Of a stretch of 64,000 nucleotides of DNA, positions 1 to 64,000 are shown in pieces; position 1 is the first letter of the stretch, and the number at the start of each line of letters is the position of its first letter. This stretch comes from a virus. The notes under the pieces are model-generated. The model did not search any database, was not told the origin of the DNA, and saw only the letters and a program-made list of their open reading frames with translations. The stretch lies in IMG/VR virus record IMGVR_UViG_3300047994_000066, positions 18,473 through 82,472 of that record; one strand, written 5' to 3'. The position numbers and the translations under genes were made by a program.

Positions 1-1
1 C

Positions 2-223
2 AACAAGAAACACGGGAACAATCTACCGGTTTGTCGAGTTCAGGAAGGACCAAAGACAACTTACTGTAAAGAAGTCTTGATCAATGGGCCTAGTAAGCTC
101 GTATATCGTCCAGAAAAGCCGCTTCCATGCGGTGCCAAACTTTGGATCGAAACAGAAGCAGACATCACTATAGCTGATGCTGTGCCATATTCTCTCATCA
201 AAGAAGCGATGGAATCCCTATGA
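2..223 (+). CDS. 3' end of an unidentified upstream gene (partial)
   Basis: An open frame enters from the window edge and gives 73 residues before TGA at 221-223. The stop overlaps the next start as ATGA, the usual coupling for this strand. The visible part is mixed alpha/beta-like, with three cysteines and a charged tail ending in Met-Glu-Ser-Leu. No family was recognised, and the N-terminus lies outside the window. Confidence 0.6.
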   Translation, partial: NKKHGNNLPVCRVQEGPKTTYCKEVLINGPSKLVYRPEKPLPCGAKLWIETEADITIADAVPYSLIKEAMESL

Positions 224-1263
224 AAATACACTCGGATGTAAAGCTGGATTATTCTGATGTCATGTTATTACCTAAATGCGGTGGAAAGGATGCACCACAA
301 TCTAGGAGTGAGGTTAATTTATTCAATGATGATGGTTTTGTTCCTATCATTGCCGCAAACATGGATGGTGTTGGGACATTTGAGATGGCTATTCAGTTAT
401 CCAAATACGATACTTTGACTGCACTCCATAAACATTACAGTGTTGATGAGTTGGTGGATTTTTATTGCAACAATCCTACTGTTGCTCCGTATACCATTTA
501 TTCAATGGGAACTAATGATTGGGATAAATTTAGTTTATTTACTGAAGTATTTCGTCAATCTTCTTTTCAGTGGCCATTCGCGGTATGTGTCGATGTGGCC
601 AACGCATATACGAAATCTACTCACGATTTTGTTAGAAAACTTCGAGAGAATTACACCGGCATAATTATTGCTGGTAATGTAGTTACACGAGAAGGGGTTG
701 CAAGCTTAGCCAACGCTGGAGCCGATATTATTAAGGTAGGTATCGGACCAGGATCTGTTTGTACAACTCGTAGGTTAACTGGCATTGGTTATCCTCAATT
801 TAGCGCAGTGATTGAATGTGCTGATCAAGCACATAATTATCAAGCTGACATTAAAATTATTGCCGATGGTGGTATTACTTGTCCTGGTGATGTAGCCAAA
901 GCATTAGCCGCAGGAGCCGATTACGTGATGCTTGGTGGGGTATTTGCCGGTCACGACGAGGGTGGTGGAGAAGTTGCTGGTACATCTATGAAACTTGGTG
1001 GTCCGGAGTTTCGTAGGTTTTACGGAATGGCTTCGAAGCCAGCGCAAGACAAACATAATGGCGGCGTAGCAGAATATCGAGCCAGCGAAGGTAAAGAGGT
1101 ATTGATTCCTTATAAAGGACCAGTATCGAATACTATTAAAGAATATCTAGGTGGTCTCCGTAGCACTTGTGCGTATATGGGTGTTAAAGATCTTTCAAAA
1201 ATATCAATCAATCCGGAATTCATAAAAGTTAATCGTCAATTGAATCAAGTATTCGGAGCATAA
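220..1263 (+). CDS. guaC: GMP reductase (IMPDH/GMPR family)
   Basis: The protein should catalyse NADPH-dependent deamination of GMP to IMP in the purine salvage pathway. At 347 residues it is a (beta/alpha)8 barrel of normal GuaC length without the CBS insert of IMP dehydrogenase. The catalytic loop reads [11 protein letters not shown] with nucleophile Cys181 and Thr183. The phosphate-binding IADGGI stretch and the GGVFAGHDE segment follow. The flap reads ASEGKEV, the GMP-reductase pattern rather than the Arg-Tyr pair of IMP dehydrogenase. It starts inside the stop of the upstream gene (ATGA). A phage copy probably shifts the guanine/adenine nucleotide balance during replication; that role is inference. 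Confidence 0.88.
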
Positions 1264-1264
1264 A

Positions 1265-1420
1265 ATGTTCAGTGATCACAAGAAAGAATGCATGTGTGAT
1301 AAGTGTATAAACCGCAGAGTCATAGAGCGCAAGCTTAAAGAAGAACAGGACAAGCTAGCAGCCGGATATATTGCTCGTCGTGGTGGTTTGGATCGTCCAC
1401 CAAATAAGAAAAACGTATGA
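1265..1420 (+). CDS. small cysteine-containing protein, unknown function
   Basis: ATG at 1265 lies one base after the guaC stop and gives 51 residues. The N-terminus holds a Cys-X-Cys-X2-Cys cluster (residues 9-14) followed by a basic, helical, charged segment and a basic C-terminus. The cysteines could bind a metal, but no family was recognised. The stop overlaps the next start as ATGA, which supports a translated cistron. Confidence 0.6.
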   Translation: MFSDHKKECMCDKCINRRVIERKLKEEQDKLAAGYIARRGGLDRPPNKKNV

Positions 1421-1599
1421 GTACTATAGATGATGAAGGTGAAACTGCCGATGGCTCAAGCCGTTGGCATTATTATATTTGGTTAGGTAATGTTCGTTTT
1501 GAACTGCCTCGCCCATTAACACGATGGGAAAGAATTCGATGTTGGTTTAGTCCATGGACATATCAAGAATCTTACGAATTGCCGCCCTACGTAGAATAA
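1417..1599 (+). CDS. hypothetical protein, 60 aa
   Basis: It starts in the ATGA overlap with the preceding cistron. It has an acidic N-terminus, then an aromatic-rich body with six tryptophans, of the kind seen in small phage proteins that bind a membrane or a partner. No transmembrane segment is obvious. The product is not recognised. The position between guaC and the gp33-like gene places it in the replication/regulation operon. Confidence 0.6.
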   Translation: MSTIDDEGETADGSSRWHYYIWLGNVRFELPRPLTRWERIRCWFSPWTYQESYELPPYVE

Positions 1600-1608
1600 G
1601 GAATAGAA

Positions 1609-1830
1609 ATGCCAACACGCGAAGAGAAAGATAATTTTTCAATTATGATTGAAGAAAGAGCACAATCTCTTTCTATTACACACATGGATGCAATTATCGA
1701 TTATTGCAAAAGATCTGGTATGGAGGTCGAAGTAGCAGCAAGCTTGTTGAATACTACTATTAAAAGTAAAATAGAAACAGAAGCTAGAGATTTACGTTTC
1801 TTACCTAGAATCGGAGTGCTACCACTGTGA
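1609..1830 (+). CDS. 33: late-transcription co-activator, T4 gp33-like
   Basis: In T4, gp33 bridges host RNA polymerase (beta flap) and the sliding clamp gp45 so that the late sigma gp55 can fire late promoters. This 73-residue protein shows the pattern of gp33 from environmental T4-like phages: an N-terminal helix (FSIMIEE), a central helical pair with MDAIIDYC, then an EAEAR-type helix. The C-terminal tail FLPRIGVLPL corresponds to the hydrophobic clamp-binding tail. It has an AGGAATAG-type leader and overlaps the next gene by four bases. It explains the CTAAATA/TATAAATA motifs elsewhere in the window. The gp55 and gp45 partners are not in view. Confidence 0.8.
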   Translation: MPTREEKDNFSIMIEERAQSLSITHMDAIIDYCKRSGMEVEVAASLLNTTIKSKIETEARDLRFLPRIGVLPL

Positions 1831-2030
1831 AGAAAATAGTTAGGTTTGATCCGAAACAAACACTCTTGTTACATCAAGGCTATTGTGCCATTGTGGTTCC
1901 AGTAGATCATCCAGATACTGAGAACGTTACTAACACTAAGCATGTTGTGACTACTCCAGTTCTTGAAATCCAAGCCAACGGTGCGTTTGAAACAAGAAAT
2001 TCTCTTTACTGCCCAATTCATGTAATGTAA
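1827..2030 (+). CDS. hypothetical protein, 67 aa
   Basis: It starts in the overlap with the gp33-like gene, and its stop shares a base with the next start (TAATG at 2028-2032). The sequence is mostly beta-strand-like with a valine-rich centre and a terminal HVM. No motif or family was recognised. The tight coupling to gp33 and gp59 on both sides is the only clue to its role. Confidence 0.55.
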   Translation: MKKIVRFDPKQTLLLHQGYCAIVVPVDHPDTENVTNTKHVVTTPVLEIQANGAFETRNSLYCPIHVM

Positions 2031-2614
2031 TGAACCTAAGTCCATTCGCTATATTTAAAATTTATCATTCTGTCTTTTTGCACTTTTCTACCGAATATGA
2101 TTACCAAAAGTACATGGGGAAAACTGCTTATACGGAAGAAGCTTTCAACAGTCGTCAAGACAAATACTCTTGGGTAAAGTTGAGTCGAGAATTTGCCACT
2201 AAGGACGCCGACTTTTTTGAGTACTATTTTTCTTGGTTGTTTTATACCAAAGATAAATGGGTAACCACTAAGAGCATTTTTGAAGATCAGGCTCGATTCC
2301 AATTAGAATGGTTGAATTATAGTAAAAAACATTTGGATAATTTTGGCATGGATATGATTAAGATTACTGGGTACGACGCCAAAGTTATTTTTCAAAAACT
2401 TCAATACGGTGATATTCACTATCAAACAATATTGATATTAAACAAATTTACCAATATAATTGATCACATGAATAAAGAATTAGCTGGGATGCCGGTGTGG
2501 GATCTGAAATATAAGAAACTGAAAAAGTTTCAACCGTTCTATGAAGCCCAACAGCCAATGAATGAAATGATGTATCGTAAACTTATCACGGAGAAACAAT
2601 GTCCAGCTTATTAA
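2030..2614 (+). CDS. 59: DNA helicase loader, T4 gp59-like
   Basis: gp59 loads the replicative helicase gp41 onto gp32-coated single strands at forks and recombination intermediates. The 194 residues are close to T4 gp59 (217). Alignment by eye to T4 gp59 is good over the N-terminal domain: a YDYQKY / YDVIKY match, then a QDKYSWVKLSREF segment matching RRDKYFFQKLSEKY. The C-terminal half keeps ILILNKFTNIIDH, equivalent to ILLDSFLNIIDK. It overlaps the AAA+ gene by 16 bases, and the gp32 gene is just downstream, its expected partner. Confidence 0.82.
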   Translation: MNLSPFAIFKIYHSVFLHFSTEYDYQKYMGKTAYTEEAFNSRQDKYSWVKLSREFATKDADFFEYYFSWLFYTKDKWVTTKSIFEDQARFQLEWLNYSKKHLDNFGMDMIKITGYDAKVIFQKLQYGDIHYQTILILNKFTNIIDHMNKELAGMPVWDLKYKKLKKFQPFYEAQQPMNEMMYRKLITEKQCPAY

Positions 2615-3573
2615 ACAATGCCGGTATTCCTAGGACTGATGAAGATACACCACAAACAAAAGCTGATCGTAAATTCAGTGAGTTCTATAGTGGTAGTCAG
2701 ATGTGGGCTGTTAGTGGTGGAGATTCTTATATTCCATGTGCCACTACTGAAAAGAGACTTCCTCCTGGACAATACATTGTTGGATACAGCGATAACAAGG
2801 GAATATTTTTTATCCGTAAGGAAATCAACTTAGATAAGTTGTTGGTCCTTCCGGACTCCAAGGCAGAAAAAGTGTTGGCATCAATTGCACATTTTTGGTC
2901 CTGTGAGCCAAAGTTTAGGGAGCACGGCTTCCTGTGGAAAAGAGGAATCATGCTTTATGGTCCTCCGGGTTCTGGAAAGACGGTTCTATGTCAGCAACTC
3001 AGCAAGCAGATTGTTGATAGTGGCGGCATCTCAGTCTATTTGTCCGACCCAAGAATAACCGCAGAGGGTTTGCGAGTGCTCCGTCTTATTGAACCAATCA
3101 GACCAATTGTGGTCATGATTGAAGATATTGATTCAATCGTTGATAAAGGTGGCGAACAGCATTTGCTTCATTTGTTGGACGGCGAACTTCAAATTGATAA
3201 TGTGGTCTTTGTAGCTACCACGAATTATCCTGAAAAGATGGATAAGCGTTTGGTTAATCGCCCAAGCCGATTTGATGAAATTATTAAGATCGGTATGCCA
3301 AGTGAAGCTGCACGTAAGCAGTACATCTCAGCTAAGGTTCCTCGTTTGGCTGAACCTAATGCAGAGAAAGAATTGAATAAGTGGGCATTAGAAACAAAAG
3401 GTTTGTCTATCGCTCACATTCGAGAAGTAATTATTGCTGTAGAATGTTTGGGTAACGATCTTGATGATACGATTGCTCGCATTATTAAGATGAATAGCAT
3501 CAAAGTAACATCTGAAAACGATAAGAAAGCTGGTGGACCAGGTTTCACTAGCAACTTTGGAGACGACGAATAA
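2599..3573 (+). CDS. AAA+ family ATPase
   Basis: This 324-residue AAA+ protein has Walker A GPPGSGKT at residues 121-128, Walker B VVMIEDID near 171-178, sensor-1 ATTN near 206-209 and arginine-finger-like residues in RLVNRPSRFDE near 217-226. These belong to the classical AAA clade (Cdc48/FtsH/BCS1-type), but no protease domain is attached. The N-terminal 110 residues are a substrate or partner domain not recognised. It overlaps the end of the gp59-like gene and precedes gp32, so a role in replication, recombination or protein remodelling is possible. The substrate is unknown. Confidence 0.85.
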   Translation: MSSLLNNAGIPRTDEDTPQTKADRKFSEFYSGSQMWAVSGGDSYIPCATTEKRLPPGQYIVGYSDNKGIFFIRKEINLDKLLVLPDSKAEKVLASIAHFWSCEPKFREHGFLWKRGIMLYGPPGSGKTVLCQQLSKQIVDSGGISVYLSDPRITAEGLRVLRLIEPIRPIVVMIEDIDSIVDKGGEQHLLHLLDGELQIDNVVFVATTNYPEKMDKRLVNRPSRFDEIIKIGMPSEAARKQYISAKVPRLAEPNAEKELNKWALETKGLSIAHIREVIIAVECLGNDLDDTIARIIKMNSIKVTSENDKKAGGPGFTSNFGDDE

Positions 3574-3816
3574 CAGAATGCGCCAGCCCGCTATTCCTGA
3601 TACTGCGTTGTACACAGTGGTTTAAATCAGGTGAGAGCATCGAACCACGCGGGACGAGATAGGAACTCGATAACTCAGATCCTTGCAAACGACAGGCATT
3701 AAGATCGTGACAGGTGTGGAGAGACACACGTTAAGTGTATAAATAGATTTATATTATGAGTAAAGTGAAACAAAACAATACACGCATATAAAACAGGTAC
3801 AAAAAGGAAATATCAC
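3574..3816 (+). other. intergenic leader region upstream of gp32
   Basis: 243 bases without a credible gene. The first part contains short self-complementary pieces (CGAG...CTCG near 3652-3670; GTGT...ACAC near 3715-3730). The last 70 bases are A-rich and look unstructured up to the AAAGGAAATATCAC leader of gp32. In T4, gp32 represses its own mRNA by binding an unstructured A/U-rich leader next to a folded element, so similar control is plausible here. No tRNA or known riboswitch was recognised. An 11-codon frame at 3755 has no ribosome site and was not called. Confidence 0.45.
3738..3745 (+). promoter_or_regulatory. T4-type late promoter TATAAATA
   Basis: An exact match to the T4 late -10 consensus TATAAATA lies 71 bases before the gp32 start. 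No -35 element is needed for this promoter class when gp55, gp33 and gp45 act. It fits with the gp33-like gene 1.9 kb upstream. Confidence 0.7.
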
Positions 3817-4767
3817 ATGAACTCATTAGCACAACTCCGTAAGACATCATCTCTTGATAAACTTACAAAAGCACTTCAGCAAACCAACAAGCAAAAGAAC
3901 GATGAACGATTCTGGCAACCACAGGTCGATAAGGCCGGTAATGGTTTTGCAATCATTCGCTTTCTTGAAGCACCATTCGTAGACGGTGAAGATGGCACTC
4001 CATTCGTCCAATTGTTTACTCATGGTTTTGAAGGCCCTGGTGGATGGTACATCGAAAATAGTTTGACTACTCTTGGATTGGCTGACCCTGTCAGCGAATA
4101 CAACAGTAAGTTGTGGAAGACAGGTAACGAAGCAAACAAAAAGATTGCTCAGGCTCAAAAGCGTCGTTTGTCTTACATTTCAAACATTCTTGTAGTTAAG
4201 GACCCAGCTAACCCAGCAAACGAAGGTAAGGTATTCTTGTTCTCATACGGCAAGAAAATTTATGAAAAGATTCGTCGTGCAGGTAAGCCAACAGCAGAAG
4301 AAATTGAAGCAGCAGCACTCGAAGGCATCAAGCTTGTTGGTGTTCCTGTGTTCAGTTTTGATAATGGTCATGATTTCAAATTGAAGGTTCGTAAGGTAGA
4401 AGGTTACAGAAACTACGACACCAGTGAATTTGTTGGTATGGCAACTTCTGAAAGTCCAGCAAAGGGAACTCCTATTGCATCAACTGATGAAGAAATTGAA
4501 AGAATCTGGAAGTCTGAATATTCGCTAAAGGAATTGGTCACACCAGATAAGTTTAAGACCTACGCGGAACTAGAAGCGAAGTTGAATAAAGTTCTTGGAT
4601 TAGATGGCGGCAAGGCAGTTTCTAAGGAAACTGTTAAGAGTAAGCCAGTCGAAGAAACTGTTGATTCTACTCCACCATGGCAGGAACTAGCTTCAACTGC
4701 AACAAAAACATCTTCAGATGATGACAAGATGTTGAACATGTTTAATGATCTTGCAGATGACGAGTAA
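3817..4767 (+). CDS. 32: single-stranded DNA-binding protein, T4 gp32-like
   Basis: It coats single-stranded DNA cooperatively during replication, recombination and repair. The 316 residues match T4 gp32 in length and order. A basic LRKTSS patch near the N-terminus corresponds to the LAST motif for cooperativity. The OB-fold core has NGFAIIRFL and SNILVVKDPANPANEGKVF, nearly identical to the T4 segment. The acidic C-terminal tail (DDDKMLNMFNDLADDE) recruits partners such as gp59. The protein contains no cysteine, so the T4 zinc site (His64, Cys77, Cys87, Cys90) is absent. A terminator closes the operon. Confidence 0.92.
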   Translation: MNSLAQLRKTSSLDKLTKALQQTNKQKNDERFWQPQVDKAGNGFAIIRFLEAPFVDGEDGTPFVQLFTHGFEGPGGWYIENSLTTLGLADPVSEYNSKLWKTGNEANKKIAQAQKRRLSYISNILVVKDPANPANEGKVFLFSYGKKIYEKIRRAGKPTAEEIEAAALEGIKLVGVPVFSFDNGHDFKLKVRKVEGYRNYDTSEFVGMATSESPAKGTPIASTDEEIERIWKSEYSLKELVTPDKFKTYAELEAKLNKVLGLDGGKAVSKETVKSKPVEETVDSTPPWQELASTATKTSSDDDKMLNMFNDLADDE

Positions 4768-4812
4768 ATCTCCTTAAACTCCTTCTCCTTGCACCAACAA
4801 TCTGGAGTTATG

Positions 4813-4836
4813 AAGCCACCGAAAGGTGGCTTTTTT
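4813..4836 (+). terminator. intrinsic terminator after gp32
   Basis: An 8-bp stem AAGCCACC / GGTGGCTT with a GAAA tetraloop is followed by a T run (4831-4836). It is a textbook rho-independent terminator for the + strand. The T run touches the stop codon of the converging - strand gene (TTA at 4835-4837). On the - strand the stem is not followed by T's. Confidence 0.9.
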
Positions 4837-6850
4837 ACATGCGGTAAACAGCACCATAAGTGACTGGATGGTCAAATAGGTTTGCTATTATACCTGACGC
4901 AGATGGCTCAGTATTTCTTACCTGAATCAAAGCACCCCCATCATTGACCGGTTGAGGCGCAGGAGCCGTTATCTGACGGTTATCTTGGTGAACATGCACT
5001 ACAGGAGCGTCTTGTGTTGGAGCCGCTGTAGGCGTGTCTGTAAGCTTCTGAGAAGCAGTGTCAGAGGCTGCTTTTGGTGCCTGTGCTTCAAGTTTGGCCG
5101 GAACGCTTTCAGCAGGATTTGTAACCTTAGCGACATTAGCGTCTAATTTACGCTGAACTTCAGGTGGTAGATCGGCTTTTTTGACCGTATTGCCTTTTGA
5201 ATCTTTATATTGACCGGCACCAATAGCAGTGTAGCCTGTACCTTGAAGTTTGGTGTTCAAAGAATTGATGGCATTCCTGTTACCATATTTGTTCCAAGCA
5301 TTTTCTCTTTTCTGTTCTTCAGCATCTTGATTAGAAAAAAGACTACCTAATGTTTCACCGGTATATCCGGCTTTCTTTAATAGGTAAGAAGCACCTTCAT
5401 AAGCAGCAACACCCACTCCTATTAGTAGAGCAGATTTAGCCAAAGCACCTACTAAGCTAGGTAAAGCAGAAATCAAAGGCTTGAGTAATGGTCCAAGTAA
5501 AGTACCAAAAAGACTCTTAAGTGTTCCGGATATCAAAGAAGAAATGTTATCAAGAAGACCTTTGCTAAAAATTGCTTTCTCAATTTCATCCAACTTCTTC
5601 TGTATTTGTTTGTCGCGCTCAGCTTGAGCCAACTTGTCTTTCAACTCTTGGGCGTTTTTCTTATCTTCTTCTGCTTTATCTTGATCTGATTGACTGTTTT
5701 GAACATTTTTAGGTGCAGGTACAGTTGGTGGTTTAGGTGTCACTGTGACAGCGGCAAACGGACTGGTAGCTTGCACTTCAGGAGTTTTGAATAATGATAG
5801 TTGTTCAGGAGCGTTAGGATCTTTAGGCACTTCAGTTGCTTTTGGTGCTTCTGGTTCTTTAGTTCCCGTTTTTACAGGAGCTACAATAGGTTCTTTTGTT
5901 TCTTTTTTGGCAACTTCTAATGCAGCCGGAACTTCTGCTTGAGGAATTTTAGCAGCAGGATTGTCCTTAAGTTTAAGAACCATGCGAATCTTTTCAGTCG
6001 TACCTTCAATATGATCGACTTTATCCAACAATTCTTGGAATTCAGATTTCTTAAAACCTAGAGCTTTCAAAGCATCAGCCGCATCAGACCTTGATTGCTT
6101 TTTCTCTTCTTCTGTCATTGGTTTTGAAGTCTTTTCAACTTTCGCTGATTCTTCTAATTTTTCAACCTTCGTCTGTAAAGCTTGGATGTCTTCTCGATGT
6201 GGATTGGCTACAGGCTCTACCGTTTCTGGTTTCTTTTCAAGAGCAGCGGCTTTACTAGCTACAGTTTTACTAACTACAGCAGCAAGAGATTTGTTCTGAT
6301 CAGTTTTTTCTGTATCTGTCCAATAGGGTGCATCAGGCTTAATCCTGATACGTGGCTTGCTAGGTTTTTCTTTATCAGAAATATTATCAGCTAATTTTTC
6401 TGCCAACTGATTTATTGAAATTCCAGTCGGAGTGTTAACTTTTTCTTCTGTTTCACCAGGAGCGTTAGGCTTCATCCTGATCTTCATCTTTTTAGATGAT
6501 TCAGGCTTATTCTGCTTTAGCTTAATTTTCATCTTAGGTTTCTGTGTTTCTTCCTCAACAGAAGTCACAGGAACCTGATCTGGTTTAATCTTTATTTTAG
6601 GTTTTGGTTTATTTTGTGTTGTTGGAGGCGCAGGAGGGTTCTTAATACGAACCTTCAGCTTTTTCATGTCCTCTTTTTCTTTTTCAGCAAAAGCTTTACC
6701 AACAGCTTGGCTAACTGTTTTGTTGATATTTTCTACTGTAACCGGACGCTGAGGTTGTTCTGGATCATTGAAAATCACATGAGCAGCAGCGGTCGTTTCT
6801 GACGTTGTTTGGCCAGGTGAGTCTGAGTTATTTTTCTTTTTATCTGCCAT
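4835..6850 (-). CDS. large lysine-rich tail protein, candidate tape measure / hub protein
   Basis: 671 residues, not clearly assigned. The N-terminal 180 residues carry five spaced repeats of alternating basic and aliphatic residues ending in proline (KIKIKPD, KMKIKLK, KMKIRMKPNAP, RIRIKPDAP and an earlier KVRIKNP). Near residues 240-285 a three-helix segment resembles the RuvA C-terminal/UBA-like fold (DALKALGFKKSEFQELL). Around 430-500 a long hydrophobic, glycine-rich stretch could cross a membrane. The C-terminus has a VRNTEPS motif of the kind remembered from tape-measure-like proteins. The gene lies directly downstream of the gp26-like gene and its frameshift extension, where tail chaperones precede tape measures in many tailed phages. 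A tape-measure/gp29-like role is inference. Confidence 0.6.
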   Translation of the reverse strand: MADKKKNNSDSPGQTTSETTAAAHVIFNDPEQPQRPVTVENINKTVSQAVGKAFAEKEKEDMKKLKVRIKNPPAPPTTQNKPKPKIKIKPDQVPVTSVEEETQKPKMKIKLKQNKPESSKKMKIRMKPNAPGETEEKVNTPTGISINQLAEKLADNISDKEKPSKPRIRIKPDAPYWTDTEKTDQNKSLAAVVSKTVASKAAALEKKPETVEPVANPHREDIQALQTKVEKLEESAKVEKTSKPMTEEEKKQSRSDAADALKALGFKKSEFQELLDKVDHIEGTTEKIRMVLKLKDNPAAKIPQAEVPAALEVAKKETKEPIVAPVKTGTKEPEAPKATEVPKDPNAPEQLSLFKTPEVQATSPFAAVTVTPKPPTVPAPKNVQNSQSDQDKAEEDKKNAQELKDKLAQAERDKQIQKKLDEIEKAIFSKGLLDNISSLISGTLKSLFGTLLGPLLKPLISALPSLVGALAKSALLIGVGVAAYEGASYLLKKAGYTGETLGSLFSNQDAEEQKRENAWNKYGNRNAINSLNTKLQGTGYTAIGAGQYKDSKGNTVKKADLPPEVQRKLDANVAKVTNPAESVPAKLEAQAPKAASDTASQKLTDTPTAAPTQDAPVVHVHQDNRQITAPAPQPVNDGGALIQVRNTEPSASGIIANLFDHPVTYGAVYRM

Positions 6851-6852
6851 TT

Positions 6853-7068
6853 TTAACGTCTAGTTCTAGCCCTAGCTCTTTTCTCTTGTTGCCTCAACTT
6901 TTCTTTCTCATTATCTTCTTCAACTTGACGGATTAGCATACCAACGTATACATCCCTTTCCCAAGGCATTCGATCATCAAACATAGTGAAATCAATTTTT
7001 TGATGATACAGCATATTAAAGTTCAGTTTAAACTGAGCCTCTAACGAATCATTACCAAAGCCTACCCG
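6853..7068 (-). CDS. -1 frameshift extension of the gp26-like protein (71 aa)
   Basis: After the slippery site the -1 frame is open for 71 codons from CGG at 7068-7066 to TAA at 6855-6853. The peptide has an MPWERDVYVGML core, then a charged helix and a very basic end. This resembles the T-type extensions of tail assembly chaperones, which often contain a proline-tryptophan-arginine core. An ATG inside it (codon 19) has no ribosome site, so independent translation is less likely than frameshifting. It stops two bases before the ATG of the next gene. Confidence 0.62.
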   Translation of the reverse strand, partial: RVGFGNDSLEAQFKLNFNMLYHQKIDFTMFDDRMPWERDVYVGMLIRQVEEDNEKEKLRQQEKRARARTRR

Positions 7069-7802
7069 AAAAAATCTTGGATACCCTCCAAGGTGAATGA
7101 ATGCTCATATTCACACCTAGCGCACTTTTTTTGTACGGTTAACTGATTCTTTGGGGCGTTAAAACAAAACTCTTTCATTTTTTCATATTTATCGGTATGA
7201 AGCTTCAATACGAATTCTACTAATTCTTCTAGGGTGCAGTCATCAGCATTAAAAACTTCTTCACTGCTAAAGATTTTATCAATACACAACGCGACTAAAG
7301 TAACCTCAGCTTCTTCTTGTTCTAGGTTTATTAATTCTTTTGCAACCTTATAAGAAGGAAACTTCATTGTGACTCCCATATCGTCACTAAACTTGATGTT
7401 TCTTTCTGCATTGTTGTTAATAACAGGAACCTCTAAGTATTTGATTGGAACTTCAAGTAACATTCCACATTCTTTCTTTTGTCCTTCAGTAGTAGTCACT
7501 TCATTCTTACATTTGAAAAACTGACTACCTGTTTCACCGATAGATCTAGCACGTAAATGAAGAAACAAAGTTTCCATATCTACAATGGCCATGTTATCAA
7601 CATCGATTTCAGAGACAAGACAATTTTCAACAACTTGTTTTAAAGCGTTGACAGTAGAATCCAAATCTTTAGCTTCAACAGCCATTCGTAGAATCATTTC
7701 TTCACGAACTGTAAATGGTCTATACTTGATTGGATTAGGATAAGAGAGAAGTTGCACCTCATATTGTGGGTGCTTCATTTCTGGCAGTTTCATAATTATC
7801 AC
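7062..7802 (-). CDS. 26: baseplate hub subunit / tail assembly chaperone, T4 gp26-like
   Basis: 246 residues with the T4 gp26-family N-terminus: a short MKLPEMKHPQYEV start, then KYRPFTVREEMILRMAVEAKD, the usual 'RPF-x-KEE-x-I-L' pattern. Two cysteine pairs (near residues 99-113 and 226-229) suggest a small zinc site, as in gp26 relatives of environmental phages. The sequence ends two codons after a slippery T_TTT_TTC, so a longer fused product is probable. The start chosen has an AATAGGTGATAATT leader. A CTAAATAG promoter lies 26 bases upstream. It is followed by the candidate tape measure. Confidence 0.78.
   Translation of the reverse strand: MIIMKLPEMKHPQYEVQLLSYPNPIKYRPFTVREEMILRMAVEAKDLDSTVNALKQVVENCLVSEIDVDNMAIVDMETLFLHLRARSIGETGSQFFKCKNEVTTTEGQKKECGMLLEVPIKYLEVPVINNNAERNIKFSDDMGVTMKFPSYKVAKELINLEQEEAEVTLVALCIDKIFSSEEVFNADDCTLEELVEFVLKLHTDKYEKMKEFCFNAPKNQLTVQKKCARCEYEHSFTLEGIQDFFG
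7068..7074 (-). promoter_or_regulatory. slippery heptamer T_TTT_TTC for -1 frameshifting
   Basis: Read in the gp26-like frame the bases are GA T TTT TTC GGG TAG, an N_NNW_WWH-type slippery sequence two codons before the stop. Slipping back one base joins the gp26-like frame to the 71-codon extension. A 14-base palindrome (7023-7036) lies about 32 bases downstream and could form a small stem, farther than usual stimulators. Confidence 0.6.
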
Positions 7803-7805
7803 CTA

Positions 7806-8669
7806 TTAAATTAATTTTTTGATTGCGCTATTTAGAGCGGCATTTCCTTTTCTAAGATCTTGAGAAACGATAGGAGAATTAGCAATCGTATTGATAATTC
7901 CGCTAGTTAATGAAGGTAGGACTTGTGGATTAGATCCAGCAAATGTCGTAACTGTTTGATAGTCAGTATCAACAGTAACCCACTTACGGAAAGCAAACGT
8001 CACATTTAAGCGATGGATAGCATCGTTATCCCATGATTGGTTTAAAACAGACACGGAAGTCGGCACAGCATCAACAAGCTGTGCTTGATAAATTTGAGTT
8101 CCAGTCATGTCATATTGGTTACAATAGATATCACACTCGTAATTACGGTTGTTATTAGCATCTAATGGGTAATTTACTAAACCTGTTTGTGCAGGAACCA
8201 TCAAATCTAACCAAGCATCAAACATACTTTTTTCCCAGAAATCACCAGTACAAATGAATGTAAAATTAGCTGAACCGTATTGATTTTGGTGAGGAACCCT
8301 TCTTACAAATGCGTGAATCGTATATTCTTGCATTTGAATATCACGACCAGGAAGTTCTGATATTTCACATTGAAGATTTAATCCTCTACCAATGGCAGCT
8401 GGAGATAGACCGGCGTAATTGGCTACACTTGCTGGTGGTATAATCAAAACATCAAACTTGTCGGTTCTAGCAGTTTCATTGTGTTGGTTTAGATTTTGAA
8501 TGAAATTATTGATGCTAAAATTAGGATTCGTCGGTGGATTAGTCACACCGCTTAAAAATGGATAAGTCAAAGATATACCAGGCAAGCCAGGTATTTTAAG
8601 ACTAGCTGATCCAGTCAAACCTTGGTTGGTTAAATTAACATTAAGACCGAATAAATTTTTTGATGACAT
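7806..8669 (-). CDS. tail-tube family baseplate protein, gp54/gp19-like
   Basis: 287 residues. The central part has the tail-tube fold signature shared by T4 gp19 and gp54: CEISELPGRDI, then a TFICTGDFWEKSMFDAWLD stretch, later YDMTG-type turns and the closing WDNDAIHRLNVTFAFRKW. In T4, gp54 starts tube polymerisation on the hub and gp19 forms the tube. The length and the placement among hub genes favour gp54 rather than the main tube protein (163 residues in T4). A glycine/proline-rich N-terminal arm precedes the domain. Confidence 0.72.
   Translation of the reverse strand: MSSKNLFGLNVNLTNQGLTGSASLKIPGLPGISLTYPFLSGVTNPPTNPNFSINNFIQNLNQHNETARTDKFDVLIIPPASVANYAGLSPAAIGRGLNLQCEISELPGRDIQMQEYTIHAFVRRVPHQNQYGSANFTFICTGDFWEKSMFDAWLDLMVPAQTGLVNYPLDANNNRNYECDIYCNQYDMTGTQIYQAQLVDAVPTSVSVLNQSWDNDAIHRLNVTFAFRKWVTVDTDYQTVTTFAGSNPQVLPSLTSGIINTIANSPIVSQDLRKGNAALNSAIKKLI
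7828..7835 (-). promoter_or_regulatory. late-promoter motif CTAAATAG
   Basis: CTAAATAG on the - strand lies inside the 3' end of the preceding tube-protein gene and 25 bases before the gp26-like start. It matches the motif and spacing seen before many + strand virion genes. Confidence 0.55.
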
Positions 8670-8674
8670 TTAAT

Positions 8675-9196
8675 TTACCAAGGACGCTTTTTGACAAACA
8701 TTTGAGTGGGTAAGGCGACAGCAAGCTTCCAACTCAATGGATCAATTTCTAAAACACGAGATTGAATATGAGATGGAATATAACGCTTGATACAATCTCT
8801 CCAACCTGGAAATTGTGATGTTCTTTTTAAAACCATGTAAGACATTAGGATTTGATTTTCTACTGTTAGATCTTTTCTAGCACGAACAGCAAACAATTGA
8901 TCGAACAAAACCATTCTGGCTTCTGGTGGAAGATAATGTAGGTTCAAACCAAGAATGTAGCCGTTATCTTGATAATCTAAAGGCATTACCAACGGAAACC
9001 TATCCCAATAAGGAAGTGTTTCCTTAGTTTTTGGATCGTAGTAATAACAACATAGCTTACCAAGTTGTGGCCTATTAACGTATTCACCCAGCTGTTCACG
9101 TTTTATTTGTTTTGTATCCAAATTCTTAAGGATACGAACAAACCAACGAATGGATTCGCGAGAGTCGTTTACATTAGGTTTTCTTGATGATGGCAT
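8675..9196 (-). CDS. conserved T4-like virion-cluster protein, function unknown
   Basis: 173 residues with a pattern remembered from T4-like phages of aquatic bacteria: a GKLCCYYYDPKTKETLPYWD segment followed by FPLVMPLDY and LGLNLHYLPPEARM. Such proteins sit beside tail and baseplate genes. The length is similar to T4 gp28 (177), but the match could not be verified. The start ATG lies only four bases after a CTAAATAG motif that also carries the stop of the gp4-like gene. The next gene follows after five bases. Confidence 0.7.
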   Translation of the reverse strand: MPSSRKPNVNDSRESIRWFVRILKNLDTKQIKREQLGEYVNRPQLGKLCCYYYDPKTKETLPYWDRFPLVMPLDYQDNGYILGLNLHYLPPEARMVLFDQLFAVRARKDLTVENQILMSYMVLKRTSQFPGWRDCIKRYIPSHIQSRVLEIDPLSWKLAVALPTQMFVKKRPW

Positions 9197-9200
9197 GAAA

Positions 9201-9208
9201 CTATTTAG
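9201..9208 (-). promoter_or_regulatory. late-promoter motif CTAAATAG overlapping the gp4 stop codon
   Basis: The TAA inside CTAAATAG is the stop codon of the gp4-like gene. The following ATG (9196-9194) is four bases away, much closer than the usual 21-29 bases, so transcription from here might not include that start codon. Confidence 0.4.
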
Positions 9209-9636
9209 GGCTTCTTTCCATAGATTTCATTCTCGGTTAGAATGATAAAATGCCAGCCCTTATCAGCACACATAGCACGAGCGGCATCCCATTTAGCTAA
9301 ATTGCGTCCATATTCGGTTATCTCATTGATGTATTTTTTCGTAGTTCTTTTAGGTTTTATTGGTTCTACACATTGCTTGGCAGGTTTTACTTCTATTATT
9401 TCGACTCTGCCAGTATCATATTTACAAAAAAAATCAGGAAAGTAAATATGTATTTTTCCATCTATAGGACTTCTATAGGGAATTCTTAATTCTTCGCTAG
9501 ACCATTCAATAACATCATTTCTTTCATCAAGACGAACCATCATGGTTCTTTCCCATAGTGATCTATAGAAAACTTGATTTACATTACCCACATATTTTTT
9601 GGGGTTAGTTAATGAAAATTTACCTTGATATGCCAT
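9205..9636 (-). CDS. 4: head completion protein, T4 gp4-like nuclease fold
   Basis: 143 residues, almost collinear with T4 gp4 (150): MAYQGKF start, QVFYRSLWER, IEWSSEEL, PYRSPIDGK, and a C-terminal WDAARAMCADKGWHF. T4 gp4 (also called gp50) finishes packaged heads before tail joining. The fold is a PD-(D/E)xK nuclease, and the expected residues are present: Glu29, Asp68 in FPDFF, and Glu82-X-Lys84 in IIEVKP. The gene heads the - strand tail block with only a small gene upstream. Confidence 0.9.
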   Translation of the reverse strand: MAYQGKFSLTNPKKYVGNVNQVFYRSLWERTMMVRLDERNDVIEWSSEELRIPYRSPIDGKIHIYFPDFFCKYDTGRVEIIEVKPAKQCVEPIKPKRTTKKYINEITEYGRNLAKWDAARAMCADKGWHFIILTENEIYGKKP

Positions 9637-9670
9637 TCTTCCAGTCCTACGCGGGTGAGGTTTCCACCCA

Positions 9671-9844
9671 TTACTTACTAATACGTTTTAAATCTGACAT
9701 AAGTTGTTTAGTTTTATCAGTATGATTCCAACCTTTGGTATGTCTTCTTATATTTAAGAAATGTTTGGAATCTTCCAATCTTCTCAAAACAGCTTCAGAT
9801 TTAGGATATGGTTGCTTATTCTTCGATCCAATAGGTCGTCCCAT
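9671..9844 (-). CDS. small basic protein with NUMOD3-like motif
   Basis: 57 residues from the ATG at 9844-9842 (a GTG at 9853 would add three). It begins GRPIGSKNK, an AT-hook-like basic stretch. It contains KGWNHTDKTKQLMSDLKR, which resembles the NUMOD3 DNA-binding helix of phage homing endonucleases. It may be a remnant or a small DNA-binding protein. It sits at the divergence point between the - strand and + strand tail operons. Confidence 0.5.
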   Translation of the reverse strand: MGRPIGSKNKQPYPKSEAVLRRLEDSKHFLNIRRHTKGWNHTDKTKQLMSDLKRISK

Positions 9845-9852
9845 AATACACA

Positions 9853-9860
9853 CTAAATAA
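9853..9860 (+). promoter_or_regulatory. late-promoter motif CTAAATAA
   Basis: CTAAATAA lies 28 bases before the ATG of the gp48-like gene, in the short gap between divergent operons. It is the first of a series with the same motif and spacing on the + strand. Confidence 0.6.
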
Positions 9861-9888
9861 TTGATTATTCCATTGTGTATATATCCTC

Positions 9889-11055
9889 ATGCCAGCAATT
9901 CCTTTTACAACTTCAACATTAGCAAGTACTCCTACTCAGGGTGCTCAAAGCTCTGGAGTTGGACCTACTGCCGTTCTAGACAAAGACCCATATGCTATTA
10001 GTCAAGCAAGGTTCCCATTAGAAGGCATTGGTGGTGCAGATTGCCCGCACTATGTGGTTTTTAATATTAATCTTCCAACTACTTCTAAGTACTTTCAAAA
10101 TTCTACGACAAGTTCAAATGGTAACGGTCAAAGCGCATCATCACAAAATTATGACACGCTTAATTCTCAGGGTGGTACCTATGCGCCTGTTGGTAGCGGT
10201 TCAAATGTTGCTGCCGGTACATTCTTAACCGGTGTAACCACATTGGTGAATTCTGGTGTCGATCCGGCCATTAAAGCCAGTGTCGGTGCCGTCGCTGGAG
10301 CAGGATTGTTAACAACTTTAAATCTTCAGCCTAAGCTACAAAGAATTTCTCAATCAATTTCTATCTACATGCCTGAAACGGTGTCTACTACCTACGCTCA
10401 CGAATGGGAAGGTGCCAGCGCAACAGAAGCCGGTGGTAATATCGGTAAGTACTCTCAGTTGGGCGGTTCTTTCAAAGGTGCTATTAGTTCTCTGAAAGAT
10501 ATTGCAGAAACAGCAGCTAAAAATTTGTTTTCCGATGAACCAAATAAATCATTCAATTATGCTCAAGAAGGTGAATTGGGTGCTGATCTTGTTCAAAGTA
10601 CTGGCGCTGTAGGCCAAGGATTTACAGATCTTTACGTCAAGTCTCAGGGTAAAGCTGTTAACCCACACATTGAAATGTTGTTTAAGAAAACACAGAACAG
10701 ACAATATTCTTTTATATTTCATTTCATTCCACGTTCTCAACAAGAATCTGTGGCGATCTACAACATCATAAAAACATTCAAAGCATTTGCTGCTCCTGAA
10801 GTAAGCAATGAAGCCGGTGGTCGTTATTTCATCCCACCAGCACAGTTCGACATTTCTTTTTATTTTATGCAGCAGGAAAATCCATCTATCGCAAAAATTT
10901 CTACCTGTGCATTGACTCAAATTACAGTCAATTACTCAGGTGCTGGTACTTGGACAACATTTAATGATGGTTCTCCTTTGAAGATCGATTTGGATTTGCA
11001 ATTTACAGAAATGGATATCATCACACGCGAGTTGATCGCTAAGTACGGCTACTAA
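9889..11055 (+). CDS. 48: baseplate tail-tube cap, T4 gp48-like
   Basis: 388 residues. gp48 sits between hub and tail tube and, with gp54, starts the tube. The sequence has the gp48 signature ISIYMPETVSTTYAHEWEG in the middle and, after an insert, LFKKTQNRQYSFIFHFIPRS, then IIKTFKAFAAPE and the closing QFTEMDIITRELI. The serine/asparagine-rich N-terminus is probably flexible. It overlaps the gp53 gene by one base (TAATG), so both are translated together. Confidence 0.8.
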   Translation: MPAIPFTTSTLASTPTQGAQSSGVGPTAVLDKDPYAISQARFPLEGIGGADCPHYVVFNINLPTTSKYFQNSTTSSNGNGQSASSQNYDTLNSQGGTYAPVGSGSNVAAGTFLTGVTTLVNSGVDPAIKASVGAVAGAGLLTTLNLQPKLQRISQSISIYMPETVSTTYAHEWEGASATEAGGNIGKYSQLGGSFKGAISSLKDIAETAAKNLFSDEPNKSFNYAQEGELGADLVQSTGAVGQGFTDLYVKSQGKAVNPHIEMLFKKTQNRQYSFIFHFIPRSQQESVAIYNIIKTFKAFAAPEVSNEAGGRYFIPPAQFDISFYFMQQENPSIAKISTCALTQITVNYSGAGTWTTFNDGSPLKIDLDLQFTEMDIITRELIAKYGY

Positions 11056-11729
11056 TGAATTATTTCGAACAATTTCCAAACATTTACTATACATTTGATA
11101 AAGACCTTCAGCAATTTTATGTGCTGAAGAATATCTTTACTCGTGTCGATACAATTTCAGCCGTATTAAACAATTCTCTTGTTTACTACAAATACCCATG
11201 GAAAGACGGTGATACATTAGAAAGTGTTGCTTTCAAATTTTATGGTGATCCTTTGCGCCATTGGATCATCATATTCGCAAACACTATTATAGATCCTTAT
11301 TTTGATCTGCCTTTGAACTCAAACGACTTTGCCAACAACATCATTGCGTCATACGGTTCTATAGAAGCTGCACAAAGTGAGTTAGCTGTAATACAACAGG
11401 TAGAAACGGTTACAACCACAATCAATGGTTCATCAAATACGGTTACATATATAACAACAGTCACCGATGAACCATACAGCTACAATTTTGCTACAAATCA
11501 AATTATTTCACGTACTCTTCCGACTATCGATAATCCAATAGTTACTGTGTCTGATGTCACTGTTGTTACATCTGATGGTTCTATTGTCAACACGGTTACA
11601 ACGTTGAATGCTGTGACTGCTTACGATAATGAAGTAGCTATCAATGAAGCTAAAAGAGAAATAACTTTAATTGATGCTTCTTACGCTCCACAAATTGAAG
11701 CACAGTTCCAAAGCCTTCTTGGAACATAA
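11055..11729 (+). CDS. 53: baseplate wedge subunit, T4 gp53-like
   Basis: 224 residues. The N-terminal 100 residues match gp53: MNYFEQFPNIYYTF start, an YKYPWKDGDTLESVAFKFYG LysM-like segment, then HWIIIFANTIIDPYFDLPL. T4 gp53 locks neighbouring wedges together during baseplate assembly. The C-terminal half is threonine/valine-rich and beta-like, extending somewhat beyond T4 gp53 (196). Start overlaps the gp48 stop. Confidence 0.88.
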   Translation: MNYFEQFPNIYYTFDKDLQQFYVLKNIFTRVDTISAVLNNSLVYYKYPWKDGDTLESVAFKFYGDPLRHWIIIFANTIIDPYFDLPLNSNDFANNIIASYGSIEAAQSELAVIQQVETVTTTINGSSNTVTYITTVTDEPYSYNFATNQIISRTLPTIDNPIVTVSDVTVVTSDGSIVNTVTTLNAVTAYDNEVAINEAKREITLIDASYAPQIEAQFQSLLGT

Positions 11730-11743
11730 ACGAGATTTAGATA

Positions 11744-13048
11744 ATGTCATCAAATACTTCATCAGATACAATTGGTTTAATTGCTTCATCTGATTACAAA
11801 CTCAACACGTTAAACATCGTTACTAGTGACGGTAAAATTGTTGATATTAGAGGACTTATAGTTGAGCTAAATTTGTATGAAGATATTTGGAGTCCTGTCA
11901 TGACTGGAAGTGTCGTCATGGGTGATGCTCTCGATTTGATATCTTCTTTCAAAATGCACGGCAATGAATTTATTCAAGTAAATGTAGATAAACCTAGCTT
12001 AAACAAACCAATCAACAAAACTTTTCGCATATACAAAATTAGCGACAGATCTCTTGGTTCTAATGGTTTGCAAAATTACACCATACACTTTTGCTCTGAA
12101 GAGTTATTTCTTTCAACACAAAGCATGATCAGTAAGTCATACAAAGGTCTAAGAATAGACCAAATGATCAGCGATCTATTGCTTAACAAACTTAGAGTAT
12201 CTCCTTCTAAGATAAACATTATCGAACAAACTTCTGGTGTATTCGACATCATAATTCCGCGCATGTCCGCACTTGAAGCAATATCTTGGCTTACACCTAG
12301 ATCATATGGTCCAGCCAAAAATCTTTATTTCTTTTTTGAAAATAGAGACGGTTTCAACTTTGTTTCTTATGAAACATTACTACAGCAGCCAACCTATCAG
12401 ATTTATGGTTTCAATATTAAATTAGGACAAAATCCTGTTTATAACAGTAACACTTTCAATCTAATTCAAGTCACGCAAGATTTTGACATGCTAAAGACTA
12501 TGAAGTCTGGAGCATTCTCTTCCACTTTAGCCACGTTTGATATCGTCAATAGACAATTTACTGCGGTTAATTTTAATGCTAAACAACTTTCTAACAACGC
12601 TATTCTCAATAATTTTCTACCGTGCAACGATTTTACAAATAGGTTTGGTTATTCAGTGTTTCAAACAGATGGAAACATGTTGAAGTTTGTCATTTCAACT
12701 GATTCCGATACAACCAGTAATCCAGCAAACCTTAAGAAATGGTTACCGCAAACCACATCAAGATTGGGCATGTTAAATACATTCAAGATTGTGGGTGTTG
12801 TTCCTGGTGACATTCTTCTTAAGACTGGTTCCGTAATCGGAGTAGTAGTCCCAAAGATGGAAATTCAGGACGCAACTACGGCTAATGATCCTATGAGAAC
12901 AGGCCGTTATCTTGTTTCTAGTGTTCATCATAAATTTATTTTGGACACAGCGGCGACAATCGTAGAACTTCTATCAGACACGGTTTCTGCGCAGTTAGCA
13001 GCACCTACAAACGGCTCTCAAACTATTAAACAAATAATATCAAGCTAA
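11744..13048 (+). CDS. 27: baseplate hub protein, T4 gp27-like
   Basis: 434 residues (T4 gp27 has 391). It forms the trimeric ring between tail tube and spike. The N-terminal LIVELNLYEDIWSPVMTGSV is typical of hub domain 1, followed by an FRIYKISD beta strand and a helical ISWLTPRSYG segment used in trimer contacts. It is encoded directly upstream of the gp5-like spike, overlapping it by one base, the usual partner order. Confidence 0.78.
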   Translation: MSSNTSSDTIGLIASSDYKLNTLNIVTSDGKIVDIRGLIVELNLYEDIWSPVMTGSVVMGDALDLISSFKMHGNEFIQVNVDKPSLNKPINKTFRIYKISDRSLGSNGLQNYTIHFCSEELFLSTQSMISKSYKGLRIDQMISDLLLNKLRVSPSKINIIEQTSGVFDIIIPRMSALEAISWLTPRSYGPAKNLYFFFENRDGFNFVSYETLLQQPTYQIYGFNIKLGQNPVYNSNTFNLIQVTQDFDMLKTMKSGAFSSTLATFDIVNRQFTAVNFNAKQLSNNAILNNFLPCNDFTNRFGYSVFQTDGNMLKFVISTDSDTTSNPANLKKWLPQTTSRLGMLNTFKIVGVVPGDILLKTGSVIGVVVPKMEIQDATTANDPMRTGRYLVSSVHHKFILDTAATIVELLSDTVSAQLAAPTNGSQTIKQIISS

Positions 13049-15057
13049 TGCAAATTGCAAAATATTTTGCCGGTGAAGATTTCCAGGGATTCTGGGTTGG
13101 CGTTGTTGAAAATCGTCAAGACCCACTTGAATTGGGTCGCGTGCAGGTTCGTATATACGGTGTTCATAATCCTTCTTTAACTGAACTACCTTCTCAAAAT
13201 CTTCCTTGGGCACAAATATTACAAGACACTAATGGTAAGACATTCTCTACACCAAAAGAATCTGATGTAGCTTTTGGTGTTTGGCTTGATGGATCTAAAC
13301 AGCTTCCTTTGATGTTAGGTATTATTCCTGGATTTGAAACCAATCCACCTAACGTTGGATCTGGATTCCATGATTTGAGAAGTGAAGCAACCATTGCTTT
13401 GGCACCTAAAGTACCTGTAAGCCGAACTTATAATACTGACGGTTCAGGTATTACTATCACAGAAGCCAATACAGCTAATGCTGCTGTTCTTGAATCTTTA
13501 CGTCACCCAAATGCAGATGAACTGAATCAAATTTCTATCTCTGGTGTCAGTCGTTACCAAAATCTTGCAAACACCGTTATCAACGCTCGTAAAAATAACT
13601 TGGATTTGAATGTCGTATCAGCTAACAACTATAGATGGTCAGAACCATATCCGGCTTATAACCCTGAATATCCATATGATATCGCCACAGTCACGGAATC
13701 TGGTCATGTAATCGAATATGATGATACACCAGGATCAGAACGTATTCATATTGCACATCGTACTGGGTCATTTGTTGAATTTTATCCATCCGGTTCTGTT
13801 GTTGAAAAAGTAACAAGAAGCCGTTACTCAATTGTCATGGCAGATGATCATATTCATGTCATGGGTACGGTTGCTATTAGCGTAGACGGTGACTGCCTTG
13901 TTCGAGTCAAAGGTGACACGATCTTAGAATCTGGAGGTAAGTTAACCGCTAATGTTGCCGGTGATATGGATTTTTCTGTTGGTGGTAACTTTAACGTTCA
14001 AGCAGAAAACATCAATTTATCCGGTTCAGAAACTGCCACGGTAATAGGAAAACAGACATTCATAACAGGTGAATCCAGTGTAGATATCACAGCTGGCGTT
14101 ACGACGATTAGTTCTGGTGGCGATCTTAATTTTAATGCCAGTGGTGATTTCAATGCAGAAGGTTCAGATGTTAACATATTAGCGTCAGGTCAGGCTGCTT
14201 TGACCGGTGTTACGGTTGGTATTTCAGGTGAAGTGCAAATAGCCACTCTTACCAGCGTTAACCAGGGCGCACCTACTGCCTCAGGAGCCGGGACAGCAAC
14301 GGCAGGTACCCCATCTGGCATCCCAGGTGGTATGTCCGCTCTTACGAAGAATACGGGCGTTGCTCCACCAGAAGAAGTTCCAGTTCCATTTAACATTAAT
14401 AGTGTTCAGCTTGATCCTATTACTGGTTCTGCTTACGTTCAGCGTTTGTTCCTGGATTCCGGTCCTAACAACACGGTTGCCAACAATAATTTGGTTGCTC
14501 CGGATGCTAACACTGCAAACATTAATACTGCCGGTTGTATGTTTGATGCAACCACAAAGACTTTTCTTACAGATTCATCTCAATGGTCTATCAGTCAGAA
14601 TGGTTTGAACCTTATTCAATCAGCAGAAGGTTTTGCAAAGGTTATCAGTCCAGACACAGTCACTGCATACCCCGATCCAGCAACCGGCGCACAACCTATC
14701 ACAATCGGTTATGGCACAACTCAAGCTGCATTGGGTAAACCAATCAGTTTGGGTGACACTATTAGTCGCGCTACCGCATTGGATTATCTTGGAACATGTG
14801 TTGAAAATGCGTTCCTTCCAGTTCTCCAAAAAAGTATTAATGTTCAGATCACGCAAAACATGCTCGATGCTTGTCTTAGCCTTATCTACAACATTGGTCC
14901 AAACAATTGGCTTAAAAGTTCTGTACTTAAGAATATCAACGCTCAACAGTGGTGTGCCGCTGGTTCAGCATTCCTTCTTTGGAACAAGGCGGCTGGTAAG
15001 GTACTTCCAGGATTGACAACAAGACGTATGAAAGAAAAAACACTTTTCCTTAGCTAA
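13048..15057 (+). CDS. 5: cell-puncturing spike with C-terminal lysozyme, T4 gp5-like
   Basis: 669 residues. Residues 1-110 form the OB domain (FQGFWVGVVENRQDPLELGR, then VAFGVWLDG...PLMLGI). About 230-400 is a repetitive glycine/valine stretch typical of the triple-stranded beta-helix. Residues about 510-669 are a GH24 lysozyme: catalytic Glu527 in SAEGF, then AYPDP and ITIGYGTT, later a MLDACLSLIYNIG helix. In T4 gp5 the lysozyme lies between the OB domain and the beta-helix; here it follows it. The enzyme should cut peptidoglycan during penetration. Its stop codon lies in a CTAAATAG motif. Confidence 0.87.
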   Translation: MQIAKYFAGEDFQGFWVGVVENRQDPLELGRVQVRIYGVHNPSLTELPSQNLPWAQILQDTNGKTFSTPKESDVAFGVWLDGSKQLPLMLGIIPGFETNPPNVGSGFHDLRSEATIALAPKVPVSRTYNTDGSGITITEANTANAAVLESLRHPNADELNQISISGVSRYQNLANTVINARKNNLDLNVVSANNYRWSEPYPAYNPEYPYDIATVTESGHVIEYDDTPGSERIHIAHRTGSFVEFYPSGSVVEKVTRSRYSIVMADDHIHVMGTVAISVDGDCLVRVKGDTILESGGKLTANVAGDMDFSVGGNFNVQAENINLSGSETATVIGKQTFITGESSVDITAGVTTISSGGDLNFNASGDFNAEGSDVNILASGQAALTGVTVGISGEVQIATLTSVNQGAPTASGAGTATAGTPSGIPGGMSALTKNTGVAPPEEVPVPFNINSVQLDPITGSAYVQRLFLDSGPNNTVANNNLVAPDANTANINTAGCMFDATTKTFLTDSSQWSISQNGLNLIQSAEGFAKVISPDTVTAYPDPATGAQPITIGYGTTQAALGKPISLGDTISRATALDYLGTCVENAFLPVLQKSINVQITQNMLDACLSLIYNIGPNNWLKSSVLKNINAQQWCAAGSAFLLWNKAAGKVLPGLTTRRMKEKTLFLS

Positions 15058-15061
15058 ATAG
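15054..15061 (+). promoter_or_regulatory. late-promoter motif CTAAATAG containing the gp5 stop
   Basis: The TAA stop of the spike gene (15055-15057) is inside CTAAATAG, 22 bases before the gp25 start. Confidence 0.6.
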
Positions 15062-15083
15062 TTGATCCTTAAGAGAAGTATCA

Positions 15084-15503
15084 ATGGCAACAGCACCTAC
15101 ACTCAGTACACCGCTTCAAACTCGTCAATATTCTGACTTCAACATCGATTTCATACCAAATCCGATGACTGGGGATTTGACGAAGGTTACTGGTATTAAC
15201 AGCGTTGTCCAATCAATCGTCAATCTAGTTTCTACTAACCATTATGAACGTCCATTTCATCCAGAAATTGGTGGCAACGTTCGTAAGTTGTTGTTCGAAT
15301 TGGTTGACGGTGTTACAGCCAATTTATTGTCTTCAGAAATTAAAGACGTATTGGCTAACTTCGAACCGAGAGCACAAGTTTTGGATGTCATCGTTCAAAC
15401 CAATAATACACAAGACGGCTATAGCGTCACGATTGTTTTCCAGGTAGCTGGTGGTATTTCTACACCTATTACTATTAACACTTTTCTTCAGAGGCTCCGT
15501 TAA
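15084..15503 (+). CDS. 25: baseplate wedge subunit, T4 gp25-like
   Basis: 139 residues, the GPW/gp25 family. gp25 joins the wedge to the hub and nucleates the sheath in all contractile systems. The conserved elements are visible: YSDFNIDF, a VTGINSVVQSIVNLV helix, then TNHYERPFHPEIGG with the invariant GER-like turn replaced by YERPF, and a C-terminal beta pair. Start has a TTAAGAGAAGTATCA leader. Confidence 0.93.
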   Translation: MATAPTLSTPLQTRQYSDFNIDFIPNPMTGDLTKVTGINSVVQSIVNLVSTNHYERPFHPEIGGNVRKLLFELVDGVTANLLSSEIKDVLANFEPRAQVLDVIVQTNNTQDGYSVTIVFQVAGGISTPITINTFLQRLR

Positions 15504-15506
15504 ACC

Positions 15507-17576
15507 ATGGGCGTCACAGCAAATACCAGCAAGCTTCAGCTTACCAGTCTTGATTTTGATTCTATCAAACAAAATCTTATTACTTACTTGCAAAGTCAAA
15601 GTGAGTTTCAAGATTACGATTTCACTGGATCAGCTTTTAATGTTCTTCTAGATATTTTGGCGTACAATACTCACTACAACGCTATCTATTTGAACCTCGT
15701 TGCCAATGAAATGTTCTTGGATACAGCTGTTCTTCGTTCTACAGTCGTATCTCATGCTAAGGCATTGGGTTACACGCCTCGTTCTGCTGTTGCTGCTCAA
15801 GCTACTGTAAATGTTGCTGTAACACGTTCTAATACTGATAACACTTCAATTCTTACACTTCCTCGCTTCAGTCAATTTTCTTCTGATGCGTTGAACGGTA
15901 GTTCTTATAATTTCGTAACACTTGATGACACCACAGCTGGTGTTGATGGTAATACTTTCTATTTTAATAATGTTCAGATTGCTGAAGGTTCTCCTGTAAT
16001 CAAAACATTCATTGCAGATAGTTCAACTAATCCGACAGCTAGCTTTAACATTGTTGATGCTAATGTTGATACCAGTACTCTTCAAGTTATTGTTCAGACT
16101 TCTACGGTTAACACTTATAAAACTTATTTTAATTTGGCCGAAGATTTCACTACGGTTAGTGGCACTTCAAACGTTTACTTCATTGAAGAAGGCGCAAATG
16201 CCTCTTACAACATTTATTTTGGTGATGGAATTATTGGCTCTGCTCTTCAAGACGGTAACATTGTTGTTATTTCATATATCACAACAAGTGCCAATGCGGC
16301 TAATGATCTTGATGGATTTACTCTTCAAAGTGCTTTGTTGTCTGGATCTACTTCAAACGTCACTACAGTACAATCTAGCTACGGTGGAACACCAATAGAA
16401 GATGTGGCTTCTATCAAGTTTTCAGCACCTAAGAGTTATATTGCGCAAAATCGTGCCGTTACAATTAACGACTACGTAGCCTTAATCAACAAAAACTACC
16501 CATATTTTGATGCTGTCACTGTTTGGGGTGGTGAAACTCTTAATCCACCTGTGTATGGTAAGGTCTTTATTTCTGCTAAACCTAAGAACGGTTACGGTAT
16601 TACTGTTCAACAACAGCAATATTTGACTCAAAGTGTCATCGCTCCTATTAGTGTATTGACTGTTACTCCAGAGTTTGTTGAAGCCGATTACAACTTCTTA
16701 AATCTTTCATTTGATGTTGATTACGATTCTACACAGACCACTTTAACTGAAACACAATTGATCAACACTATCATTAGTGCAGTTGAAAATTATGCCAATT
16801 TAAATTTGAACACTTTTAATTCAGAATTTCGTCTATCTCGTTTGCTAAGAACAGTTGATGATTCTGAAAATTCTGTGTTGTCTTCTACAGCATCTGTTTA
16901 TCTTCAAAAGAAGTTAATTCCATTGTTGTCTGTATCTCAAACCTATGTGATGAACACTGGTTGTCAGTTGCAACCTGGAACATCAAGTGCTCATTTGTAC
17001 ACTTCTCCAACATTCACTATTAATGATGCTGGTGGTGTTGCTCGTCAGGCATACATTGAAGAAACGCCTAATTCTTATTCTGGATTGGATCAAGTTTTAA
17101 TTACAGTACCCGGTTCAGGTTACACAAGCGCACCAACTTTGACGGTTACGGGTGACGGTGTTGGTGCTAATGTCATTGCTACGATTGTTAATGGTGTAGT
17201 CAATAGTGTAACTATCGATAATGCAGGTTCTGAATATACTACTGCAACAGTGACTGCCAGCGGCGGTGGTGGATTAGGTGCAGAGTTTACTGCGGTTCTT
17301 CAGGGTCAATATGGTATTCTTCGTACTTACTATTACGACACAAACAATAACAAAGTAATTATCAATCCAAATGCCGGAACAATTGACTACCTAAATGGTG
17401 TTATTACTCTAAACAATTTTAATCCTACTGGAATAAACAACCAACTAGGAGTTTTGAATATCTATGTGCCACCACAGAACCTTACTTTTGGTTCTAACAA
17501 TGAAATTATTTTGACGCTCGATTCAACAGACAACAATGCTGTCACTGTGTCTTTGAACGACGAGAACAATAACTAA
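15507..17576 (+). CDS. 6: baseplate wedge subunit, T4 gp6-like
   Basis: 689 residues (T4 gp6: 660). gp6 forms the inner ring of the wedge with gp25 and gp7. The N-terminus is diagnostic: LTSLDFDSIKQNLITYLQSQ, then FNVLLDILAYNTHYNA and NEMFLDTAVLRSTVVSHAK. A baseplate-J-like core follows. Near residues 520-600 there is a glycine-rich insert with GSGYTSAPTLTV repeats, also found in gp7, gp8 and the 933-residue protein. It overlaps gp7 by one base. Confidence 0.9.
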   Translation: MGVTANTSKLQLTSLDFDSIKQNLITYLQSQSEFQDYDFTGSAFNVLLDILAYNTHYNAIYLNLVANEMFLDTAVLRSTVVSHAKALGYTPRSAVAAQATVNVAVTRSNTDNTSILTLPRFSQFSSDALNGSSYNFVTLDDTTAGVDGNTFYFNNVQIAEGSPVIKTFIADSSTNPTASFNIVDANVDTSTLQVIVQTSTVNTYKTYFNLAEDFTTVSGTSNVYFIEEGANASYNIYFGDGIIGSALQDGNIVVISYITTSANAANDLDGFTLQSALLSGSTSNVTTVQSSYGGTPIEDVASIKFSAPKSYIAQNRAVTINDYVALINKNYPYFDAVTVWGGETLNPPVYGKVFISAKPKNGYGITVQQQQYLTQSVIAPISVLTVTPEFVEADYNFLNLSFDVDYDSTQTTLTETQLINTIISAVENYANLNLNTFNSEFRLSRLLRTVDDSENSVLSSTASVYLQKKLIPLLSVSQTYVMNTGCQLQPGTSSAHLYTSPTFTINDAGGVARQAYIEETPNSYSGLDQVLITVPGSGYTSAPTLTVTGDGVGANVIATIVNGVVNSVTIDNAGSEYTTATVTASGGGGLGAEFTAVLQGQYGILRTYYYDTNNNKVIINPNAGTIDYLNGVITLNNFNPTGINNQLGVLNIYVPPQNLTFGSNNEIILTLDSTDNNAVTVSLNDENNN

Positions 17577-20272
17577 TGGGTAATTACTTCGATCAAAATG
17601 TAATTTCGAACACAGTATCTACGTTCGTATCTTCACAATTCCCAGAATTTGTGAGAGAAGGTAGTCCTGCATTCGTTGCATTTATGCAAGCTTATTATGA
17701 GTTTCTTGAAACACAAGTTTTACCAACACCTAACGGATACAGCACAGTCTATCAGGCAAAAAACTTACTGAACTATAAAGACGTTGATCAGACAACCGAT
17801 CAATTCATTCAATACTTTATTAACGATTTCTTGCCTTATTTTCCAAATGATGTTGTTCTTGATGAGCGCAAACTTATCAAGATTGCTCGTCAGTTTTATA
17901 CACAGAAAGGCACGCCTCAATCTATTCAGTTTTTGTTTCAAGTTTTGTATGGAAAGAGCGCAGACATCTATTTTCCTAAGGACAATATTCTTAAATTATC
18001 TGATGGTAAATGGACACTTCCACAAGCTCTTCGTTTGCTTCTCGATACTAGCAACCTAGACTTTCCGGTACAGGAGCTTGTTCAACGTGTCGGCGTTGGA
18101 TCAAACAGCGGTGCTCAATGCGTTATTGAATCAGTAAACAAGGTAGTTGATCCTAACCTTGGATTTGAAATTGTTGAAGTTTACGTATCACAAATAACAA
18201 AGCCTTTTGATGACCTTGAAAGTCTTCAGGTTGTTTATGGTGTAGATGCCAATGGAAACAATCTTGTCTTTGAAGAAAAAATTATTGCTGCTCTTTCCAA
18301 TATTATTGTCGATCCACATAACCAGGGTCTTTTGTATGTGACTGGTGATCCAGTTGTTTTGACAGGTGGTCTAGAACCTAACGATTCATCTGCTCAGAAA
18401 GCTATTGCTTATGTTGGCAACGTTTCAACCGGTTCTGTTACAGGAATTAATGTTGCTTTTGGTGGCTATGACTATCGTCAAAACCCAAATACTATTGTGA
18501 CATTCACTAACGCTCCTGGAGATGCTAACGGTGCCGGTGCTCAAGCTATTGTTTCATCTATCGATACATCTAATCTTGTTTACGTAAATGTAAACATCGA
18601 CTGTATAGAATTTCACGCCAATGTGGTACTTGGATCTTCTGGTGCTGGAAATGCATGGGGATTTACTAACTGTGCCTATACGAACGCCAACACTCAAATA
18701 GGCCAAGCTCTAACTTACGCTAATTTGGAATTTGCTCCTATTTTAACTATGAATGTTATCGCAGGAGGCGGCGGTTACTCTCGTGTTCCTATTCCAAACA
18801 TGGAAGTTGTTTATTACACAGATTTGACTAATGCTCTTGTAGAAGCTGACTCTGCTGCCGCTAACGCTACATTCCAAAACATCGATGATCTTGGTATGTT
18901 TGCTGCTGTGCAAGTTTTAAATGGTGGTACTGGTTACTCTAACGTTACAGATAAAATTTACACAAATACCGCTATTGGATACGACGCATCTTTCAATTTT
19001 ATTACCGTTGGTGGCGCTATAACTCAGGTCATAGTAACTAACAGAGGTTGCGGTTATATTGGATTACCTAACATTGGTCTTTACGTTGCAAATAGCACTA
19101 ATAGTCAAAATGCTTCTGCTGGATCTAATGCTCGCTTAATTCCATACGGATTCGGTCAAGGTGCTAACCTTCAACTTTCTGTTAGCCAGATCGGTCAGAT
19201 CATAGATTTTGATTTGGTTAATCGCGGATTCGATTATATTTCAGCACCAAACGTTTCACTACGTATTCAAGACGTTGTTATCAATTCTCTTCCTGTAAAT
19301 ATAATCCCAGCAAATGATGTAATCATTTATCAAGGAAGTAATGCAAATAATGCTACTTACACCGCATACGTAGATAGTTACAACCCATCTGATAATGTTC
19401 TTCGTTTGTATAATTATCGCGGTGGTATAAATTCAAATTCTAATCTCGTGATGACTCTAACCAGTGGAAGTCTTTACAATGTGACTATTAACTCATTTGC
19501 TTCTCAACCTGTTACAACTTATGGAAACGGTTTGGCTAAAGCAAATGCAATTTTCTTGAACGGTTTGATTCAGTATCCAGGTTTCTATTTGAACACAGAT
19601 GGTTTTTTGAGTGCTGATCAGTACATACAAGATGCCAATACTTACCACAATTATAGCTATCAAATTATTGTAGAAAAAGCTTTGGCTGATTACAAGAACG
19701 TTTTGATGCAACTTGCACATCCTGCCGGTATGTCTATGCTTGGAACTTACGTAATTCCAGCAACAGCAAGTGGCTTTTCTGCACCTTCAAGCAACGTCGT
19801 TTACATCAGCCCATTAACCGGTAATGTAACTCCTAACACATTGACTGCAAACCTAAACGCTTTCGGAACAGTATTCAGTTCAGCCAATGTGGTTGCTGGT
19901 GACATGATTGTATTCAATACCAGTGATACTACTCGTCGTCTTCAGACTAAATTAATCACTGCTGTCGTGTCTAATACGAGTTTGAACCTTGAATCTAATA
20001 CACAATTTGTTTACGACTTTTTGGTTAGCGTCACAGCTGGATCTAATGTTATTGTTTCAACTAATACTGACTTTATTGGCAACATTGCAGTTTCTGACAT
20101 TGTTCTTTTGAATGTGGCCAACACGTTGGTTTATTCAAACGTTGTCGGTGTAACCAGCAACGAATTGACAGTTAACACTGTTTTTGCTTCTAACTCTGCA
20201 AACCTATTAATGGCTGTAGAACCTAATATTGTTAATGCTAGCTACCAGATTATCTCTAGCGTAGCCGTCTAA
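17576..20272 (+). CDS. 7: baseplate wedge protein, probable gp7 equivalent
   Basis: 898 residues. The N-terminal 150 residues follow a pattern common in T4-like wedge proteins: FPEFVREGSPAFVAFMQAYY, then KGTPQSIQFLFQVLYG and a YFPKDNILKLSDGKW turn. The rest is beta-rich with four GGGY/GTGY-type repeats (GGGYSRVP, GGTGYSNV, RGCGYIGLP, RGFDYISAP). Position between gp6 and gp8 matches T4 gene order, but direct similarity to T4 gp7 (1,032 residues) was not shown. The stop is inside CTAAATAA. Confidence 0.7.
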   Translation: MGNYFDQNVISNTVSTFVSSQFPEFVREGSPAFVAFMQAYYEFLETQVLPTPNGYSTVYQAKNLLNYKDVDQTTDQFIQYFINDFLPYFPNDVVLDERKLIKIARQFYTQKGTPQSIQFLFQVLYGKSADIYFPKDNILKLSDGKWTLPQALRLLLDTSNLDFPVQELVQRVGVGSNSGAQCVIESVNKVVDPNLGFEIVEVYVSQITKPFDDLESLQVVYGVDANGNNLVFEEKIIAALSNIIVDPHNQGLLYVTGDPVVLTGGLEPNDSSAQKAIAYVGNVSTGSVTGINVAFGGYDYRQNPNTIVTFTNAPGDANGAGAQAIVSSIDTSNLVYVNVNIDCIEFHANVVLGSSGAGNAWGFTNCAYTNANTQIGQALTYANLEFAPILTMNVIAGGGGYSRVPIPNMEVVYYTDLTNALVEADSAAANATFQNIDDLGMFAAVQVLNGGTGYSNVTDKIYTNTAIGYDASFNFITVGGAITQVIVTNRGCGYIGLPNIGLYVANSTNSQNASAGSNARLIPYGFGQGANLQLSVSQIGQIIDFDLVNRGFDYISAPNVSLRIQDVVINSLPVNIIPANDVIIYQGSNANNATYTAYVDSYNPSDNVLRLYNYRGGINSNSNLVMTLTSGSLYNVTINSFASQPVTTYGNGLAKANAIFLNGLIQYPGFYLNTDGFLSADQYIQDANTYHNYSYQIIVEKALADYKNVLMQLAHPAGMSMLGTYVIPATASGFSAPSSNVVYISPLTGNVTPNTLTANLNAFGTVFSSANVVAGDMIVFNTSDTTRRLQTKLITAVVSNTSLNLESNTQFVYDFLVSVTAGSNVIVSTNTDFIGNIAVSDIVLLNVANTLVYSNVVGVTSNELTVNTVFASNSANLLMAVEPNIVNASYQIISSVAV

Positions 20273-20276
20273 ATAA
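20269..20276 (+). promoter_or_regulatory. late-promoter motif CTAAATAA containing the gp7 stop
   Basis: GTC-TAA-ATAA: the stop codon of the gp7-like gene is part of the motif, 21 bases before the gp8-like start. Confidence 0.6.
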
Positions 20277-20297
20277 GAAATTCAATAGGATAGATTA

Positions 20298-21968
20298 ATG
20301 AGCACACCACTTCTTCAACCGCTAATTTTGCAAACGACACAAGGTCGAGTCAAACAGGCTCAAGATACTATTAACCAACTCTGTGGAGTCACTGGTGACA
20401 GCGTTTATTTGGGAATAGGTCGCGGCTACATTTGGGCAAATAACGATACTGAAATCGGTACTCCATATAATTCAATCGATTACTTAAACAAAGTTCATCG
20501 TGATCTTGTTGCTCTTAAACTTCTTTCTATTTCAAGCGCAAGTCTAGTTGTTCAACGTTCAGATTGGACTTCTAACACCTATTACACTGCTTTTGCTAAC
20601 GGCAACAACATGTACACCTATGTAACTGTTGAAGCCGCTAACGGTACAGTAAACGTCAGCAACAGCAATATTATCATTGGTACTAACTTAACTACTTTTA
20701 CAGAAGATTTTGAAGTTGGCAATATTATTAATATTAAGGGTGACGGAATCTACACCTACCCTGTTCAGAAAGAAGTCATTTCTATTTCCAATTCTCAATA
20801 CATGGTTGTTAATTCAAACGTCAGTGGGACTTATACGAACAGTAGCATTGAAAATTGGGCAAACAATTATCCTAGCTATGCATACAATTTCTATGCTCGA
20901 AACATTTACGATCAAGTGTTCGTTTGTTTGGATAACAATGGTGGTGCAGTTTCTAACTCAATGCCGTTGATCAGTGTCGGTGGTTCTATCCCATCAGATC
21001 CTTACATTATTACGGACGATGGCTACAAGTGGAAATATTTGTACACCATGTCTGCTGGTCAAAAGAAATTATTCCTCACATCCAATTGGATGCCTGTTGG
21101 TTCAGACGCCTTGGTAACAGAATCTGCAACGGATGGTCGAATCGATATCATCGATATTATTAATGTTGGTGGAGGATATAACTCCAATATTGCTGCTTGC
21201 AGTGCTCCAATTATGGTTCTTTATGGAGACGGAACCGGTGCAAATGTTACCGCTCAAGTCAACGCTAATGGTCAAATCTTTGCTATTAACATCTTAGACG
21301 GTGGTTCAGGCTACACAACGGCTAATTTGATCGCTAATACCGGCGCTAATGGTTCAGGGGCGTCTTTCTCTGTAAAGATTGGTCCTAGAGGTGGGTGGGG
21401 TTCTAATGCTGCCCTAGAGCTTGGTGCTACGACTTTGATGATAAGCACAACTCTTTCAGATACTGAAAACGGCACAATACCAACCGAAGACGCGGCAGGA
21501 GAGTATTTCAAATACAGGCAGCTTAGCTTGATTTTGAATCCAATTCTTAATAATTCAGGTAATGTGGCCACAAATACCAATTATGATATGACCACGACTA
21601 TCCAGGTTGCAGGTAATGTCAGCGCCAATATTTTCCAGATGGGTGATATTGCCTATCAGAATCCGTCTACTGGTGTTCTAGCCAATGCAACTTTCTTTGG
21701 AACCGTTGTTTGGTACGACACAAGCACCCAGGAACTGCATCTAAATAATCTAGGTGGAACTGGAAGTTTTATTCCACAGAGTCCTATTAGTGGTGTGTCT
21801 TATGGGGCACCGACAAATACGACACCGTATATTACCACGACTGCGTTTACATTGACTTCTCCGGAAGTTGAAACATTCTCAGGCGTTGATCTTTACGTTG
21901 AAAACGTGGCACCTATTGAAAGGTATCCTTTACAAACTGAAGAAATACGTTTGATCATGTCATTTTAA
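20298..21968 (+). CDS. 8: baseplate wedge subunit, T4 gp8-like
   Basis: 556 residues (T4 gp8: 334, longer in environmental relatives). The family pattern is visible: YLGIGRGYIWAN-type start, VVQRSDWTSNTYYTAF, an FYARNIYDQVFVCLDNNGG strand pair and DDGYKWKYLYTMS. gp8 links gp7 and gp10 in the wedge periphery. A repeated GGGYNSN / GSGYTTAN insert accounts for part of the extra length. Confidence 0.82.
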   Translation: MSTPLLQPLILQTTQGRVKQAQDTINQLCGVTGDSVYLGIGRGYIWANNDTEIGTPYNSIDYLNKVHRDLVALKLLSISSASLVVQRSDWTSNTYYTAFANGNNMYTYVTVEAANGTVNVSNSNIIIGTNLTTFTEDFEVGNIINIKGDGIYTYPVQKEVISISNSQYMVVNSNVSGTYTNSSIENWANNYPSYAYNFYARNIYDQVFVCLDNNGGAVSNSMPLISVGGSIPSDPYIITDDGYKWKYLYTMSAGQKKLFLTSNWMPVGSDALVTESATDGRIDIIDIINVGGGYNSNIAACSAPIMVLYGDGTGANVTAQVNANGQIFAINILDGGSGYTTANLIANTGANGSGASFSVKIGPRGGWGSNAALELGATTLMISTTLSDTENGTIPTEDAAGEYFKYRQLSLILNPILNNSGNVATNTNYDMTTTIQVAGNVSANIFQMGDIAYQNPSTGVLANATFFGTVVWYDTSTQELHLNNLGGTGSFIPQSPISGVSYGAPTNTTPYITTTAFTLTSPEVETFSGVDLYVENVAPIERYPLQTEEIRLIMSF

Positions 21969-21979
21969 GAGAAAAATAA

Positions 21980-24900
21980 ATGTCTATAGCTTTTAATGTA
22001 TCACCTTACTTTATCGACTCTACCTACGAAATCGATGAAAATTACATGCAATTGCTTTTCCGTCCAGGTCGAGCAGTCCAGTCACGCGAATTGGGTCTCC
22101 TTCAAAGCATTCTTCAAAATCAAGTTAGCCAACTTGGTCAATTCGTTCTTGCGGACGGTTCCCCTGTTACTGGTGGACATGTTTCTTTCGACGGCACAGT
22201 AGTTGCTCTTCAACTTCAACAACAGTACGCCAACACAGATATTAATCTTTCAGATTTCTTTGTTAACGGCAACAACACCCTTATTATTAATGCTAGTGGT
22301 GCAACAACTGTTAAAGCATATGTCGTCGCTGTTGACGATACTCAAGTCAATCCTGTTATCATCGTCAAATATTTGACAGGTACAACTTTTGAAGATAATC
22401 AGGTTATTCAAGTCGCAACCGGTGTGCAGTCTCAGGCTCAATTAGTTGCGGCAAATTCATCTAGTCCAGCGTCTGTTGCTTCTATAAACTATGGTATATT
22501 TTATAGCGGTGGTTACTTCGTAACTATCGAGCCAACCACAATTCTTATTTCTTCAAGCAACAATACACCGACTTGTTATGTTGGTTTGCAAATTGAAGAA
22601 GACATCATTACATCTACTAGTGACACCACGTTGCTAGATCCTGCCCAAGGTGCATTTAACTATCAGGCTCCGGGCGCAGATCGTTATCAATATGATCTTG
22701 TATTGAGTTATCGCGATTTTAGTTCTACAGATACTAGCGCGTTCTACAATTTGGTAACAATTGAAAATGGTTTGATCACAAGTCAAATTGATTACCCTGT
22801 ACTTGGCACTATCAACAACACTTTGGCAAAACGTACATACGATACCAATGGTGACTTTGTTGTTAAGCCATTCATTGCAACCACTGACATTAACTCTGCT
22901 AATGCAAATCAGTATAGTGTTATTGTTTCTCCTGGTGAAGCTTTTGTTAAGGGTTTTGAATACGAAACAGTTGGTCCAACTAGGCTTTATGCCGATAAAG
23001 CTTTGTCTACAAACACTGTTACTGATTACAGTTTCTCAACTGAATTTGGTAACATTCTTACTGTAACCAATTTGCATCCTGGTAACACCAGCGGATCATT
23101 TAACGTAGCAGCTTTTCAAAACGTTGATCTTCATGTTGTAACTTCAGGCACAATCAACAACGCTTCTAGTGGAACATATAACGCAACTAAGATTGGTACT
23201 GGCCAAATTCGTGATATCGAATTTTTAGGTCTCGGTGACTATTACGCATATGTTCTGAACATGAACATTACACCAAACGTTGTGACTGCTGTATCAGGAT
23301 CAACTACAACGGCTAACTTGGGTGCATCATTTATTGGTATCGCTGCAAATGCATTAGCTAATGTATTAGTCACGGTAACAACCGGTGTTTACATTGATAA
23401 CAGAGTTATTTCTTCATTTAATAGTGCAACTGGCGTCGCTACTTTCAGTCAACCACTTTCTATTGCAGCAAATAGCACATCAAATGTTAGCTTGAATTAC
23501 GGTATCAAAGATTTGAATTCTCTTGTTATCGCTCCAAGCACAACAGGAAATACTTACGCTACACAAGGAACGGGAACCACTCCATACGATGCATGTATGG
23601 ATATCGCAGCAGCTGGTAAGACTGCAACAGGAAACACAGTACTTGCTGACACCAACTTTAATTGCTTAGTGTTTCCATTACCTCAGGCACCTGTTGCACA
23701 AGGTACAATTACAGCTTCAACATTTACCGCTCGTCAAAGCTACTATCAAGCATCATTTAGCAACGCTAATTTCACTTTAGCTTTGACTGGAAGCCAAATA
23801 TTTCCATTTGGCTTTAGTGGTGCTTTCCTTACTGATATTGGTGCTAATGCTAACTTTATCGTTCAAGTTACAAATGCTCTTTCAAGCAATTTGTCAAACG
23901 GTGAAATTTTGGTAATGGATAGAAATTTCCATGGCGGCACGAGCGGTAATGGTATCTATCAAATTAGTCCAACTGAAGTTGTTGTGTTTTCTTCTGCATC
24001 TAGTGGATTTATAGCTGACATCTATTATACATGCGAACAAAACAATGCAACCAGTGTAGTTCGTTCTAAGACTCTTCGCGGTAATTCTTCAAACACTGTT
24101 CTAGCTTCTACCGATAGTTACCTAAACAACAATGGTACTGTTCTTGGTTTGACAGGAACATCTGTAGCGAACGTCTATATCGATTTGGCTAATGGTTATG
24201 TTTGGTATACAGATACAGCGAAAGCAGCAGTTGCCAAGACTCCAGGCGCAAGTCAGTCACTATATCTTCCAGACGTATTCAATATTATTAAAGTCTATGA
24301 TTCTGGTAACACAAGTTTTGCTCCTAATGCATTAAATGCTATCGATATAACTAACAACTATTATTTGAACTCCGGTCAAAACGACAATTACTATGACTAT
24401 GCATCTTTGACATTGAAGGCCGGTGCTAATGCTCCAACTGGTCAAACCGTCGTCATGTTGCAGTTTTTCCAGCACGGAACAGCCAATGGTTTCTTCGATG
24501 CAGACTCATACTCTAGCAACGTTTACAGTTCTGGATTGATCCCTTATTACACCTCTCCAGCAAAGGGTACATTCTCTTTGAGAGATTCTATTGATTTCCG
24601 TCCAACTCGTGCAAATGCTCTTACAACCTTAACTTCAAACTTTGCTTTGTATGGTCTAGAACTTCCACAACCAGACAACACGTTCTTGTTGAGTTATCAG
24701 TTCTACCTACCCCGTATCGATAAGTTGGTCTTAAACAAGGGTGGAGTTTTCCAAATTATTGAAGGTGTTCCTTCTCAGTACCCTGTAACTCCAGCTGATT
24801 CTCAAGATGCAATGACTTTGTATGTCATGAGTGTTCCTGCTTATACACCAAACGTAGAACAAATTGGTCTACAGTATGTTGAAAATAAGCGTTACACCAT

Positions 24901-25741
24901 GAAAGATATTGGTAGCTTGGATGCACGTATTACTCAACTTGAGTACTACAGCACTCTAAGTGCTCTCGAACAACAAGCAGCAGCAGAATCTACTCTTTAT
25001 CAAGACGGTGTCACACCAAAGCCACAATACGGAATTATCGCTGATGATTTTGGTGATTTTAGTTACGTTAATAATTTGTCTACAGATCTACGTTGCTATT
25101 TGCAGCAAGGCACAATGTCACCATTCAAGATTCAAACGCCTTTGGATCTTGTATTCAATAGTAATTCAGCAGCTTACAGTGAAAACGATAAAACAATTTC
25201 TTTGTCATACACTGAAGTTCCGTCTATTGTTCAAAATGCAGCAACTACAGCAATTTCTGTTCAGCCATTCTTGTTTGCTCAGTTCACTGGAACAATGAAG
25301 CTTACACCTGAAACCGATTACTGGTTTAGCCCAAGTTTGACACCACAAATTATTGCTCCACCGACAGCAAATCCAGCGTTGCCGCCATTGGCACCACCAA
25401 CAACTGCTCCAGCGTTGAAACCATCTGCAAACGTAGCACCACCTTCACCACCTGTGGTTGTATCTACCTATATCGATGCTGCTGATTTGTGGCACTCACC
25501 ATTCGACTATTATTACAAAGAAGCCAATTATTATGGTCGAGTATTGGTCAGAGTTAGTGCTCCAGCTTATGGTGTAATTAGCCCTATAAATAATTGGTTC
25601 GGTAAGTTGACATCAGCTGTAGCTGCTTCATCAACTGCCCCAACATTTAACCCAACAGCCGGAAGCACCGTGCAGTTGGCACCAGGAAGTTCTGTGGATA
25701 ATTCTACAACTATTTCCCCTGCTGAAATTAAGGTTCTTTAA
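21980..25741 (+). CDS. large baseplate/tail protein with DUF4815-like N-terminus
   Basis: 1,253 residues. The first 80 residues match the DUF4815 pattern of T4-like structural proteins: FNVSPYFIDSTYEIDENYMQ, then LFRPGRAVQSRELGLLQSIL and a GGHVSFDG turn. The C-terminal third has RDSIDFRPTR and a proline-rich linker near residue 1,145. The position after gp8 suggests a peripheral wedge component (gp10-like), which is inference. It overlaps the next gene by one base. Confidence 0.72.
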   Translation: MSIAFNVSPYFIDSTYEIDENYMQLLFRPGRAVQSRELGLLQSILQNQVSQLGQFVLADGSPVTGGHVSFDGTVVALQLQQQYANTDINLSDFFVNGNNTLIINASGATTVKAYVVAVDDTQVNPVIIVKYLTGTTFEDNQVIQVATGVQSQAQLVAANSSSPASVASINYGIFYSGGYFVTIEPTTILISSSNNTPTCYVGLQIEEDIITSTSDTTLLDPAQGAFNYQAPGADRYQYDLVLSYRDFSSTDTSAFYNLVTIENGLITSQIDYPVLGTINNTLAKRTYDTNGDFVVKPFIATTDINSANANQYSVIVSPGEAFVKGFEYETVGPTRLYADKALSTNTVTDYSFSTEFGNILTVTNLHPGNTSGSFNVAAFQNVDLHVVTSGTINNASSGTYNATKIGTGQIRDIEFLGLGDYYAYVLNMNITPNVVTAVSGSTTTANLGASFIGIAANALANVLVTVTTGVYIDNRVISSFNSATGVATFSQPLSIAANSTSNVSLNYGIKDLNSLVIAPSTTGNTYATQGTGTTPYDACMDIAAAGKTATGNTVLADTNFNCLVFPLPQAPVAQGTITASTFTARQSYYQASFSNANFTLALTGSQIFPFGFSGAFLTDIGANANFIVQVTNALSSNLSNGEILVMDRNFHGGTSGNGIYQISPTEVVVFSSASSGFIADIYYTCEQNNATSVVRSKTLRGNSSNTVLASTDSYLNNNGTVLGLTGTSVANVYIDLANGYVWYTDTAKAAVAKTPGASQSLYLPDVFNIIKVYDSGNTSFAPNALNAIDITNNYYLNSGQNDNYYDYASLTLKAGANAPTGQTVVMLQFFQHGTANGFFDADSYSSNVYSSGLIPYYTSPAKGTFSLRDSIDFRPTRANALTTLTSNFALYGLELPQPDNTFLLSYQFYLPRIDKLVLNKGGVFQIIEGVPSQYPVTPADSQDAMTLYVMSVPAYTPNVEQIGLQYVENKRYTMKDIGSLDARITQLEYYSTLSALEQQAAAESTLYQDGVTPKPQYGIIADDFGDFSYVNNLSTDLRCYLQQGTMSPFKIQTPLDLVFNSNSAAYSENDKTISLSYTEVPSIVQNAATTAISVQPFLFAQFTGTMKLTPETDYWFSPSLTPQIIAPPTANPALPPLAPPTTAPALKPSANVAPPSPPVVVSTYIDAADLWHSPFDYYYKEANYYGRVLVRVSAPAYGVISPINNWFGKLTSAVAASSTAPTFNPTAGSTVQLAPGSSVDNSTTISPAEIKVL

Positions 25742-28542
25742 TGGCTAGTTTGACAAATTCGATTGACGTTCAAGCCGGTAACTTCACGATTGATAAGAGC
25801 ATTGTTCCTCTTATTCGTAATATTAAGACCGAGTTTGCTGCACATGACCTTAAACCTTACGTGTCATGCAACTGCTATTTTGATGATACGTTTGTCAATC
25901 CGTTTATTCAACCTGCCTCAGTCCTTACAACCAATATTGGTACCTATGCTAATAACTTTGAGGCAGGAGATGCCCTTTATTGCAATACTACCCATGCTTA
26001 CGTTGAAGTTATCGATACTAGCCAAGCTAACCTTATCTACGTAAACGAAAACTTTGTAACTATTAATGTTACACCGTTCGGTCCAGCGAACAGCAACACC
26101 TTTTTCTCTGATTGGTATAATCCAGGTGATATCGTCTATCAGGCTGGTAACAAACAGAACTCTGAAGCCAACACATTCCTTGGAACTGTTCAATTTTGGA
26201 ACTATAAAGATCAGGCTCTTGTTGTTGAAGTCAACAATGGATTGATTTCTACAGCTACCTCCAACCTTATTATTTACAAGATTGGTTCTCTAGTTACTTC
26301 TAATGGTGGTATTGCTAATGCTGTAAGCATTGTTTCAGGTGCTAAATTTCCATTAAACGCACAAGTAACTCAGACGACTAATGTTGCCAACTTCTTCCTT
26401 GCTAATAACTATGTAAGCAATCATGGTGTCATTACCGTTGCTCAAAGCAATGCAAGCAATCTTATTATTTCATCTAACGTATCTAGCACAGTAGTCAACA
26501 GTATTGTTTCTATCGTATCAGGTGACGGTATTGGACAAAGTGCTAAAATCATCAGCGTATTGGGTAATGTTCTTTCTTTGAATACTGCTCTTCCATACGG
26601 TTTGTATGTTAATGGCGACCCTCAATTAGCTGCCGGTTATGCAATTGGACAACCTGTTGTAGATGATGTGGGCAAAGTAGCTGGAATATTCAATATTCCA
26701 GAAGATCAAAATTTGAATTTCTCTGCTGGTAATCGTTTATTTACTATTAATGATGGTGTATCAAACGATGATCCGGACGCAACCATGCGTGCAACAGCTA
26801 TTTTTGCTGCTACTGGTTCTATTGCTCCAACCAGTACTTCTGCTCAAACTCCTGTCGTCAGTCATTCTCCAATCTTAACAGCAGCTGGCAACAGCACAGT
26901 CGTTACACAGGCTTCTGTGACTCAGGGTTCAGTATCAGATACCGCAGGTTCAAACAACCCACAAGCTTCTCCTGATCCATTGGCTCAGACTTTTACTGTG
27001 CCAACACCAAACACAGCTAAGATTTCAAACGGTATCTTCTGTACTTCTATAGACTTGTTCTTTCAGAACAAGCCAACTGGCAATAGCACCCAGTTCCCTG
27101 TCACAGTGCGTCTTGCCGAATGTGACAACGGTATCCCAACAACCACGATTCTTGCTTCTGCAACGGTTGATTGTGCAGATGTCAACGTAACCGCTGGTTT
27201 TAATGCTCAGTCTAATACTGGCGTTTATCCAAGTTCATCCAATGCATCAACAATTACTAAATTTAGTTTTGCTGATCCGGTTTATTTGGCTCCAGCTACA
27301 ACTTATGCAATCATTGTCTACTCTGAATCTCCTGATTATGAAGTATGGGTAGCTAACACGGGTGAACCTCAGGTCAATAGTACTGCTCTTGTTCAATCTG
27401 CAAGTTATGTTGGTGACTTTTTCGAGGCTCAAAATTCAAGTGCATGGAATCCACTTCCAGGCGTCATGATGATGTTTGTTCTTAACAAAGCACAGTTTAG
27501 CACGACTCCTGTTAATTTGATTTTCCAGGCCGAATCACCAGTAAGCAACACTTACATGGATTTGGCTGTACTTCATAGTTCAGATTTGACATTCCCAGTA
27601 GCTAACATTGATTACTCTTTGTTGACCACAATCGCTAACACTGGTGTACAGGATACTGGTTATTTTGAAATCGATCCAAACAGTGTTTATAACTTTGGTG
27701 CAGATTTAAAGAATTCTTCTCTTGATAGTAACCGTCGTCGTGTTATTCAGGCAGGTAATGGTCTAAGCACAGTTCTTCAAACATCTCTATACACTTCTGA
27801 TCCAGATGTTAGCCCAATATTTAACACTGAACGTTTAAGTTTGTTGGCAGTCACTAACCTTATTAATGCTGGTGGTCTTGATACAACCGATATTTCTATC
27901 ACAAGTGGTGGAAATCATATCAATGCAGCAAACATCATTGTTACCATCGGAGCACCAACTGGTGACTTAGCGGTTCAAGCAACAGCTAATGTGGTTTCAT
28001 TGAATGCAAATGCTGTCACTGCAATAAACATTATCAATCCAGGTGCTGGATACGTTGTATCTCCAACTATTACCATTTCTGAACCAGGTGCAACATCTAA
28101 TGCAACAGCTGTTGTCATTGGTGAAAACTCTCAATCTGGTGGTAACGGTTTGACCAGGTACCTTACTAAGCAAATTACATTAGCATCGGGTTTTGCTGCT
28201 GGTGATCTACAAGTTTACGTCGATTGTATCAGGCCACAAGGAACCGATATTCAGGTTTACTATAAGGTTATGTCAGCTACAGATACTGATCAGTTTACGA
28301 ATAAGTATTGGCAGCAGATGAAGAAAGCACAAGATTTATATTCTGCTGATCAAAACACACAAATTACTTTGAACTTCAACACTGGTGGAACTGGTCAGTT
28401 GTCATACGTTCAAAACGGAATTACATACCCATTGGGTGGAACTTTCCAATATTTTGCTATTAAGATTGTCTTATTTGCCAACGATGAAACGGTACCACCA
28501 TTGGTTCAAAACTATCGTGCGATTGCCGTACCTGCCGGATAA
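25741..28542 (+). CDS. large virion protein of the baseplate periphery
   Basis: 933 residues, not firmly assigned. The middle reads SPDPLAQTFTVP, then NGIFCTSIDLFFQNKP and PVTVRLAECDNGIPTT, a pattern found in T4-like marine phages in a protein linking baseplate and fibres. Two GAGYVVSP-type repeats occur near residue 765. It begins in the TAATG overlap with the DUF4815-like gene and ends before a small gene, then the first fibre. Confidence 0.65.
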   Translation: MASLTNSIDVQAGNFTIDKSIVPLIRNIKTEFAAHDLKPYVSCNCYFDDTFVNPFIQPASVLTTNIGTYANNFEAGDALYCNTTHAYVEVIDTSQANLIYVNENFVTINVTPFGPANSNTFFSDWYNPGDIVYQAGNKQNSEANTFLGTVQFWNYKDQALVVEVNNGLISTATSNLIIYKIGSLVTSNGGIANAVSIVSGAKFPLNAQVTQTTNVANFFLANNYVSNHGVITVAQSNASNLIISSNVSSTVVNSIVSIVSGDGIGQSAKIISVLGNVLSLNTALPYGLYVNGDPQLAAGYAIGQPVVDDVGKVAGIFNIPEDQNLNFSAGNRLFTINDGVSNDDPDATMRATAIFAATGSIAPTSTSAQTPVVSHSPILTAAGNSTVVTQASVTQGSVSDTAGSNNPQASPDPLAQTFTVPTPNTAKISNGIFCTSIDLFFQNKPTGNSTQFPVTVRLAECDNGIPTTTILASATVDCADVNVTAGFNAQSNTGVYPSSSNASTITKFSFADPVYLAPATTYAIIVYSESPDYEVWVANTGEPQVNSTALVQSASYVGDFFEAQNSSAWNPLPGVMMMFVLNKAQFSTTPVNLIFQAESPVSNTYMDLAVLHSSDLTFPVANIDYSLLTTIANTGVQDTGYFEIDPNSVYNFGADLKNSSLDSNRRRVIQAGNGLSTVLQTSLYTSDPDVSPIFNTERLSLLAVTNLINAGGLDTTDISITSGGNHINAANIIVTIGAPTGDLAVQATANVVSLNANAVTAINIINPGAGYVVSPTITISEPGATSNATAVVIGENSQSGGNGLTRYLTKQITLASGFAAGDLQVYVDCIRPQGTDIQVYYKVMSATDTDQFTNKYWQQMKKAQDLYSADQNTQITLNFNTGGTGQLSYVQNGITYPLGGTFQYFAIKIVLFANDETVPPLVQNYRAIAVPAG

Positions 28543-28551
28543 GGAATTAAA

Positions 28552-28773
28552 ATGAAAACTGCAAAAATAATCGATAAACAAAATTTGGTGAGAGATATGA
28601 ACACAAATGCCGTACTAAATACTGATCAATTGGCAGTACGTCGTCACGAAAAACGTGTCGCTGATCTTCAAAAAGAATCCAGCCGAGAATTGGATATCAA
28701 CCAAATGAAGAGTGACATCAACGAAATTAAGGAAATGCTACGTCAGTTGTCTAATTCTTCAATCATAGTCTAA
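28552..28773 (+). CDS. small coiled-coil protein
   Basis: 73 residues with an AAGGAATTAAA leader. The C-terminal half is charged and helical with a leucine/isoleucine heptad pattern (INQMKSDINEIKEMLRQL), a likely coiled coil. It may be a small virion or fibre-assembly component given its position before the first fibre. Its stop lies in a CTAAATAA motif. Confidence 0.6.
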   Translation: MKTAKIIDKQNLVRDMNTNAVLNTDQLAVRRHEKRVADLQKESSRELDINQMKSDINEIKEMLRQLSNSSIIV

Positions 28774-28777
28774 ATAA
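28770..28777 (+). promoter_or_regulatory. late-promoter-like motif CTAAATAA containing a stop codon
   Basis: GTC-TAA-ATAA at the end of the small coiled-coil gene. The fibre ATG begins three bases after it (28781), which is too close for a normal T4-type start site to produce a leader. It may serve a later start or be only a coincidence of the stop context. Confidence 0.35.
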
Positions 28778-28780
28778 TCA

Positions 28781-31700
28781 ATGGCAAATGCAAATATACA
28801 ATTACTGACCTTAGCAAACACTTTTGCTGATCAGGTCAATGCAGTCAATAACCTTATTGGATCTGTTAACGAACTTCGTAACGGTAACCCATATTTCAAG
28901 GACAATGGTAACCTTGAAGTAGCCAATGGTGCGGTTATTATTGCTGAAACTGGTGGCACTGGACTCCAGGTCGCTTCTAACGCTTCTGTCGCTGGAACTA
29001 TTACTGCTGGTGGTGAAATTATCAACGGTAGTTTGGCTGTTACCGGCAACAACATTAATTTCTCTAGCCCAAACAACATTGTTTCTGTTGCTAACAGTTT
29101 GTATTCAACAAACGTTTATGCCAACAACTTGACCGTATCAGGAAACTTTTTGATCGAAGGTCAATCAGCTATTAACGCTGATGCTATTATTCTTAATGCA
29201 AATGCTGCTTCTCCTGGTATCGCTTATCTTGAAAATTATCGTGGACCAACAAACACGCCAGCATTTATTTTCTGGAGTGAGATAAACGAGAATTGGCAAG
29301 TCAACAACGTTTCAACAAACGTATTCAGCACAATTCTTAGCTCAGCAAATCTTTCTAATTTGAGTGCTACTTTGACGAGCTTCAGTGAAGCGACCACTTA
29401 TGTTGGTACAGTCAATTCACCAAATACAGTCAATTGCAACATCGCTAATACTAATGTTTTTGATATCACATTAGCTAATACTCTTTACGGTAGTATTAAC
29501 ATTGCATTTACAGGAACTCTTTCTAGCTCTGTAACCTATCCTATTACTTTGATTCTACGTCAGTCAGGTCTAGCAAACACTGTTACATGGCCTACTAACA
29601 TTCAATGGGTAGGTGGATCTCCACCAACATTGTCTACTGGTGGTTCAGGATACGTAGACGTAATTCAATTATATACTGACAGTGCCGGTGCATATTATAT
29701 CGGTGGATCTACCGGTGGTACTGGATCAAGTTCTGGTGGCGGCAGTGGAACTGTTAACGTAATTTCTAATTTTTCTACTTTCTTTAGTCAAAAGCAACTT
29801 AATTTTGCTAACAGCACAACAGTAAACGTTGGAGTTACTTCTAACGGTGCCAACGTCGATCTTTTCTTTAATTCTCAAGCTAATTTGGTTAGCAACACAG
29901 TAGTTTCTACTGCTAACCAAGTCAATTTTATATTGCCAGCTAATGTCGCTGGTAACAATGCTAATCTTGTTATCGTAACTCGTAACGGTCTTGTCCAAGA
30001 CCCTACAACTTATTCTGTTGCTGGTAACGTTCTCACGCTATTTACATCAACTCAAGCCAATGAAATTGTTTCTACCCGTGTCATATCTAATATGGGTGGA
30101 TCAGGTGGTTCGGGTGGTGGTTCAGGATCTGTAACCTCAGTCGCTACCGGCTTAGGTCTTAATATCGTTGGTGGCGGTCCTATTACCGCTACCGGCACAA
30201 TAGCTGCGAACGTTGCAACAACTGCTAAACAAGGTGTGACACTTTTGATTGACAGCGTCACTTCTACTGACGTTGCCAATGCTGCTACTGCTAACGCTGT
30301 TGCAGCATCCTACACTTTGGCAAATACTGCAAACAACGCAGCATCAAACAATGCCAACAATATTAATCTTGCATACACAGCAGCAAATTCAGCAGCTAAC
30401 ACTGTTGGAGTCATGGCTAATGGTGTAATTCGAGTTAATAATTCACTATTGAACTTTGTCAACAGTTCAACTCTTAATGTTTCTGTTACTGCAAATTCTA
30501 CATTAGGTGCAGCTAATGTTCAGTACAGTGTCAACATTGCTGCTCTTGGTACATCAGCTTTAGTTGGCGCAACAGGTGCATCAGGATCTAACGGTGCTAC
30601 CGGTCCAACAGGTCCAACAGGTCCTGCCGGTGGTGCTACAGGTGCTACCGGTGCCACTGGCTCAGGTGCAACGGGTGCGACAGGACCTACCGGTCCAACA
30701 GGTCCAACAGGTACACCTGGTTTGGTTGGTTCTACTGGTGCAACTGGTACTGCCGGATCTGCCGGTGCAACTGGTGCGTCTGGATCTAGCGGCGCTACGG
30801 GTGCCACTGGTTCTGGTGCAACTGGTGCAACAGGTGTTGCTGGTCCTTCGGGTTCACAAGGTTCTACTGGTGCCACTGGTTCTGGTGCAACTGGTGCAAC
30901 AGGTGTTGCTGGTCCTTCGGGTTCACAAGGTTCTACTGGTGCTACAGGTGTCGGTGCAACTGGTGCAACAGGTGTTGCTGGTCCTACAGGACCTTCTGGT
31001 TCTGGTGGTGCCGCTGGTGCAACTGGTGCAACGGGATCTGGTGGTGTTGCAGCAGTTTATGCAAACGGTTCTTTGATTCTTACTTCTGCTAACGTCAATT
31101 TCAACAATACTGCAACAGTTAACGTCAGCGTCACGGCTAACGGAACATTAGAAAGTAACATTGCATTCAGTGTTAACACTTCTGGTACTGGAGTCATCGG
31201 TGCAACGGGTTCTACTGGTCCAACAGGAACACAGGGTTCTACGGGTGCTACTGGTACAGCCGGTCCTACAGGACCAACAGGTCCAACAGGTCCAACAGGC
31301 ACTCAAGGTTCTACTGGTGCCACAGGTACACAAGGTTCTACCGGTGCTACTGGTACAGCCGGTCCAACAGGACCAACAGGACCAACAGGCACTCAAGGTT
31401 CTACTGGTGCCACAGGTACAGGTACACAAGGTTCTACCGGTGCTACTGGTACAGCTGGTCCAACAGGTCCAACAGGTCCTACTGGTCCAACAGGTCCTAC
31501 AGGACCAGCTACATCTATCAATGCATCAACACAAACACAAAACATGTATTTGGTTGGTACGTCAGCTATTGGTTCAGCACAAACACCAGAAGCAAATTCA
31601 GGTGTCTATGTTTTGACCGCTAATGGACAGATGGTCGCTGTTGACTTTGCTTCTACCTCTGATGCCACTTTGAAGGATGTTTTGGGACCAATTGGTTCTG

Positions 31701-31948
31701 CTCTTGATTCTGTGAATGAATTGAGTGGCGTCTACTTTAAGTGGAACACTGAAGCAAAAGAACTAGGAATAGGTGGAGAAGGATTACAGGTCGGTGTCTT
31801 GGCTCAAGACGTTCAAAAAGTTCTTCCACAGGCAGTATCAACTGGTACTCATAAAAAACTTATTGTTTCTTACGACAAATTAGTGCCACTACTGATTGAA
31901 GCTATCAAGCAACTCAGTGACAAGGTTGATAAGTTAGAGGGTAGATAA
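28781..31948 (+). CDS. collagen-like tail fibre with S74 self-cleaving chaperone
   Basis: 1,055 residues. The N-terminal 550 residues are beta-rich and asparagine/alanine-rich. Two collagen-like blocks follow (about residues 590-760 and 805-910), mostly Gly-Ala-Thr, Gly-Pro-Thr and Gly-Ser-Thr with a few GSQ and GTQ. Between them is an NG...[17 protein letters not shown] module. The C-terminus is an intramolecular chaperone of the peptidase S74 family: SDATLKD with predicted nucleophile Ser960 and Lys965, then [15 protein letters not shown] and [15 protein letters not shown]. Cleavage would release about 96 residues after trimerisation. It overlaps the glycine-rich adhesin gene by one base. 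Confidence 0.88.
30800..30937 (+). repeat. exact 69-bp tandem repeat (two copies) in the first fibre
   Basis: Copies at 30800-30868 and 30869-30937 read identically and encode 23 residues of Gly-X-Y sequence each. A third, diverged partial copy follows. Identity at third codon positions indicates a recent duplication. Confidence 0.85.
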
Positions 31949-32790
31949 TGACTCTTCCTTCATCACCACCATTAACACTTCAAGAAATAAAAGCCAGATA
32001 CGGTGGCCCTGGAAATTTACGTTCATATTTGTATGGTGGTTCATATGTTACTTCAAATTCATCAAACGGAAGTGGTCACACTATTCCTAGTAGTGGCACA
32101 TTAAACATTATCACTTTTTGTGGCGCTGGATATTATGCTGGAGCCACATTTGTTGCATATACATCAGGTTCCGGATCTAACACAGTACCTTTAGGTGCTA
32201 CTACCGCTTGTATTGAAATTTGGGGCGGTGGTGGTGGTGGATCTTGTACTTCTAATACTAACGCATCACCACCATTAGGTTCAGGTGGTGGCGCAGGTTA
32301 CGCTCACATTAATGTTGCTGTTACATCAGGACAAACTTTTAGTTACGTATGTGGTGCCGGTGGTGCCGGTGCAACTACTGCCGGTGGTGCTGGTGCTAAT
32401 GGTGGTATTACAACTCTTACAGGTCCTGGTGGACTTTCTATGAATGCGTTGCCTGGTGGTGGAGGAACAGTATCTGGTTCTGGTGCTAGCCAAACCACTA
32501 CACCTGGAGCAGGTGGAACTGCAAACGGATCAACAGGTGTTAATACTTTGAATGGATCAAGTGGCTCATTAGGTTTTGGTCCATCACATGGTGGTGGAAC
32601 TCCTGGCTATAATGCTTTTTTGCCAGCTGCATTGTACATTGGAAGTAGTGAAAACGCTACGGGTAGTGGTGGTTATTCAGGTACAAATAATAATGGTAAT
32701 GGTGGCGGTGGCGGTGGCGGTTATAACCAACCTAGTGGTGGTTATGGTGGTAATGGCTCAGCTGGATTGGTTTTAATTACATACTCTTAA
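31948..32790 (+). CDS. glycine-rich tail-fibre adhesin
   Basis: 280 residues. The first 70 match a phage tail-fibre module (PLTLQEIKARYGGPGNLRSY, then IPSSGTLNI). The rest has long glycine runs ([16 protein letters not shown]) separated by short variable loops, as in the polyglycine-sandwich adhesins of T-even phages (gp38 of S16). Such proteins cap the fibre tip and bind the receptor. It starts in the TAATG overlap with the fibre gene, so fibre and adhesin form a pair. The gene ends before an AT-rich gap with a host-type -10. Confidence 0.75.
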   Translation: MTLPSSPPLTLQEIKARYGGPGNLRSYLYGGSYVTSNSSNGSGHTIPSSGTLNIITFCGAGYYAGATFVAYTSGSGSNTVPLGATTACIEIWGGGGGGSCTSNTNASPPLGSGGGAGYAHINVAVTSGQTFSYVCGAGGAGATTAGGAGANGGITTLTGPGGLSMNALPGGGGTVSGSGASQTTTPGAGGTANGSTGVNTLNGSSGSLGFGPSHGGGTPGYNAFLPAALYIGSSENATGSGGYSGTNNNGNGGGGGGGYNQPSGGYGGNGSAGLVLITYS

Positions 32791-32802
32791 AAAACTTTAT
32801 TA

Positions 32803-32808
32803 TATAAT
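32803..32808 (+). promoter_or_regulatory. possible sigma-70 -10 box TATAAT
   Basis: TTATTATATAATGTG lies 24 bases before the hydroxylase start. No good -35 is present at 16-18 bases. No CTAAATA motif occurs in this gap, so the enzyme cassette may be transcribed differently from the fibres, or by read-through. Confidence 0.3.
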
Positions 32809-32831
32809 GTGTTCTTTCCCAGGAGTTTATT

Positions 32832-33404
32832 ATGCGCGGTGAATGGGCCTATTATAAAAACAAGTATCCTAAAGAACGTTGCGATTTCATCATCAACGTT
32901 GCCAAATCTAGACCGGCTAACGACGCCAAAATGGGTGTTAACGGTGAAAGTGAAACAAATAACTATCGCAAATCCAAGGTCCGTTGGGTCTACCCTGGTG
33001 ATCTTCAGTTAGGTTTCCTTTTTACAGATATTTGGGCAATGGCCATGGAAACCAATAATCAGTTTTTCGATTTCCATCTATCTAAACTCGATTACCTTCA
33101 GATTGCCGAATATGACGGTGATCAACGTGGCGAGTACAAGAAGCATCAAGATGTATTTTGGATGAATAATGATCCTAAGTATCATCGTAAACTTTCTGTG
33201 ATTATTCAGTTATCAGATCCTACTACATATGATAATGGTGATTTTCAAATGTATGGTGTTCAAGAGCATCCTAAATCTGAGGATTTGCGTTCACAAGGCA
33301 CAGTTATTTTCTTTCCTTCATTTATAGAACATGCAGCCCTCCCAGTCACAATGGGCATGCGTTACAGCATTGCTGGTTGGATAGATGGACCAAAATGGAA
33401 ATAG
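32832..33404 (+). CDS. prolyl-hydroxylase-like 2-oxoglutarate/Fe(II) dioxygenase
   Basis: 190 residues of the PKHX/prolyl 4-hydroxylase-like family. The iron triad is visible as His105-X-Asp107 (KKHQDVF) and His167 (FIEHAALPV). Arg177 in GMRYSI is the 2-oxoglutarate anchor, and HRKLSVIIQLSDP is the typical core strand. The enzyme should oxidise a protein or small-molecule substrate, using O2 and 2-oxoglutarate. It has a CCCAGGAGTTTATT leader. It lies between collagen-like fibre genes and three genes upstream of a glycosyltransferase, so fibre residues are an attractive but unproven substrate. Confidence 0.86.
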   Translation: MRGEWAYYKNKYPKERCDFIINVAKSRPANDAKMGVNGESETNNYRKSKVRWVYPGDLQLGFLFTDIWAMAMETNNQFFDFHLSKLDYLQIAEYDGDQRGEYKKHQDVFWMNNDPKYHRKLSVIIQLSDPTTYDNGDFQMYGVQEHPKSEDLRSQGTVIFFPSFIEHAALPVTMGMRYSIAGWIDGPKWK

Positions 33405-33619
33405 AAGTTAAAGAGTTTGATGAAATTGTCGGCACTGAATACGTTGAGCCTGACAAATTTGTTCTTTATCGTAAATCTTTAACCGAGATAAAAATTATCA
33501 GAAAAAAAGAATTACCTGATGATGCTATTTTAATAGGTAGTGGAATAATTTTTGATGAATACTGCTCTCCATCTGTTTATAAATTTTATAAAGACGCTCA
33601 GCGGCTCAGAATGGAATGA
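33395..33619 (+). CDS. hypothetical protein, 74 aa, in the enzyme cassette
   Basis: The start is taken at ATG 33395, overlapping the hydroxylase stop; an ATG at 33377 would add six residues. The sequence is beta-rich and charged (EIEVKEFDEIVGTEYV, then LYRKSLTEIKIIRKKEL). No family was recognised. Close packing with the hydroxylase and the following gene suggests one operon. Confidence 0.6.
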   Translation: MEIEVKEFDEIVGTEYVEPDKFVLYRKSLTEIKIIRKKELPDDAILIGSGIIFDEYCSPSVYKFYKDAQRLRME

Positions 33620-33622
33620 TTA

Positions 33623-33853
33623 ATGTTTGTAGTTAAACTGGATCGATCCTACTACTCTTTGAGTGAAACCATATTCAAGTATCTACGTGATACTCATAAT
33701 AATAAAGGTGATGAGTGGATTACATTTTGGGAAGAACATGAAGGGTCTGATAATTCACCATACGTCGTTCATCAAATGTTTGGATATACAACAATAAAAT
33801 TCAAGAAAGAAGAAGACTTAAACAAATTCAAAGAATGGGTTAAAACAATATGA
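33623..33853 (+). CDS. hypothetical protein, 76 aa, in the enzyme cassette
   Basis: It begins three bases after the previous stop and overlaps the glycosyltransferase start as ATGA. The protein is small, mixed alpha/beta, aromatic, with a basic C-terminal helix (KKEEDLNKFKEWVKTI). No motif or family was recognised. Translational coupling makes it likely to be made together with the glycosyltransferase. Confidence 0.6.
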   Translation: MFVVKLDRSYYSLSETIFKYLRDTHNNKGDEWITFWEEHEGSDNSPYVVHQMFGYTTIKFKKEEDLNKFKEWVKTI

Positions 33854-34920
33854 GATTTCACATCTTAGGTGTACCGCACACGGTTACCAGTAAAGAATAT
33901 AACGCCTGTGCTTTCACACAAAAGGTGTGGAAGTTCGGCAAAATGATGATGGCTCGTGGTCATGAAGTAATTCATTACGGTCACCCTGATAGTGACGTTC
34001 CCTGCACTGAAAACGTTCCGGTTATCACAAATAACGATCTAGAAATTGCCTATGGTTCATATGATTGGCGAAAGAACTTCTTTAAGCACAATGCTACTGA
34101 TCATGCTCATACTACTTTTCATGCCAATGCTATTAAAGAAATAACCAAAAGAAAAAAGCCTGGTGATATCTTATTACCTTTCTGGGGATGGGGTGTTTGG
34201 CCGGTCTGTGAAGCTCATAGAGATATGATCATTGTCGAGCCTGGAATTGGTTATCCAAGTGTTACCCCGGCTCAATGGAAAGTTTTCGAGTCTTATGCAA
34301 TCTATCATGCTCATTGTGGTATGACTTCTGTTGGAACATGTCAACAGAACTGGTATGAAGTGGTGATCCCAAACTATTTTGATCCGGATGATTTTCAATT
34401 TCAGGCTAAGAAAGAAGATTATTACCTATACCTTGGGCGTGTTTATGATGGTAAAGGTGTAAACATAGCAATCGAAGTGACCGAAGCAATGGGTAAAAAG
34501 TTAGTCATTGCTGGTCAATCAGACGGATCTATTAAATTTCCTAAGCATGTGGAATACGTTGGGTACGCGGATGTTGAGAAGCGCAAGAAACTCATGTCTG
34601 GAGCCACAGCAAGTTTTGTGGCTAGCCTGTACCTTGAACCGTTTGGTGGTGTGGCTATCGAAAACCTTTTCTGTGGAACTCCTATTATTACAACCGACTG
34701 GGGAGCTTTCACTGAGTACAATATTGAAGGTGTAACAGGATTCAGATGCAGGACATTCGGAGACTTCTGTCGAGCCGTAGAGAACATTCATAACATCGAC
34801 ACGGACAACTGTTTGAAGCAGGCACAGAATTACACTCTGGAAGCTATTGCACCCAAGTATGAAAAATTCTTCCAGGATGTTCTTAATGTTCATGGTGGCA
34901 ACGGCTGGTATACCCGATAG
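33850..34920 (+). CDS. GT4-type glycosyltransferase
   Basis: 356 residues with a GT-B fold. The N-terminal domain starts MRFHILGVPHTVTS and has ARGHEVIHYGH. The C-terminal nucleotide-sugar domain has YLGRVYDGKGV and the GT4 signature EPFGGVAIE with Glu253 and Glu261, then CGTPIITTDWGAFTE. It should transfer a sugar from a nucleotide donor. Similar enzymes are remembered from aquatic phage genomes. Candidate acceptors are fibre threonines, DNA bases or host glycans; the fibre-gene context favours the first, by inference only. It ends just before a CTAAATAA motif. Confidence 0.85.
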   Translation: MRFHILGVPHTVTSKEYNACAFTQKVWKFGKMMMARGHEVIHYGHPDSDVPCTENVPVITNNDLEIAYGSYDWRKNFFKHNATDHAHTTFHANAIKEITKRKKPGDILLPFWGWGVWPVCEAHRDMIIVEPGIGYPSVTPAQWKVFESYAIYHAHCGMTSVGTCQQNWYEVVIPNYFDPDDFQFQAKKEDYYLYLGRVYDGKGVNIAIEVTEAMGKKLVIAGQSDGSIKFPKHVEYVGYADVEKRKKLMSGATASFVASLYLEPFGGVAIENLFCGTPIITTDWGAFTEYNIEGVTGFRCRTFGDFCRAVENIHNIDTDNCLKQAQNYTLEAIAPKYEKFFQDVLNVHGGNGWYTR

Positions 34921-34923
34921 GCC

Positions 34924-34931
34924 CTAAATAA
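34924..34931 (+). promoter_or_regulatory. late-promoter motif CTAAATAA
   Basis: It lies three bases after the glycosyltransferase stop and 24 bases before the start of the second fibre, the standard spacing for this motif. Confidence 0.6.
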
Positions 34932-34957
34932 TGGGATTCACCTTTCAGGTATCCCAT
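34931..34957 (+). promoter_or_regulatory. hairpin enclosing the start codon of the second fibre
   Basis: ATGGGAT (34931-34937) is complementary to ATCCCAT (34951-34957), which includes the first two bases of the ATG at 34956. The loop holds TTTCAGG, the only candidate ribosome site. The fold could lower initiation. Confidence 0.4.
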
Positions 34958-37900
34958 GTCCTCATCAAATGCATCATTTGACTTCTCCAATGCTTCAGAC
35001 GCCTTAAGACTTCCTTCAGGAAACACTGCCCAGCGTCCGAATCCAAAGCCAGGAGACATTCGTTACAACACGAGTCTTAATGAATTTGAGGGATATACCA
35101 CTGAATGGGGTGGTCTTGGTGGCGGCGGTTCTCTTACCATTCAAAACAATAATGTCTTTGTTAATACTACAACGACTCTTGATTTTTCTAATGGTCCGAA
35201 TACGATTCTTATCGTCACGGACGATTATGCCAACAACCGCGTTAATATTTACCTCAACAGTATTAGTAGCGGAGCTACGGGTGCAACTGGCGCTACGGGT
35301 GCGACCGGTCCTGCCGGTGCTACGGGTGCTGGTGCTACAGGCGCATCTGGTGCCGTAGGTCCAACCGGACCTTCTGGTCCTACGGGTCCAACAGGCCCTA
35401 ATGGATCAACAGGAGCAACAGGTGCTACAGGCTCTACAGGCGCGACAGGTCCAACTGGTGCTACAGGAGCGGGAGCTACTGGCGCAACAGGCGCTACAGG
35501 CTCATTAGGAGCCACAGGAGCCACGGGTTCTGGAGCAACGGGTGCTAGCGGCCCATCAGGCGCAACAGGTGCTACAGGCTCTACAGGCGCGACAGGTCCA
35601 ACTGGCGCGACAGGTCCAACTGCTAATCTTTCTATCGATAGTGATCAGTTTGTGGCCACAGCTAATCAAACTATTTTCACCTTATCTGTCACACCAAACA
35701 ATGCCAACAATGTTATTGTCACAAGAAACGGTCTTGTGCAACCTCCTGGTAATGCCTACACACTTGTAGGATCTACACTAACCTTTACATCTAACTGCAA
35801 TGCGACAGACTTTGTTGAAGTCCGTGAATTTTTGGGTGGTGCAGGAAGTGGCAACGGTGGAGGCAGCAGCAATTCATCAAGCAATGTGACAATTGAATTG
35901 AACAGTCTTGTGATTGGCAATGCCAATGTAATTAATTTTAGTAATGCCGGTTCAAACGTTATTATCACTGGTAATTCTACTGGAAATTTGATCACACTAT
36001 TTTTTGATTCTGTAACCGCAACACAAGCATTAGGTGGTGGATCAGATAGATATTACGCAAACAACATTACGTTGGGCACTCCACCTATCCTAGCAAACAG
36101 CTTCACTTACTTTCCATTATCTATTAACGCGCAAAGTGGATTTATCAGTAGTCTTGTTATTCAGACAAACGACTTAGGTCCATATCCTTGGAATTTTGTT
36201 ATCGCTGGATATGCAAATTCTAGCAATATTTTTTATTCTGCTAATGGTATAAGCACCAATACATTCACAATCAGTGAATTGTTTTTCTATCAAGCAGACT
36301 ATACGACAGATACCAACATGTACATTGGTATTATGAATCCAGGTAGTAATGCAAGTACGTTTATTGCTCTTGGTGTTCGTGCAGAAATTATCGATGCAAG
36401 TACTAACTTAACTACTCATATAATAAAAACTAACACCGTGTTAGGTATAGTTAATGCAAATGGAAGCACGAGTAATTACACTTACTTTGCTGTTCCTAAC
36501 ATAGCTGGCAGAGGATTCATAAGCGACTTCAGCGTTACGTCTAACACTAATACTAGTTTCGATATTGTTGTCCGTGGTTCTCCAGCTGCAACTGGAAATC
36601 TTTTCTTGTCTGCAACGGGTGTTGTCAATTCATACAACACTGGTGCAGTGTTCTATTATGAAAACGACGCATTGACTGCCAATGGATATACATCTAATTC
36701 TGTTTATATCGGTATTAGTAACCGCAATAACAATGCTTCCTTTAACCTAGATGTTCTTCGTATAGAAGCATTAGGTAACACTGCTAACGCAAACGGTAAT
36801 GTTGGAACCGGTTTTCAATTCATAAATCTTTCAAATAATTTAGGTGCGGTCACCAATAGTGGAAGTTATGGCCCTTATACTTATTTCAATATTCCTAACT
36901 TTACAGAAAGAGGATTGATCACCGGTATAAAAATCACAACAGATAATTCTGCACCATGGAATTTGGTATTGACCGGAAGTCCAAACGGCAATGTTTTTTT
37001 TGCTGCTAATGGTCTTACCGGTTCATTCACTGCTAATGGTGTGTTTTATTATGAAAACGATAATGGATACAGTAAAAATCTTTGTATTGGTATTTTGAAC
37101 ACCGATAGCAACGCACACACTTTTAACCTGAAATCTATCACGATTGAAGCATTTACTGGAACAAGTCAAAGTACTGTTACTCAAACAGCTAACATCGCTA
37201 ACAATGCTTTAAATATTGCAACAGCTGCTTACATTGAAGCAAACAGTGCAGCCAACACAACAGCAGTTTATGCTAATGGTCATTTGGTCCTCGCTGCTTC
37301 GAATTTGAATTTTAATAACACATCAACTATTAATATTTCTATTACGGCTAACGGAACCATGCAGACTAATGTTGCGTTCCAAGCTAATTTGGCGTCACTG
37401 AATACATCTATTAATAATGCTCTTACAGTTGCAGAAGAAGCATATGCAGCAGCTAACGCGGCTAATGCAGCAACCGGAGTTTCTTCTGGAAGCTATGGTA
37501 GTCAGTTCTATTTCCCAACTCTTACAGTAGATTCAAGAGGTAGGATAACCAACATAGCAACACAAGGATTGAATTTCTTTACAGCTAATGTTGCTGGTAT
37601 TGTTCCTGCCTCTGGAGGCAACGCTAACAGCGTTCTTCATGGAGATGGTAGTTGGAGCGCGGCTAATGCGGCACTTTCTCAATCATTATCAGCCAATGGG
37701 TACATCCAATTAACCAGCGGTCTTTATCTACAATGGGGTAAGGTTGGTCTTACAGGAACCGGTCAGGCTGGTCCATATGTGATTACTTACAATACCCCAT
37801 TCCCGAATGGAACATTGTTTGCCATTGCAAACCCTGATGGTGGTACGCCACCAGTAGGAACGACGGCTTCTAACGCATCATCTTTCACTTTCTATACAGG

Positions 37901-37958
37901 TTATCTAGGCGGCTCGATTGGTTGGACATCAACCTCTTACTTCGCTATCGGCTACTAA
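34956..37958 (+). CDS. collagen-like tail fibre with gp53-like C-terminal domain
   Basis: 1,000 residues. After an N-terminal head ([18 protein letters not shown], a fold seen at fibre ends), residues about 107-227 are Gly-X-Y repeats dominated by Gly-Ala-Thr. Then come a [13 protein letters not shown] module, three similar beta domains (each with FYYENDA/FYYENDN-type strands), an NG...[17 protein letters not shown] module, an alanine-rich helix and a C-terminal tip (LQWGKV ... PFPNG ... SYFAIGY) like the gp53-like fibre C-terminal domain. No S74 chaperone is present. The stop is in CTAAATAA. Confidence 0.8.
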
Positions 37959-37962
37959 ATAA
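37955..37962 (+). promoter_or_regulatory. late-promoter motif CTAAATAA containing a fibre stop codon
   Basis: TAC-TAA-ATAA: the stop of the second fibre is inside the motif, 21 bases before the next ATG at 37984. Confidence 0.6.
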
Positions 37963-37983
37963 GGCATCAACGAGGATTCTTAA

Positions 37984-38979
37984 ATGTACACAACCGGCAC
38001 TATTTTATCTAACACACCTGCTCCAGATTTTATTGCATATCTAGGAGCACAGATGCTTAACGTTTCTTGGACGCAAGTATCCACCAATGTGGTTAGTGGT
38101 AACAACACCTGGAATGTGTATAAGTCACCAGGTGCTACGAATAACATCGGTAACGATTTCTATGCTGCTTTGGGATGGGATAATGCTAGCAACACCTACG
38201 TTGGTGCTACCGTATTTGAAGGTTGGAACGTCAGCACCAACACAGCTACAAATTATCCGGCTGCTATGCCCTACTACACCACAAATGGTATAGATGGTAA
38301 CAATGCTGGAATTCTTTTGTCTACATATCAAAGTGGCAACAATGCTTTACCAAATTCTGCAAATTTTGCATCAGGTACTAATTTGCTTGATTATAGTATG
38401 TCTTGTACGTCTATGGCTCAAATGCCGATATCGAGTTTAGGTGGAATCACATATTGGGTTAGTGCAACGGTTGATCGTGTTATTTTTCAGTTTGCAAATA
38501 CATCACAACCTCAATATGGTTCGGCAATGTATGTCGGTTCTTTTGATCCTACAGAATCACTTTCATTAGATCCTTATCCAATTTGCGCAATGAATTTGAA
38601 TTCAACAAGTCTTGGATCTGGTTCAGATCAGTATCCGGGTTCTGTTACGGGTGTGACAACTCGATCCAATTATTTTACGCAATATGGCGCTCAATATGGT
38701 TTTTCAGTTGGACTAAATCAGGGGCAATCTCTTGTTAACAGCATTAATACTTCTACACTGAATGATCCATTTTTGGGTGGAAAAACTTTAATCAGTAAGA
38801 TTTATGTGGCAATGAGTAATTATTATTGGAAACGCGGCGTGTTAAAAGATGTCTATTATTGCTACTGTACTGCGTACAAAGGCGACGTTATACAATGGAC
38901 TATTGGTGGAACTACTTACAATGCTACCTGTATTGATGGTAACGGAACCAACACCTATAAATTCTTTGGACAAGTGTAA
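37984..38979 (+). CDS. unknown virion protein, possible receptor-binding component
   Basis: 331 residues, rich in Ser, Asn, Tyr and Gly with a beta-strand pattern and no transmembrane segment or enzymatic motif. A cysteine-rich YYCYCTAYKGD stretch lies near residue 295. It has a GAGGATTCTTAA leader. Its place between fibres and the TAATG overlap with the next small gene suggest a virion component, perhaps a fibre tip or a decoration. No family was recognised. Confidence 0.6.
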   Translation: MYTTGTILSNTPAPDFIAYLGAQMLNVSWTQVSTNVVSGNNTWNVYKSPGATNNIGNDFYAALGWDNASNTYVGATVFEGWNVSTNTATNYPAAMPYYTTNGIDGNNAGILLSTYQSGNNALPNSANFASGTNLLDYSMSCTSMAQMPISSLGGITYWVSATVDRVIFQFANTSQPQYGSAMYVGSFDPTESLSLDPYPICAMNLNSTSLGSGSDQYPGSVTGVTTRSNYFTQYGAQYGFSVGLNQGQSLVNSINTSTLNDPFLGGKTLISKIYVAMSNYYWKRGVLKDVYYCYCTAYKGDVIQWTIGGTTYNATCIDGNGTNTYKFFGQV

Positions 38980-39224
38980 TGGCTAATACTATCAATGCTG
39001 CTGTTGCAACGTATTTTGATAACGGTAATACGTCACCACAATATTGCACAAACAACACTTATGGTGCATCTAGTTTGGTTAAACTTTCTGGTGGTATGGT
39101 AAGATATCAAGCCGGTATATCTAATCAAGCTATGGCCCAAATTGGATATATGTATTTCCCACAAAATCAGAAAACCGCTTTTCCTTCTCTACCAGGAAAG
39201 ACGAAGTATCCTAGATTTCCATAA
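38979..39224 (+). CDS. hypothetical protein, 81 aa
   Basis: It starts in the TAATG overlap with the preceding gene, which implies coupled translation. It contains MYFPQNQKTAFPSLPGK near the C-terminus. Asn/Tyr/Gly-rich composition matches its virion neighbours. Not recognised. Confidence 0.55.
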   Translation: MANTINAAVATYFDNGNTSPQYCTNNTYGASSLVKLSGGMVRYQAGISNQAMAQIGYMYFPQNQKTAFPSLPGKTKYPRFP

Positions 39225-39236
39225 GGGTAGGTCTCG

Positions 39237-41225
39237 ATGCAAAACTTACTCTTTACTAATCAAATTCGTAACGCTGCCAATGTCAATTTAGATGTGGTGC
39301 TTGGGAATCTTGTTGCTAACGTTACATCAGCAAATGCATCTAACCTTGTTATTACGGGCAACAGCACAAACGTCATTATTGACACTCGTCTTTCTGGAGG
39401 ATTTGGAGCCACAGGTGCGACTGGTGCGACTGGAGTATCCGGTCCAACAGGTCCAACTGGAAACACAGGTTCTACTGGCGCAACCGGAACAGGAACACAG
39501 GGTTCTACTGGCGCAACCGGAACAGCCGGAACAGCCGGAACAGCTGGACCAACGGGACCTACTGGTCCAACAGGTCCTAATGGCGCAACTGGAGCGACAG
39601 GTGCAAATGGTGCCACGGGTGCCACGGGTGCCACGGGTGCAGGAGCTACCGGAGCAACAGGTGCCACGGGTGCTACTGGTTCTGGCGCTACAGGATCTAC
39701 TGGAGCCACAGGAGTGGGATCAACAGGTGCTACAGGCATCGCTGGACCAACTGGTCCTACAGGCCCAACCGGTTTTACAGGTGCAACAGGTGCCATAGCT
39801 AATCTTGTTGCAAGCATCACATCAGGTAACACTAGCAATGTTTTAATCAGTGGCAATGCCAGCAATGTAATCATCGACACTCGCATTACTGGCGGCGGTG
39901 GCACTCCTGGTGGTAGCAACACACAAGTGCAGTTCAACAACAATGGTTCTTTTGGTGGCACTTCTAATTTAACTTTTATTGATGGTCAGTCACTCAATGT
40001 TGGTAATCCAGTGCTGATCAGTGGTGGCAATCAAACCAGCCCTAGCAATATGTTGGGCTGGCAATTGGCTGCTGCCGCACCTGCATCCACTCTTTACTAT
40101 AAACTGGTTACTCTTCCAGCATCATCTGCGGGAACTTATGACAGTTTGACTATTGATGCCGTTCTCTCATCTGGTTGGGGTTCAACCAATGTCTGCCGCC
40201 TCAAGATGATTATGGGCAACAGAGGCCAGTTCAATGGCAGGCACAGTTTGTTGGGTTATCCAGCCACCAGTGTAGGTATAGCCTGCTACAGTGAATCCAA
40301 TGGAACAGTCAGTGTTTATGCCAAATTCTTGTCTGGTCAATACACTACTGCATCAATCAATGTACTTGAGTGCATAGAAGAAACGCTTTACCCAAATCCA
40401 ACATCTATTACCTCACCAACAGGTACTTGTGTTTTGGATACTACAAACTTTAATGCATCTAACCCTGGTGCTAACACTCCACACATGTGGACTGATGGTG
40501 GTTCTGTAATCGGTTCTAACACTGGTACTGGAAACACTTACATCACTAGTCAGTACTTAGGTGGTGCAATGAACGTCACTAATGATATTCGCACTTGGCG
40601 AACAGGAACGACTGCCGGTGGTGTAGTTTATTTTGGTCAGTCAAGCCTTGGCACTTACCTATACTTTGATGGCACAACTTTTTATTTTGCCGGTGGTAAC
40701 CTCAGTCTGAATGGTAACAACTTGCTCTGCGGAACTGTTGAAGCAGTCAATCTTTGGGGTGCCGTTCCAGGTGCAAATGTCACAGGCACAGTAGCCAGCG
40801 CAACACTAGCCAGCACTGTCACCACCACATCATACAGTGGCAGCACCAGCTACTCTGTCCCCTTTGTTAATGGCACCAGTGTGCTCTATAACGCCAGTGT
40901 CACTATTCAGGGATCAACAGGCACACTTTCAGCCACCATCCTCAATACCACATCTGATGCCAACCTAAAAGCCAACATCGAAATTATCAAGGACAGCAGT
41001 CACATCATCGCTGGATTAAATGGTGTGCGCTACAACTGGAAAGCCAGCGGGCTTCCATCTGCTGGTCTGATCGCACAGGATGTTGAACGAGTGCTGCCTG
41101 AGGCAGTGGTCACCAATGATGATGGCACCAAGTCACTGAACTACAATGCCATCATTGCAGTGCTGGTGGAAGAGGTCAAGGCACTCAGGGCTGAAGTCAA
41201 CATCCTCAAGGCACTGACCAGATGA
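39237..41225 (+). CDS. collagen-like tail fibre with S74 self-cleaving chaperone
   Basis: 662 residues. The N-terminus ([17 protein letters not shown]) resembles that of the fibre-like protein at 48948, so it may be a shared attachment segment. Residues about 58-185 are Gly-X-Y repeats. The C-terminal 90 residues are an S74 chaperone: SDANLKA with predicted Ser573 and Lys578, then [15 protein letters not shown] and [15 protein letters not shown]. From about 40,000 the codons become richer in G and C than in the 5' half, indicating a mosaic join inside the gene. The stop overlaps the adhesin start (ATGA). Confidence 0.86.
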
Positions 41226-42001
41226 CGACCAACATTCAGGTGTCTGGTGTTGATCTGTCCAGCAAGTTTGCTGCCTATGTCAGTGGTGGCAATGTTGGCA
41301 CAGTGACTGCACAGACAGCCACCAAAATCGAGTCATCGGGATCTGATCTCAACACACTGTTCACGGCTCTGACCTACGGCACGGCACAAAGTGCTGCCAC
41401 AGGCATTCAATCCGGTAGCACTGACCTAAAGTCCAAGTTCGCCGCTCTTGGCACTTGCGCCTTCACAAGCAGATACAACGCAGCAGCCACCTATACTGAG
41501 ACGGTGCCAAATGGTGTCACCTCAATGATCATTGAAGTGTGGGGTGCTGGTGGTGGTGGCAGTTCAGGTACTGGCACAGGTTGCGGAGCCGAAGCCGGTT
41601 CAGGTGGTGGTTCTGGTGGATATTCCAAGACAACCATCAATGTCACTGGTCAGGCTGGCAAGACAGTCACAATCAAGCTGGGCGCGGCTGGCACGGCACC
41701 AGGTGGCACTGGTGGTCAGTCCAATGTTGTGTCTGGAACACTGACGGTCACATCAATGATCGCCAATGGCGGTGGCGGAGGTGGATCTGGTGCCGGTGGA
41801 GCAGGTGGCACCGCATCAGGTGGAACAACCAACCAAACAGGCAATGCTGGCACCTATCAGGGTGGTCCAAGTGGTGGTGGTGCGGCTGTCGCTGGAACCT
41901 ATGCCACTGGTAATAAGGGTGGTGGTGGTGGTTTGGCTGGTTCCGGTCACGCCGGAACCAACGGTGGTACTGGGTTCTGTAACATCCACTACATTGCATA
42001 G
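41222..42001 (+). CDS. glycine-rich adhesin
   Basis: 259 residues. The first 90 are a repeated phage module ([13 protein letters not shown] ... [12 protein letters not shown] ... [13 protein letters not shown]). From about residue 105 it has [11 protein letters not shown] and long glycine runs alternating with short loops, as in polyglycine adhesins at fibre tips. It is coupled by ATGA to an S74 fibre, repeating the arrangement of the pair at 28781/31948. Base composition is GC-richer than the flanking genes. Confidence 0.72.
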
Positions 42002-42026
42002 ATGCGCTAAGCAACATTGCCTGACA

Positions 42027-42374
42027 ATGATCCATCAACTTCACATTCCTGGTCCACCATACGGCATTCAATACACCTTCCGTGAGGCTGGCTGGGGCAT
42101 TCCAATGCACAGTCACGAGCCTGAACTGGCACACAATGTTGAGGTGGTGGCTGGCTCAATCCTGCTCACTGAAGGAACAAACGAGCGCGTGATTCGGGCT
42201 GGGCAAATCGCATCCATAGCCTGGGCTAACCCACACCAGATCGAGGCTCTGGAGCCTGCGACGGTGATCAGGAACTGGATGTTGAATGGAATGCCTGAGG
42301 GCTATGACAAGCTGCCACCAGAAGAATTGGAATGGGAAAAAGATATACCGACCTGGCACTTAATAAATAACTAA
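42027..42374 (+). CDS. cupin-like protein
   Basis: 115 residues from ATG 42027, 25 bases after the adhesin stop; a longer open frame extends upstream but only as an overlap with the adhesin. The core is a cupin: GWGIPMHSHEPELAHNVE with a His-X-His pair and a downstream Glu, then an NPHQIEAL strand with the third histidine. Substrate unknown. It shares the GC-rich composition of the two genes before it. Its 3' end holds the AATAAATA motif for the next fibre. Confidence 0.65.
   Translation: MIHQLHIPGPPYGIQYTFREAGWGIPMHSHEPELAHNVEVVAGSILLTEGTNERVIRAGQIASIAWANPHQIEALEPATVIRNWMLNGMPEGYDKLPPEELEWEKDIPTWHLINN
42362..42369 (+). promoter_or_regulatory. late-promoter motif AATAAATA
   Basis: It fits the NATAAATA form of the late motif and lies 26 bases before the ATG at 42396, overlapping the end of the cupin gene. 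Confidence 0.45.
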
Positions 42375-42395
42375 ACCGCTCAGAGCTAACTATTA

Positions 42396-44447
42396 ATGAA
42401 AGTCGTAATCAATAATCAAACTCCGGAATTTAAGTTAGTCGCGGCTACAGGCCCAAATAGCGGCAACACGGGAGAGCCTGGTGCAACAGGAGCTACGGGA
42501 TCTACCGGTGCTACCGGATTAACAGGATCAACAGGAATACAAGGTTCTACCGGTGCAACCGGAAACACCGGTTTTACAGGTGCAACCGGAACAACTGGTG
42601 CCACTGGAATTAACGGAGCAACAGGTTCCACTGGTATAGCTGGCCCTACAGGACCTACAGGACCAACCGGCTCTACTGGATCATCAGGAACAGCCGGATC
42701 TACAGGCGCAACGGGTTCCACTGGTATAGCTGGCCCTACAGGACCTACAGGACCAACCGGCTCTACTGGATCATCAGGAACAGCCGGATCTACAGGCGCA
42801 ACGGGTGCAACCGGAACAACTGGACCTACAGGATCTCAAGGTTCAACTGGTGCAACCGGAACTGGTGGTGCAGTCGGATCTACAGGCGCAACGGGTGTTC
42901 ACGGTATAATTGCACTTTTAACAAATGATGTTGTCGTCATTCAAAATGCTAATGCTAATTTTCAAAATACTGCTACGATCAACGTTACAATTACTGCAAA
43001 TGGTACAACAGAAGCTAACATAGCATTTGCTGTTAACACATCTTCAGTCGGTGGAGCATATCAAGCTGACGTATTAGCTAATGGTCATCTTATTTTAGCT
43101 AATGCAAATCTTAACTTTAACAATACTGCAACAATCAATGTTAATGTTACTGCTAATGGAACAACACAAGCAAACATTGCATATAGTATTAATTCAAGCT
43201 CTATATCTACAGGTCCACAAGGTGCGACCGGTGCAACAGGTACAGCTGGTCCGTCAGGTTCACAAGGTTCAACTGGTGCAACCGGTGCTGGATCAACGGG
43301 TGCTACAGGATTAACTGGTCCAACAGGTCCGACCGGACCAACAGGCTCACAAGGTTCAACAGGTTCTACTGGTGCTACTGGAACAGCCGGTCCTACTGGA
43401 ACTCAAGGATCAACTGGCGCGACTGGAACTGCCGGTCCTACTGGCTCACAAGGTCCAACAGGAACTCAAGGATCAACAGGTGCAACTGGAACAGCAGGAA
43501 CACAGGGTTCTACTGGCGCTACCGGTACAGGTGGACCAACAGGTCCTACAGGCCCTACAGGTCCTACTGGACCGACTGGAGCAACAGGTTCATCTGGCGT
43601 AGGTTCTACTGGTGCTACAGGTATTGGATCAACAGGTGCAACCGGTGCTTCAGGTCCTACTGGTGCAACCGGTCCATCCGGTGGCGGTGGTAGTGCGGCA
43701 GGTGCTAACACACAAATTCAATATTATTTGGGTGGTGCATTAGCCGCAAATGCTAATCTTGCTTACAATGCAATAACAAATATTTTTAATACGTCACCAA
43801 CCACGATCATTGGTAACGGATTACTTGATGCTCAGTTAACGATACAAGGTGTTACTCCAACTAATAGTGGTGCTGATGAACCACTGTATATAACATTCCA
43901 GGGTTCTGATGGAGTAACGAGAGCATACACTGGTATGTACATCAGTGGCCAAAACACCTATGGTGTAGTTATCAATGGTAGTGATGCTCGTTTTATTCTA
44001 GACATTAACGGCACCGGACAACTAATTGCTTATCCTAATTATATTAATATTTCTGCTAACCTAGATATACAACCTAGTTATTCAGTCAATGTTTCAAACG
44101 CTGGTATCAGATTCAGTGATAACACAGTACAAACAACAGCAGCGACTGGTGGCGGCTCTTCTACTGTTATTAATAGCACAAGTAATACAGCTACAGCCGG
44201 TCAAACTAATTTCACACTGACTGCTAATGTTAGCTCTGCAAGCTACGTCATCGTCACTGTTAATGGTTTGGTACAAGTTCCTACGACTCATTATAGCATT
44301 GTTAATAATTCGCTCACATTTGTTACAGCATTAAATGCTGGAGACATAGTTGAATCAAGAGAATTTGTTTCATCTAACATTGCTGTGACTCAAGCTCCAG
44401 CAGTCTATACCAAGAATTTGGTCCTAAATAGTCTTATATTCGGATAA
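42396..44447 (+). CDS. collagen-like tail fibre
   Basis: 683 residues. Two large Gly-X-Y blocks (about residues 24-168 and 272-430) are mostly Gly-Ala-Thr, Gly-Pro-Thr and Gly-Ser-Thr. Between them are two NG...[10 protein letters not shown]-type modules. The C-terminal 250 residues are beta-rich and end with the [16 protein letters not shown] module shared with other fibres. No S74 chaperone or obvious gp53-like tip is present, so a separate tip protein may be needed. An exact 90-bp tandem duplication lies in the first block. Confidence 0.82.
42624..42803 (+). repeat. exact 90-bp tandem repeat (two copies) in the fourth fibre
   Basis: 42624-42713 and 42714-42803 are identical and encode 30 residues of Gly-X-Y sequence each. 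The third positions are also identical, pointing to a recent in-frame duplication. Confidence 0.9.
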
Positions 44448-44453
44448 AAATTA

Positions 44454-44777
44454 ATGACAACACCAAATAGATATCTAGTCCCTTCTGTCGGAACTACCCC
44501 CAATAATGTGGGTATTCTTTCTGGAAATACAGTAGCTTTAATAGCTGGTTCAGTCTGTAACAAGACGGCTAACAGCGTGCTCGCAAGTGTTTGGGCAAAC
44601 ACCGGATCTATTGCTAACACCTATTATATGAACAATGTAATTGTTTCTCCTAATAGTACAGTAACCGTTTTTGGTGAACCACAAAAGCAATTCTTATTAA
44701 CTGGTGATGCTTTGTACGTCAGCTGCAATGTAAATGGTGGCTTCGATTTTATTCTATCAACAGCTGAGGGCTTCTAA
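44454..44777 (+). CDS. small virion-type protein, unknown
   Basis: 107 residues, mostly beta-strand, with FGEPQKQFLLTGDALYVSC near the C-terminus. It begins six bases after the fourth fibre and overlaps the next gene (TAATG). No family was recognised; the packing suggests co-expression with the fibre. Confidence 0.6.
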   Translation: MTTPNRYLVPSVGTTPNNVGILSGNTVALIAGSVCNKTANSVLASVWANTGSIANTYYMNNVIVSPNSTVTVFGEPQKQFLLTGDALYVSCNVNGGFDFILSTAEGF

Positions 44778-46462
44778 TGTCAGTTATTGGTTCTAATGCA
44801 CCAGCACAAGATGCCGTTTTACTTCTTAATTTAACGACATCTGGTAACACCTCTAATGCATCTAATGCAGATTTTGGTTCACCTATTGATACCAATGGTC
44901 AAGGTTTTATCGTTTGGGAAATTTCAGGAAATTCTGCATACCAAATTATGATCGAAGGATCTCATGATCAATATTATTGGTCTACTATTTGGTCTCTTCC
45001 TGTTTCAGAATTATCTCAAGTAGATACTATTAATCAAGCTGGTCATTATCATTTTGAAACATCTACTCGATATATTCGTTATAGAATATCTTATACAAAT
45101 GGTCCTATTAATTTTACTTGTTATGGTCGTGCAGGTGGTGGCCCATCTGCCGCTGATCGTATATCACAAGCATTGGATTCAACAAGCAACGTTGCACTTT
45201 CTGTTGCTATTAACAATTTAAAGAAAGACGGAACAGGTGCATTATTTTTGTCAGATGCTGCTGGTCCATTTACAGCAACTCTAGAAAACGCATCAACAGT
45301 TCAAATCTACGATACAACTGGTTATAACAATATTGTTGTTCAACAAAACGGTGGTGGTTCTACCGCTGTAGCAATTTCTAATGACGGTTCAAACTGGTAT
45401 GCTGCTCAGGGTGTTAACCTTCAGACCGGTGCTATTGTTACTACGCTTGCTGCCAGTGCAATTATAGCTTTCTCATGTGCTGCTCGTTACATCAGATTTA
45501 CTGGAACATCAACTTCTGGTCAGATCATAACTTATTTCCGTACAACAGATGATCCTGCTGTTATTGATACAATTAACTTGGCTGAAATTGGTGGTTCAGC
45601 TGTATCATCTACTTCAGCACAGTTAGGTATTAATATAGTAAATGCCGCAGGTACAACACTTGCTGCTGCTGGTGGTGGTGGTTCAGCCAAAAACTCAATT
45701 GGTGTCACACAATCAACTGCTATCGCTCAGGCTGATGTGAGTGCTGGTGCATTTAACGGTGCTGGTCGTGTCAACGGTACAGTTATTTCTTCTACACAGG
45801 GTGGTGGTAGCGTAATAAGTGCCGAATTCAACGTGTCAGCATTGACTCTTGGTTCAGCAACCGCAGTGTTTGCAATTCTACAAGAATCTTCAGGTGGTAC
45901 CAATTTTACTGATATTTGGGTTTCTGATCCAATTACAACAACCGGTATTGTTCGTGTGCCAGCTATACCTATTCAAGGTCGTCGTCGTTGGGCAGTTCAT
46001 TCTGCTGGTGGTACTTCAACAACTGTTACAGTGTCAGTAGCTACTCTCGAACTTCCAACAGGAACATATCCGTTTACTAGACAGTTCCGTGATTATTATT
46101 CTGCTACAAACCCATTTGCAACAGTAATCAATGGTACAACACAAACAGCTAGCTCTTTGGTCCTAACCACGTTAGGGTCTACAACTACATTATTCAATGT
46201 TGAAGGATGTTTAGCATATACATTTTTTGTAACTGTTACAGGTGGCGTGCCTTCTACAAATCCAGTTTTAACTATTCAACTTTCACAGGATGGTACTAGC
46301 TGGGCTAACACTAGCTCTAATGTTACTCCAACGGCTGCTGGTACTTTCATGACAGCATTAAGCAATTTTCCTGCTAAGTATGCTCGATTAATTGTCTCAA
46401 CTGCCTCATCAGGAGGCACTGCCTATACTCTTGGAAACGTTGGCGTATACGGAATAGACTAA
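44777..46462 (+). CDS. large beta-rich virion protein, unknown
   Basis: 561 residues with at least three similar beta-sandwich-like units, each carrying a 'DG-x-x-W' turn (SHDQYYWSTIW, SNDGSNWYAAQ, SQDGTSWANT) followed by a KYARLIVS / RYIRFTG strand, a discoidin-like pattern typical of carbohydrate-binding folds. A surface role in host recognition is plausible but unproven. Its stop is inside CTAAATAA. Confidence 0.6.
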   Translation: MSVIGSNAPAQDAVLLLNLTTSGNTSNASNADFGSPIDTNGQGFIVWEISGNSAYQIMIEGSHDQYYWSTIWSLPVSELSQVDTINQAGHYHFETSTRYIRYRISYTNGPINFTCYGRAGGGPSAADRISQALDSTSNVALSVAINNLKKDGTGALFLSDAAGPFTATLENASTVQIYDTTGYNNIVVQQNGGGSTAVAISNDGSNWYAAQGVNLQTGAIVTTLAASAIIAFSCAARYIRFTGTSTSGQIITYFRTTDDPAVIDTINLAEIGGSAVSSTSAQLGINIVNAAGTTLAAAGGGGSAKNSIGVTQSTAIAQADVSAGAFNGAGRVNGTVISSTQGGGSVISAEFNVSALTLGSATAVFAILQESSGGTNFTDIWVSDPITTTGIVRVPAIPIQGRRRWAVHSAGGTSTTVTVSVATLELPTGTYPFTRQFRDYYSATNPFATVINGTTQTASSLVLTTLGSTTTLFNVEGCLAYTFFVTVTGGVPSTNPVLTIQLSQDGTSWANTSSNVTPTAAGTFMTALSNFPAKYARLIVSTASSGGTAYTLGNVGVYGID

Positions 46463-46466
46463 ATAA
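46459..46466 (+). promoter_or_regulatory. late-promoter motif CTAAATAA containing a stop codon
   Basis: GAC-TAA-ATAA ends the 561-residue gene and lies 26 bases before the next ATG at 46493. Confidence 0.6.
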
Positions 46467-46492
46467 GATAACCATTTCGGAGATTATTAAAG

Positions 46493-47116
46493 ATGTTAAT
46501 TCAAAATCAGGTTGGACCAATCGCCACAACTCAGTCTATCTCTCCTGGTGTTTTATCACCAATGCGTTCAGGTAACCTTGGTGATGCCATTGTTTCAGAA
46601 CTTCATGGACGTTATTACGAAACAACTTATCGTAAGGCTAAATTTTCAGGTGCTGTTGCGCAGGTTACTACCTCAGCAGCACTTGCTACAACTGTCACAG
46701 GTTTGATTTTGACCAACCCATTGGGTTCAACAGTCAATTTGGTGTTGTCTAAGTTTGGATATGCATTTGATGTAGTATCTACGGGTCTTGCCGGTATTGG
46801 ATTGGCATATGGTTATAACAGTTCAACAGCAGTCACCCAGACCACACCTATCACTCCAAAGAACAACTTTGTTGGCGGTCCATCAGGACAGGGTTTGTTG
46901 GCTTCTGCTGCGACAGTTCCAACTGCTAGCACGCTTCAGTACATTTTTGATGCTACTGCTACTGTCGCTATATCAACTATTATGATCCACGGTTTGGTTG
47001 ATCTAGAAGGCTCAATCATTCTTCCACCGGGTGCATATGTCCAAACATACACCACAGTTGCATCTGGTACCTCAGGTGGTTACTTTAGTTTTGCTTGGGA
47101 AGAAGTTCCAGTCTAA
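46493..47116 (+). CDS. hypothetical virion protein, 207 aa
   Basis: Beta-rich protein, alanine/threonine-rich, with a hydrophobic YVQTYTTVASGTSGGYFSFA end that looks like a strand pair. The pattern IHGLVDLEGSIILPPGAYV resembles trimeric shell or decoration proteins but no family is certain. The stop is at the base of a perfect hairpin covering the next ribosome site. Confidence 0.6.
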   Translation: MLIQNQVGPIATTQSISPGVLSPMRSGNLGDAIVSELHGRYYETTYRKAKFSGAVAQVTTSAALATTVTGLILTNPLGSTVNLVLSKFGYAFDVVSTGLAGIGLAYGYNSSTAVTQTTPITPKNNFVGGPSGQGLLASAATVPTASTLQYIFDATATVAISTIMIHGLVDLEGSIILPPGAYVQTYTTVASGTSGGYFSFAWEEVPV

Positions 47117-47136
47117 CCGACTTGGTAGGTTAGACT
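47110..47136 (+). promoter_or_regulatory. perfect 9-bp hairpin between two cistrons
   Basis: AGTCTAACC (47110-47118) and GGTTAGACT (47128-47136) are exact complements around a 9-base loop. The stem includes the stop TAA of the upstream gene and the only ribosome-site-like bases (GGTAGG) before the ATG at 47137. It has no T run, so translational control or coupling is more likely than termination. Confidence 0.55.
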
Positions 47137-47403
47137 ATGCAACAGATTAGCAATGCTCAAATAAATCTAGTTAGTAGTAATGGAACACTCCAGTTCAACA
47201 ACGCAAACACGTTGACTGGAGTTGCAAATATCACTTACAACGTTGTAGCCAGCATGATGAGCGTAGATGCCAATGTGCGTGTTGCTAATTCAAATATGCT
47301 TTTATTTGGCGGTGCTCAAGCCAACGGTCAATCTAATTCACGATTTGCTGTCACTTACAATGCAGCAGCGGTTTCATTGGATTTCATGGTATATCCGAGC
47401 TAA
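47137..47403 (+). CDS. hypothetical protein, 88 aa
   Basis: Start immediately follows the hairpin. The protein is Asn/Ala-rich and beta-like (ISNAQINLVSSNGTLQF, LTGVANITYNVV), resembling short pieces of the fibre modules nearby. It may be a small fibre-associated protein or a fragment. Three bases separate it from the next gene. Confidence 0.5.
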   Translation: MQQISNAQINLVSSNGTLQFNNANTLTGVANITYNVVASMMSVDANVRVANSNMLLFGGAQANGQSNSRFAVTYNAAAVSLDFMVYPS

Positions 47404-47406
47404 TTC

Positions 47407-48312
47407 ATGACTAGCTACGTTAGACAATGTAAATTTTTTGATTATGGCAATCCAGGTGAACAAGCTTGGATATCAACTACATTACCCGAAGCTACTCTTC
47501 AGGGTTCTACTTTGCTTATATTTGGTGCTGTTTCTTTTTATGCAGGAACTCGCCCATCAGCAAATATCAATCCCACTCAGAATGATGGTTACCCTACCGG
47601 TGATGTGGTAAACGGGCAATATACAGAACTTCAGAACTTTGTAGATACTCAAAACGATTCATACCTAGCATTAGGTTTATACATTAAGCAGAATGCTAAT
47701 GCTGTTCCTTCAGGTACCACATTCACTCAGAACTATACAGCCGGTGACGATTATATCGCTATGGCTGTCGTTGAAGTTGCCGGTGTATCTGCCAATAGTC
47801 TAATAACTTCTCAGAATGTTGTTCAGGTTAGTTTAGCATCAGGCACCAACAATATAACAACAGGAAATGCTGCTCTTGGTTCTAATCCCTGTATTGTAAT
47901 AGGTTTGAGCGTAGGTGCTGCTAATCAGCTTGAACCTAATCCAGGCACTGCTGCAAATTCTCAAAACACTGGCTTTGGTTGGGGAAGTGCAAACTCTGCT
48001 TTAATCGAATCACAACACTTTACCAATCCTGGTTCTAATACGATTTATTTCTCTGCTCCGGGAACAGATGATTATATGACTGTAACCGTTGCTCTATCTG
48101 ATAGTGTGACAGCGGCAGCGAATGTTTTTAGGATGTTCTCAAACGGTTCAATACAAGCGCACCTATTCTCACAAGGTCCATTGCCAGCTAATACAGCAAT
48201 GCGTATGTATTCTAATAATACTCTTCACTCAGCTAATCTAGTAACAGGTTACCCGAACATAAAGCTCTATGCGAACGGCACCCTTCAATGTAATACGACG
48301 ATTATAGTCTAA
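47407..48312 (+). CDS. hypothetical virion protein with C-terminal repeats
   Basis: 301 residues. The C-terminal 60 residues contain three similar short repeats (RMFSNGSIQAHLF, RMYSNNTLHSANL, KLYANGTLQCNTT), suggesting a small beta-helix or trimer tip. The first 230 residues are a beta-rich domain with no recognised family. The stop is inside CTAAATAG. Its location suggests a fibre or baseplate decoration. Confidence 0.6.
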   Translation: MTSYVRQCKFFDYGNPGEQAWISTTLPEATLQGSTLLIFGAVSFYAGTRPSANINPTQNDGYPTGDVVNGQYTELQNFVDTQNDSYLALGLYIKQNANAVPSGTTFTQNYTAGDDYIAMAVVEVAGVSANSLITSQNVVQVSLASGTNNITTGNAALGSNPCIVIGLSVGAANQLEPNPGTAANSQNTGFGWGSANSALIESQHFTNPGSNTIYFSAPGTDDYMTVTVALSDSVTAAANVFRMFSNGSIQAHLFSQGPLPANTAMRMYSNNTLHSANLVTGYPNIKLYANGTLQCNTTIIV

Positions 48313-48316
48313 ATAG
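48309..48316 (+). promoter_or_regulatory. late-promoter motif CTAAATAG containing a stop codon
   Basis: GTC-TAA-ATAG ends the 301-residue gene and lies 17 bases before the ATG at 48334. Confidence 0.58.
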
Positions 48317-48333
48317 ACAAAACAGGAACTCTC

Positions 48334-48915
48334 ATGGCTACCCAAACTTTATTCGTCACACAAGGTACAGATTTCAGTACTAGCATGGTACTTTATAACG
48401 ATTACGGCACTGCTATTAATGTTGCTAATTACACTTTCGCTGGTGCTGTACGTCAGAATCCTTATTCAAATTACCCATCTGCAAACCTTAAGATTACGGT
48501 AGTCGATGCTGCCAATGGCAATAGTATTATTAGTCTCGATGCTGCCAATACGGCTAATATGGGGATCGGTAGCTACATTTATTCTGTAGTGGCTAACACG
48601 GGAACCAACACAGCATTACTCCTTTCAGGAGACTTTATAGTTGGTCCTAGCGCATTGGTTACTCAACCACTTCCTGCAAATGTTACTAACCAGGTATTAG
48701 ATGACACTTTCTACGCATTGTCAGGCCAGAACAGTTTCTATCTTTCATACACACCTGCCAATACATCGAACGTTACTATTATCTATAATAATGTAACGCT
48801 TCCTAACAACGTCAACGTCTACACAATCACTGGTCAAGTATTAATATTTGCCAACAGTGCTGCTCAAGGTGATGTTATCCAGGCAAACGAAAACGTCTCT
48901 GTAGTTGTTCTTTAA
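48334..48915 (+). CDS. two-domain virion protein, unknown
   Basis: 193 residues. Residues 1-105 form an Ig-like or BppU-like beta domain (VTQGTDFSTSMVLYND ... YTFAGAVRQNP ... GSYIYSVVAN). Residues 115-193 repeat the fibre module that in other genes reads [10 protein letters not shown] (here VTIIYNNVTLPNNVNVYTI ... GDVIQANE). This links it to the fibre system. It has an ACAGGAACTCTC leader. Confidence 0.6.
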   Translation: MATQTLFVTQGTDFSTSMVLYNDYGTAINVANYTFAGAVRQNPYSNYPSANLKITVVDAANGNSIISLDAANTANMGIGSYIYSVVANTGTNTALLLSGDFIVGPSALVTQPLPANVTNQVLDDTFYALSGQNSFYLSYTPANTSNVTIIYNNVTLPNNVNVYTITGQVLIFANSAAQGDVIQANENVSVVVL

Positions 48916-48918
48916 GAC

Positions 48919-48926
48919 CTAAATAA
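48919..48926 (+). promoter_or_regulatory. late-promoter motif CTAAATAA
   Basis: It lies three bases after the TAA of the preceding gene and 21 bases before the ATG at 48948. Confidence 0.6.
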
Positions 48927-48947
48927 ACGATTCATCAAGGAACTTAA

Positions 48948-49754
48948 ATGTCACAAGAACAACCGTTTTTACAGCAAGTTCGTAACACTGCCAATGTGAC
49001 TTTGGATGTGCTATTAACCAATCTATCTGCCAACATAGGCACCGCTTATGGGCAGGCTAATCTTGCTTATACTACTGCTAATGCCGCATATGCTCAAGCG
49101 AATGTAGGTGTTCTTATTGGTGAAGAAGCCTATGCCCAAGCAAATAGCGCATACGCTCAAGCAAACCTTGCATACACAGCAGGTAACAGCGGTATCAGTG
49201 CAGCAGCTTCAGCTTTAACTGTTGCAGAAGCTGCTTATGGAACAGCCAACGCCGGTATTGCTTATTCTGGCGTAAGTGCAGGAACTTATGGTTCAGGTTC
49301 TCAAATTCCAGTAGTGACACTCGATTATCGCGGTCGTGTTACAAGCGCATATACAACATCATATAATCAATTCACTTCATCTGGTTCTGGTATTGTTCCA
49401 GCATCCGGTGGTGGAACAACTAATTTTCTTCGTGCAGATGGTACGTGGAATGCTATCGCAGCTGTCTATTCAGCAACGTTGGCAAGCAATGGTCATATCT
49501 ATTTGGCATCCACTGCGGGAAACATTTTAGTTCAATGGGCAGTTTATGGTGCTAATATTAACGGTGATGCAGGACCTTACAATTTTAGTTTTCCTGTTTC
49601 ATTTTCTAATACACCATACTGTGTCGTTCCTATCACGAATGCTAAATTGGCATTTGGTTTAGCCTCAAGCAATTCAACCAGTTTTGGTGTTTATAGCTGT
49701 ACCGGTGCCTCTACCTGTACTGAAGTATTTGTTCTTGCAATAGGACCAGCATAA
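48948..49754 (+). CDS. short tail-fibre-like protein
   Basis: 268 residues. The N-terminus (QVRNTANVTLDVLLTNL) matches that of the fibre at 39237. Then comes an alanine-rich helix with repeated AYAQAN units (a coiled-coil stalk). The C-terminal part (SAGTYGSG ... TLDYRGRVT ... [11 protein letters not shown] ... LRADGTW) is the same module as at the end of the fibre at 34956, with a gp53-like tip. It is the last fibre-region gene and overlaps gp13 by one base. Confidence 0.7.
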   Translation: MSQEQPFLQQVRNTANVTLDVLLTNLSANIGTAYGQANLAYTTANAAYAQANVGVLIGEEAYAQANSAYAQANLAYTAGNSGISAAASALTVAEAAYGTANAGIAYSGVSAGTYGSGSQIPVVTLDYRGRVTSAYTTSYNQFTSSGSGIVPASGGGTTNFLRADGTWNAIAAVYSATLASNGHIYLASTAGNILVQWAVYGANINGDAGPYNFSFPVSFSNTPYCVVPITNAKLAFGLASSNSTSFGVYSCTGASTCTEVFVLAIGPA

Positions 49755-50527
49755 TGAAACCTACTTCAAGACAAGAACTCATACAATATTGTTTTCGTAG
49801 GCTTGGTCAAGGTGCCATTGATATTAATGTTACATTAGAACAAGCAGATGATCGTATTGATGACACACTCGATTACTTCACTGAATTTCATTTTGATGGT
49901 GTTGAAAAGCAATACCTAAGTATGCTTGTGACTGCAAACGTCATGGCTAATCAGTATTTCACAATGCCTAACAATGTATTTAATGTCACTCGTATTTTTC
50001 CATTGAACACCACATCTGTTGGTAACAGCCAAGACTTCAACATCTTCGACTTGAACTATCAAATTCGTTTGAATGAATTGTATGACTTCACTAGCGCCGA
50101 TTATGTGTATTTTGAATTGGCTAATGAACACATTCGTACACTTGAAATGTTGTTTATTGGTGATGTTCCTATCCGTTACAATAGGAACACCAACATCTTA
50201 TATACAGACTTGAACTGGGGACAGGGTACTGGTGGCCCTAACGCTGATGTGAGCATAGGTTCTTATGTTGTGGCTGAAGTCTATACATATCTACCGCAAG
50301 GTGATGGAAGATTTTGGTCAGACATTTGGCTCAAGCAATATGCAACAGCAATGATAAAACAACAATGGGGAACAAATCTCAAAAAGACAAGTTCTACTGC
50401 TGTTCTTCCTGGTGGAATAACAGTCAACGGACAGAAAATCTATGATGAAGCCACTCAAGAAATTGCTGATCTTAAAGAACAAATTATGAGTATATTTTCT
50501 GCGCCTCCGATGTGGGAAGTTGGTTAA
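49754..50527 (+). CDS. 13: neck protein, T4 gp13-like
   Basis: 257 residues. With gp14, gp13 closes the head after packaging and forms the tail-joining platform. The family pattern is visible: TSRQELIQYCFRRLGQGAI, VEQADDRIDD-type helix (LEQADDRIDDTLDYF), VFNVTRIFP and the closing WLKQYATAMIKQQWGTNL helix. It precedes gp14 with a 50-residue zinc-finger-like gene in between. Confidence 0.86.
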   Translation: MKPTSRQELIQYCFRRLGQGAIDINVTLEQADDRIDDTLDYFTEFHFDGVEKQYLSMLVTANVMANQYFTMPNNVFNVTRIFPLNTTSVGNSQDFNIFDLNYQIRLNELYDFTSADYVYFELANEHIRTLEMLFIGDVPIRYNRNTNILYTDLNWGQGTGGPNADVSIGSYVVAEVYTYLPQGDGRFWSDIWLKQYATAMIKQQWGTNLKKTSSTAVLPGGITVNGQKIYDEATQEIADLKEQIMSIFSAPPMWEVG

Positions 50528-50531
50528 ATTA

Positions 50532-50684
50532 ATGAAATACCTACATCATGTAATTCCAAAACACATGGGCGGCACCGATGATCCTTCTAATTTGATTGAA
50601 CGTACTTGCCCACACTGCCATAAAAGTGGTCGCGGAAATATCATGTTGCGTCATCACTTCGACAATTGCAAGGCAGCAGCGTAA
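50532..50684 (+). CDS. 50-aa zinc-finger-like protein between gp13 and gp14
   Basis: ATG 50532 gives 50 residues. The C-terminal half is TCPHCHKSGRGNIMLRHHFD followed by NC, a C-X2-C ... H-X4-C arrangement found in small phage zinc-finger proteins and at the N-terminus of some HNH endonucleases. No nuclease domain is attached. The TAA overlaps the gp14 ATG (TAATG), supporting translation. Confidence 0.6.
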   Translation: MKYLHHVIPKHMGGTDDPSNLIERTCPHCHKSGRGNIMLRHHFDNCKAAA

Positions 50685-51586
50685 TGGTAACCCGCACAAT
50701 AATGAACAACTTCAACAGTGGCGCAGATCAGCGTCTCATGGAAGATTTGTTCAATGAATTTGTACAAACATGGGGCATCGATGTGGCCTATATCCCACGC
50801 GACAGCAGTGATCCTAATGGATTTGATTTGCTTTTTGGTGATGACCCAGTCAAAAAATTCACAAACAACTACACAATTGAATGCTACGTGCAATCAGTAG
50901 ACAACTTTGAGGGTGGGGAGTTTTACAGTAAATTCGGCTTAATGGTAAAGAAACAAGCTAGATTTCTTATGCCTAATCGTGCATGGAAGCGTGAAGTTCA
51001 AGGTGCTTATCTACGTCCACGCGAAGGTGATTTGTTGTGGCTATCTAATTTTGGTGCCCTATTTGAAATTAAGTATGTCGATGAAGAATACTTTTTCTAC
51101 CCATTTGGAAAAGGTGTATCCGATCCAACAGCGCCAGAAACAAACTTTTATGCATTCTCATTGGTAGTCGAGAAGTTTCGTTATAACGATGAAACTATTC
51201 AAACATCTGTTCCTGAAATATCAAATGCTGTAAACAGTATCATTGCTACATACGCTTTCAACATGGTCAATACTGGTTCAGGTATCTATAACGTTGGCGA
51301 TATAGTTTATCAAACAAGCAATAACAATATTAATGGTCTACAAACAGCCAACGCAATTGTCACCAGTTGGGATGAGCCTTCAGCCGTATTGCAGTTGAAT
51401 ACTATCAGCGGTCTATTCCTACCTAACGTCAGCATATTTGATGCAAGCACTGGAGCAACATGGACAGTGAACAATTACAGTATGTTGACTAATACGAACA
51501 ATCCATTCATGGATAATCCTGGTATCAATGAAGCGGCTAACACTATCTTAAATTTCAGTGAAACAAATCCTTTTGGTGATAGCTAA
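50684..51586 (+). CDS. 14: neck protein, T4 gp14-like
   Basis: 300 residues from the ATG in the TAATG overlap (an upstream in-frame ATG at 50666 lies inside the zinc-finger gene and is less likely). The family pattern appears as SGADQRLMEDLFNEF, VAYIPRD, a FGLMVKKQARFLM strand and RPREGDLLWL. T4 gp14 has 256 residues; the extra C-terminal part is Asn/Thr-rich. It overlaps gp15 by one base. Confidence 0.85.
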   Translation: MVTRTIMNNFNSGADQRLMEDLFNEFVQTWGIDVAYIPRDSSDPNGFDLLFGDDPVKKFTNNYTIECYVQSVDNFEGGEFYSKFGLMVKKQARFLMPNRAWKREVQGAYLRPREGDLLWLSNFGALFEIKYVDEEYFFYPFGKGVSDPTAPETNFYAFSLVVEKFRYNDETIQTSVPEISNAVNSIIATYAFNMVNTGSGIYNVGDIVYQTSNNNINGLQTANAIVTSWDEPSAVLQLNTISGLFLPNVSIFDASTGATWTVNNYSMLTNTNNPFMDNPGINEAANTILNFSETNPFGDS

Positions 51587-52605
51587 TGTTTGGTAACAAT
51601 CCTTATTATTTTCGTACAATTCGTAATTGTGTAGTCGCATTTGGTTCTTTATTCGACAACATGATCATGGTCAAGTACATCGATGGTGTGACTGAAAAGT
51701 CACGCATTGTCGTGCCATTGACGTATGAAGGCAAAGAAGATTTTATTACTCGTTTAGTTGATAATCCTCGTTTGGCTAAACCTATTGAAATTTCACTACC
51801 TCGTGCATCATTCGCTATCACAAGCTATAACTATGCCCCTAATAGAAAGCTAAGCACATACAATAGCATTACTGTTCCTGGTGTTAATGGTGCGGCAGAT
51901 CAACAGTATCAACCAGTCCCATGGGATCTAGGTTTCGAGCTATGCATTTATGTTCGCAACGTAGAAGATGGTACACAGTTAATCGAACAAATTCTTCCTG
52001 TATTCGTACCAAATTACACATTGACAATCAATTACGTTCCAGAATTGGGAATTTCACGCAACGTTCCATTGATGTTAAACAGTGTCACTTGTTCTAATGA
52101 ATATGAAGGCGCTGCTCCAGATCAAGAGCGCACAATCATTTGGACACTTGGTTTTACAATGCAAGCTCAGTTGTTTGGCCCAATTACAACAGGCAATGTT
52201 ATCACTCAAGTATCAACTAACTTCTTTATCGATACTCAGCTTGGTTCTAATGGCTTGGCTTCTGATGTTGAAATCTTCTTGTCTGATACAGCCGGTGGCA
52301 GCGGCAATTATCAGATCAACGAAATCGTTTATCAGGGTGCAAACCTTCCAGACGCTACAGCTACAGGTACTGTTTCTACATGGAATGCAACAGGAAATGT
52401 GTTGGTATTGGCTAATGTTTCTGGATCATTCTTAGCCAATGCAACAATCATTGGTGCCACAACCGGAGCTATATACTACGTAGGTTCTATTACACCAGAT
52501 GTATTAATGGCTAATGTTACGATCACACCATTACCTGCCGGTGCAAACTCTAGCAACGCTTATGGTTTCGATACAGTGATCACGGAGTACCCAAAGACGG
52601 TTTAA
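51586..52605 (+). CDS. 15: tail completion / sheath stabiliser, T4 gp15-like
   Basis: 339 residues (T4 gp15: 272). gp15 forms the hexameric ring on the finished tail that joins the neck. The N-terminal part has YYFRTIRNCVVAFGSLFDNM, VPLTYEGKEDFITRL and PRASFAITSYNYAPNRKL, all expected for gp15. The C-terminal 90 residues (SDTAGGSGNYQINEIVYQG ...) are an added beta domain that resembles the insert in gp14 here (YNVGDIVYQTSN). Confidence 0.86.
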   Translation: MFGNNPYYFRTIRNCVVAFGSLFDNMIMVKYIDGVTEKSRIVVPLTYEGKEDFITRLVDNPRLAKPIEISLPRASFAITSYNYAPNRKLSTYNSITVPGVNGAADQQYQPVPWDLGFELCIYVRNVEDGTQLIEQILPVFVPNYTLTINYVPELGISRNVPLMLNSVTCSNEYEGAAPDQERTIIWTLGFTMQAQLFGPITTGNVITQVSTNFFIDTQLGSNGLASDVEIFLSDTAGGSGNYQINEIVYQGANLPDATATGTVSTWNATGNVLVLANVSGSFLANATIIGATTGAIYYVGSITPDVLMANVTITPLPAGANSSNAYGFDTVITEYPKTV

Positions 52606-52609
52606 AATT

Positions 52610-53113
52610 ATGACAGATACAGATAGTCCACTTGCCTCAGCACTTGGAGTGATATTAGCAGCCGACCAAGTTAAGTCGGATATTGAATTGAAGAAAACAG
52701 TAGCTGCTAGCCTACCTCCTGAAACGAAAGCCAATAACGATGCAGAATTTGCTCGTGAAACCCTTTACGACATGATCAATAAAAGCAACGAGAGCATCGT
52801 AGAACTTATGCGCGTTGCTAAAGAGTCTATGTCTGCTCGTCATTATGAAGTCCTTGCTCAGATGATTAATGGCAATGCAATCATGGCCGATAAGCTATTG
52901 AAGATTCATGCCGATCACCAGACAGTTCAAAACAATGCTGTCAATCTTGCACGTAATAGGGGTGGTGCAGTTCCAGGTTCCAATGTGCAAATTCAAAATG
53001 CTGTATTTGTCGGCACCACAAAAGAGTTGTTAGATATGGTAAAATCAACACAACAAAATCAAGTTATTGAAGCTGAATCGAGAGAAATTATAGATGATTC
53101 TATAAATAAATAA
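52610..53113 (+). CDS. 16: terminase small subunit, T4 gp16-like
   Basis: 167 residues (T4 gp16: 164). It regulates the motor and helps recognise DNA during packaging. The central helical pair is visible (ARETLYDMINKSNESIVELM and SARHYEVLAQMINGNAI), followed by a KLLKIHADHQ helix. Its last codons form a TATAAATA motif, and the stop overlaps the HNH gene by one base. Confidence 0.84.
   Translation: MTDTDSPLASALGVILAADQVKSDIELKKTVAASLPPETKANNDAEFARETLYDMINKSNESIVELMRVAKESMSARHYEVLAQMINGNAIMADKLLKIHADHQTVQNNAVNLARNRGGAVPGSNVQIQNAVFVGTTKELLDMVKSTQQNQVIEAESREIIDDSINK
53101..53108 (+). promoter_or_regulatory. TATAAATA motif at the end of the terminase small-subunit gene
   Basis: An exact T4 late consensus lies inside the last codons of the gp16-like gene, four bases before the HNH ATG. 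A transcript starting here would miss that ATG but could serve the large terminase 500 bases downstream. The match may also be chance in AT-rich codons. Confidence 0.4.
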
Positions 53114-53616
53114 TGACCCCTAGACAGATAGCATTACAAAATAATCAAAAATTTTATCATGGTCGTTCGTGTAAAAACGGTCATACCAAAAAATACACAT
53201 CATCGAGGCGATGTGTTGAATGCTTTGGAGAAGAATACCGCGATAGAATATACGATATAAATCTCGAATGGCAAAAGAAATATCGAACAGTAAATAAAGA
53301 AACTGTTAGAGAAAATAATAAAAAGTGGTACACATCTCCTAAGGGTAAAGCCACCATGGGTGCAACTACCAGAAAAAGACAAGCTTCTAAATTACAAAGA
53401 ACACCAAATTGGTTAACTGAAGAAGATTTAGAAATCATCAAGCAGTCATATCAGACAGCAGTTGAAATATCTGAAGAAACCGGCATAAAACATGTCGTGG
53501 ATCATATTATTCCTCTCCAGGGAAGAAACGTGTCCGGGCTGCATGTGCCATCTAACATTCAAATTATTAGCCAAATTAAAAATATTAAGAAAAGTAACAG
53601 ATACGAAATTCTATGA
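53113..53616 (+). CDS. HNH endonuclease inserted between terminase subunits
   Basis: 167 residues. The N-terminus has paired cysteines (SCKNGHTKK ... RRCVECFGEEY), a zinc-ribbon-like start. The HNH core is KHVVDHIIPLQGRNVSG ... HVPSNIQIIS with metal-binding His and Asp residues and the terminal Asn. It is a free-standing homing-type enzyme overlapping both terminase genes by 1-4 bases. In some phages HNH proteins assist terminase cutting, so it could be either a selfish element or a packaging helper. Confidence 0.82.
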   Translation: MTPRQIALQNNQKFYHGRSCKNGHTKKYTSSRRCVECFGEEYRDRIYDINLEWQKKYRTVNKETVRENNKKWYTSPKGKATMGATTRKRQASKLQRTPNWLTEEDLEIIKQSYQTAVEISEETGIKHVVDHIIPLQGRNVSGLHVPSNIQIISQIKNIKKSNRYEIL

Positions 53617-55313
53617 AAATAGTTCCTATTATACAAACCGATAATGTTGAAACCTTTAAGTCTAATCCTAGATTGAAAAAGGTTGGTCAACAAATAGCTA
53701 TGACAGTTGAGCAAGTTCAAGAATATTCAAAATGTGCTTCTGATCCCGAATATTTTATAGAAAACTACGTAGAAATTGTTACATCCGATGAAGGTGTGAA
53801 AGCATTTGAATTGCGAGATTATCAACGCAAGATGATCCGTAAAATGCATAAACATAATCGCGTTATTATTGCGGCAGCAAGACAGTCAGGAAAAACTGAG
53901 TCATGTTCAGCGTTCATTTTATGGTTTCTATTATTTCAAGAAAATAAAACTTGCGCAATTTTGGCTAACAAAGAAACAACTGCAACTGAAATCGTCGGGC
54001 GCGTTCAAGGTATGTATTACAGAGTGCCTCTTTGGCTTCAGCAGGGAATTGAAATTTGGAACACTACAAGTTTCTTACTTGAAAACGGTTCACGTTTAAT
54101 TAGCTCTGCTACTTCATCTGACGCTATTCGTGGATTTCGTATCGACTGCTTAATGCTCGATGAATATGCTCACGTTTCTAATGATGTTGCCGAAGAATTC
54201 TTTACATCCGTTTATCCAACAATTTCTTCCGGTAAAAAATCTAAAGTAATTATATGCTCAACCCCGAAGGGTATGAACCATTTCTACAAGATGTATACGG
54301 ATGCCGTAAATCATGTTAAAACACGTTCTCAGTTCAAACATATCAAAGTAAAGTGGGATCAGGTTCCAGGCCGCAACAAATTGTGGATGGAAGATATGAA
54401 ACTTCAACTTGGTGAAGAAAAGTTTAATCAAGAACAAGAAGTCGAATTTATTGGTTCTGGTGGTACTTTGATTAGCTCAAAAGCTTTGAAGTGTTTAGCT
54501 TTTGTTGAACCTATTAAAGAAATGTTGGATCATAAACTTAAGATTTATGGCGACGTAATGAAAGGTCATAGGTACGTCGCTGTATGTGATGTTAGCCACG
54601 GCAAAGAATTAGATTTTAGTGCTATTAGTGTCATTGATGTGACTTCGATGCCCTATAAACTTGAAGCTATCTATCACTGTAATGACATACCAGCGGAACT
54701 ATATCCAAACGTGATCGCTCAGGTCGCACAGTATTACAACATGGCCTATGTCCTGGTTGAGAACAATGATATCGGTGCATTGGTATTAAAGATCTTGATT
54801 GATGATCTTGAATATGAAAACATCATTTACACCGAAGCAGATAAGATCTACAAGGACACATTGGTATCTGCCAAAACAACTAAAGGTCCCGGTGTACGCA
54901 CCAGCAACAAGACTAAGCGCCAGGGATGTAATACGCTCAAGCAATTGATCGAGCGCCAAGAGCTATTGATTCAAGACTTTGATGCTATCTCAGAGCTATC
55001 AACCTTTGTTATTAAGAAAAATAAAACCTATGCGGCTGATGAAGGTAAATTTGATGATATCGTAATGACATTGGTCATGTTTGCATGGTTAACCTCTCAA
55101 CAATACTTTAAGGATTTGACCAACGTCGATGCCCGTGGAAACCTATATGAGGCCGAACAGGAAGCGATACAGGCCGAGATCCCTGTTATGCCAATGGTCA
55201 GTGAGCCTGAGCTAGGTGTCAACAAATTCAAGCAGGATGGTGTCATTTGGGAAACCGTAGAAAACGACGGCGGTGACTATAAATGGAGCGGTTATAGCAC
55301 TAACGGCTGGTAA
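53613..55313 (+). CDS. 17: terminase large subunit, T4 gp17-like
   Basis: 566 residues (T4 gp17: 610). It is the ATP-driven packaging motor with a C-terminal RNase H-like nuclease. Walker A is AARQSGKTES near residues 88-97. Walker B is CLMLDEYAH near 179-187 with catalytic Glu184, and the coupling motif is ICSTPKG. The nuclease acidic residue lies in AVCDVSHGKELDFS, with further acids in DEGKFDDI near the end. It overlaps the HNH gene as ATGA. Confidence 0.95.
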   Translation: MKIVPIIQTDNVETFKSNPRLKKVGQQIAMTVEQVQEYSKCASDPEYFIENYVEIVTSDEGVKAFELRDYQRKMIRKMHKHNRVIIAAARQSGKTESCSAFILWFLLFQENKTCAILANKETTATEIVGRVQGMYYRVPLWLQQGIEIWNTTSFLLENGSRLISSATSSDAIRGFRIDCLMLDEYAHVSNDVAEEFFTSVYPTISSGKKSKVIICSTPKGMNHFYKMYTDAVNHVKTRSQFKHIKVKWDQVPGRNKLWMEDMKLQLGEEKFNQEQEVEFIGSGGTLISSKALKCLAFVEPIKEMLDHKLKIYGDVMKGHRYVAVCDVSHGKELDFSAISVIDVTSMPYKLEAIYHCNDIPAELYPNVIAQVAQYYNMAYVLVENNDIGALVLKILIDDLEYENIIYTEADKIYKDTLVSAKTTKGPGVRTSNKTKRQGCNTLKQLIERQELLIQDFDAISELSTFVIKKNKTYAADEGKFDDIVMTLVMFAWLTSQQYFKDLTNVDARGNLYEAEQEAIQAEIPVMPMVSEPELGVNKFKQDGVIWETVENDGGDYKWSGYSTNGW

Positions 55314-55321
55314 CCATTAAT

Positions 55322-55377
55322 GTTATAATACCCTCTGTTATAACAATCCTAACTATTAAAGAAACTCCTGATATAAT
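55322..55377 (+). promoter_or_regulatory. inverted repeat and -10-like box after the terminase
   Basis: GTTATAA (55322-55328) and TTATAAC (55338-55344) are inverted repeats around a 9-base loop. A TATAAT at 55372-55377 lies 18 bases before the next ATG, but no good -35 is present. It may be an operator/promoter region for the accessory operon; the terminator alternative is weak because the stem is AT-only. Confidence 0.35.
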
Positions 55378-55394
55378 CTCCCTGGAGGTAAATT

Positions 55395-55544
55395 ATGAAG
55401 ATTTGGAAACAAAACAAATGGTCTTATATTGGAGTCGTGATTGGCTCTATACCTGGATTCTTTCTTGGTTGGCAATTTGGCGTTGTCAATTTCTTCGTTT
55501 GTTGTGCTGTCGTAACTCTAATTAATTGGTTGATTGAAAGATGA
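55395..55544 (+). CDS. 49-aa two-segment membrane protein
   Basis: ATG 55395 with a strong CCTGGAGGTAAATT leader. After a short basic start there are two hydrophobic segments (about residues 11-23 and 29-46) with WQFG between them, so a small inner-membrane protein is likely. It overlaps the next gene as ATGA. Function unknown; a holin-like role cannot be argued from this alone. Confidence 0.65.
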   Translation: MKIWKQNKWSYIGVVIGSIPGFFLGWQFGVVNFFVCCAVVTLINWLIER

Positions 55545-55882
55545 ACAAACCAATTAATCCAGCATTAGCACGTATTCAACAGATCAAGTCCAAGGCAGGT
55601 TCTGGTGGTGGTTCTAGTTTTGATGATATTGAACCATTTATGAATCCGATTCTTGAACAAGCAGCCAAAGAAGTAGCTGCCGAGCGTACAACACCCGTTG
55701 AAGTATTACCTCCGATTGAAGAAGATCCAGATGAATTGCGTGTAGCCATGCGTTTGGTTGCATTACAGGCCGAAGGTGTCGGTCCTGTTGCACCAACAAA
55801 GACAATTGTTTACACTGACACACGCGGTGCTATTGATCGCTTGAATGAATCACTCGAAAAGATGAAACCTAAGAGGGAATAA
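55541..55882 (+). CDS. hypothetical protein, 113 aa
   Basis: Acidic, proline-containing, probably partly disordered (SGGGSSFDDIEP ... VEVLPPIEEDPDELRVAMR). No motif recognised. It is coupled by ATGA to the membrane protein before it and lies two bases before the amidoligase start. Confidence 0.6.
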   Translation: MNKPINPALARIQQIKSKAGSGGGSSFDDIEPFMNPILEQAAKEVAAERTTPVEVLPPIEEDPDELRVAMRLVALQAEGVGPVAPTKTIVYTDTRGAIDRLNESLEKMKPKRE

Positions 55883-55883
55883 A

Positions 55884-56810
55884 GTGAATTTACCTTTTGT
55901 TATGGGAACCGAATTGACCGGTATTCATGCGAGTTATGATGAGGCTACTAGTGTCGCCACACATCGAAACCTTGATTTTGATTGGTTTGAATTTGAAAGT
56001 AGGCGTGAAGCGAGCCTTAAAAATGTCAGAAATGATTTACGATTAGCTGGCTTAAAAATTCATGGCATTCATTACGACGATCATTGTCTAGAAATCTCTA
56101 GCAAGAAAATTTCTGACTTTGCTAGCTTGAAGAATTTCTGCATCAAGACACGTAAAATCATGCAGAATAATTTATTTTTTCCAAAGAATCCGACCACTGT
56201 CTGTGGTGGTGCTCATGTTCATGTCGGAATTAAAGACATGAAAATCAAGTACGAGATTGCTCGTGATTTGGTCATGCGTCCGTATTTACCTTGGGTATTT
56301 GGTGAACCTGATGAAGCAGGCGCTATGGATGTGTTAATCAACAAAAAGGAAGAATTTGAAGATTATGCTATTCGTGTGGCTAGCAACCAGCCTTGTTACG
56401 GTAGTTATAGTGCCAGGTTTTTATCAGCTTTGATGTTGCCGTTTAACCCTGAAACCAATTACAACGATCTTAGTGACTCGATTGGTAAGGAGACAATGTT
56501 TCGATTATCAGAAGGATACAACACGCTTGAAATCAGATTCATGGAAATGACAGAGACATGGGAAGAACATGAATTACAGTTGAATTTTATTTCCCATTAC
56601 ATTGATTGGATGTTGATGAGAATTCTTACTAATCGCACTACACACATCAAGCTTATAACCAATAGAGAAATGCAGAAGATTGAACCGAAAGTCTGCGCTG
56701 ATTTATTCAACGAACTGTGTTATGATATTGGTCTTAATCCTGATGATTATGCTCCATTTATTAAAAGAAATCTGTATCCACGCTGGCAGGATGGGAGAAA
56801 GAGACGATGA
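55884..56810 (+). CDS. amidoligase-like enzyme (COOH-NH2 ligase, GS/GCS fold)
   Basis: 308 residues from a GTG start two bases after the previous stop. The pattern fits the amidoligase branch of the glutamine synthetase/gamma-glutamylcysteine ligase superfamily: Glu10 in VMGTELTG, Glu70 in HCLEISSKKIS, His111 and His113 in CGGAHVHVGI, and Glu216-X-Arg218 with Glu221 in LEIRFMEM. Such enzymes form amide bonds between a carboxylate and an amine using ATP. The substrate could be a peptide, a wall component or a small metabolite. No partner protease or cyclotransferase is adjacent. It overlaps the next small gene as ATGA. Confidence 0.75.
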   Translation: MNLPFVMGTELTGIHASYDEATSVATHRNLDFDWFEFESRREASLKNVRNDLRLAGLKIHGIHYDDHCLEISSKKISDFASLKNFCIKTRKIMQNNLFFPKNPTTVCGGAHVHVGIKDMKIKYEIARDLVMRPYLPWVFGEPDEAGAMDVLINKKEEFEDYAIRVASNQPCYGSYSARFLSALMLPFNPETNYNDLSDSIGKETMFRLSEGYNTLEIRFMEMTETWEEHELQLNFISHYIDWMLMRILTNRTTHIKLITNREMQKIEPKVCADLFNELCYDIGLNPDDYAPFIKRNLYPRWQDGRKRR

Positions 56811-56962
56811 GTTTTATTACTGTTACAGTCGATTGGTCAGTCGGTATTTGGAATGCTCATACACCGGCAGTATTTCTAATCGGATATGCGTTGCCATTTG
56901 TTATCAATACATTTGAATTTTCATTGAGAACTATTAAAGAGTATCGAGAAGATTTTGCGTAG
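56807..56962 (+). CDS. 51-aa single-span membrane protein
   Basis: ATG in the ATGA overlap with the amidoligase. Residues about 19-36 are hydrophobic (PAVFLIGYALPFVINTF), followed by a charged tail. It may be coupled to the next small membrane gene, which it overlaps. Function unknown. Confidence 0.55.
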   Translation: MSFITVTVDWSVGIWNAHTPAVFLIGYALPFVINTFEFSLRTIKEYREDFA

Positions 56963-57173
56963 TAGAGCCGAAGCTATTGAGTACCCAAAGTCACATTTTT
57001 ATTATCCGCATTTGACTTTAGGACACATATTGGCTCGCATTCTTGGAGTCGTTACACCGTTCATCAGTTTCATTGTGATGATCACAAACATGGATAGAGT
57101 GTTTGAATGGATCGGCAACATTTTCCGTTTCTTTGGTCGTCTATTTGATATTCCATTGGTGCCTAAGAGATGA
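56955..57173 (+). CDS. 72-aa membrane protein (TTG start)
   Basis: The frame opens at a TTG (56955) overlapping the previous stop by eight bases; no earlier ATG is available, so the start is uncertain. The protein has a hydrophobic segment (HILARILGVVTPFISFIVMI) and an amphipathic end (RVFEWIGNIFRFFGRLFDI). It ends in ATGA overlap with the next gene. Function unknown. Confidence 0.5.
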   Translation: MRSRAEAIEYPKSHFYYPHLTLGHILARILGVVTPFISFIVMITNMDRVFEWIGNIFRFFGRLFDIPLVPKR

Positions 57174-57478
57174 GTGATGAAGAGGAATTTTTTGAAATCA
57201 TAGACAGTCATCCGATGACTGATAATGAAGCATCCGAACGATTCTCTAAATGTAACCCGCGTCTGTTACCTCTTTATGAACAATGGAACACAGTCGCAGC
57301 AAAATTACAATCTGAATATTGGGCATGGTCCAGAGATTATAATGAATATTTGGATACATTTTTAAAGTTAGCTGATGATCTTGGAATGCCATACGAAGAA
57401 AAATGGACGGCAGACACTCGCAAGAGATTGGTTGATTTAGAAAAGTATTTTCTAGAAATTTCTACGATTTGGTTATGA
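57170..57478 (+). CDS. hypothetical acidic protein, 102 aa
   Basis: Acidic N-terminus (DEEEFFEIID), then helices with several tryptophans and tyrosines. No motif recognised. It is coupled to the gene before by ATGA; a GAGGATATA leader for the next gene lies at its end. Confidence 0.6.
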   Translation: MSDEEEFFEIIDSHPMTDNEASERFSKCNPRLLPLYEQWNTVAAKLQSEYWAWSRDYNEYLDTFLKLADDLGMPYEEKWTADTRKRLVDLEKYFLEISTIWL

Positions 57479-57485
57479 GGATATA

Positions 57486-57737
57486 ATGAGCAAAGACAAT
57501 CCATTTGACGACGAAGAAGAATTCATCGAACAGATCAATGAGCATGCTATTCCTCAAGAGGAAGAAATCATCAAAGAAACGATAGACGTTAATGCCATGC
57601 TTGTTGATGTCAATAAAGAAATTAAGAAATATTATGATCATCAGAGTCTCGCACAGATCACACTATCATTTGAGTTTGTGGATCACAGAGGCTATTCATA
57701 TTGGGTTAATAGACAATACATGAAGAGGGTTCGTTAA
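57486..57737 (+). CDS. hypothetical acidic protein, 83 aa
   Basis: Begins with an acidic stretch (FDDEEEFIEQINEHA) resembling the start of the preceding protein, so the two may be related duplicates. The C-terminal part is mixed alpha/beta (ITLSFEFVDHRGYSYW). Two bases separate it from the next gene. Confidence 0.55.
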   Translation: MSKDNPFDDEEEFIEQINEHAIPQEEEIIKETIDVNAMLVDVNKEIKKYYDHQSLAQITLSFEFVDHRGYSYWVNRQYMKRVR

Positions 57738-57739
57738 TT

Positions 57740-57931
57740 ATGAAATCACTTACATTCAATAAAAATTCTTGGCATTACTGGTTCGTAAACAAAACTACCA
57801 ACTATTTTGAACTCAATGATGGATACGACATTTGTTCTTACACCCGTGCATTCATTGGTGGTGTATTCATTTCACTGTTCATGTTTTATTTTGGTGCCTT
57901 ATTTTTGGAAAAACCTTTCGAGCAAAGATAA
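57740..57931 (+). CDS. 63-aa membrane protein
   Basis: A hydrophobic segment (FIGGVFISLFMFYFGALFL) lies near the C-terminus after a polar, aromatic N-terminal part. It ends abruptly after the membrane segment. The +1 frame continues with a plausible charged cytoplasmic tail (57932-58082), so the natural protein may be longer. Confidence 0.55.
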   Translation: MKSLTFNKNSWHYWFVNKTTNYFELNDGYDICSYTRAFIGGVFISLFMFYFGALFLEKPFEQR

Positions 57932-58082
57932 AGAAGAAATTAAGAAATTCGAAGCGTTTTTGCATCTTATAAGTACTCCAAGAGAGTTTGATACAACTGT
58001 ATACGACCATTGGAACAATTCATATGAACGAATCTACGGAAAAAAGCGACGCCGACGAATTCTTAGAAATTCTATCGGGTGA
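57932..58082 (+). other. open frame with protein-like sequence, possible continuation of the 63-aa membrane protein
   Basis: In the +1 frame after the 63-residue gene there is an open stretch with charged helical composition (DKEEIKKFEAFLHLIS ... YERIYGKKRRRRIL). Only a TTG at 57960 could start it on its own, without a clear ribosome site. It overlaps the next gene by 59 bases. A frameshift or a sequence error in GGAAAAACC (57908-57916) would join it to the membrane segment. Confidence 0.35.
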
Positions 58083-58284
58083 GCCGGATCATGATGCTGT
58101 CACGGATCGAGTACAACAGATTTGGCTTAGAGGCGCATTAGATGGTGACGATTATGAAGATGTTCTAAAGACAATTAAAAGTTATCTGCAAGGCGTTTAC
58201 GGTGATGATGCCTCAATCGTTATAGTCACAGACGATAGGACCGGCAATTACACGTTTGAAATCGAGCATGACGCATACGATTAA
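58024..58284 (+). CDS. hypothetical acidic protein, 86 aa
   Basis: ATG 58024 is preferred over an upstream in-frame ATG at 57988 because it leaves less overlap. The protein is acidic (DADEFLEILSGEPDHDA) with a C-terminal beta pair (ASIVIVTDDRTGNYTFEIE). No family was recognised. 75 AT-rich bases follow before the next gene. Confidence 0.55.
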   Translation: MNESTEKSDADEFLEILSGEPDHDAVTDRVQQIWLRGALDGDDYEDVLKTIKSYLQGVYGDDASIVIVTDDRTGNYTFEIEHDAYD

Positions 58285-58359
58285 TCTATGCAGTTTATTA
58301 TGTAATCTTATTACAATCAGTGACTTAACAATAATTAATCTAGTCAAAAGGTGAATTGA

Positions 58360-58980
58360 ATGCAACTACCAAAGATCACTGTGCTATTCCGCAGCACATT
58401 CATACCGACCGGAGCAACCTATATCGGAATACATGACACGACTGATTTAAGTTTCGGTAATGAGGGTTTTACAGATCCTTATATTGGTAACGGTGTAAAG
58501 CTAATAGAACTGGCCAAACAGTCAGGTAATCGTCGCAGTCTTTGGAATGTGCAAGCCATTCGAGTCGGTACACGTAAAGAATGTGAAGAACAATTAAGGC
58601 GTATGTTAGATAATCTAGACTATACGAATCCAAAGGTGCTCAACGCTGTAGGCAGTTGGCCTAAGGGTGTGCCACAGAGTGCCGAACACAAAGAAAAACG
58701 CTCTCAAGCCATGTCCGTGGCTTCTATAGGCAACACGAATTCTGTCGGTCGAAGAGATGGTGGAATTGATATCGAGATGCCAGCAGGACAGAAGCTTAAA
58801 TGGTTTCATTCTCCGGACAATACAGAACAGAAAATGATTGTCTGTGATGAAAACGACAAGCCAATTAAGGAACAATACAATGGTTGGATATTAGGTAAAA
58901 TGCATCGCAATCCGCATGTGCAGCGACGCCTAGATGAAATCAAGCAAGAGAAAAAGACCGAGGAAGAATCTGAAGATTAG
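58360..58980 (+). CDS. Seg-like homing endonuclease with NUMOD3 motif (possibly degenerate)
   Basis: 206 residues. The N-terminal TYIGIHDTTDLSFG ... YIGNG resembles the GIY-YIG-like start of phage Seg proteins (usually YIG-x-H then a GYLGSG turn). The middle has a NUMOD3 helix (GVPQSAEHKEKRSQAMS). The C-terminus has KWFHSPDNTEQK ... NGWILGK, like the repeated DNA-binding end of Seg enzymes. The catalytic residues could not be confirmed, so activity is uncertain. Leader: AAAAGGTGAATTGA. Confidence 0.6.
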   Translation: MQLPKITVLFRSTFIPTGATYIGIHDTTDLSFGNEGFTDPYIGNGVKLIELAKQSGNRRSLWNVQAIRVGTRKECEEQLRRMLDNLDYTNPKVLNAVGSWPKGVPQSAEHKEKRSQAMSVASIGNTNSVGRRDGGIDIEMPAGQKLKWFHSPDNTEQKMIVCDENDKPIKEQYNGWILGKMHRNPHVQRRLDEIKQEKKTEEESED

Positions 58981-58983
58981 TAA

Positions 58984-59253
58984 TTACAATAGGCTCACGC
59001 TTATTTCGTGAATTTCCTCTAAAAGATGTTCAATAGACCGAACTCTATCTAAATGTTGAGACCGAGCCAACTCATACGTTTCAAAGCCGATGGTTTGATA
59101 GTCGCGACCATGCGGCGTCATACGCATCAGAGCCTTTTGAGCCTCAATCAGGGCATCGTAAACTTCACGACATTGCATTTGCAACTCGCCTCTCGATGTG
59201 CCGTTGATGTTAATCTGAGGCACAGCCAACATTTGACGCTTTTTAGTAATCAT
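58984..59253 (-). CDS. hypothetical protein, 89 aa
   Basis: Contains PQININGTSRGELQMQCREVYDAL, cut here to its core NINGTSRGEL, a pattern remembered from small conserved phage proteins, then a long charged helix. It is the last gene of the - strand small-gene operon and overlaps the preceding one by four bases. Function unknown. Confidence 0.62.
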   Translation of the reverse strand: MITKKRQMLAVPQININGTSRGELQMQCREVYDALIEAQKALMRMTPHGRDYQTIGFETYELARSQHLDRVRSIEHLLEEIHEISVSLL

Positions 59254-59540
59254 TTCGATTCCACCATGACAAGAGACTCAATATTGAATTCCGTTTCAAT
59301 CAAATACTTCGAACGTTTCGCATGCTCGATATCAGTAAACTCGAATGCAAGATGAATATCCTTGCTAAATGTAACTGACTCCTGGTCATCGTCATCAGGA
59401 TCGGATGTAACCCATTTGCCACCGACAGCGCCAGGAACATAAACAAGAATCGTCTCAGTGACAGATACTTCACCCGGCACCGACTCAGTTGTTTCCTTGT
59501 CCTCATAATCGATATCACCGTAATCAATAGACTCGTTCAT
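59250..59540 (-). CDS. hypothetical acidic protein, 96 aa
   Basis: Strongly acidic N-terminus (DYGDIDYEDKETTES) and a central DPDDDDQES loop, with a C-terminal alpha/beta part. It has an AAGGAGTAAAC leader. The acidity is reminiscent of DNA-mimic or regulator proteins, but no family was recognised. Confidence 0.6.
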   Translation of the reverse strand: MNESIDYGDIDYEDKETTESVPGEVSVTETILVYVPGAVGGKWVTSDPDDDDQESVTFSKDIHLAFEFTDIEHAKRSKYLIETEFNIESLVMVESK

Positions 59541-59549
59541 GTTTACTCC

Positions 59550-59762
59550 TTATCCAATCACGTTGAAATGAAAATGTACGCCAGCACGTATAGCTGCCTC
59601 ACCGACGAAAACAGGAAAATAACGAGTGGTATACGTTATTTCATCCTTCTCGGTCATGATGAAATAGCGTAGATTCTGTTCGCCAAACTTCGCTTCAGCT
59701 GCCTTGATCGCATTGGCTTCAGATGCGTAAGTCTTATTGGCAACGATTCTAAATGCGGGCAT
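59550..59762 (-). CDS. hypothetical protein, 70 aa
   Basis: Mixed alpha/beta (FRIVANKTYASEANAIKAAE) with a helix of alanines and a C-terminal His-rich strand (GVHFHFNV). It has a TAGGAGAAAGAA leader. Not recognised. Confidence 0.6.
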   Translation of the reverse strand: MPAFRIVANKTYASEANAIKAAEAKFGEQNLRYFIMTEKDEITYTTRYFPVFVGEAAIRAGVHFHFNVIG

Positions 59763-59771
59763 TTCTTTCTC

Positions 59772-59876
59772 CTATTTTATCGCGTCTATGAAAGACTGAC
59801 ATTCTACCATGTCTTTGGCTTCTTTCAAACCAAAGCCTGTAATAGAACGAACTTCTTTAATTCGAGAAACCTTCAA
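59772..59876 (-). CDS. 34-aa mimic of the ribosomal protein bL12 C-terminal helices
   Basis: A TTG start (59876-59874) with AAGGAG seven to eight bases upstream gives 34 residues: MKVSRIKEVR then SITGFGLKEAKDMVE and a short tail. This matches the bL12 C-terminal domain of bacteria (KVAVIKAVR ... TGLGLKEAKDLVE) over helices alpha4-alpha5, the surface that contacts EF-Tu, EF-G, IF2 and RF3. The remaining part of the domain is missing. Phages with full-length bL12-like proteins are known; this is a minimal version. It could influence host translation or simply bind a translation GTPase. The start lies inside the end of the preceding gene. Confidence 0.65.
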   Translation of the reverse strand: MKVSRIKEVRSITGFGLKEAKDMVECQSFIDAIK

Positions 59877-60240
59877 TGGTTGACTCCTTCTTAGGGATAT
59901 TGGGAAGAAAATTCGGATGCGAATCCAAGAAACTTTGAGCAGCCGCTTTCGCATCAGCCACGTTACTGAATCGAGCCTTAAGACAACGCCACACAAAAGC
60001 CGTATCGTTTTTCGTGCGAGTACCGGTATTATGAGCGGTCCAATCTGCGACCCAGACACTAATGACAGGTGGAGTGCCATCGAAAGTAGGTTCACCCTTA
60101 GCAAGCTTTGCCGTGTAATCATGTTCACATCGAAGAAAAGCAACTGCCTCGTCATTGATCGTGCCACTAGGCCAACCGCGTCGCTCGAATGAACGATAGC
60201 GACCAGTCGGAGCCGGTTGAACTTTCCATTTAATTTTCAT
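59857..60240 (-). CDS. hypothetical protein, 127 aa
   Basis: Contains aromatic and charged segments (GRYRSFERRGWPSGTI; ISVWVADWTAHNTGTRT) and an alanine helix (ADAKAAAQSFLDSHPN). Small phage proteins of this kind often bind nucleic acid, but no family was recognised. It overlaps the genes on both sides: ATGA at its start and the bL12-like mini-gene at its end. Confidence 0.62.
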   Translation of the reverse strand: MKIKWKVQPAPTGRYRSFERRGWPSGTINDEAVAFLRCEHDYTAKLAKGEPTFDGTPPVISVWVADWTAHNTGTRTKNDTAFVWRCLKARFSNVADAKAAAQSFLDSHPNFLPNIPKKESTIEGFSN

Positions 60241-60374
60241 TGTCTTTTACTCCTATTTGCTATTGCTTGCCATCGAGAAAACCGCAATGCGTTCGCTTTG
60301 TTGGCAGCTTCAATTAATCGTTTAATAAACTCTTTGCGCTCGCGTGCCTCAGCAATACTAGCGATGTCTTTCAT
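60237..60374 (-). CDS. 45-aa basic helical protein
   Basis: ATG 60374 lies inside the end of the preceding gene, and the stop overlaps the next start as ATGA. The protein is almost fully helical and basic (RERKEFIKRLIEAANKANAL, then RSKRQ). Function unknown. Confidence 0.5.
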   Translation of the reverse strand: MKDIASIAEARERKEFIKRLIEAANKANALRFSRWQAIANRSKRQ

Positions 60375-60558
60375 GATGCTTCTTGCGATAAGCCACGATA
60401 TCCTTGCCGACTTTTTCGTTTGGTACATCGAAAATATCAGCAACAAGAACCGCAGTAATTAACCATTGCACTTCATTAGCATCGAGAGCATTGCCGTCGC
60501 CCGCACTATCTTCATTTGCAACGAATTCAATAGCCCGTTTGTAGCTGGCACGTTTCAT
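60358..60558 (-). CDS. hypothetical protein, 66 aa
   Basis: Helical protein with a DSAGDGNALDANEVQWL segment and a basic end (RKKHHERHR). It overlaps the previous gene by four bases and the next by 17. Not recognised. Confidence 0.58.
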   Translation of the reverse strand: MKRASYKRAIEFVANEDSAGDGNALDANEVQWLITAVLVADIFDVPNEKVGKDIVAYRKKHHERHR

Positions 60559-60758
60559 TTCTGAACCTCCAGTGAGGGAAACCAGTTACCATAGCTGCTA
60601 GTAAAACAGTATGTTAAAGTCACGGTGGTACCGACAGGAATATAATTTCCTTGTGCATCTCGCGGCAGATCCAACAAGAAATACACAATTCCTACCGTGT
60701 CGATGTACTTGTGATAACGATCACACATGCCATGATAGACAGCTGTCTTAGTATTCAT
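60555..60758 (-). CDS. hypothetical protein, 67 aa
   Basis: Start taken at ATG 60758 (ACGGAG leader, in the ATGA overlap with the preceding gene); the upstream extension is inside that gene. The protein is beta-rich with an IPVGTTVTLTYCF strand and YGNWFPSLEV end, an SH3-like pattern. Not recognised. Confidence 0.57.
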   Translation of the reverse strand: MNTKTAVYHGMCDRYHKYIDTVGIVYFLLDLPRDAQGNYIPVGTTVTLTYCFTSSYGNWFPSLEVQK

Positions 60759-60940
60759 TGCCGAATCTCCGTGTGAACCTTGCCAGTGCGATCCTGGTAA
60801 TACCAAAACCGAGACTTGGGCTTAACGGGAGTCACAGTCTCAGTCTTATCGACCGGCTTAGACTTCTTGCGAAAGCTATCCTCAAGAGCCAGCAGAAACA
60901 GGATCACAAGGATATCAGGAATAATTGAATAGCCGTGCAT
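60755..60940 (-). CDS. 61-aa membrane-anchored protein
   Basis: The N-terminus is a hydrophobic segment (IIPDILVILFLLAL), then a basic, proline-containing tail ending in FWYYQDRTGKVHTEIR. One transmembrane segment with a cytoplasmic basic tail is likely. Coupled to both neighbours by overlaps. Confidence 0.6.
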   Translation of the reverse strand: MHGYSIIPDILVILFLLALEDSFRKKSKPVDKTETVTPVKPKSRFWYYQDRTGKVHTEIRQ

Positions 60941-61056
60941 TAGATTTTCTCCTTACGACAACCCATGAAAAGAAGCGCGAAAACCAAGACCAGCAACCAG
61001 TGCCCAGTCATAGCGCATCCTATGATAGCGACCAGCAATAAACAAGAGTTACTCAT
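60940..61056 (-). CDS. 38-aa membrane peptide
   Basis: ATG 61056 directly follows the preceding stop, and its TAA overlaps the next ATG. It encodes a hydrophobic peptide (CLLLVAIIGCAM, then WLLVLVFALLFMGC) with a short basic end (RKEKI), so one or two membrane spans. Packing supports translation. Function unknown. Confidence 0.5.
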   Translation of the reverse strand: MSNSCLLLVAIIGCAMTGHWLLVLVFALLFMGCRKEKI

Positions 61057-61242
61057 TTATTCTACCTCCGTTTCGCGCTCTTCAATCGTGATGGTATCAC
61101 CGACGCAGAGATTCTTGAACCAGCGAATAACATCCTGAGGCATGAGATATTCGCCACCGTGCATGCGCAACTCGACGCGATCCAATTCGCAATCGAGACT
61201 GTTACGCAACACAGCTTCTTGAATGAGTTTGAATTGAGCCAT
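61057..61242 (-). CDS. hypothetical protein, 61 aa
   Basis: Acidic protein with VELRMHGGEYLMPQDVIRWF and a terminal ITIEERETEVE strand. It has a TAGGAGGTTTCAATC leader. Not recognised. Confidence 0.58.
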   Translation of the reverse strand: MAQFKLIQEAVLRNSLDCELDRVELRMHGGEYLMPQDVIRWFKNLCVGDTITIEERETEVE

Positions 61243-61254
61243 GATTGAAACCTC

Positions 61255-61581
61255 CTATTGCCGAGCCGTAATTTGTGACTGAATGAGAGCCTGAAAACCT
61301 TCCCGAGTCTGAGGGAAACCAGCGAGACGGCAAGCACGCTTGCAATTGTCACTGAGATAACCCTTCAGTTCAAGAACTTCCAGCGGCGCATACGTGCGAC
61401 GGCTAGCGTCATCCTTCACCGTTTCAAGCAGGCTGAAGTACTCTTCAACCGTGAAATTCTTGATTAGAAACGCCTGAAACGATGCCTTTGAGCCGTACTT
61501 GAATCGAGCCACGAACTTGCGATCCGGACCATAAGTCAGGTACTTGCTAGAATACTGGAATTGAGATTTGTCGAATTTCAT
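61255..61581 (-). CDS. hypothetical protein, 108 aa, first gene of the - strand operon
   Basis: Basic, aromatic N-terminal part (SQFQYSSKYLTYGPDRKF) and a helical end with two cysteines (SDNCKRACRLAGFPQTREGF). A TTTAGGAGACACTA leader precedes ATG 61581. The conserved promoter-like element shared with the endonuclease VII remnant lies just upstream. Not recognised. Confidence 0.6.
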   Translation of the reverse strand: MKFDKSQFQYSSKYLTYGPDRKFVARFKYGSKASFQAFLIKNFTVEEYFSLLETVKDDASRRTYAPLEVLELKGYLSDNCKRACRLAGFPQTREGFQALIQSQITARQ

Positions 61582-61587
61582 TAGTGT

Positions 61588-61629
61588 CTCCTAAATTCGT
61601 TTTACCTGATTAGTATATGCAGGTACCGT
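61588..61629 (-). promoter_or_regulatory. duplicated promoter/leader element, copy 1
   Basis: Read on the - strand it is ACGGTACCTGCATATACTAATCAGG followed by TAAAACGAATTTAGGAG. A near-identical copy lies at 62311-62351. TATACT is a good -10 candidate, and the upstream TTGGCAC-GGTAC-CTGCA (61634-61618) matches sigma-54 spacing, but the second copy lacks that part. Confidence 0.5.
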
Positions 61630-61690
61630 GCCAACTCCGAATTCTACAGCCAGGGGCTTAATAGAGCAATTTCAATTAGGGTATGGTCAA

Positions 61691-61734
61691 TATGTGACGC
61701 AAAGTGTTAGTCACTATGTGACACAAATTGTCAC
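61691..61734. promoter_or_regulatory. cluster of GTGAC/GTCAC palindromic sites
   Basis: GTGAC at 61694 and 61718 and GTCAC at 61710 and 61730 form two nested inverted repeats (spacers 11 and 7). The 8-mer TATGTGAC occurs at 61691 and 61715, 24 bases apart. The cluster lies in the divergent gap, 40-80 bases upstream of the + strand promoter, as expected for an activator or repressor. Confidence 0.6.
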
Positions 61735-61773
61735 TTTGACCACAAAATCCTCGTTTCAGGCACTCAATTGACT

Positions 61774-61789
61774 TGGCATGCCCCTTGCA
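61774..61789 (+). promoter_or_regulatory. sigma-54-like promoter (alternative: sigma-70)
   Basis: TTGGCATGCCCCTTGCA matches TGGCAY-N5-TTGCW with exactly ten bases between GG (61775-61776) and GC (61787-61788). The predicted start is near 61800, giving a 22-base leader before ATG 61822. An overlapping sigma-70 reading is TTGACT (61768-61773), 18 bases, TATCCT (61792-61797). Confidence 0.45.
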
Positions 61790-61821
61790 TCTATCCTATT
61801 ATCAGTAACTAGGAGAAACCA

Positions 61822-62124
61822 ATGCTTTACATGAATGACTATGATATCGATAATGCTTTTCATCGCGCTAGCCGTGACAGTGTGAAACGTAAAGCGATCC
61901 GAATCCTTATTAACCATAAGGATATAGTGAATAACAATTCGGATGGTTGGGCATATTGGAAAGCGCCGGTACAGGCAGCACAAAAGCTTATGCAATTGAT
62001 TAAGGGACCGAATACCATATCCGAAGTGACAGCAGCGGAATGTCTCAAAATCGCACTGCGTCCTATTAAGTCGTTTTATACAAAACATCCGCAGTTGCCG
62101 CGTCCGGAAGGTCTTGACGACTAA
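61822..62124 (+). CDS. hypothetical protein, 100 aa
   Basis: Helical protein with an aromatic start (MLYMNDYDIDNAFHRAS), a SDGWAYWKAPVQAAQKLMQL segment, and a proline-rich end (LPRPEGLDD). Not recognised. It has its own promoter region with palindromes and a terminator-like hairpin after it, so it is an independently controlled single gene. Leader ACTAGGAGAAACCA. Confidence 0.62.
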   Translation: MLYMNDYDIDNAFHRASRDSVKRKAIRILINHKDIVNNNSDGWAYWKAPVQAAQKLMQLIKGPNTISEVTAAECLKIALRPIKSFYTKHPQLPRPEGLDD

Positions 62125-62150
62125 TTGAAACTGTGAAGTAGATCATAGAC

Positions 62151-62170
62151 AGGGCCGCATCTGCGGCCCT
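62151..62170 (+). terminator. GC-rich hairpin after the 100-aa gene
   Basis: AGGGCCGC / GCGGCCCT (8 bp) around a four-base ATCT loop. No T run follows on the + strand because the duplicated segment begins at 62171. It is probably the stem of a terminator whose T tract was replaced. Confidence 0.6.
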
Positions 62171-62229
62171 TCAATCGTTACTGCGATGCTGTCGCAAAAA
62201 ATAGTCAATATGTGGATGGCATGGGAAAG
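62171..62229. repeat. duplicated segment, copy 1 (matches the start of the DUF932 gene)
   Basis: 59 bases identical to 62497-62553 except for two extra A's in an A run. The source is codons 4-22 of the DUF932 gene; here the segment is out of context, next to the endonuclease VII remnant. Confidence 0.85.
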
Positions 62230-62304
62230 AGAAAGCATAAAAATTTACATCTTCTTTAAGATAACCAATCGATGTATTGCACCCGTTGCAAAGTAAGCTG
62301 CCAT
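62230..62304 (-). pseudogene. remnant of a recombination endonuclease VII gene
   Basis: In one - strand frame the bases encode HGSLLCNGCNTSIGYLKEDV, matching the C-terminal motif of endonuclease VII (LLC-x2-CN-x2-IG-x-L-x-D). The N-terminal CxxC...HxH half is absent. The only ATG with a good ribosome site (AGGAGG, ATG 62304-62302) is in another frame and gives a 19-residue peptide. The segment is flanked by a copied promoter element on one side and a copy of the DUF932 start on the other. Confidence 0.55.
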
Positions 62305-62487
62305 GATTTCCTCCTAATTCGTTTACCTGATTAGATATATGAAGGTACCGTCGATATTGCTTGCATTCAAAAATATTAATCATATGTACGGTACCGCACA
62401 GAAAACGGATACCGATTCCCCTTAATGTGCAAGCGTGTTTTGACTGATTCGATTTGAAATATTTTCAACTAACTTAAGGAGTATATT
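62305..62487. promoter_or_regulatory. regulatory gap upstream of the DUF932 gene
   Basis: It holds the second copy of the promoter/leader element (62311-62351, - strand), two further ATATG-N2/3-GGTACCG elements (62337-62350 and 62382-62396), and a TTGACT (62440-62445) without a good -10 at normal spacing. The DUF932 start is preceded by TTAAGGAGTATATT. Confidence 0.5.
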
Positions 62488-63420
62488 ATGTCTAAGTCAA
62501 TCGTTACTGCGATGCTGTCGCAAAATAGTCAATATGTGGATGGCATGGGAAAGGTAATACCTGCCGATATCCAAGGCAATCCAAGCAAGATTGCCGATAT
62601 GGTAGGCGCATCATTTCAGGTAGAAAGACGTCCGGTATTTTTCAAAAACCCTGATGGCACCTATTCTAAAGCGCCAGGTAGAGATGTGCTAGTCCGTCCG
62701 GATACCATTTTTTCCGCATTACAGACGGATCTAGCGGACTTCGATCTAAAGATTGCTTACGGTACGGCAATTAAAGGCGGGTCTCTAATCACAGTCTGTG
62801 CTGAATTGCCGAGTGAATACGATATCACAGTAGGCAAAGGAGATTTAATAAAGTCGTTTCTTGTAGTTACCATGGACTACAATTCGAAGCATAAGAGCCG
62901 AGCGACGAAAGGGCTAATCCGAACGGTATCGGGAGCTACGCTTAGCACTAGCATCGATGAATCGACTGTGCCTGAAATCATGAAAAACATTAAGGCACAA
63001 ATTAAAGATGAGGCGCAAACATTCAAACTGCTATTTGATACCGAGATGCCAAACAAGGATATAACAAAATACTTTTCCAGTGTGCTCGATGTAGATCCGG
63101 CAGATATCGGAAAAGTCAAGGCAGGATCAAAGCTAGTGAGTACTAAGACTGAGAACATATTGAAAGCTATTACTCAGTCTTATGTGAATGCGCCAGGAGC
63201 CGATTTAGCTAAAGGTACAGTCTGGGGCGCATTGCAGGCAGTCGCCTATTATGCAACGCATCTCAAGACAGTGCGAGATACTACAGGCTCCGGAACCGAG
63301 ACAGCACGCGCAGCTAGTAACCTGAACGGAGATGCGAATCGATTGAAAGTGAGAGCATTAGATCTAGCTCTAAGCTACGCTACGCGACCTAGCAAGGTAA
63401 AACAACGCGAGGCCGCATAA
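62488..63420 (+). CDS. DUF932-like phage/plasmid protein
   Basis: 310 residues. The pattern follows DUF932 (TIGR03299-type) proteins of phages and plasmids: VERRPVFFKNPDG, RPDTIFSALQTDLA, a VVTMDYNSKHKS strand, and the C-terminal GTVWGALQAVAYYATH helix. Function is unknown; such genes are usually early and highly expressed. Leader TTAAGGAGTATATT. Its first codons are duplicated upstream (62171-62229). It is closed by a bidirectional terminator. Confidence 0.72.
   Translation: MSKSIVTAMLSQNSQYVDGMGKVIPADIQGNPSKIADMVGASFQVERRPVFFKNPDGTYSKAPGRDVLVRPDTIFSALQTDLADFDLKIAYGTAIKGGSLITVCAELPSEYDITVGKGDLIKSFLVVTMDYNSKHKSRATKGLIRTVSGATLSTSIDESTVPEIMKNIKAQIKDEAQTFKLLFDTEMPNKDITKYFSSVLDVDPADIGKVKAGSKLVSTKTENILKAITQSYVNAPGADLAKGTVWGALQAVAYYATHLKTVRDTTGSGTETARAASNLNGDANRLKVRALDLALSYATRPSKVKQREAA
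62497..62553. repeat. duplicated segment, copy 2 (inside the DUF932 gene)
   Basis: 57 bases, codons 4-22 of the DUF932 gene, the intact original of the copy at 62171-62229. Confidence 0.85.
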
Positions 63421-63440
63421 CCCAAAGGGTAAAAGAGAAA

Positions 63441-63465
63441 GCCCCGGAGAATTGCTCTCCGGGGC
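63441..63465. terminator. strong hairpin between convergent genes
   Basis: GCCCCGGAGA (63441-63450) pairs with TCTCCGGGGC (63456-63465) around a five-base loop, followed by ATTTGTCGTTT on the + strand and by TTTCTCTTTT on the - strand. It can serve both the DUF932 gene and the convergent - strand gene. Confidence 0.85.
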
Positions 63466-63485
63466 ATTTGTCGTTTAGAGTCTTA

Positions 63486-63845
63486 TTAAACCGACTCTTT
63501 AGACATGCGCTCCGCGACTGCAACGCTAATAACATCCGGATTATCGAGCGCATACTGTGCGGCTCGCGTAGTCTTAAACGGACCCATAACGGCAGTGTAA
63601 CCCTCCGGTACAGACTTGGCGCGAAACATGACATAGAAACCGTCCGGATTGATACCAACATAGGGGCGCGAATAGACACGCTGAACCGTGGCCACGCTAG
63701 GGCTATCGGCAGTAGGGGCAGGACCATTAGGAGTCAATGCGGCTTGAATCCGAGCCGCAGCACGACGCGCAGCACGATTACAAGTGTGCATCTGATTGAC
63801 GGCAATGACACGCTTCCAACGACGATTAGAATTAAGATTGTACAT
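63486..63845 (-). CDS. hypothetical basic protein, 119 aa
   Basis: Basic, arginine/alanine-rich N-terminal third (NRAARRAAARIQAAL), then a domain with YVGINPDGFYVMF and MGPFKTTRAAQYAL, a pattern seen in small phage proteins with a SPOR- or DUF-like fold. It has an AAGGAGATTATATT leader. Not recognised. Confidence 0.6.
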   Translation of the reverse strand: MYNLNSNRRWKRVIAVNQMHTCNRAARRAAARIQAALTPNGPAPTADSPSVATVQRVYSRPYVGINPDGFYVMFRAKSVPEGYTAVMGPFKTTRAAQYALDNPDVISVAVAERMSKESV

Positions 63846-63888
63846 AATATAATCTCCTTGTGAGTTACAATTGAGGGTTAATTAAACT

Positions 63889-64000
63889 TTAGATGTTCAA
63901 TTCTGAACGTTTCTTAATGTTGGACATGACAGCAAAACCGCCATGTGCCTGAATCACAATCGAGCCTTTCCTACCGTCAGCGCCGCAGCACGCGAGACAT
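63889..64000 (-). CDS. 3' end of an unidentified gene (partial)
   Basis: An open - strand frame enters from the window edge and gives 36 residues before TAA (63891-63889). It contains CLACCGADGRKGSIVIQAHG, with closely spaced cysteines suggestive of a zinc knuckle, and a basic end. The N-terminus is outside the window. Confidence 0.4.
   Translation of the reverse strand, partial: CLACCGADGRKGSIVIQAHGGFAVMSNIKKRSELNI

Follow-up and report, generated by a model that had tools for sequence, protein, structure and literature searches.

Phage lambda produces its tail assembly chaperones gpG and gpGT from a short ORF that carries the slippery heptamer G_GGA_AAG near its end and is followed by a -1 extension, with a large gene next to it. 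For T4-like phages, the tail assembly chaperones have reportedly been identified by Vladimirov, Gautam and Davidson in 2022 (Virology 566:9-15) and are said to be encoded by genes 26 and 51, which agrees with the results presented here. According to the PRFect paper (PMC10885494), in its passage citing that study, some T4-like phages possess a short and a long gene and do not use a frameshift. In a passage citing the same study, the Adele paper (PMC12846349) mentions poly-T -1 signals in the TAC-N genes of T4-like phages. The wording of these two citing papers suggests that Vladimirov 2022 covers both arrangements, frameshift and two genes. Because both papers cite it for this subject, the kind of system is already known, and the statement of the first-pass annotation that a link between gp26-family proteins and frameshifted chaperones is undescribed for T4-like phages had to be given up. 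In T4, gp26 and gp51 are listed as hub assembly chaperones; gp51 is missing from the final particle and its function is given as unknown (PMC3004832). For lambda, a ratio of short to long product of about 30:1 is stated in review text (PMC5009743).

We analyzed a stretch of DNA of 64,000 nucleotides from an environmental T4-like phage, referred to as the window. It contains a locus that resembles lambda gpG/gpGT by its short ORF, a slippery heptamer near the end, a -1 extension and a large gene next to it. The slip sequence is T_TTT_TTC instead of G_GGA_AAG, and the likeness is one of layout. As in the gp26/gp51 chaperones of T4-like phages, the proteins belong to the PF12322 family and comprise a short form and a predicted long form with the gp51 end. 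A gene of its own encodes the long form in T4-type phages, whereas that of the window needs a -1 frameshift. With E. coli dnaX the locus shares a likely Shine-Dalgarno (SD)-like stimulator 5′ of the heptamer at -1 spacing (PMC5009743), but dnaX slips on A_AAA_AAG, and a strong downstream hairpin like that of dnaX was not found in the window. Adele and the Vandenendeviridae also have the -1 frame, a poly-T signal at the TAC-N end and a downstream ORF that is annotated as a hypothetical protein or is intergenic (PMC12846349); they differ in being other phage families with a GTTTTT motif. We conclude, with a probability of roughly 0.9, that the locus encodes a T4-like tail assembly chaperone pair from one gene by means of a -1 frameshift.

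Gene 26 and the slippery site

The following features were identified at the end of gene 26 (evidence in brackets):

7062..7793, - strand: gene 26 homologue, short tail assembly chaperone form (TAC-N), 243 aa (PF12322, phrog_150, AlphaFold2 model)
7068..7074, - strand: slippery heptamer T_TTT_TTC (sequence; 90/91 loci)
7062..7064, - strand: 0-frame stop TAG, one codon 3′ of the heptamer (sequence)
6853..7068, - strand: extension in the -1 frame, 71 codons and a stop, C-terminal domain of gp51 (TAC-C) (phrog_634, tblastn, alignment)
6853..7793, - strand: predicted frameshift fusion gp26-gp51, 313 aa (phrog_150 bits, hhalign to T4-type gp51)

Direct reading of the sequence in the frame of ORF 7793-7062 (-) gives CAA GAT TTT TTC GGG TAG as the 3′ end of gene 26. 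The heptamer T_TTT_TTC lies in P/A-site phase and is separated from TAG by a single codon. Past the slip, the -1 frame continues with CGG GTA GGC and ends with CGT TAA, whose stop occupies 6855-6853, and the ATG of the next gene at 6850 lies two bases beyond this stop. The first-pass annotation had described the slippery site two codons before the stop, the 71-codon -1 frame and the two-base gap correctly. ATG 7793 is the likely start of the gene 26 protein; an in-frame GTG at 7802 is located within the probable ribosome site TAGGTGATAATTATG.

A chance occurrence was evaluated using the non-overlapping window ORFs of at least 100 aa (n = 51; 18,858 codons). These ORFs contain a total of 27 N_NNW_WWH heptamers, and only gene 26 has one within its last 10 codons. 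A -1 frame that stays open for at least 60 codons past the stop exists in 19 of the 51 ORFs, most of these runs probably being overlapping neighbor genes. Since so many ORFs reach 60 codons, the length of the -1 run is weak evidence when taken alone, and it was dropped as sole evidence.

Gene 26 was assigned to PF12322 (E 2.1e-46; 158.8 bits at a cut-off of 24.5) and to phrog_150 (E 2e-49), the extension to phrog_634, annotated as 'baseplate hub assembly catalyst', which is gp51 (E 1e-14). By tblastn, the extension was detected in 470 phage records, mainly of cyanophages. The 82-kb record, which may be incomplete, contains a single PF12322 (gp26) match and a single phrog_634 (gp51-C) match; separate full-length genes 26 and 51 in the T4-type arrangement were not found in it. 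The AlphaFold2 model of the gene 26 product has a pLDDT of 93.4. When the PDB was searched with this model by Foldseek, none of the solved chaperones matched its fold significantly. The HK97 chaperone 2ob9_B had the highest probability among the matches shown (0.38), at a non-significant E of 2.6 and with an rmsd of 2.8 over 63 columns. A profile sequence search of the PDB with gene 26 yielded no credible match.

Conservation in related phages

Homologues of gene 26 were first collected from viral contigs and phage records, giving 91 loci. As proposed in the first-pass annotation, the heptamer and the -1 frame were compared among them. In 90 loci an in-frame T_TTT_TT[C/T] lies at most 10 codons from the gene 26 stop and is followed by a -1 extension. 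The extension domain is the same in these 90 loci and shows the typical motif (M/I)PWER(D/E)(I/V)YV. The sole exception was a T4-type phage (L012). At the level of sequence, this conservation of the slip confirms that the observation is real. In nearly all slip-bearing loci, the gene 26 protein is just 25-55% identical to that of the window. They include groups such as Kyanoviridae, Emdodecavirus, Menderavirus and Chrysonvirus, and the slip also occurs in the KVP40-type Vibrio phage ValKK3, in Aeromonas phage CC2 and in Acidovorax phage ACP17. Outside the classic T4 group of E. coli, a slip is predicted in nearly every relative examined.

The loci provided 89 distinct sequences, in which the heptamer is TTTTTTC (60) or TTTTTTT (29). 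All 89 have TTT as the first Phe codon of the slip, while TTT and TTC are found at a ratio of 732 : 281 elsewhere in the gene. FF pairs at other places in gene 26 have the slippery form in 9 of 97 cases. The extension was also compared with that of the closest diverged relative (L003), which is 74% identical in the extension and about 53% identical in gene 26. By codon position of the -1 frame, the differences numbered 14/8/30, a pattern indicating that the extension is selected in this frame; dS was saturated in this comparison, hence no dN/dS ratio is given.

Some relatives show other arrangements, which count against the frameshift reading. In two Ackermannviridae (L095, L099) and in Vibrio phage K476 (L097), a -1 gp51-like extension is kept and the tandem T6 heptamer is absent. 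Gene 26 ends in a TAATG overlap in L099 and L097, L095 has neither heptamer nor overlap, and another slip or coupling may act in these three phages. In Synechococcus phage S-SCSM1 (L102:1793-1992), the slip is intact and the gp51-like extension resides in the +1 frame, possibly owing to an indel or a sequencing error or through some other mechanism.

Comparison of the predicted fusion with gp51 of T4

T4-type phages harbor two full genes, 26 and 51. Their gp26 consists of PF12322 alone; in their gp51, a PF12322 domain covers residues 1-201 and the phrog_634 part comes after it. When profiles were compared by hhalign, T4-type gp51 matched the fusion family of the window with a probability of 99.1 (E 4e-19), and the alignment was gapless at the slip junction. 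Against phrog_150, the fusion scored 188.5 bits over 287 residues versus 169.5 bits for gene 26 alone. At the end of the T4-type gene 26, no slip was detected in any of the 12 loci whose gene end was present in the data. The slip is thus lacking in phages that have a full-length gp51 gene of their own. It is well supported that the slip would yield from a single gene the two products for which T4 uses two genes, namely the short and the long form of the tail assembly chaperone. From the first-pass interpretation, the frameshift and the tail chaperone reading were retained on the grounds of the 90 of 91 loci and of the fusion corresponding to T4 gp51, and the supposed novelty for T4-like phages was not.

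The essential 'hub assembly catalyst' gp51 of T4 matches along its length a predicted frameshift product of other T4-like phages, which points to a chaperone role. While the sampled loci alone do not show whether the slip or the two-gene state is the ancestor, we see somewhat better than even chances that an SD-stimulated U_UUU_UUY -1 slip is the ancestral control of the short:long chaperone ratio in the T4 superfamily. T4 genes 26 and 51 would then be derived: a duplicated gene would have made the frameshift product permanent, and the slip would have disappeared.

Cyanophage annotators have marked the 71-codon frame as a separate small gene (gp51), which would need its own or a translationally coupled start. 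The short gp51 CDS with internal starts in GenBank records and the TAATG or TGATG overlaps of some relatives (L094, L097, L099, L011) are in line with such a gene, but we consider it improbable. The first in-frame ATG of the window lies about 19 codons beyond the slip, has no ribosome site (CTGAACTTTAATATG) and is missing in relative L003. Moreover, annotated starts differ in place between the records, the conserved feature is the slip and not a start, and T4-type gp51 spans the junction within one ORF. A separate start for the extension was rejected, as the window contains no clear ribosome site and start for the 71-codon frame and the start is not conserved.

In GenBank entries for cyanophages, Pelagibacter phages and related phages, the gp51 part either has a start of its own, at varying places, or is missing. 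Among the cultured phage records, L005-L008, L100, L102 and L103 contain gp51 as a separate short CDS that starts at varied places, and it is left out entirely in L004, L098, L101 and L104. A joined CDS for gp26-gp51 was present in none of the 20 annotated regions inspected.

SD-like element and downstream RNA

One further feature lies upstream of the slip:

7085..7089, - strand: SD-like GGAGG, likely stimulator, 10 nt 5′ of the heptamer (sequence, duplex energy, GAG bias)

GGAGG sits within Leu-Glu-Gly codons, and its anti-SD duplex energy in the window is -9.8 kcal/mol. Across the 89 sequences, anti-SD pairing has a sharp position-specific minimum at this site (mean about -6.0 versus a background of about -0.3 kcal/mol) and is stronger there than under a synonymous-codon null. 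At the site, 37 of 63 Glu-Gly pairs use GAG, versus 57 of 305 elsewhere (p 5e-10); among representatives less than 50% identical, 13 of 20 do so at the site (p 2e-5), kinship among the loci being only partly controlled in this bias. GGAGG is conserved beyond coding need; in some relatives (L004, L011) the element is weak or absent. There is no start codon at initiation distance 3′ of GGAGG in the window, which makes a role in initiation unlikely. SD-like -1 stimulators are active at 9-14 nt (PMC5009743), a range that includes the spacing of 10 nt found here, and GGAGG likely stimulates the -1 slip. The element appears to be an addition to the known system, as our literature search found no description of it for tail chaperones. 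There was little support for a pseudoknot or hairpin 3′ of the slip as principal stimulator, the folding of the downstream RNA having a mean z of -1.0 over 37 loci and a z of -0.5 in the window.

Alternatively, the RNA polymerase might slip on the T run, resulting in mRNAs with one extra U. All 89 distinct sequences have a run of 6 to 9 T at the site, which speaks for such transcriptional slippage. In 60 of them, however, the run is just six long, which is short for slippage of a bacterial polymerase; in addition, the run keeps the tandem-codon phase, and the SD-like element stands at ribosomal -1 spacing. We therefore assign transcriptional slippage a low probability. A sequencing error or a recent frameshift mutation that split a formerly fused gene, for which nothing speaks apart from the broken frame, is practically negligible and was rejected, because the same layout is present in contig L002, whose gp26 protein is identical, and in about 90 diverged loci.

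Proposed mechanism

For the -1 ribosomal frameshift, which we prefer, the occurrence and frequency of the slip, the contribution of the SD-like element and the chaperone action are inferred as follows. Most ribosomes would halt at TAG, giving the 243-aa gp26 form (TAC-N), and a minority would move one base back on U_UUU_UUC and produce the 313-aa gp26-gp51 fusion (TAC-NC). This step would be aided by GGAGG, ten bases 5′, pairing with the 16S rRNA. Two chaperone forms would result in an uneven ratio, as with lambda G/GT. If lambda gpG/gpGT is taken as the model, coating of the tape measure would fall to the short form and recruitment of tail tube subunits to the extension. In T4 and closely related phages, the separate genes 26 and 51 supply the same two products.

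Genome context

Two genes flank the locus:

7806..8669, - strand: tail tube-like protein, upstream of gene 26 (phrog_45, E 8.8e-25)
4835..6850, - strand: next gene, product of 671 aa, tape-measure candidate from its position (location and size)

The surroundings are T4-like and comprise genes for the tail tube-like protein, a DNA end protector, head closure, tube cap, and baseplate wedge and hub proteins. The earlier proposal that the next gene is a large candidate tape measure is consistent with its position and size, but neither PHROGs nor Pfam gave a tail or tape-measure match for the 671-aa product, and it did not match T4-type gp29 in a single-sequence hhalign comparison. Lys, Pro and Glu are abundant in its N-terminal part, and residues 254-288 gave a weak RuvA C-terminal-like match (E 1.9e-4) under the Pfam cut-off. 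In phiM12, the large gene that follows at the second position carries a tape-measure-like annotation and has a weak match.

Elsewhere in the window, an ORF at 220-1263 (+) resembles by eye the IMP dehydrogenase/GMP reductase family and is possibly a host-derived metabolic gene. An AAA+ ATPase-like gene at 2599-3573 (+) adjoins the gene for a T4-like single-strand DNA binding protein (3817-4767).
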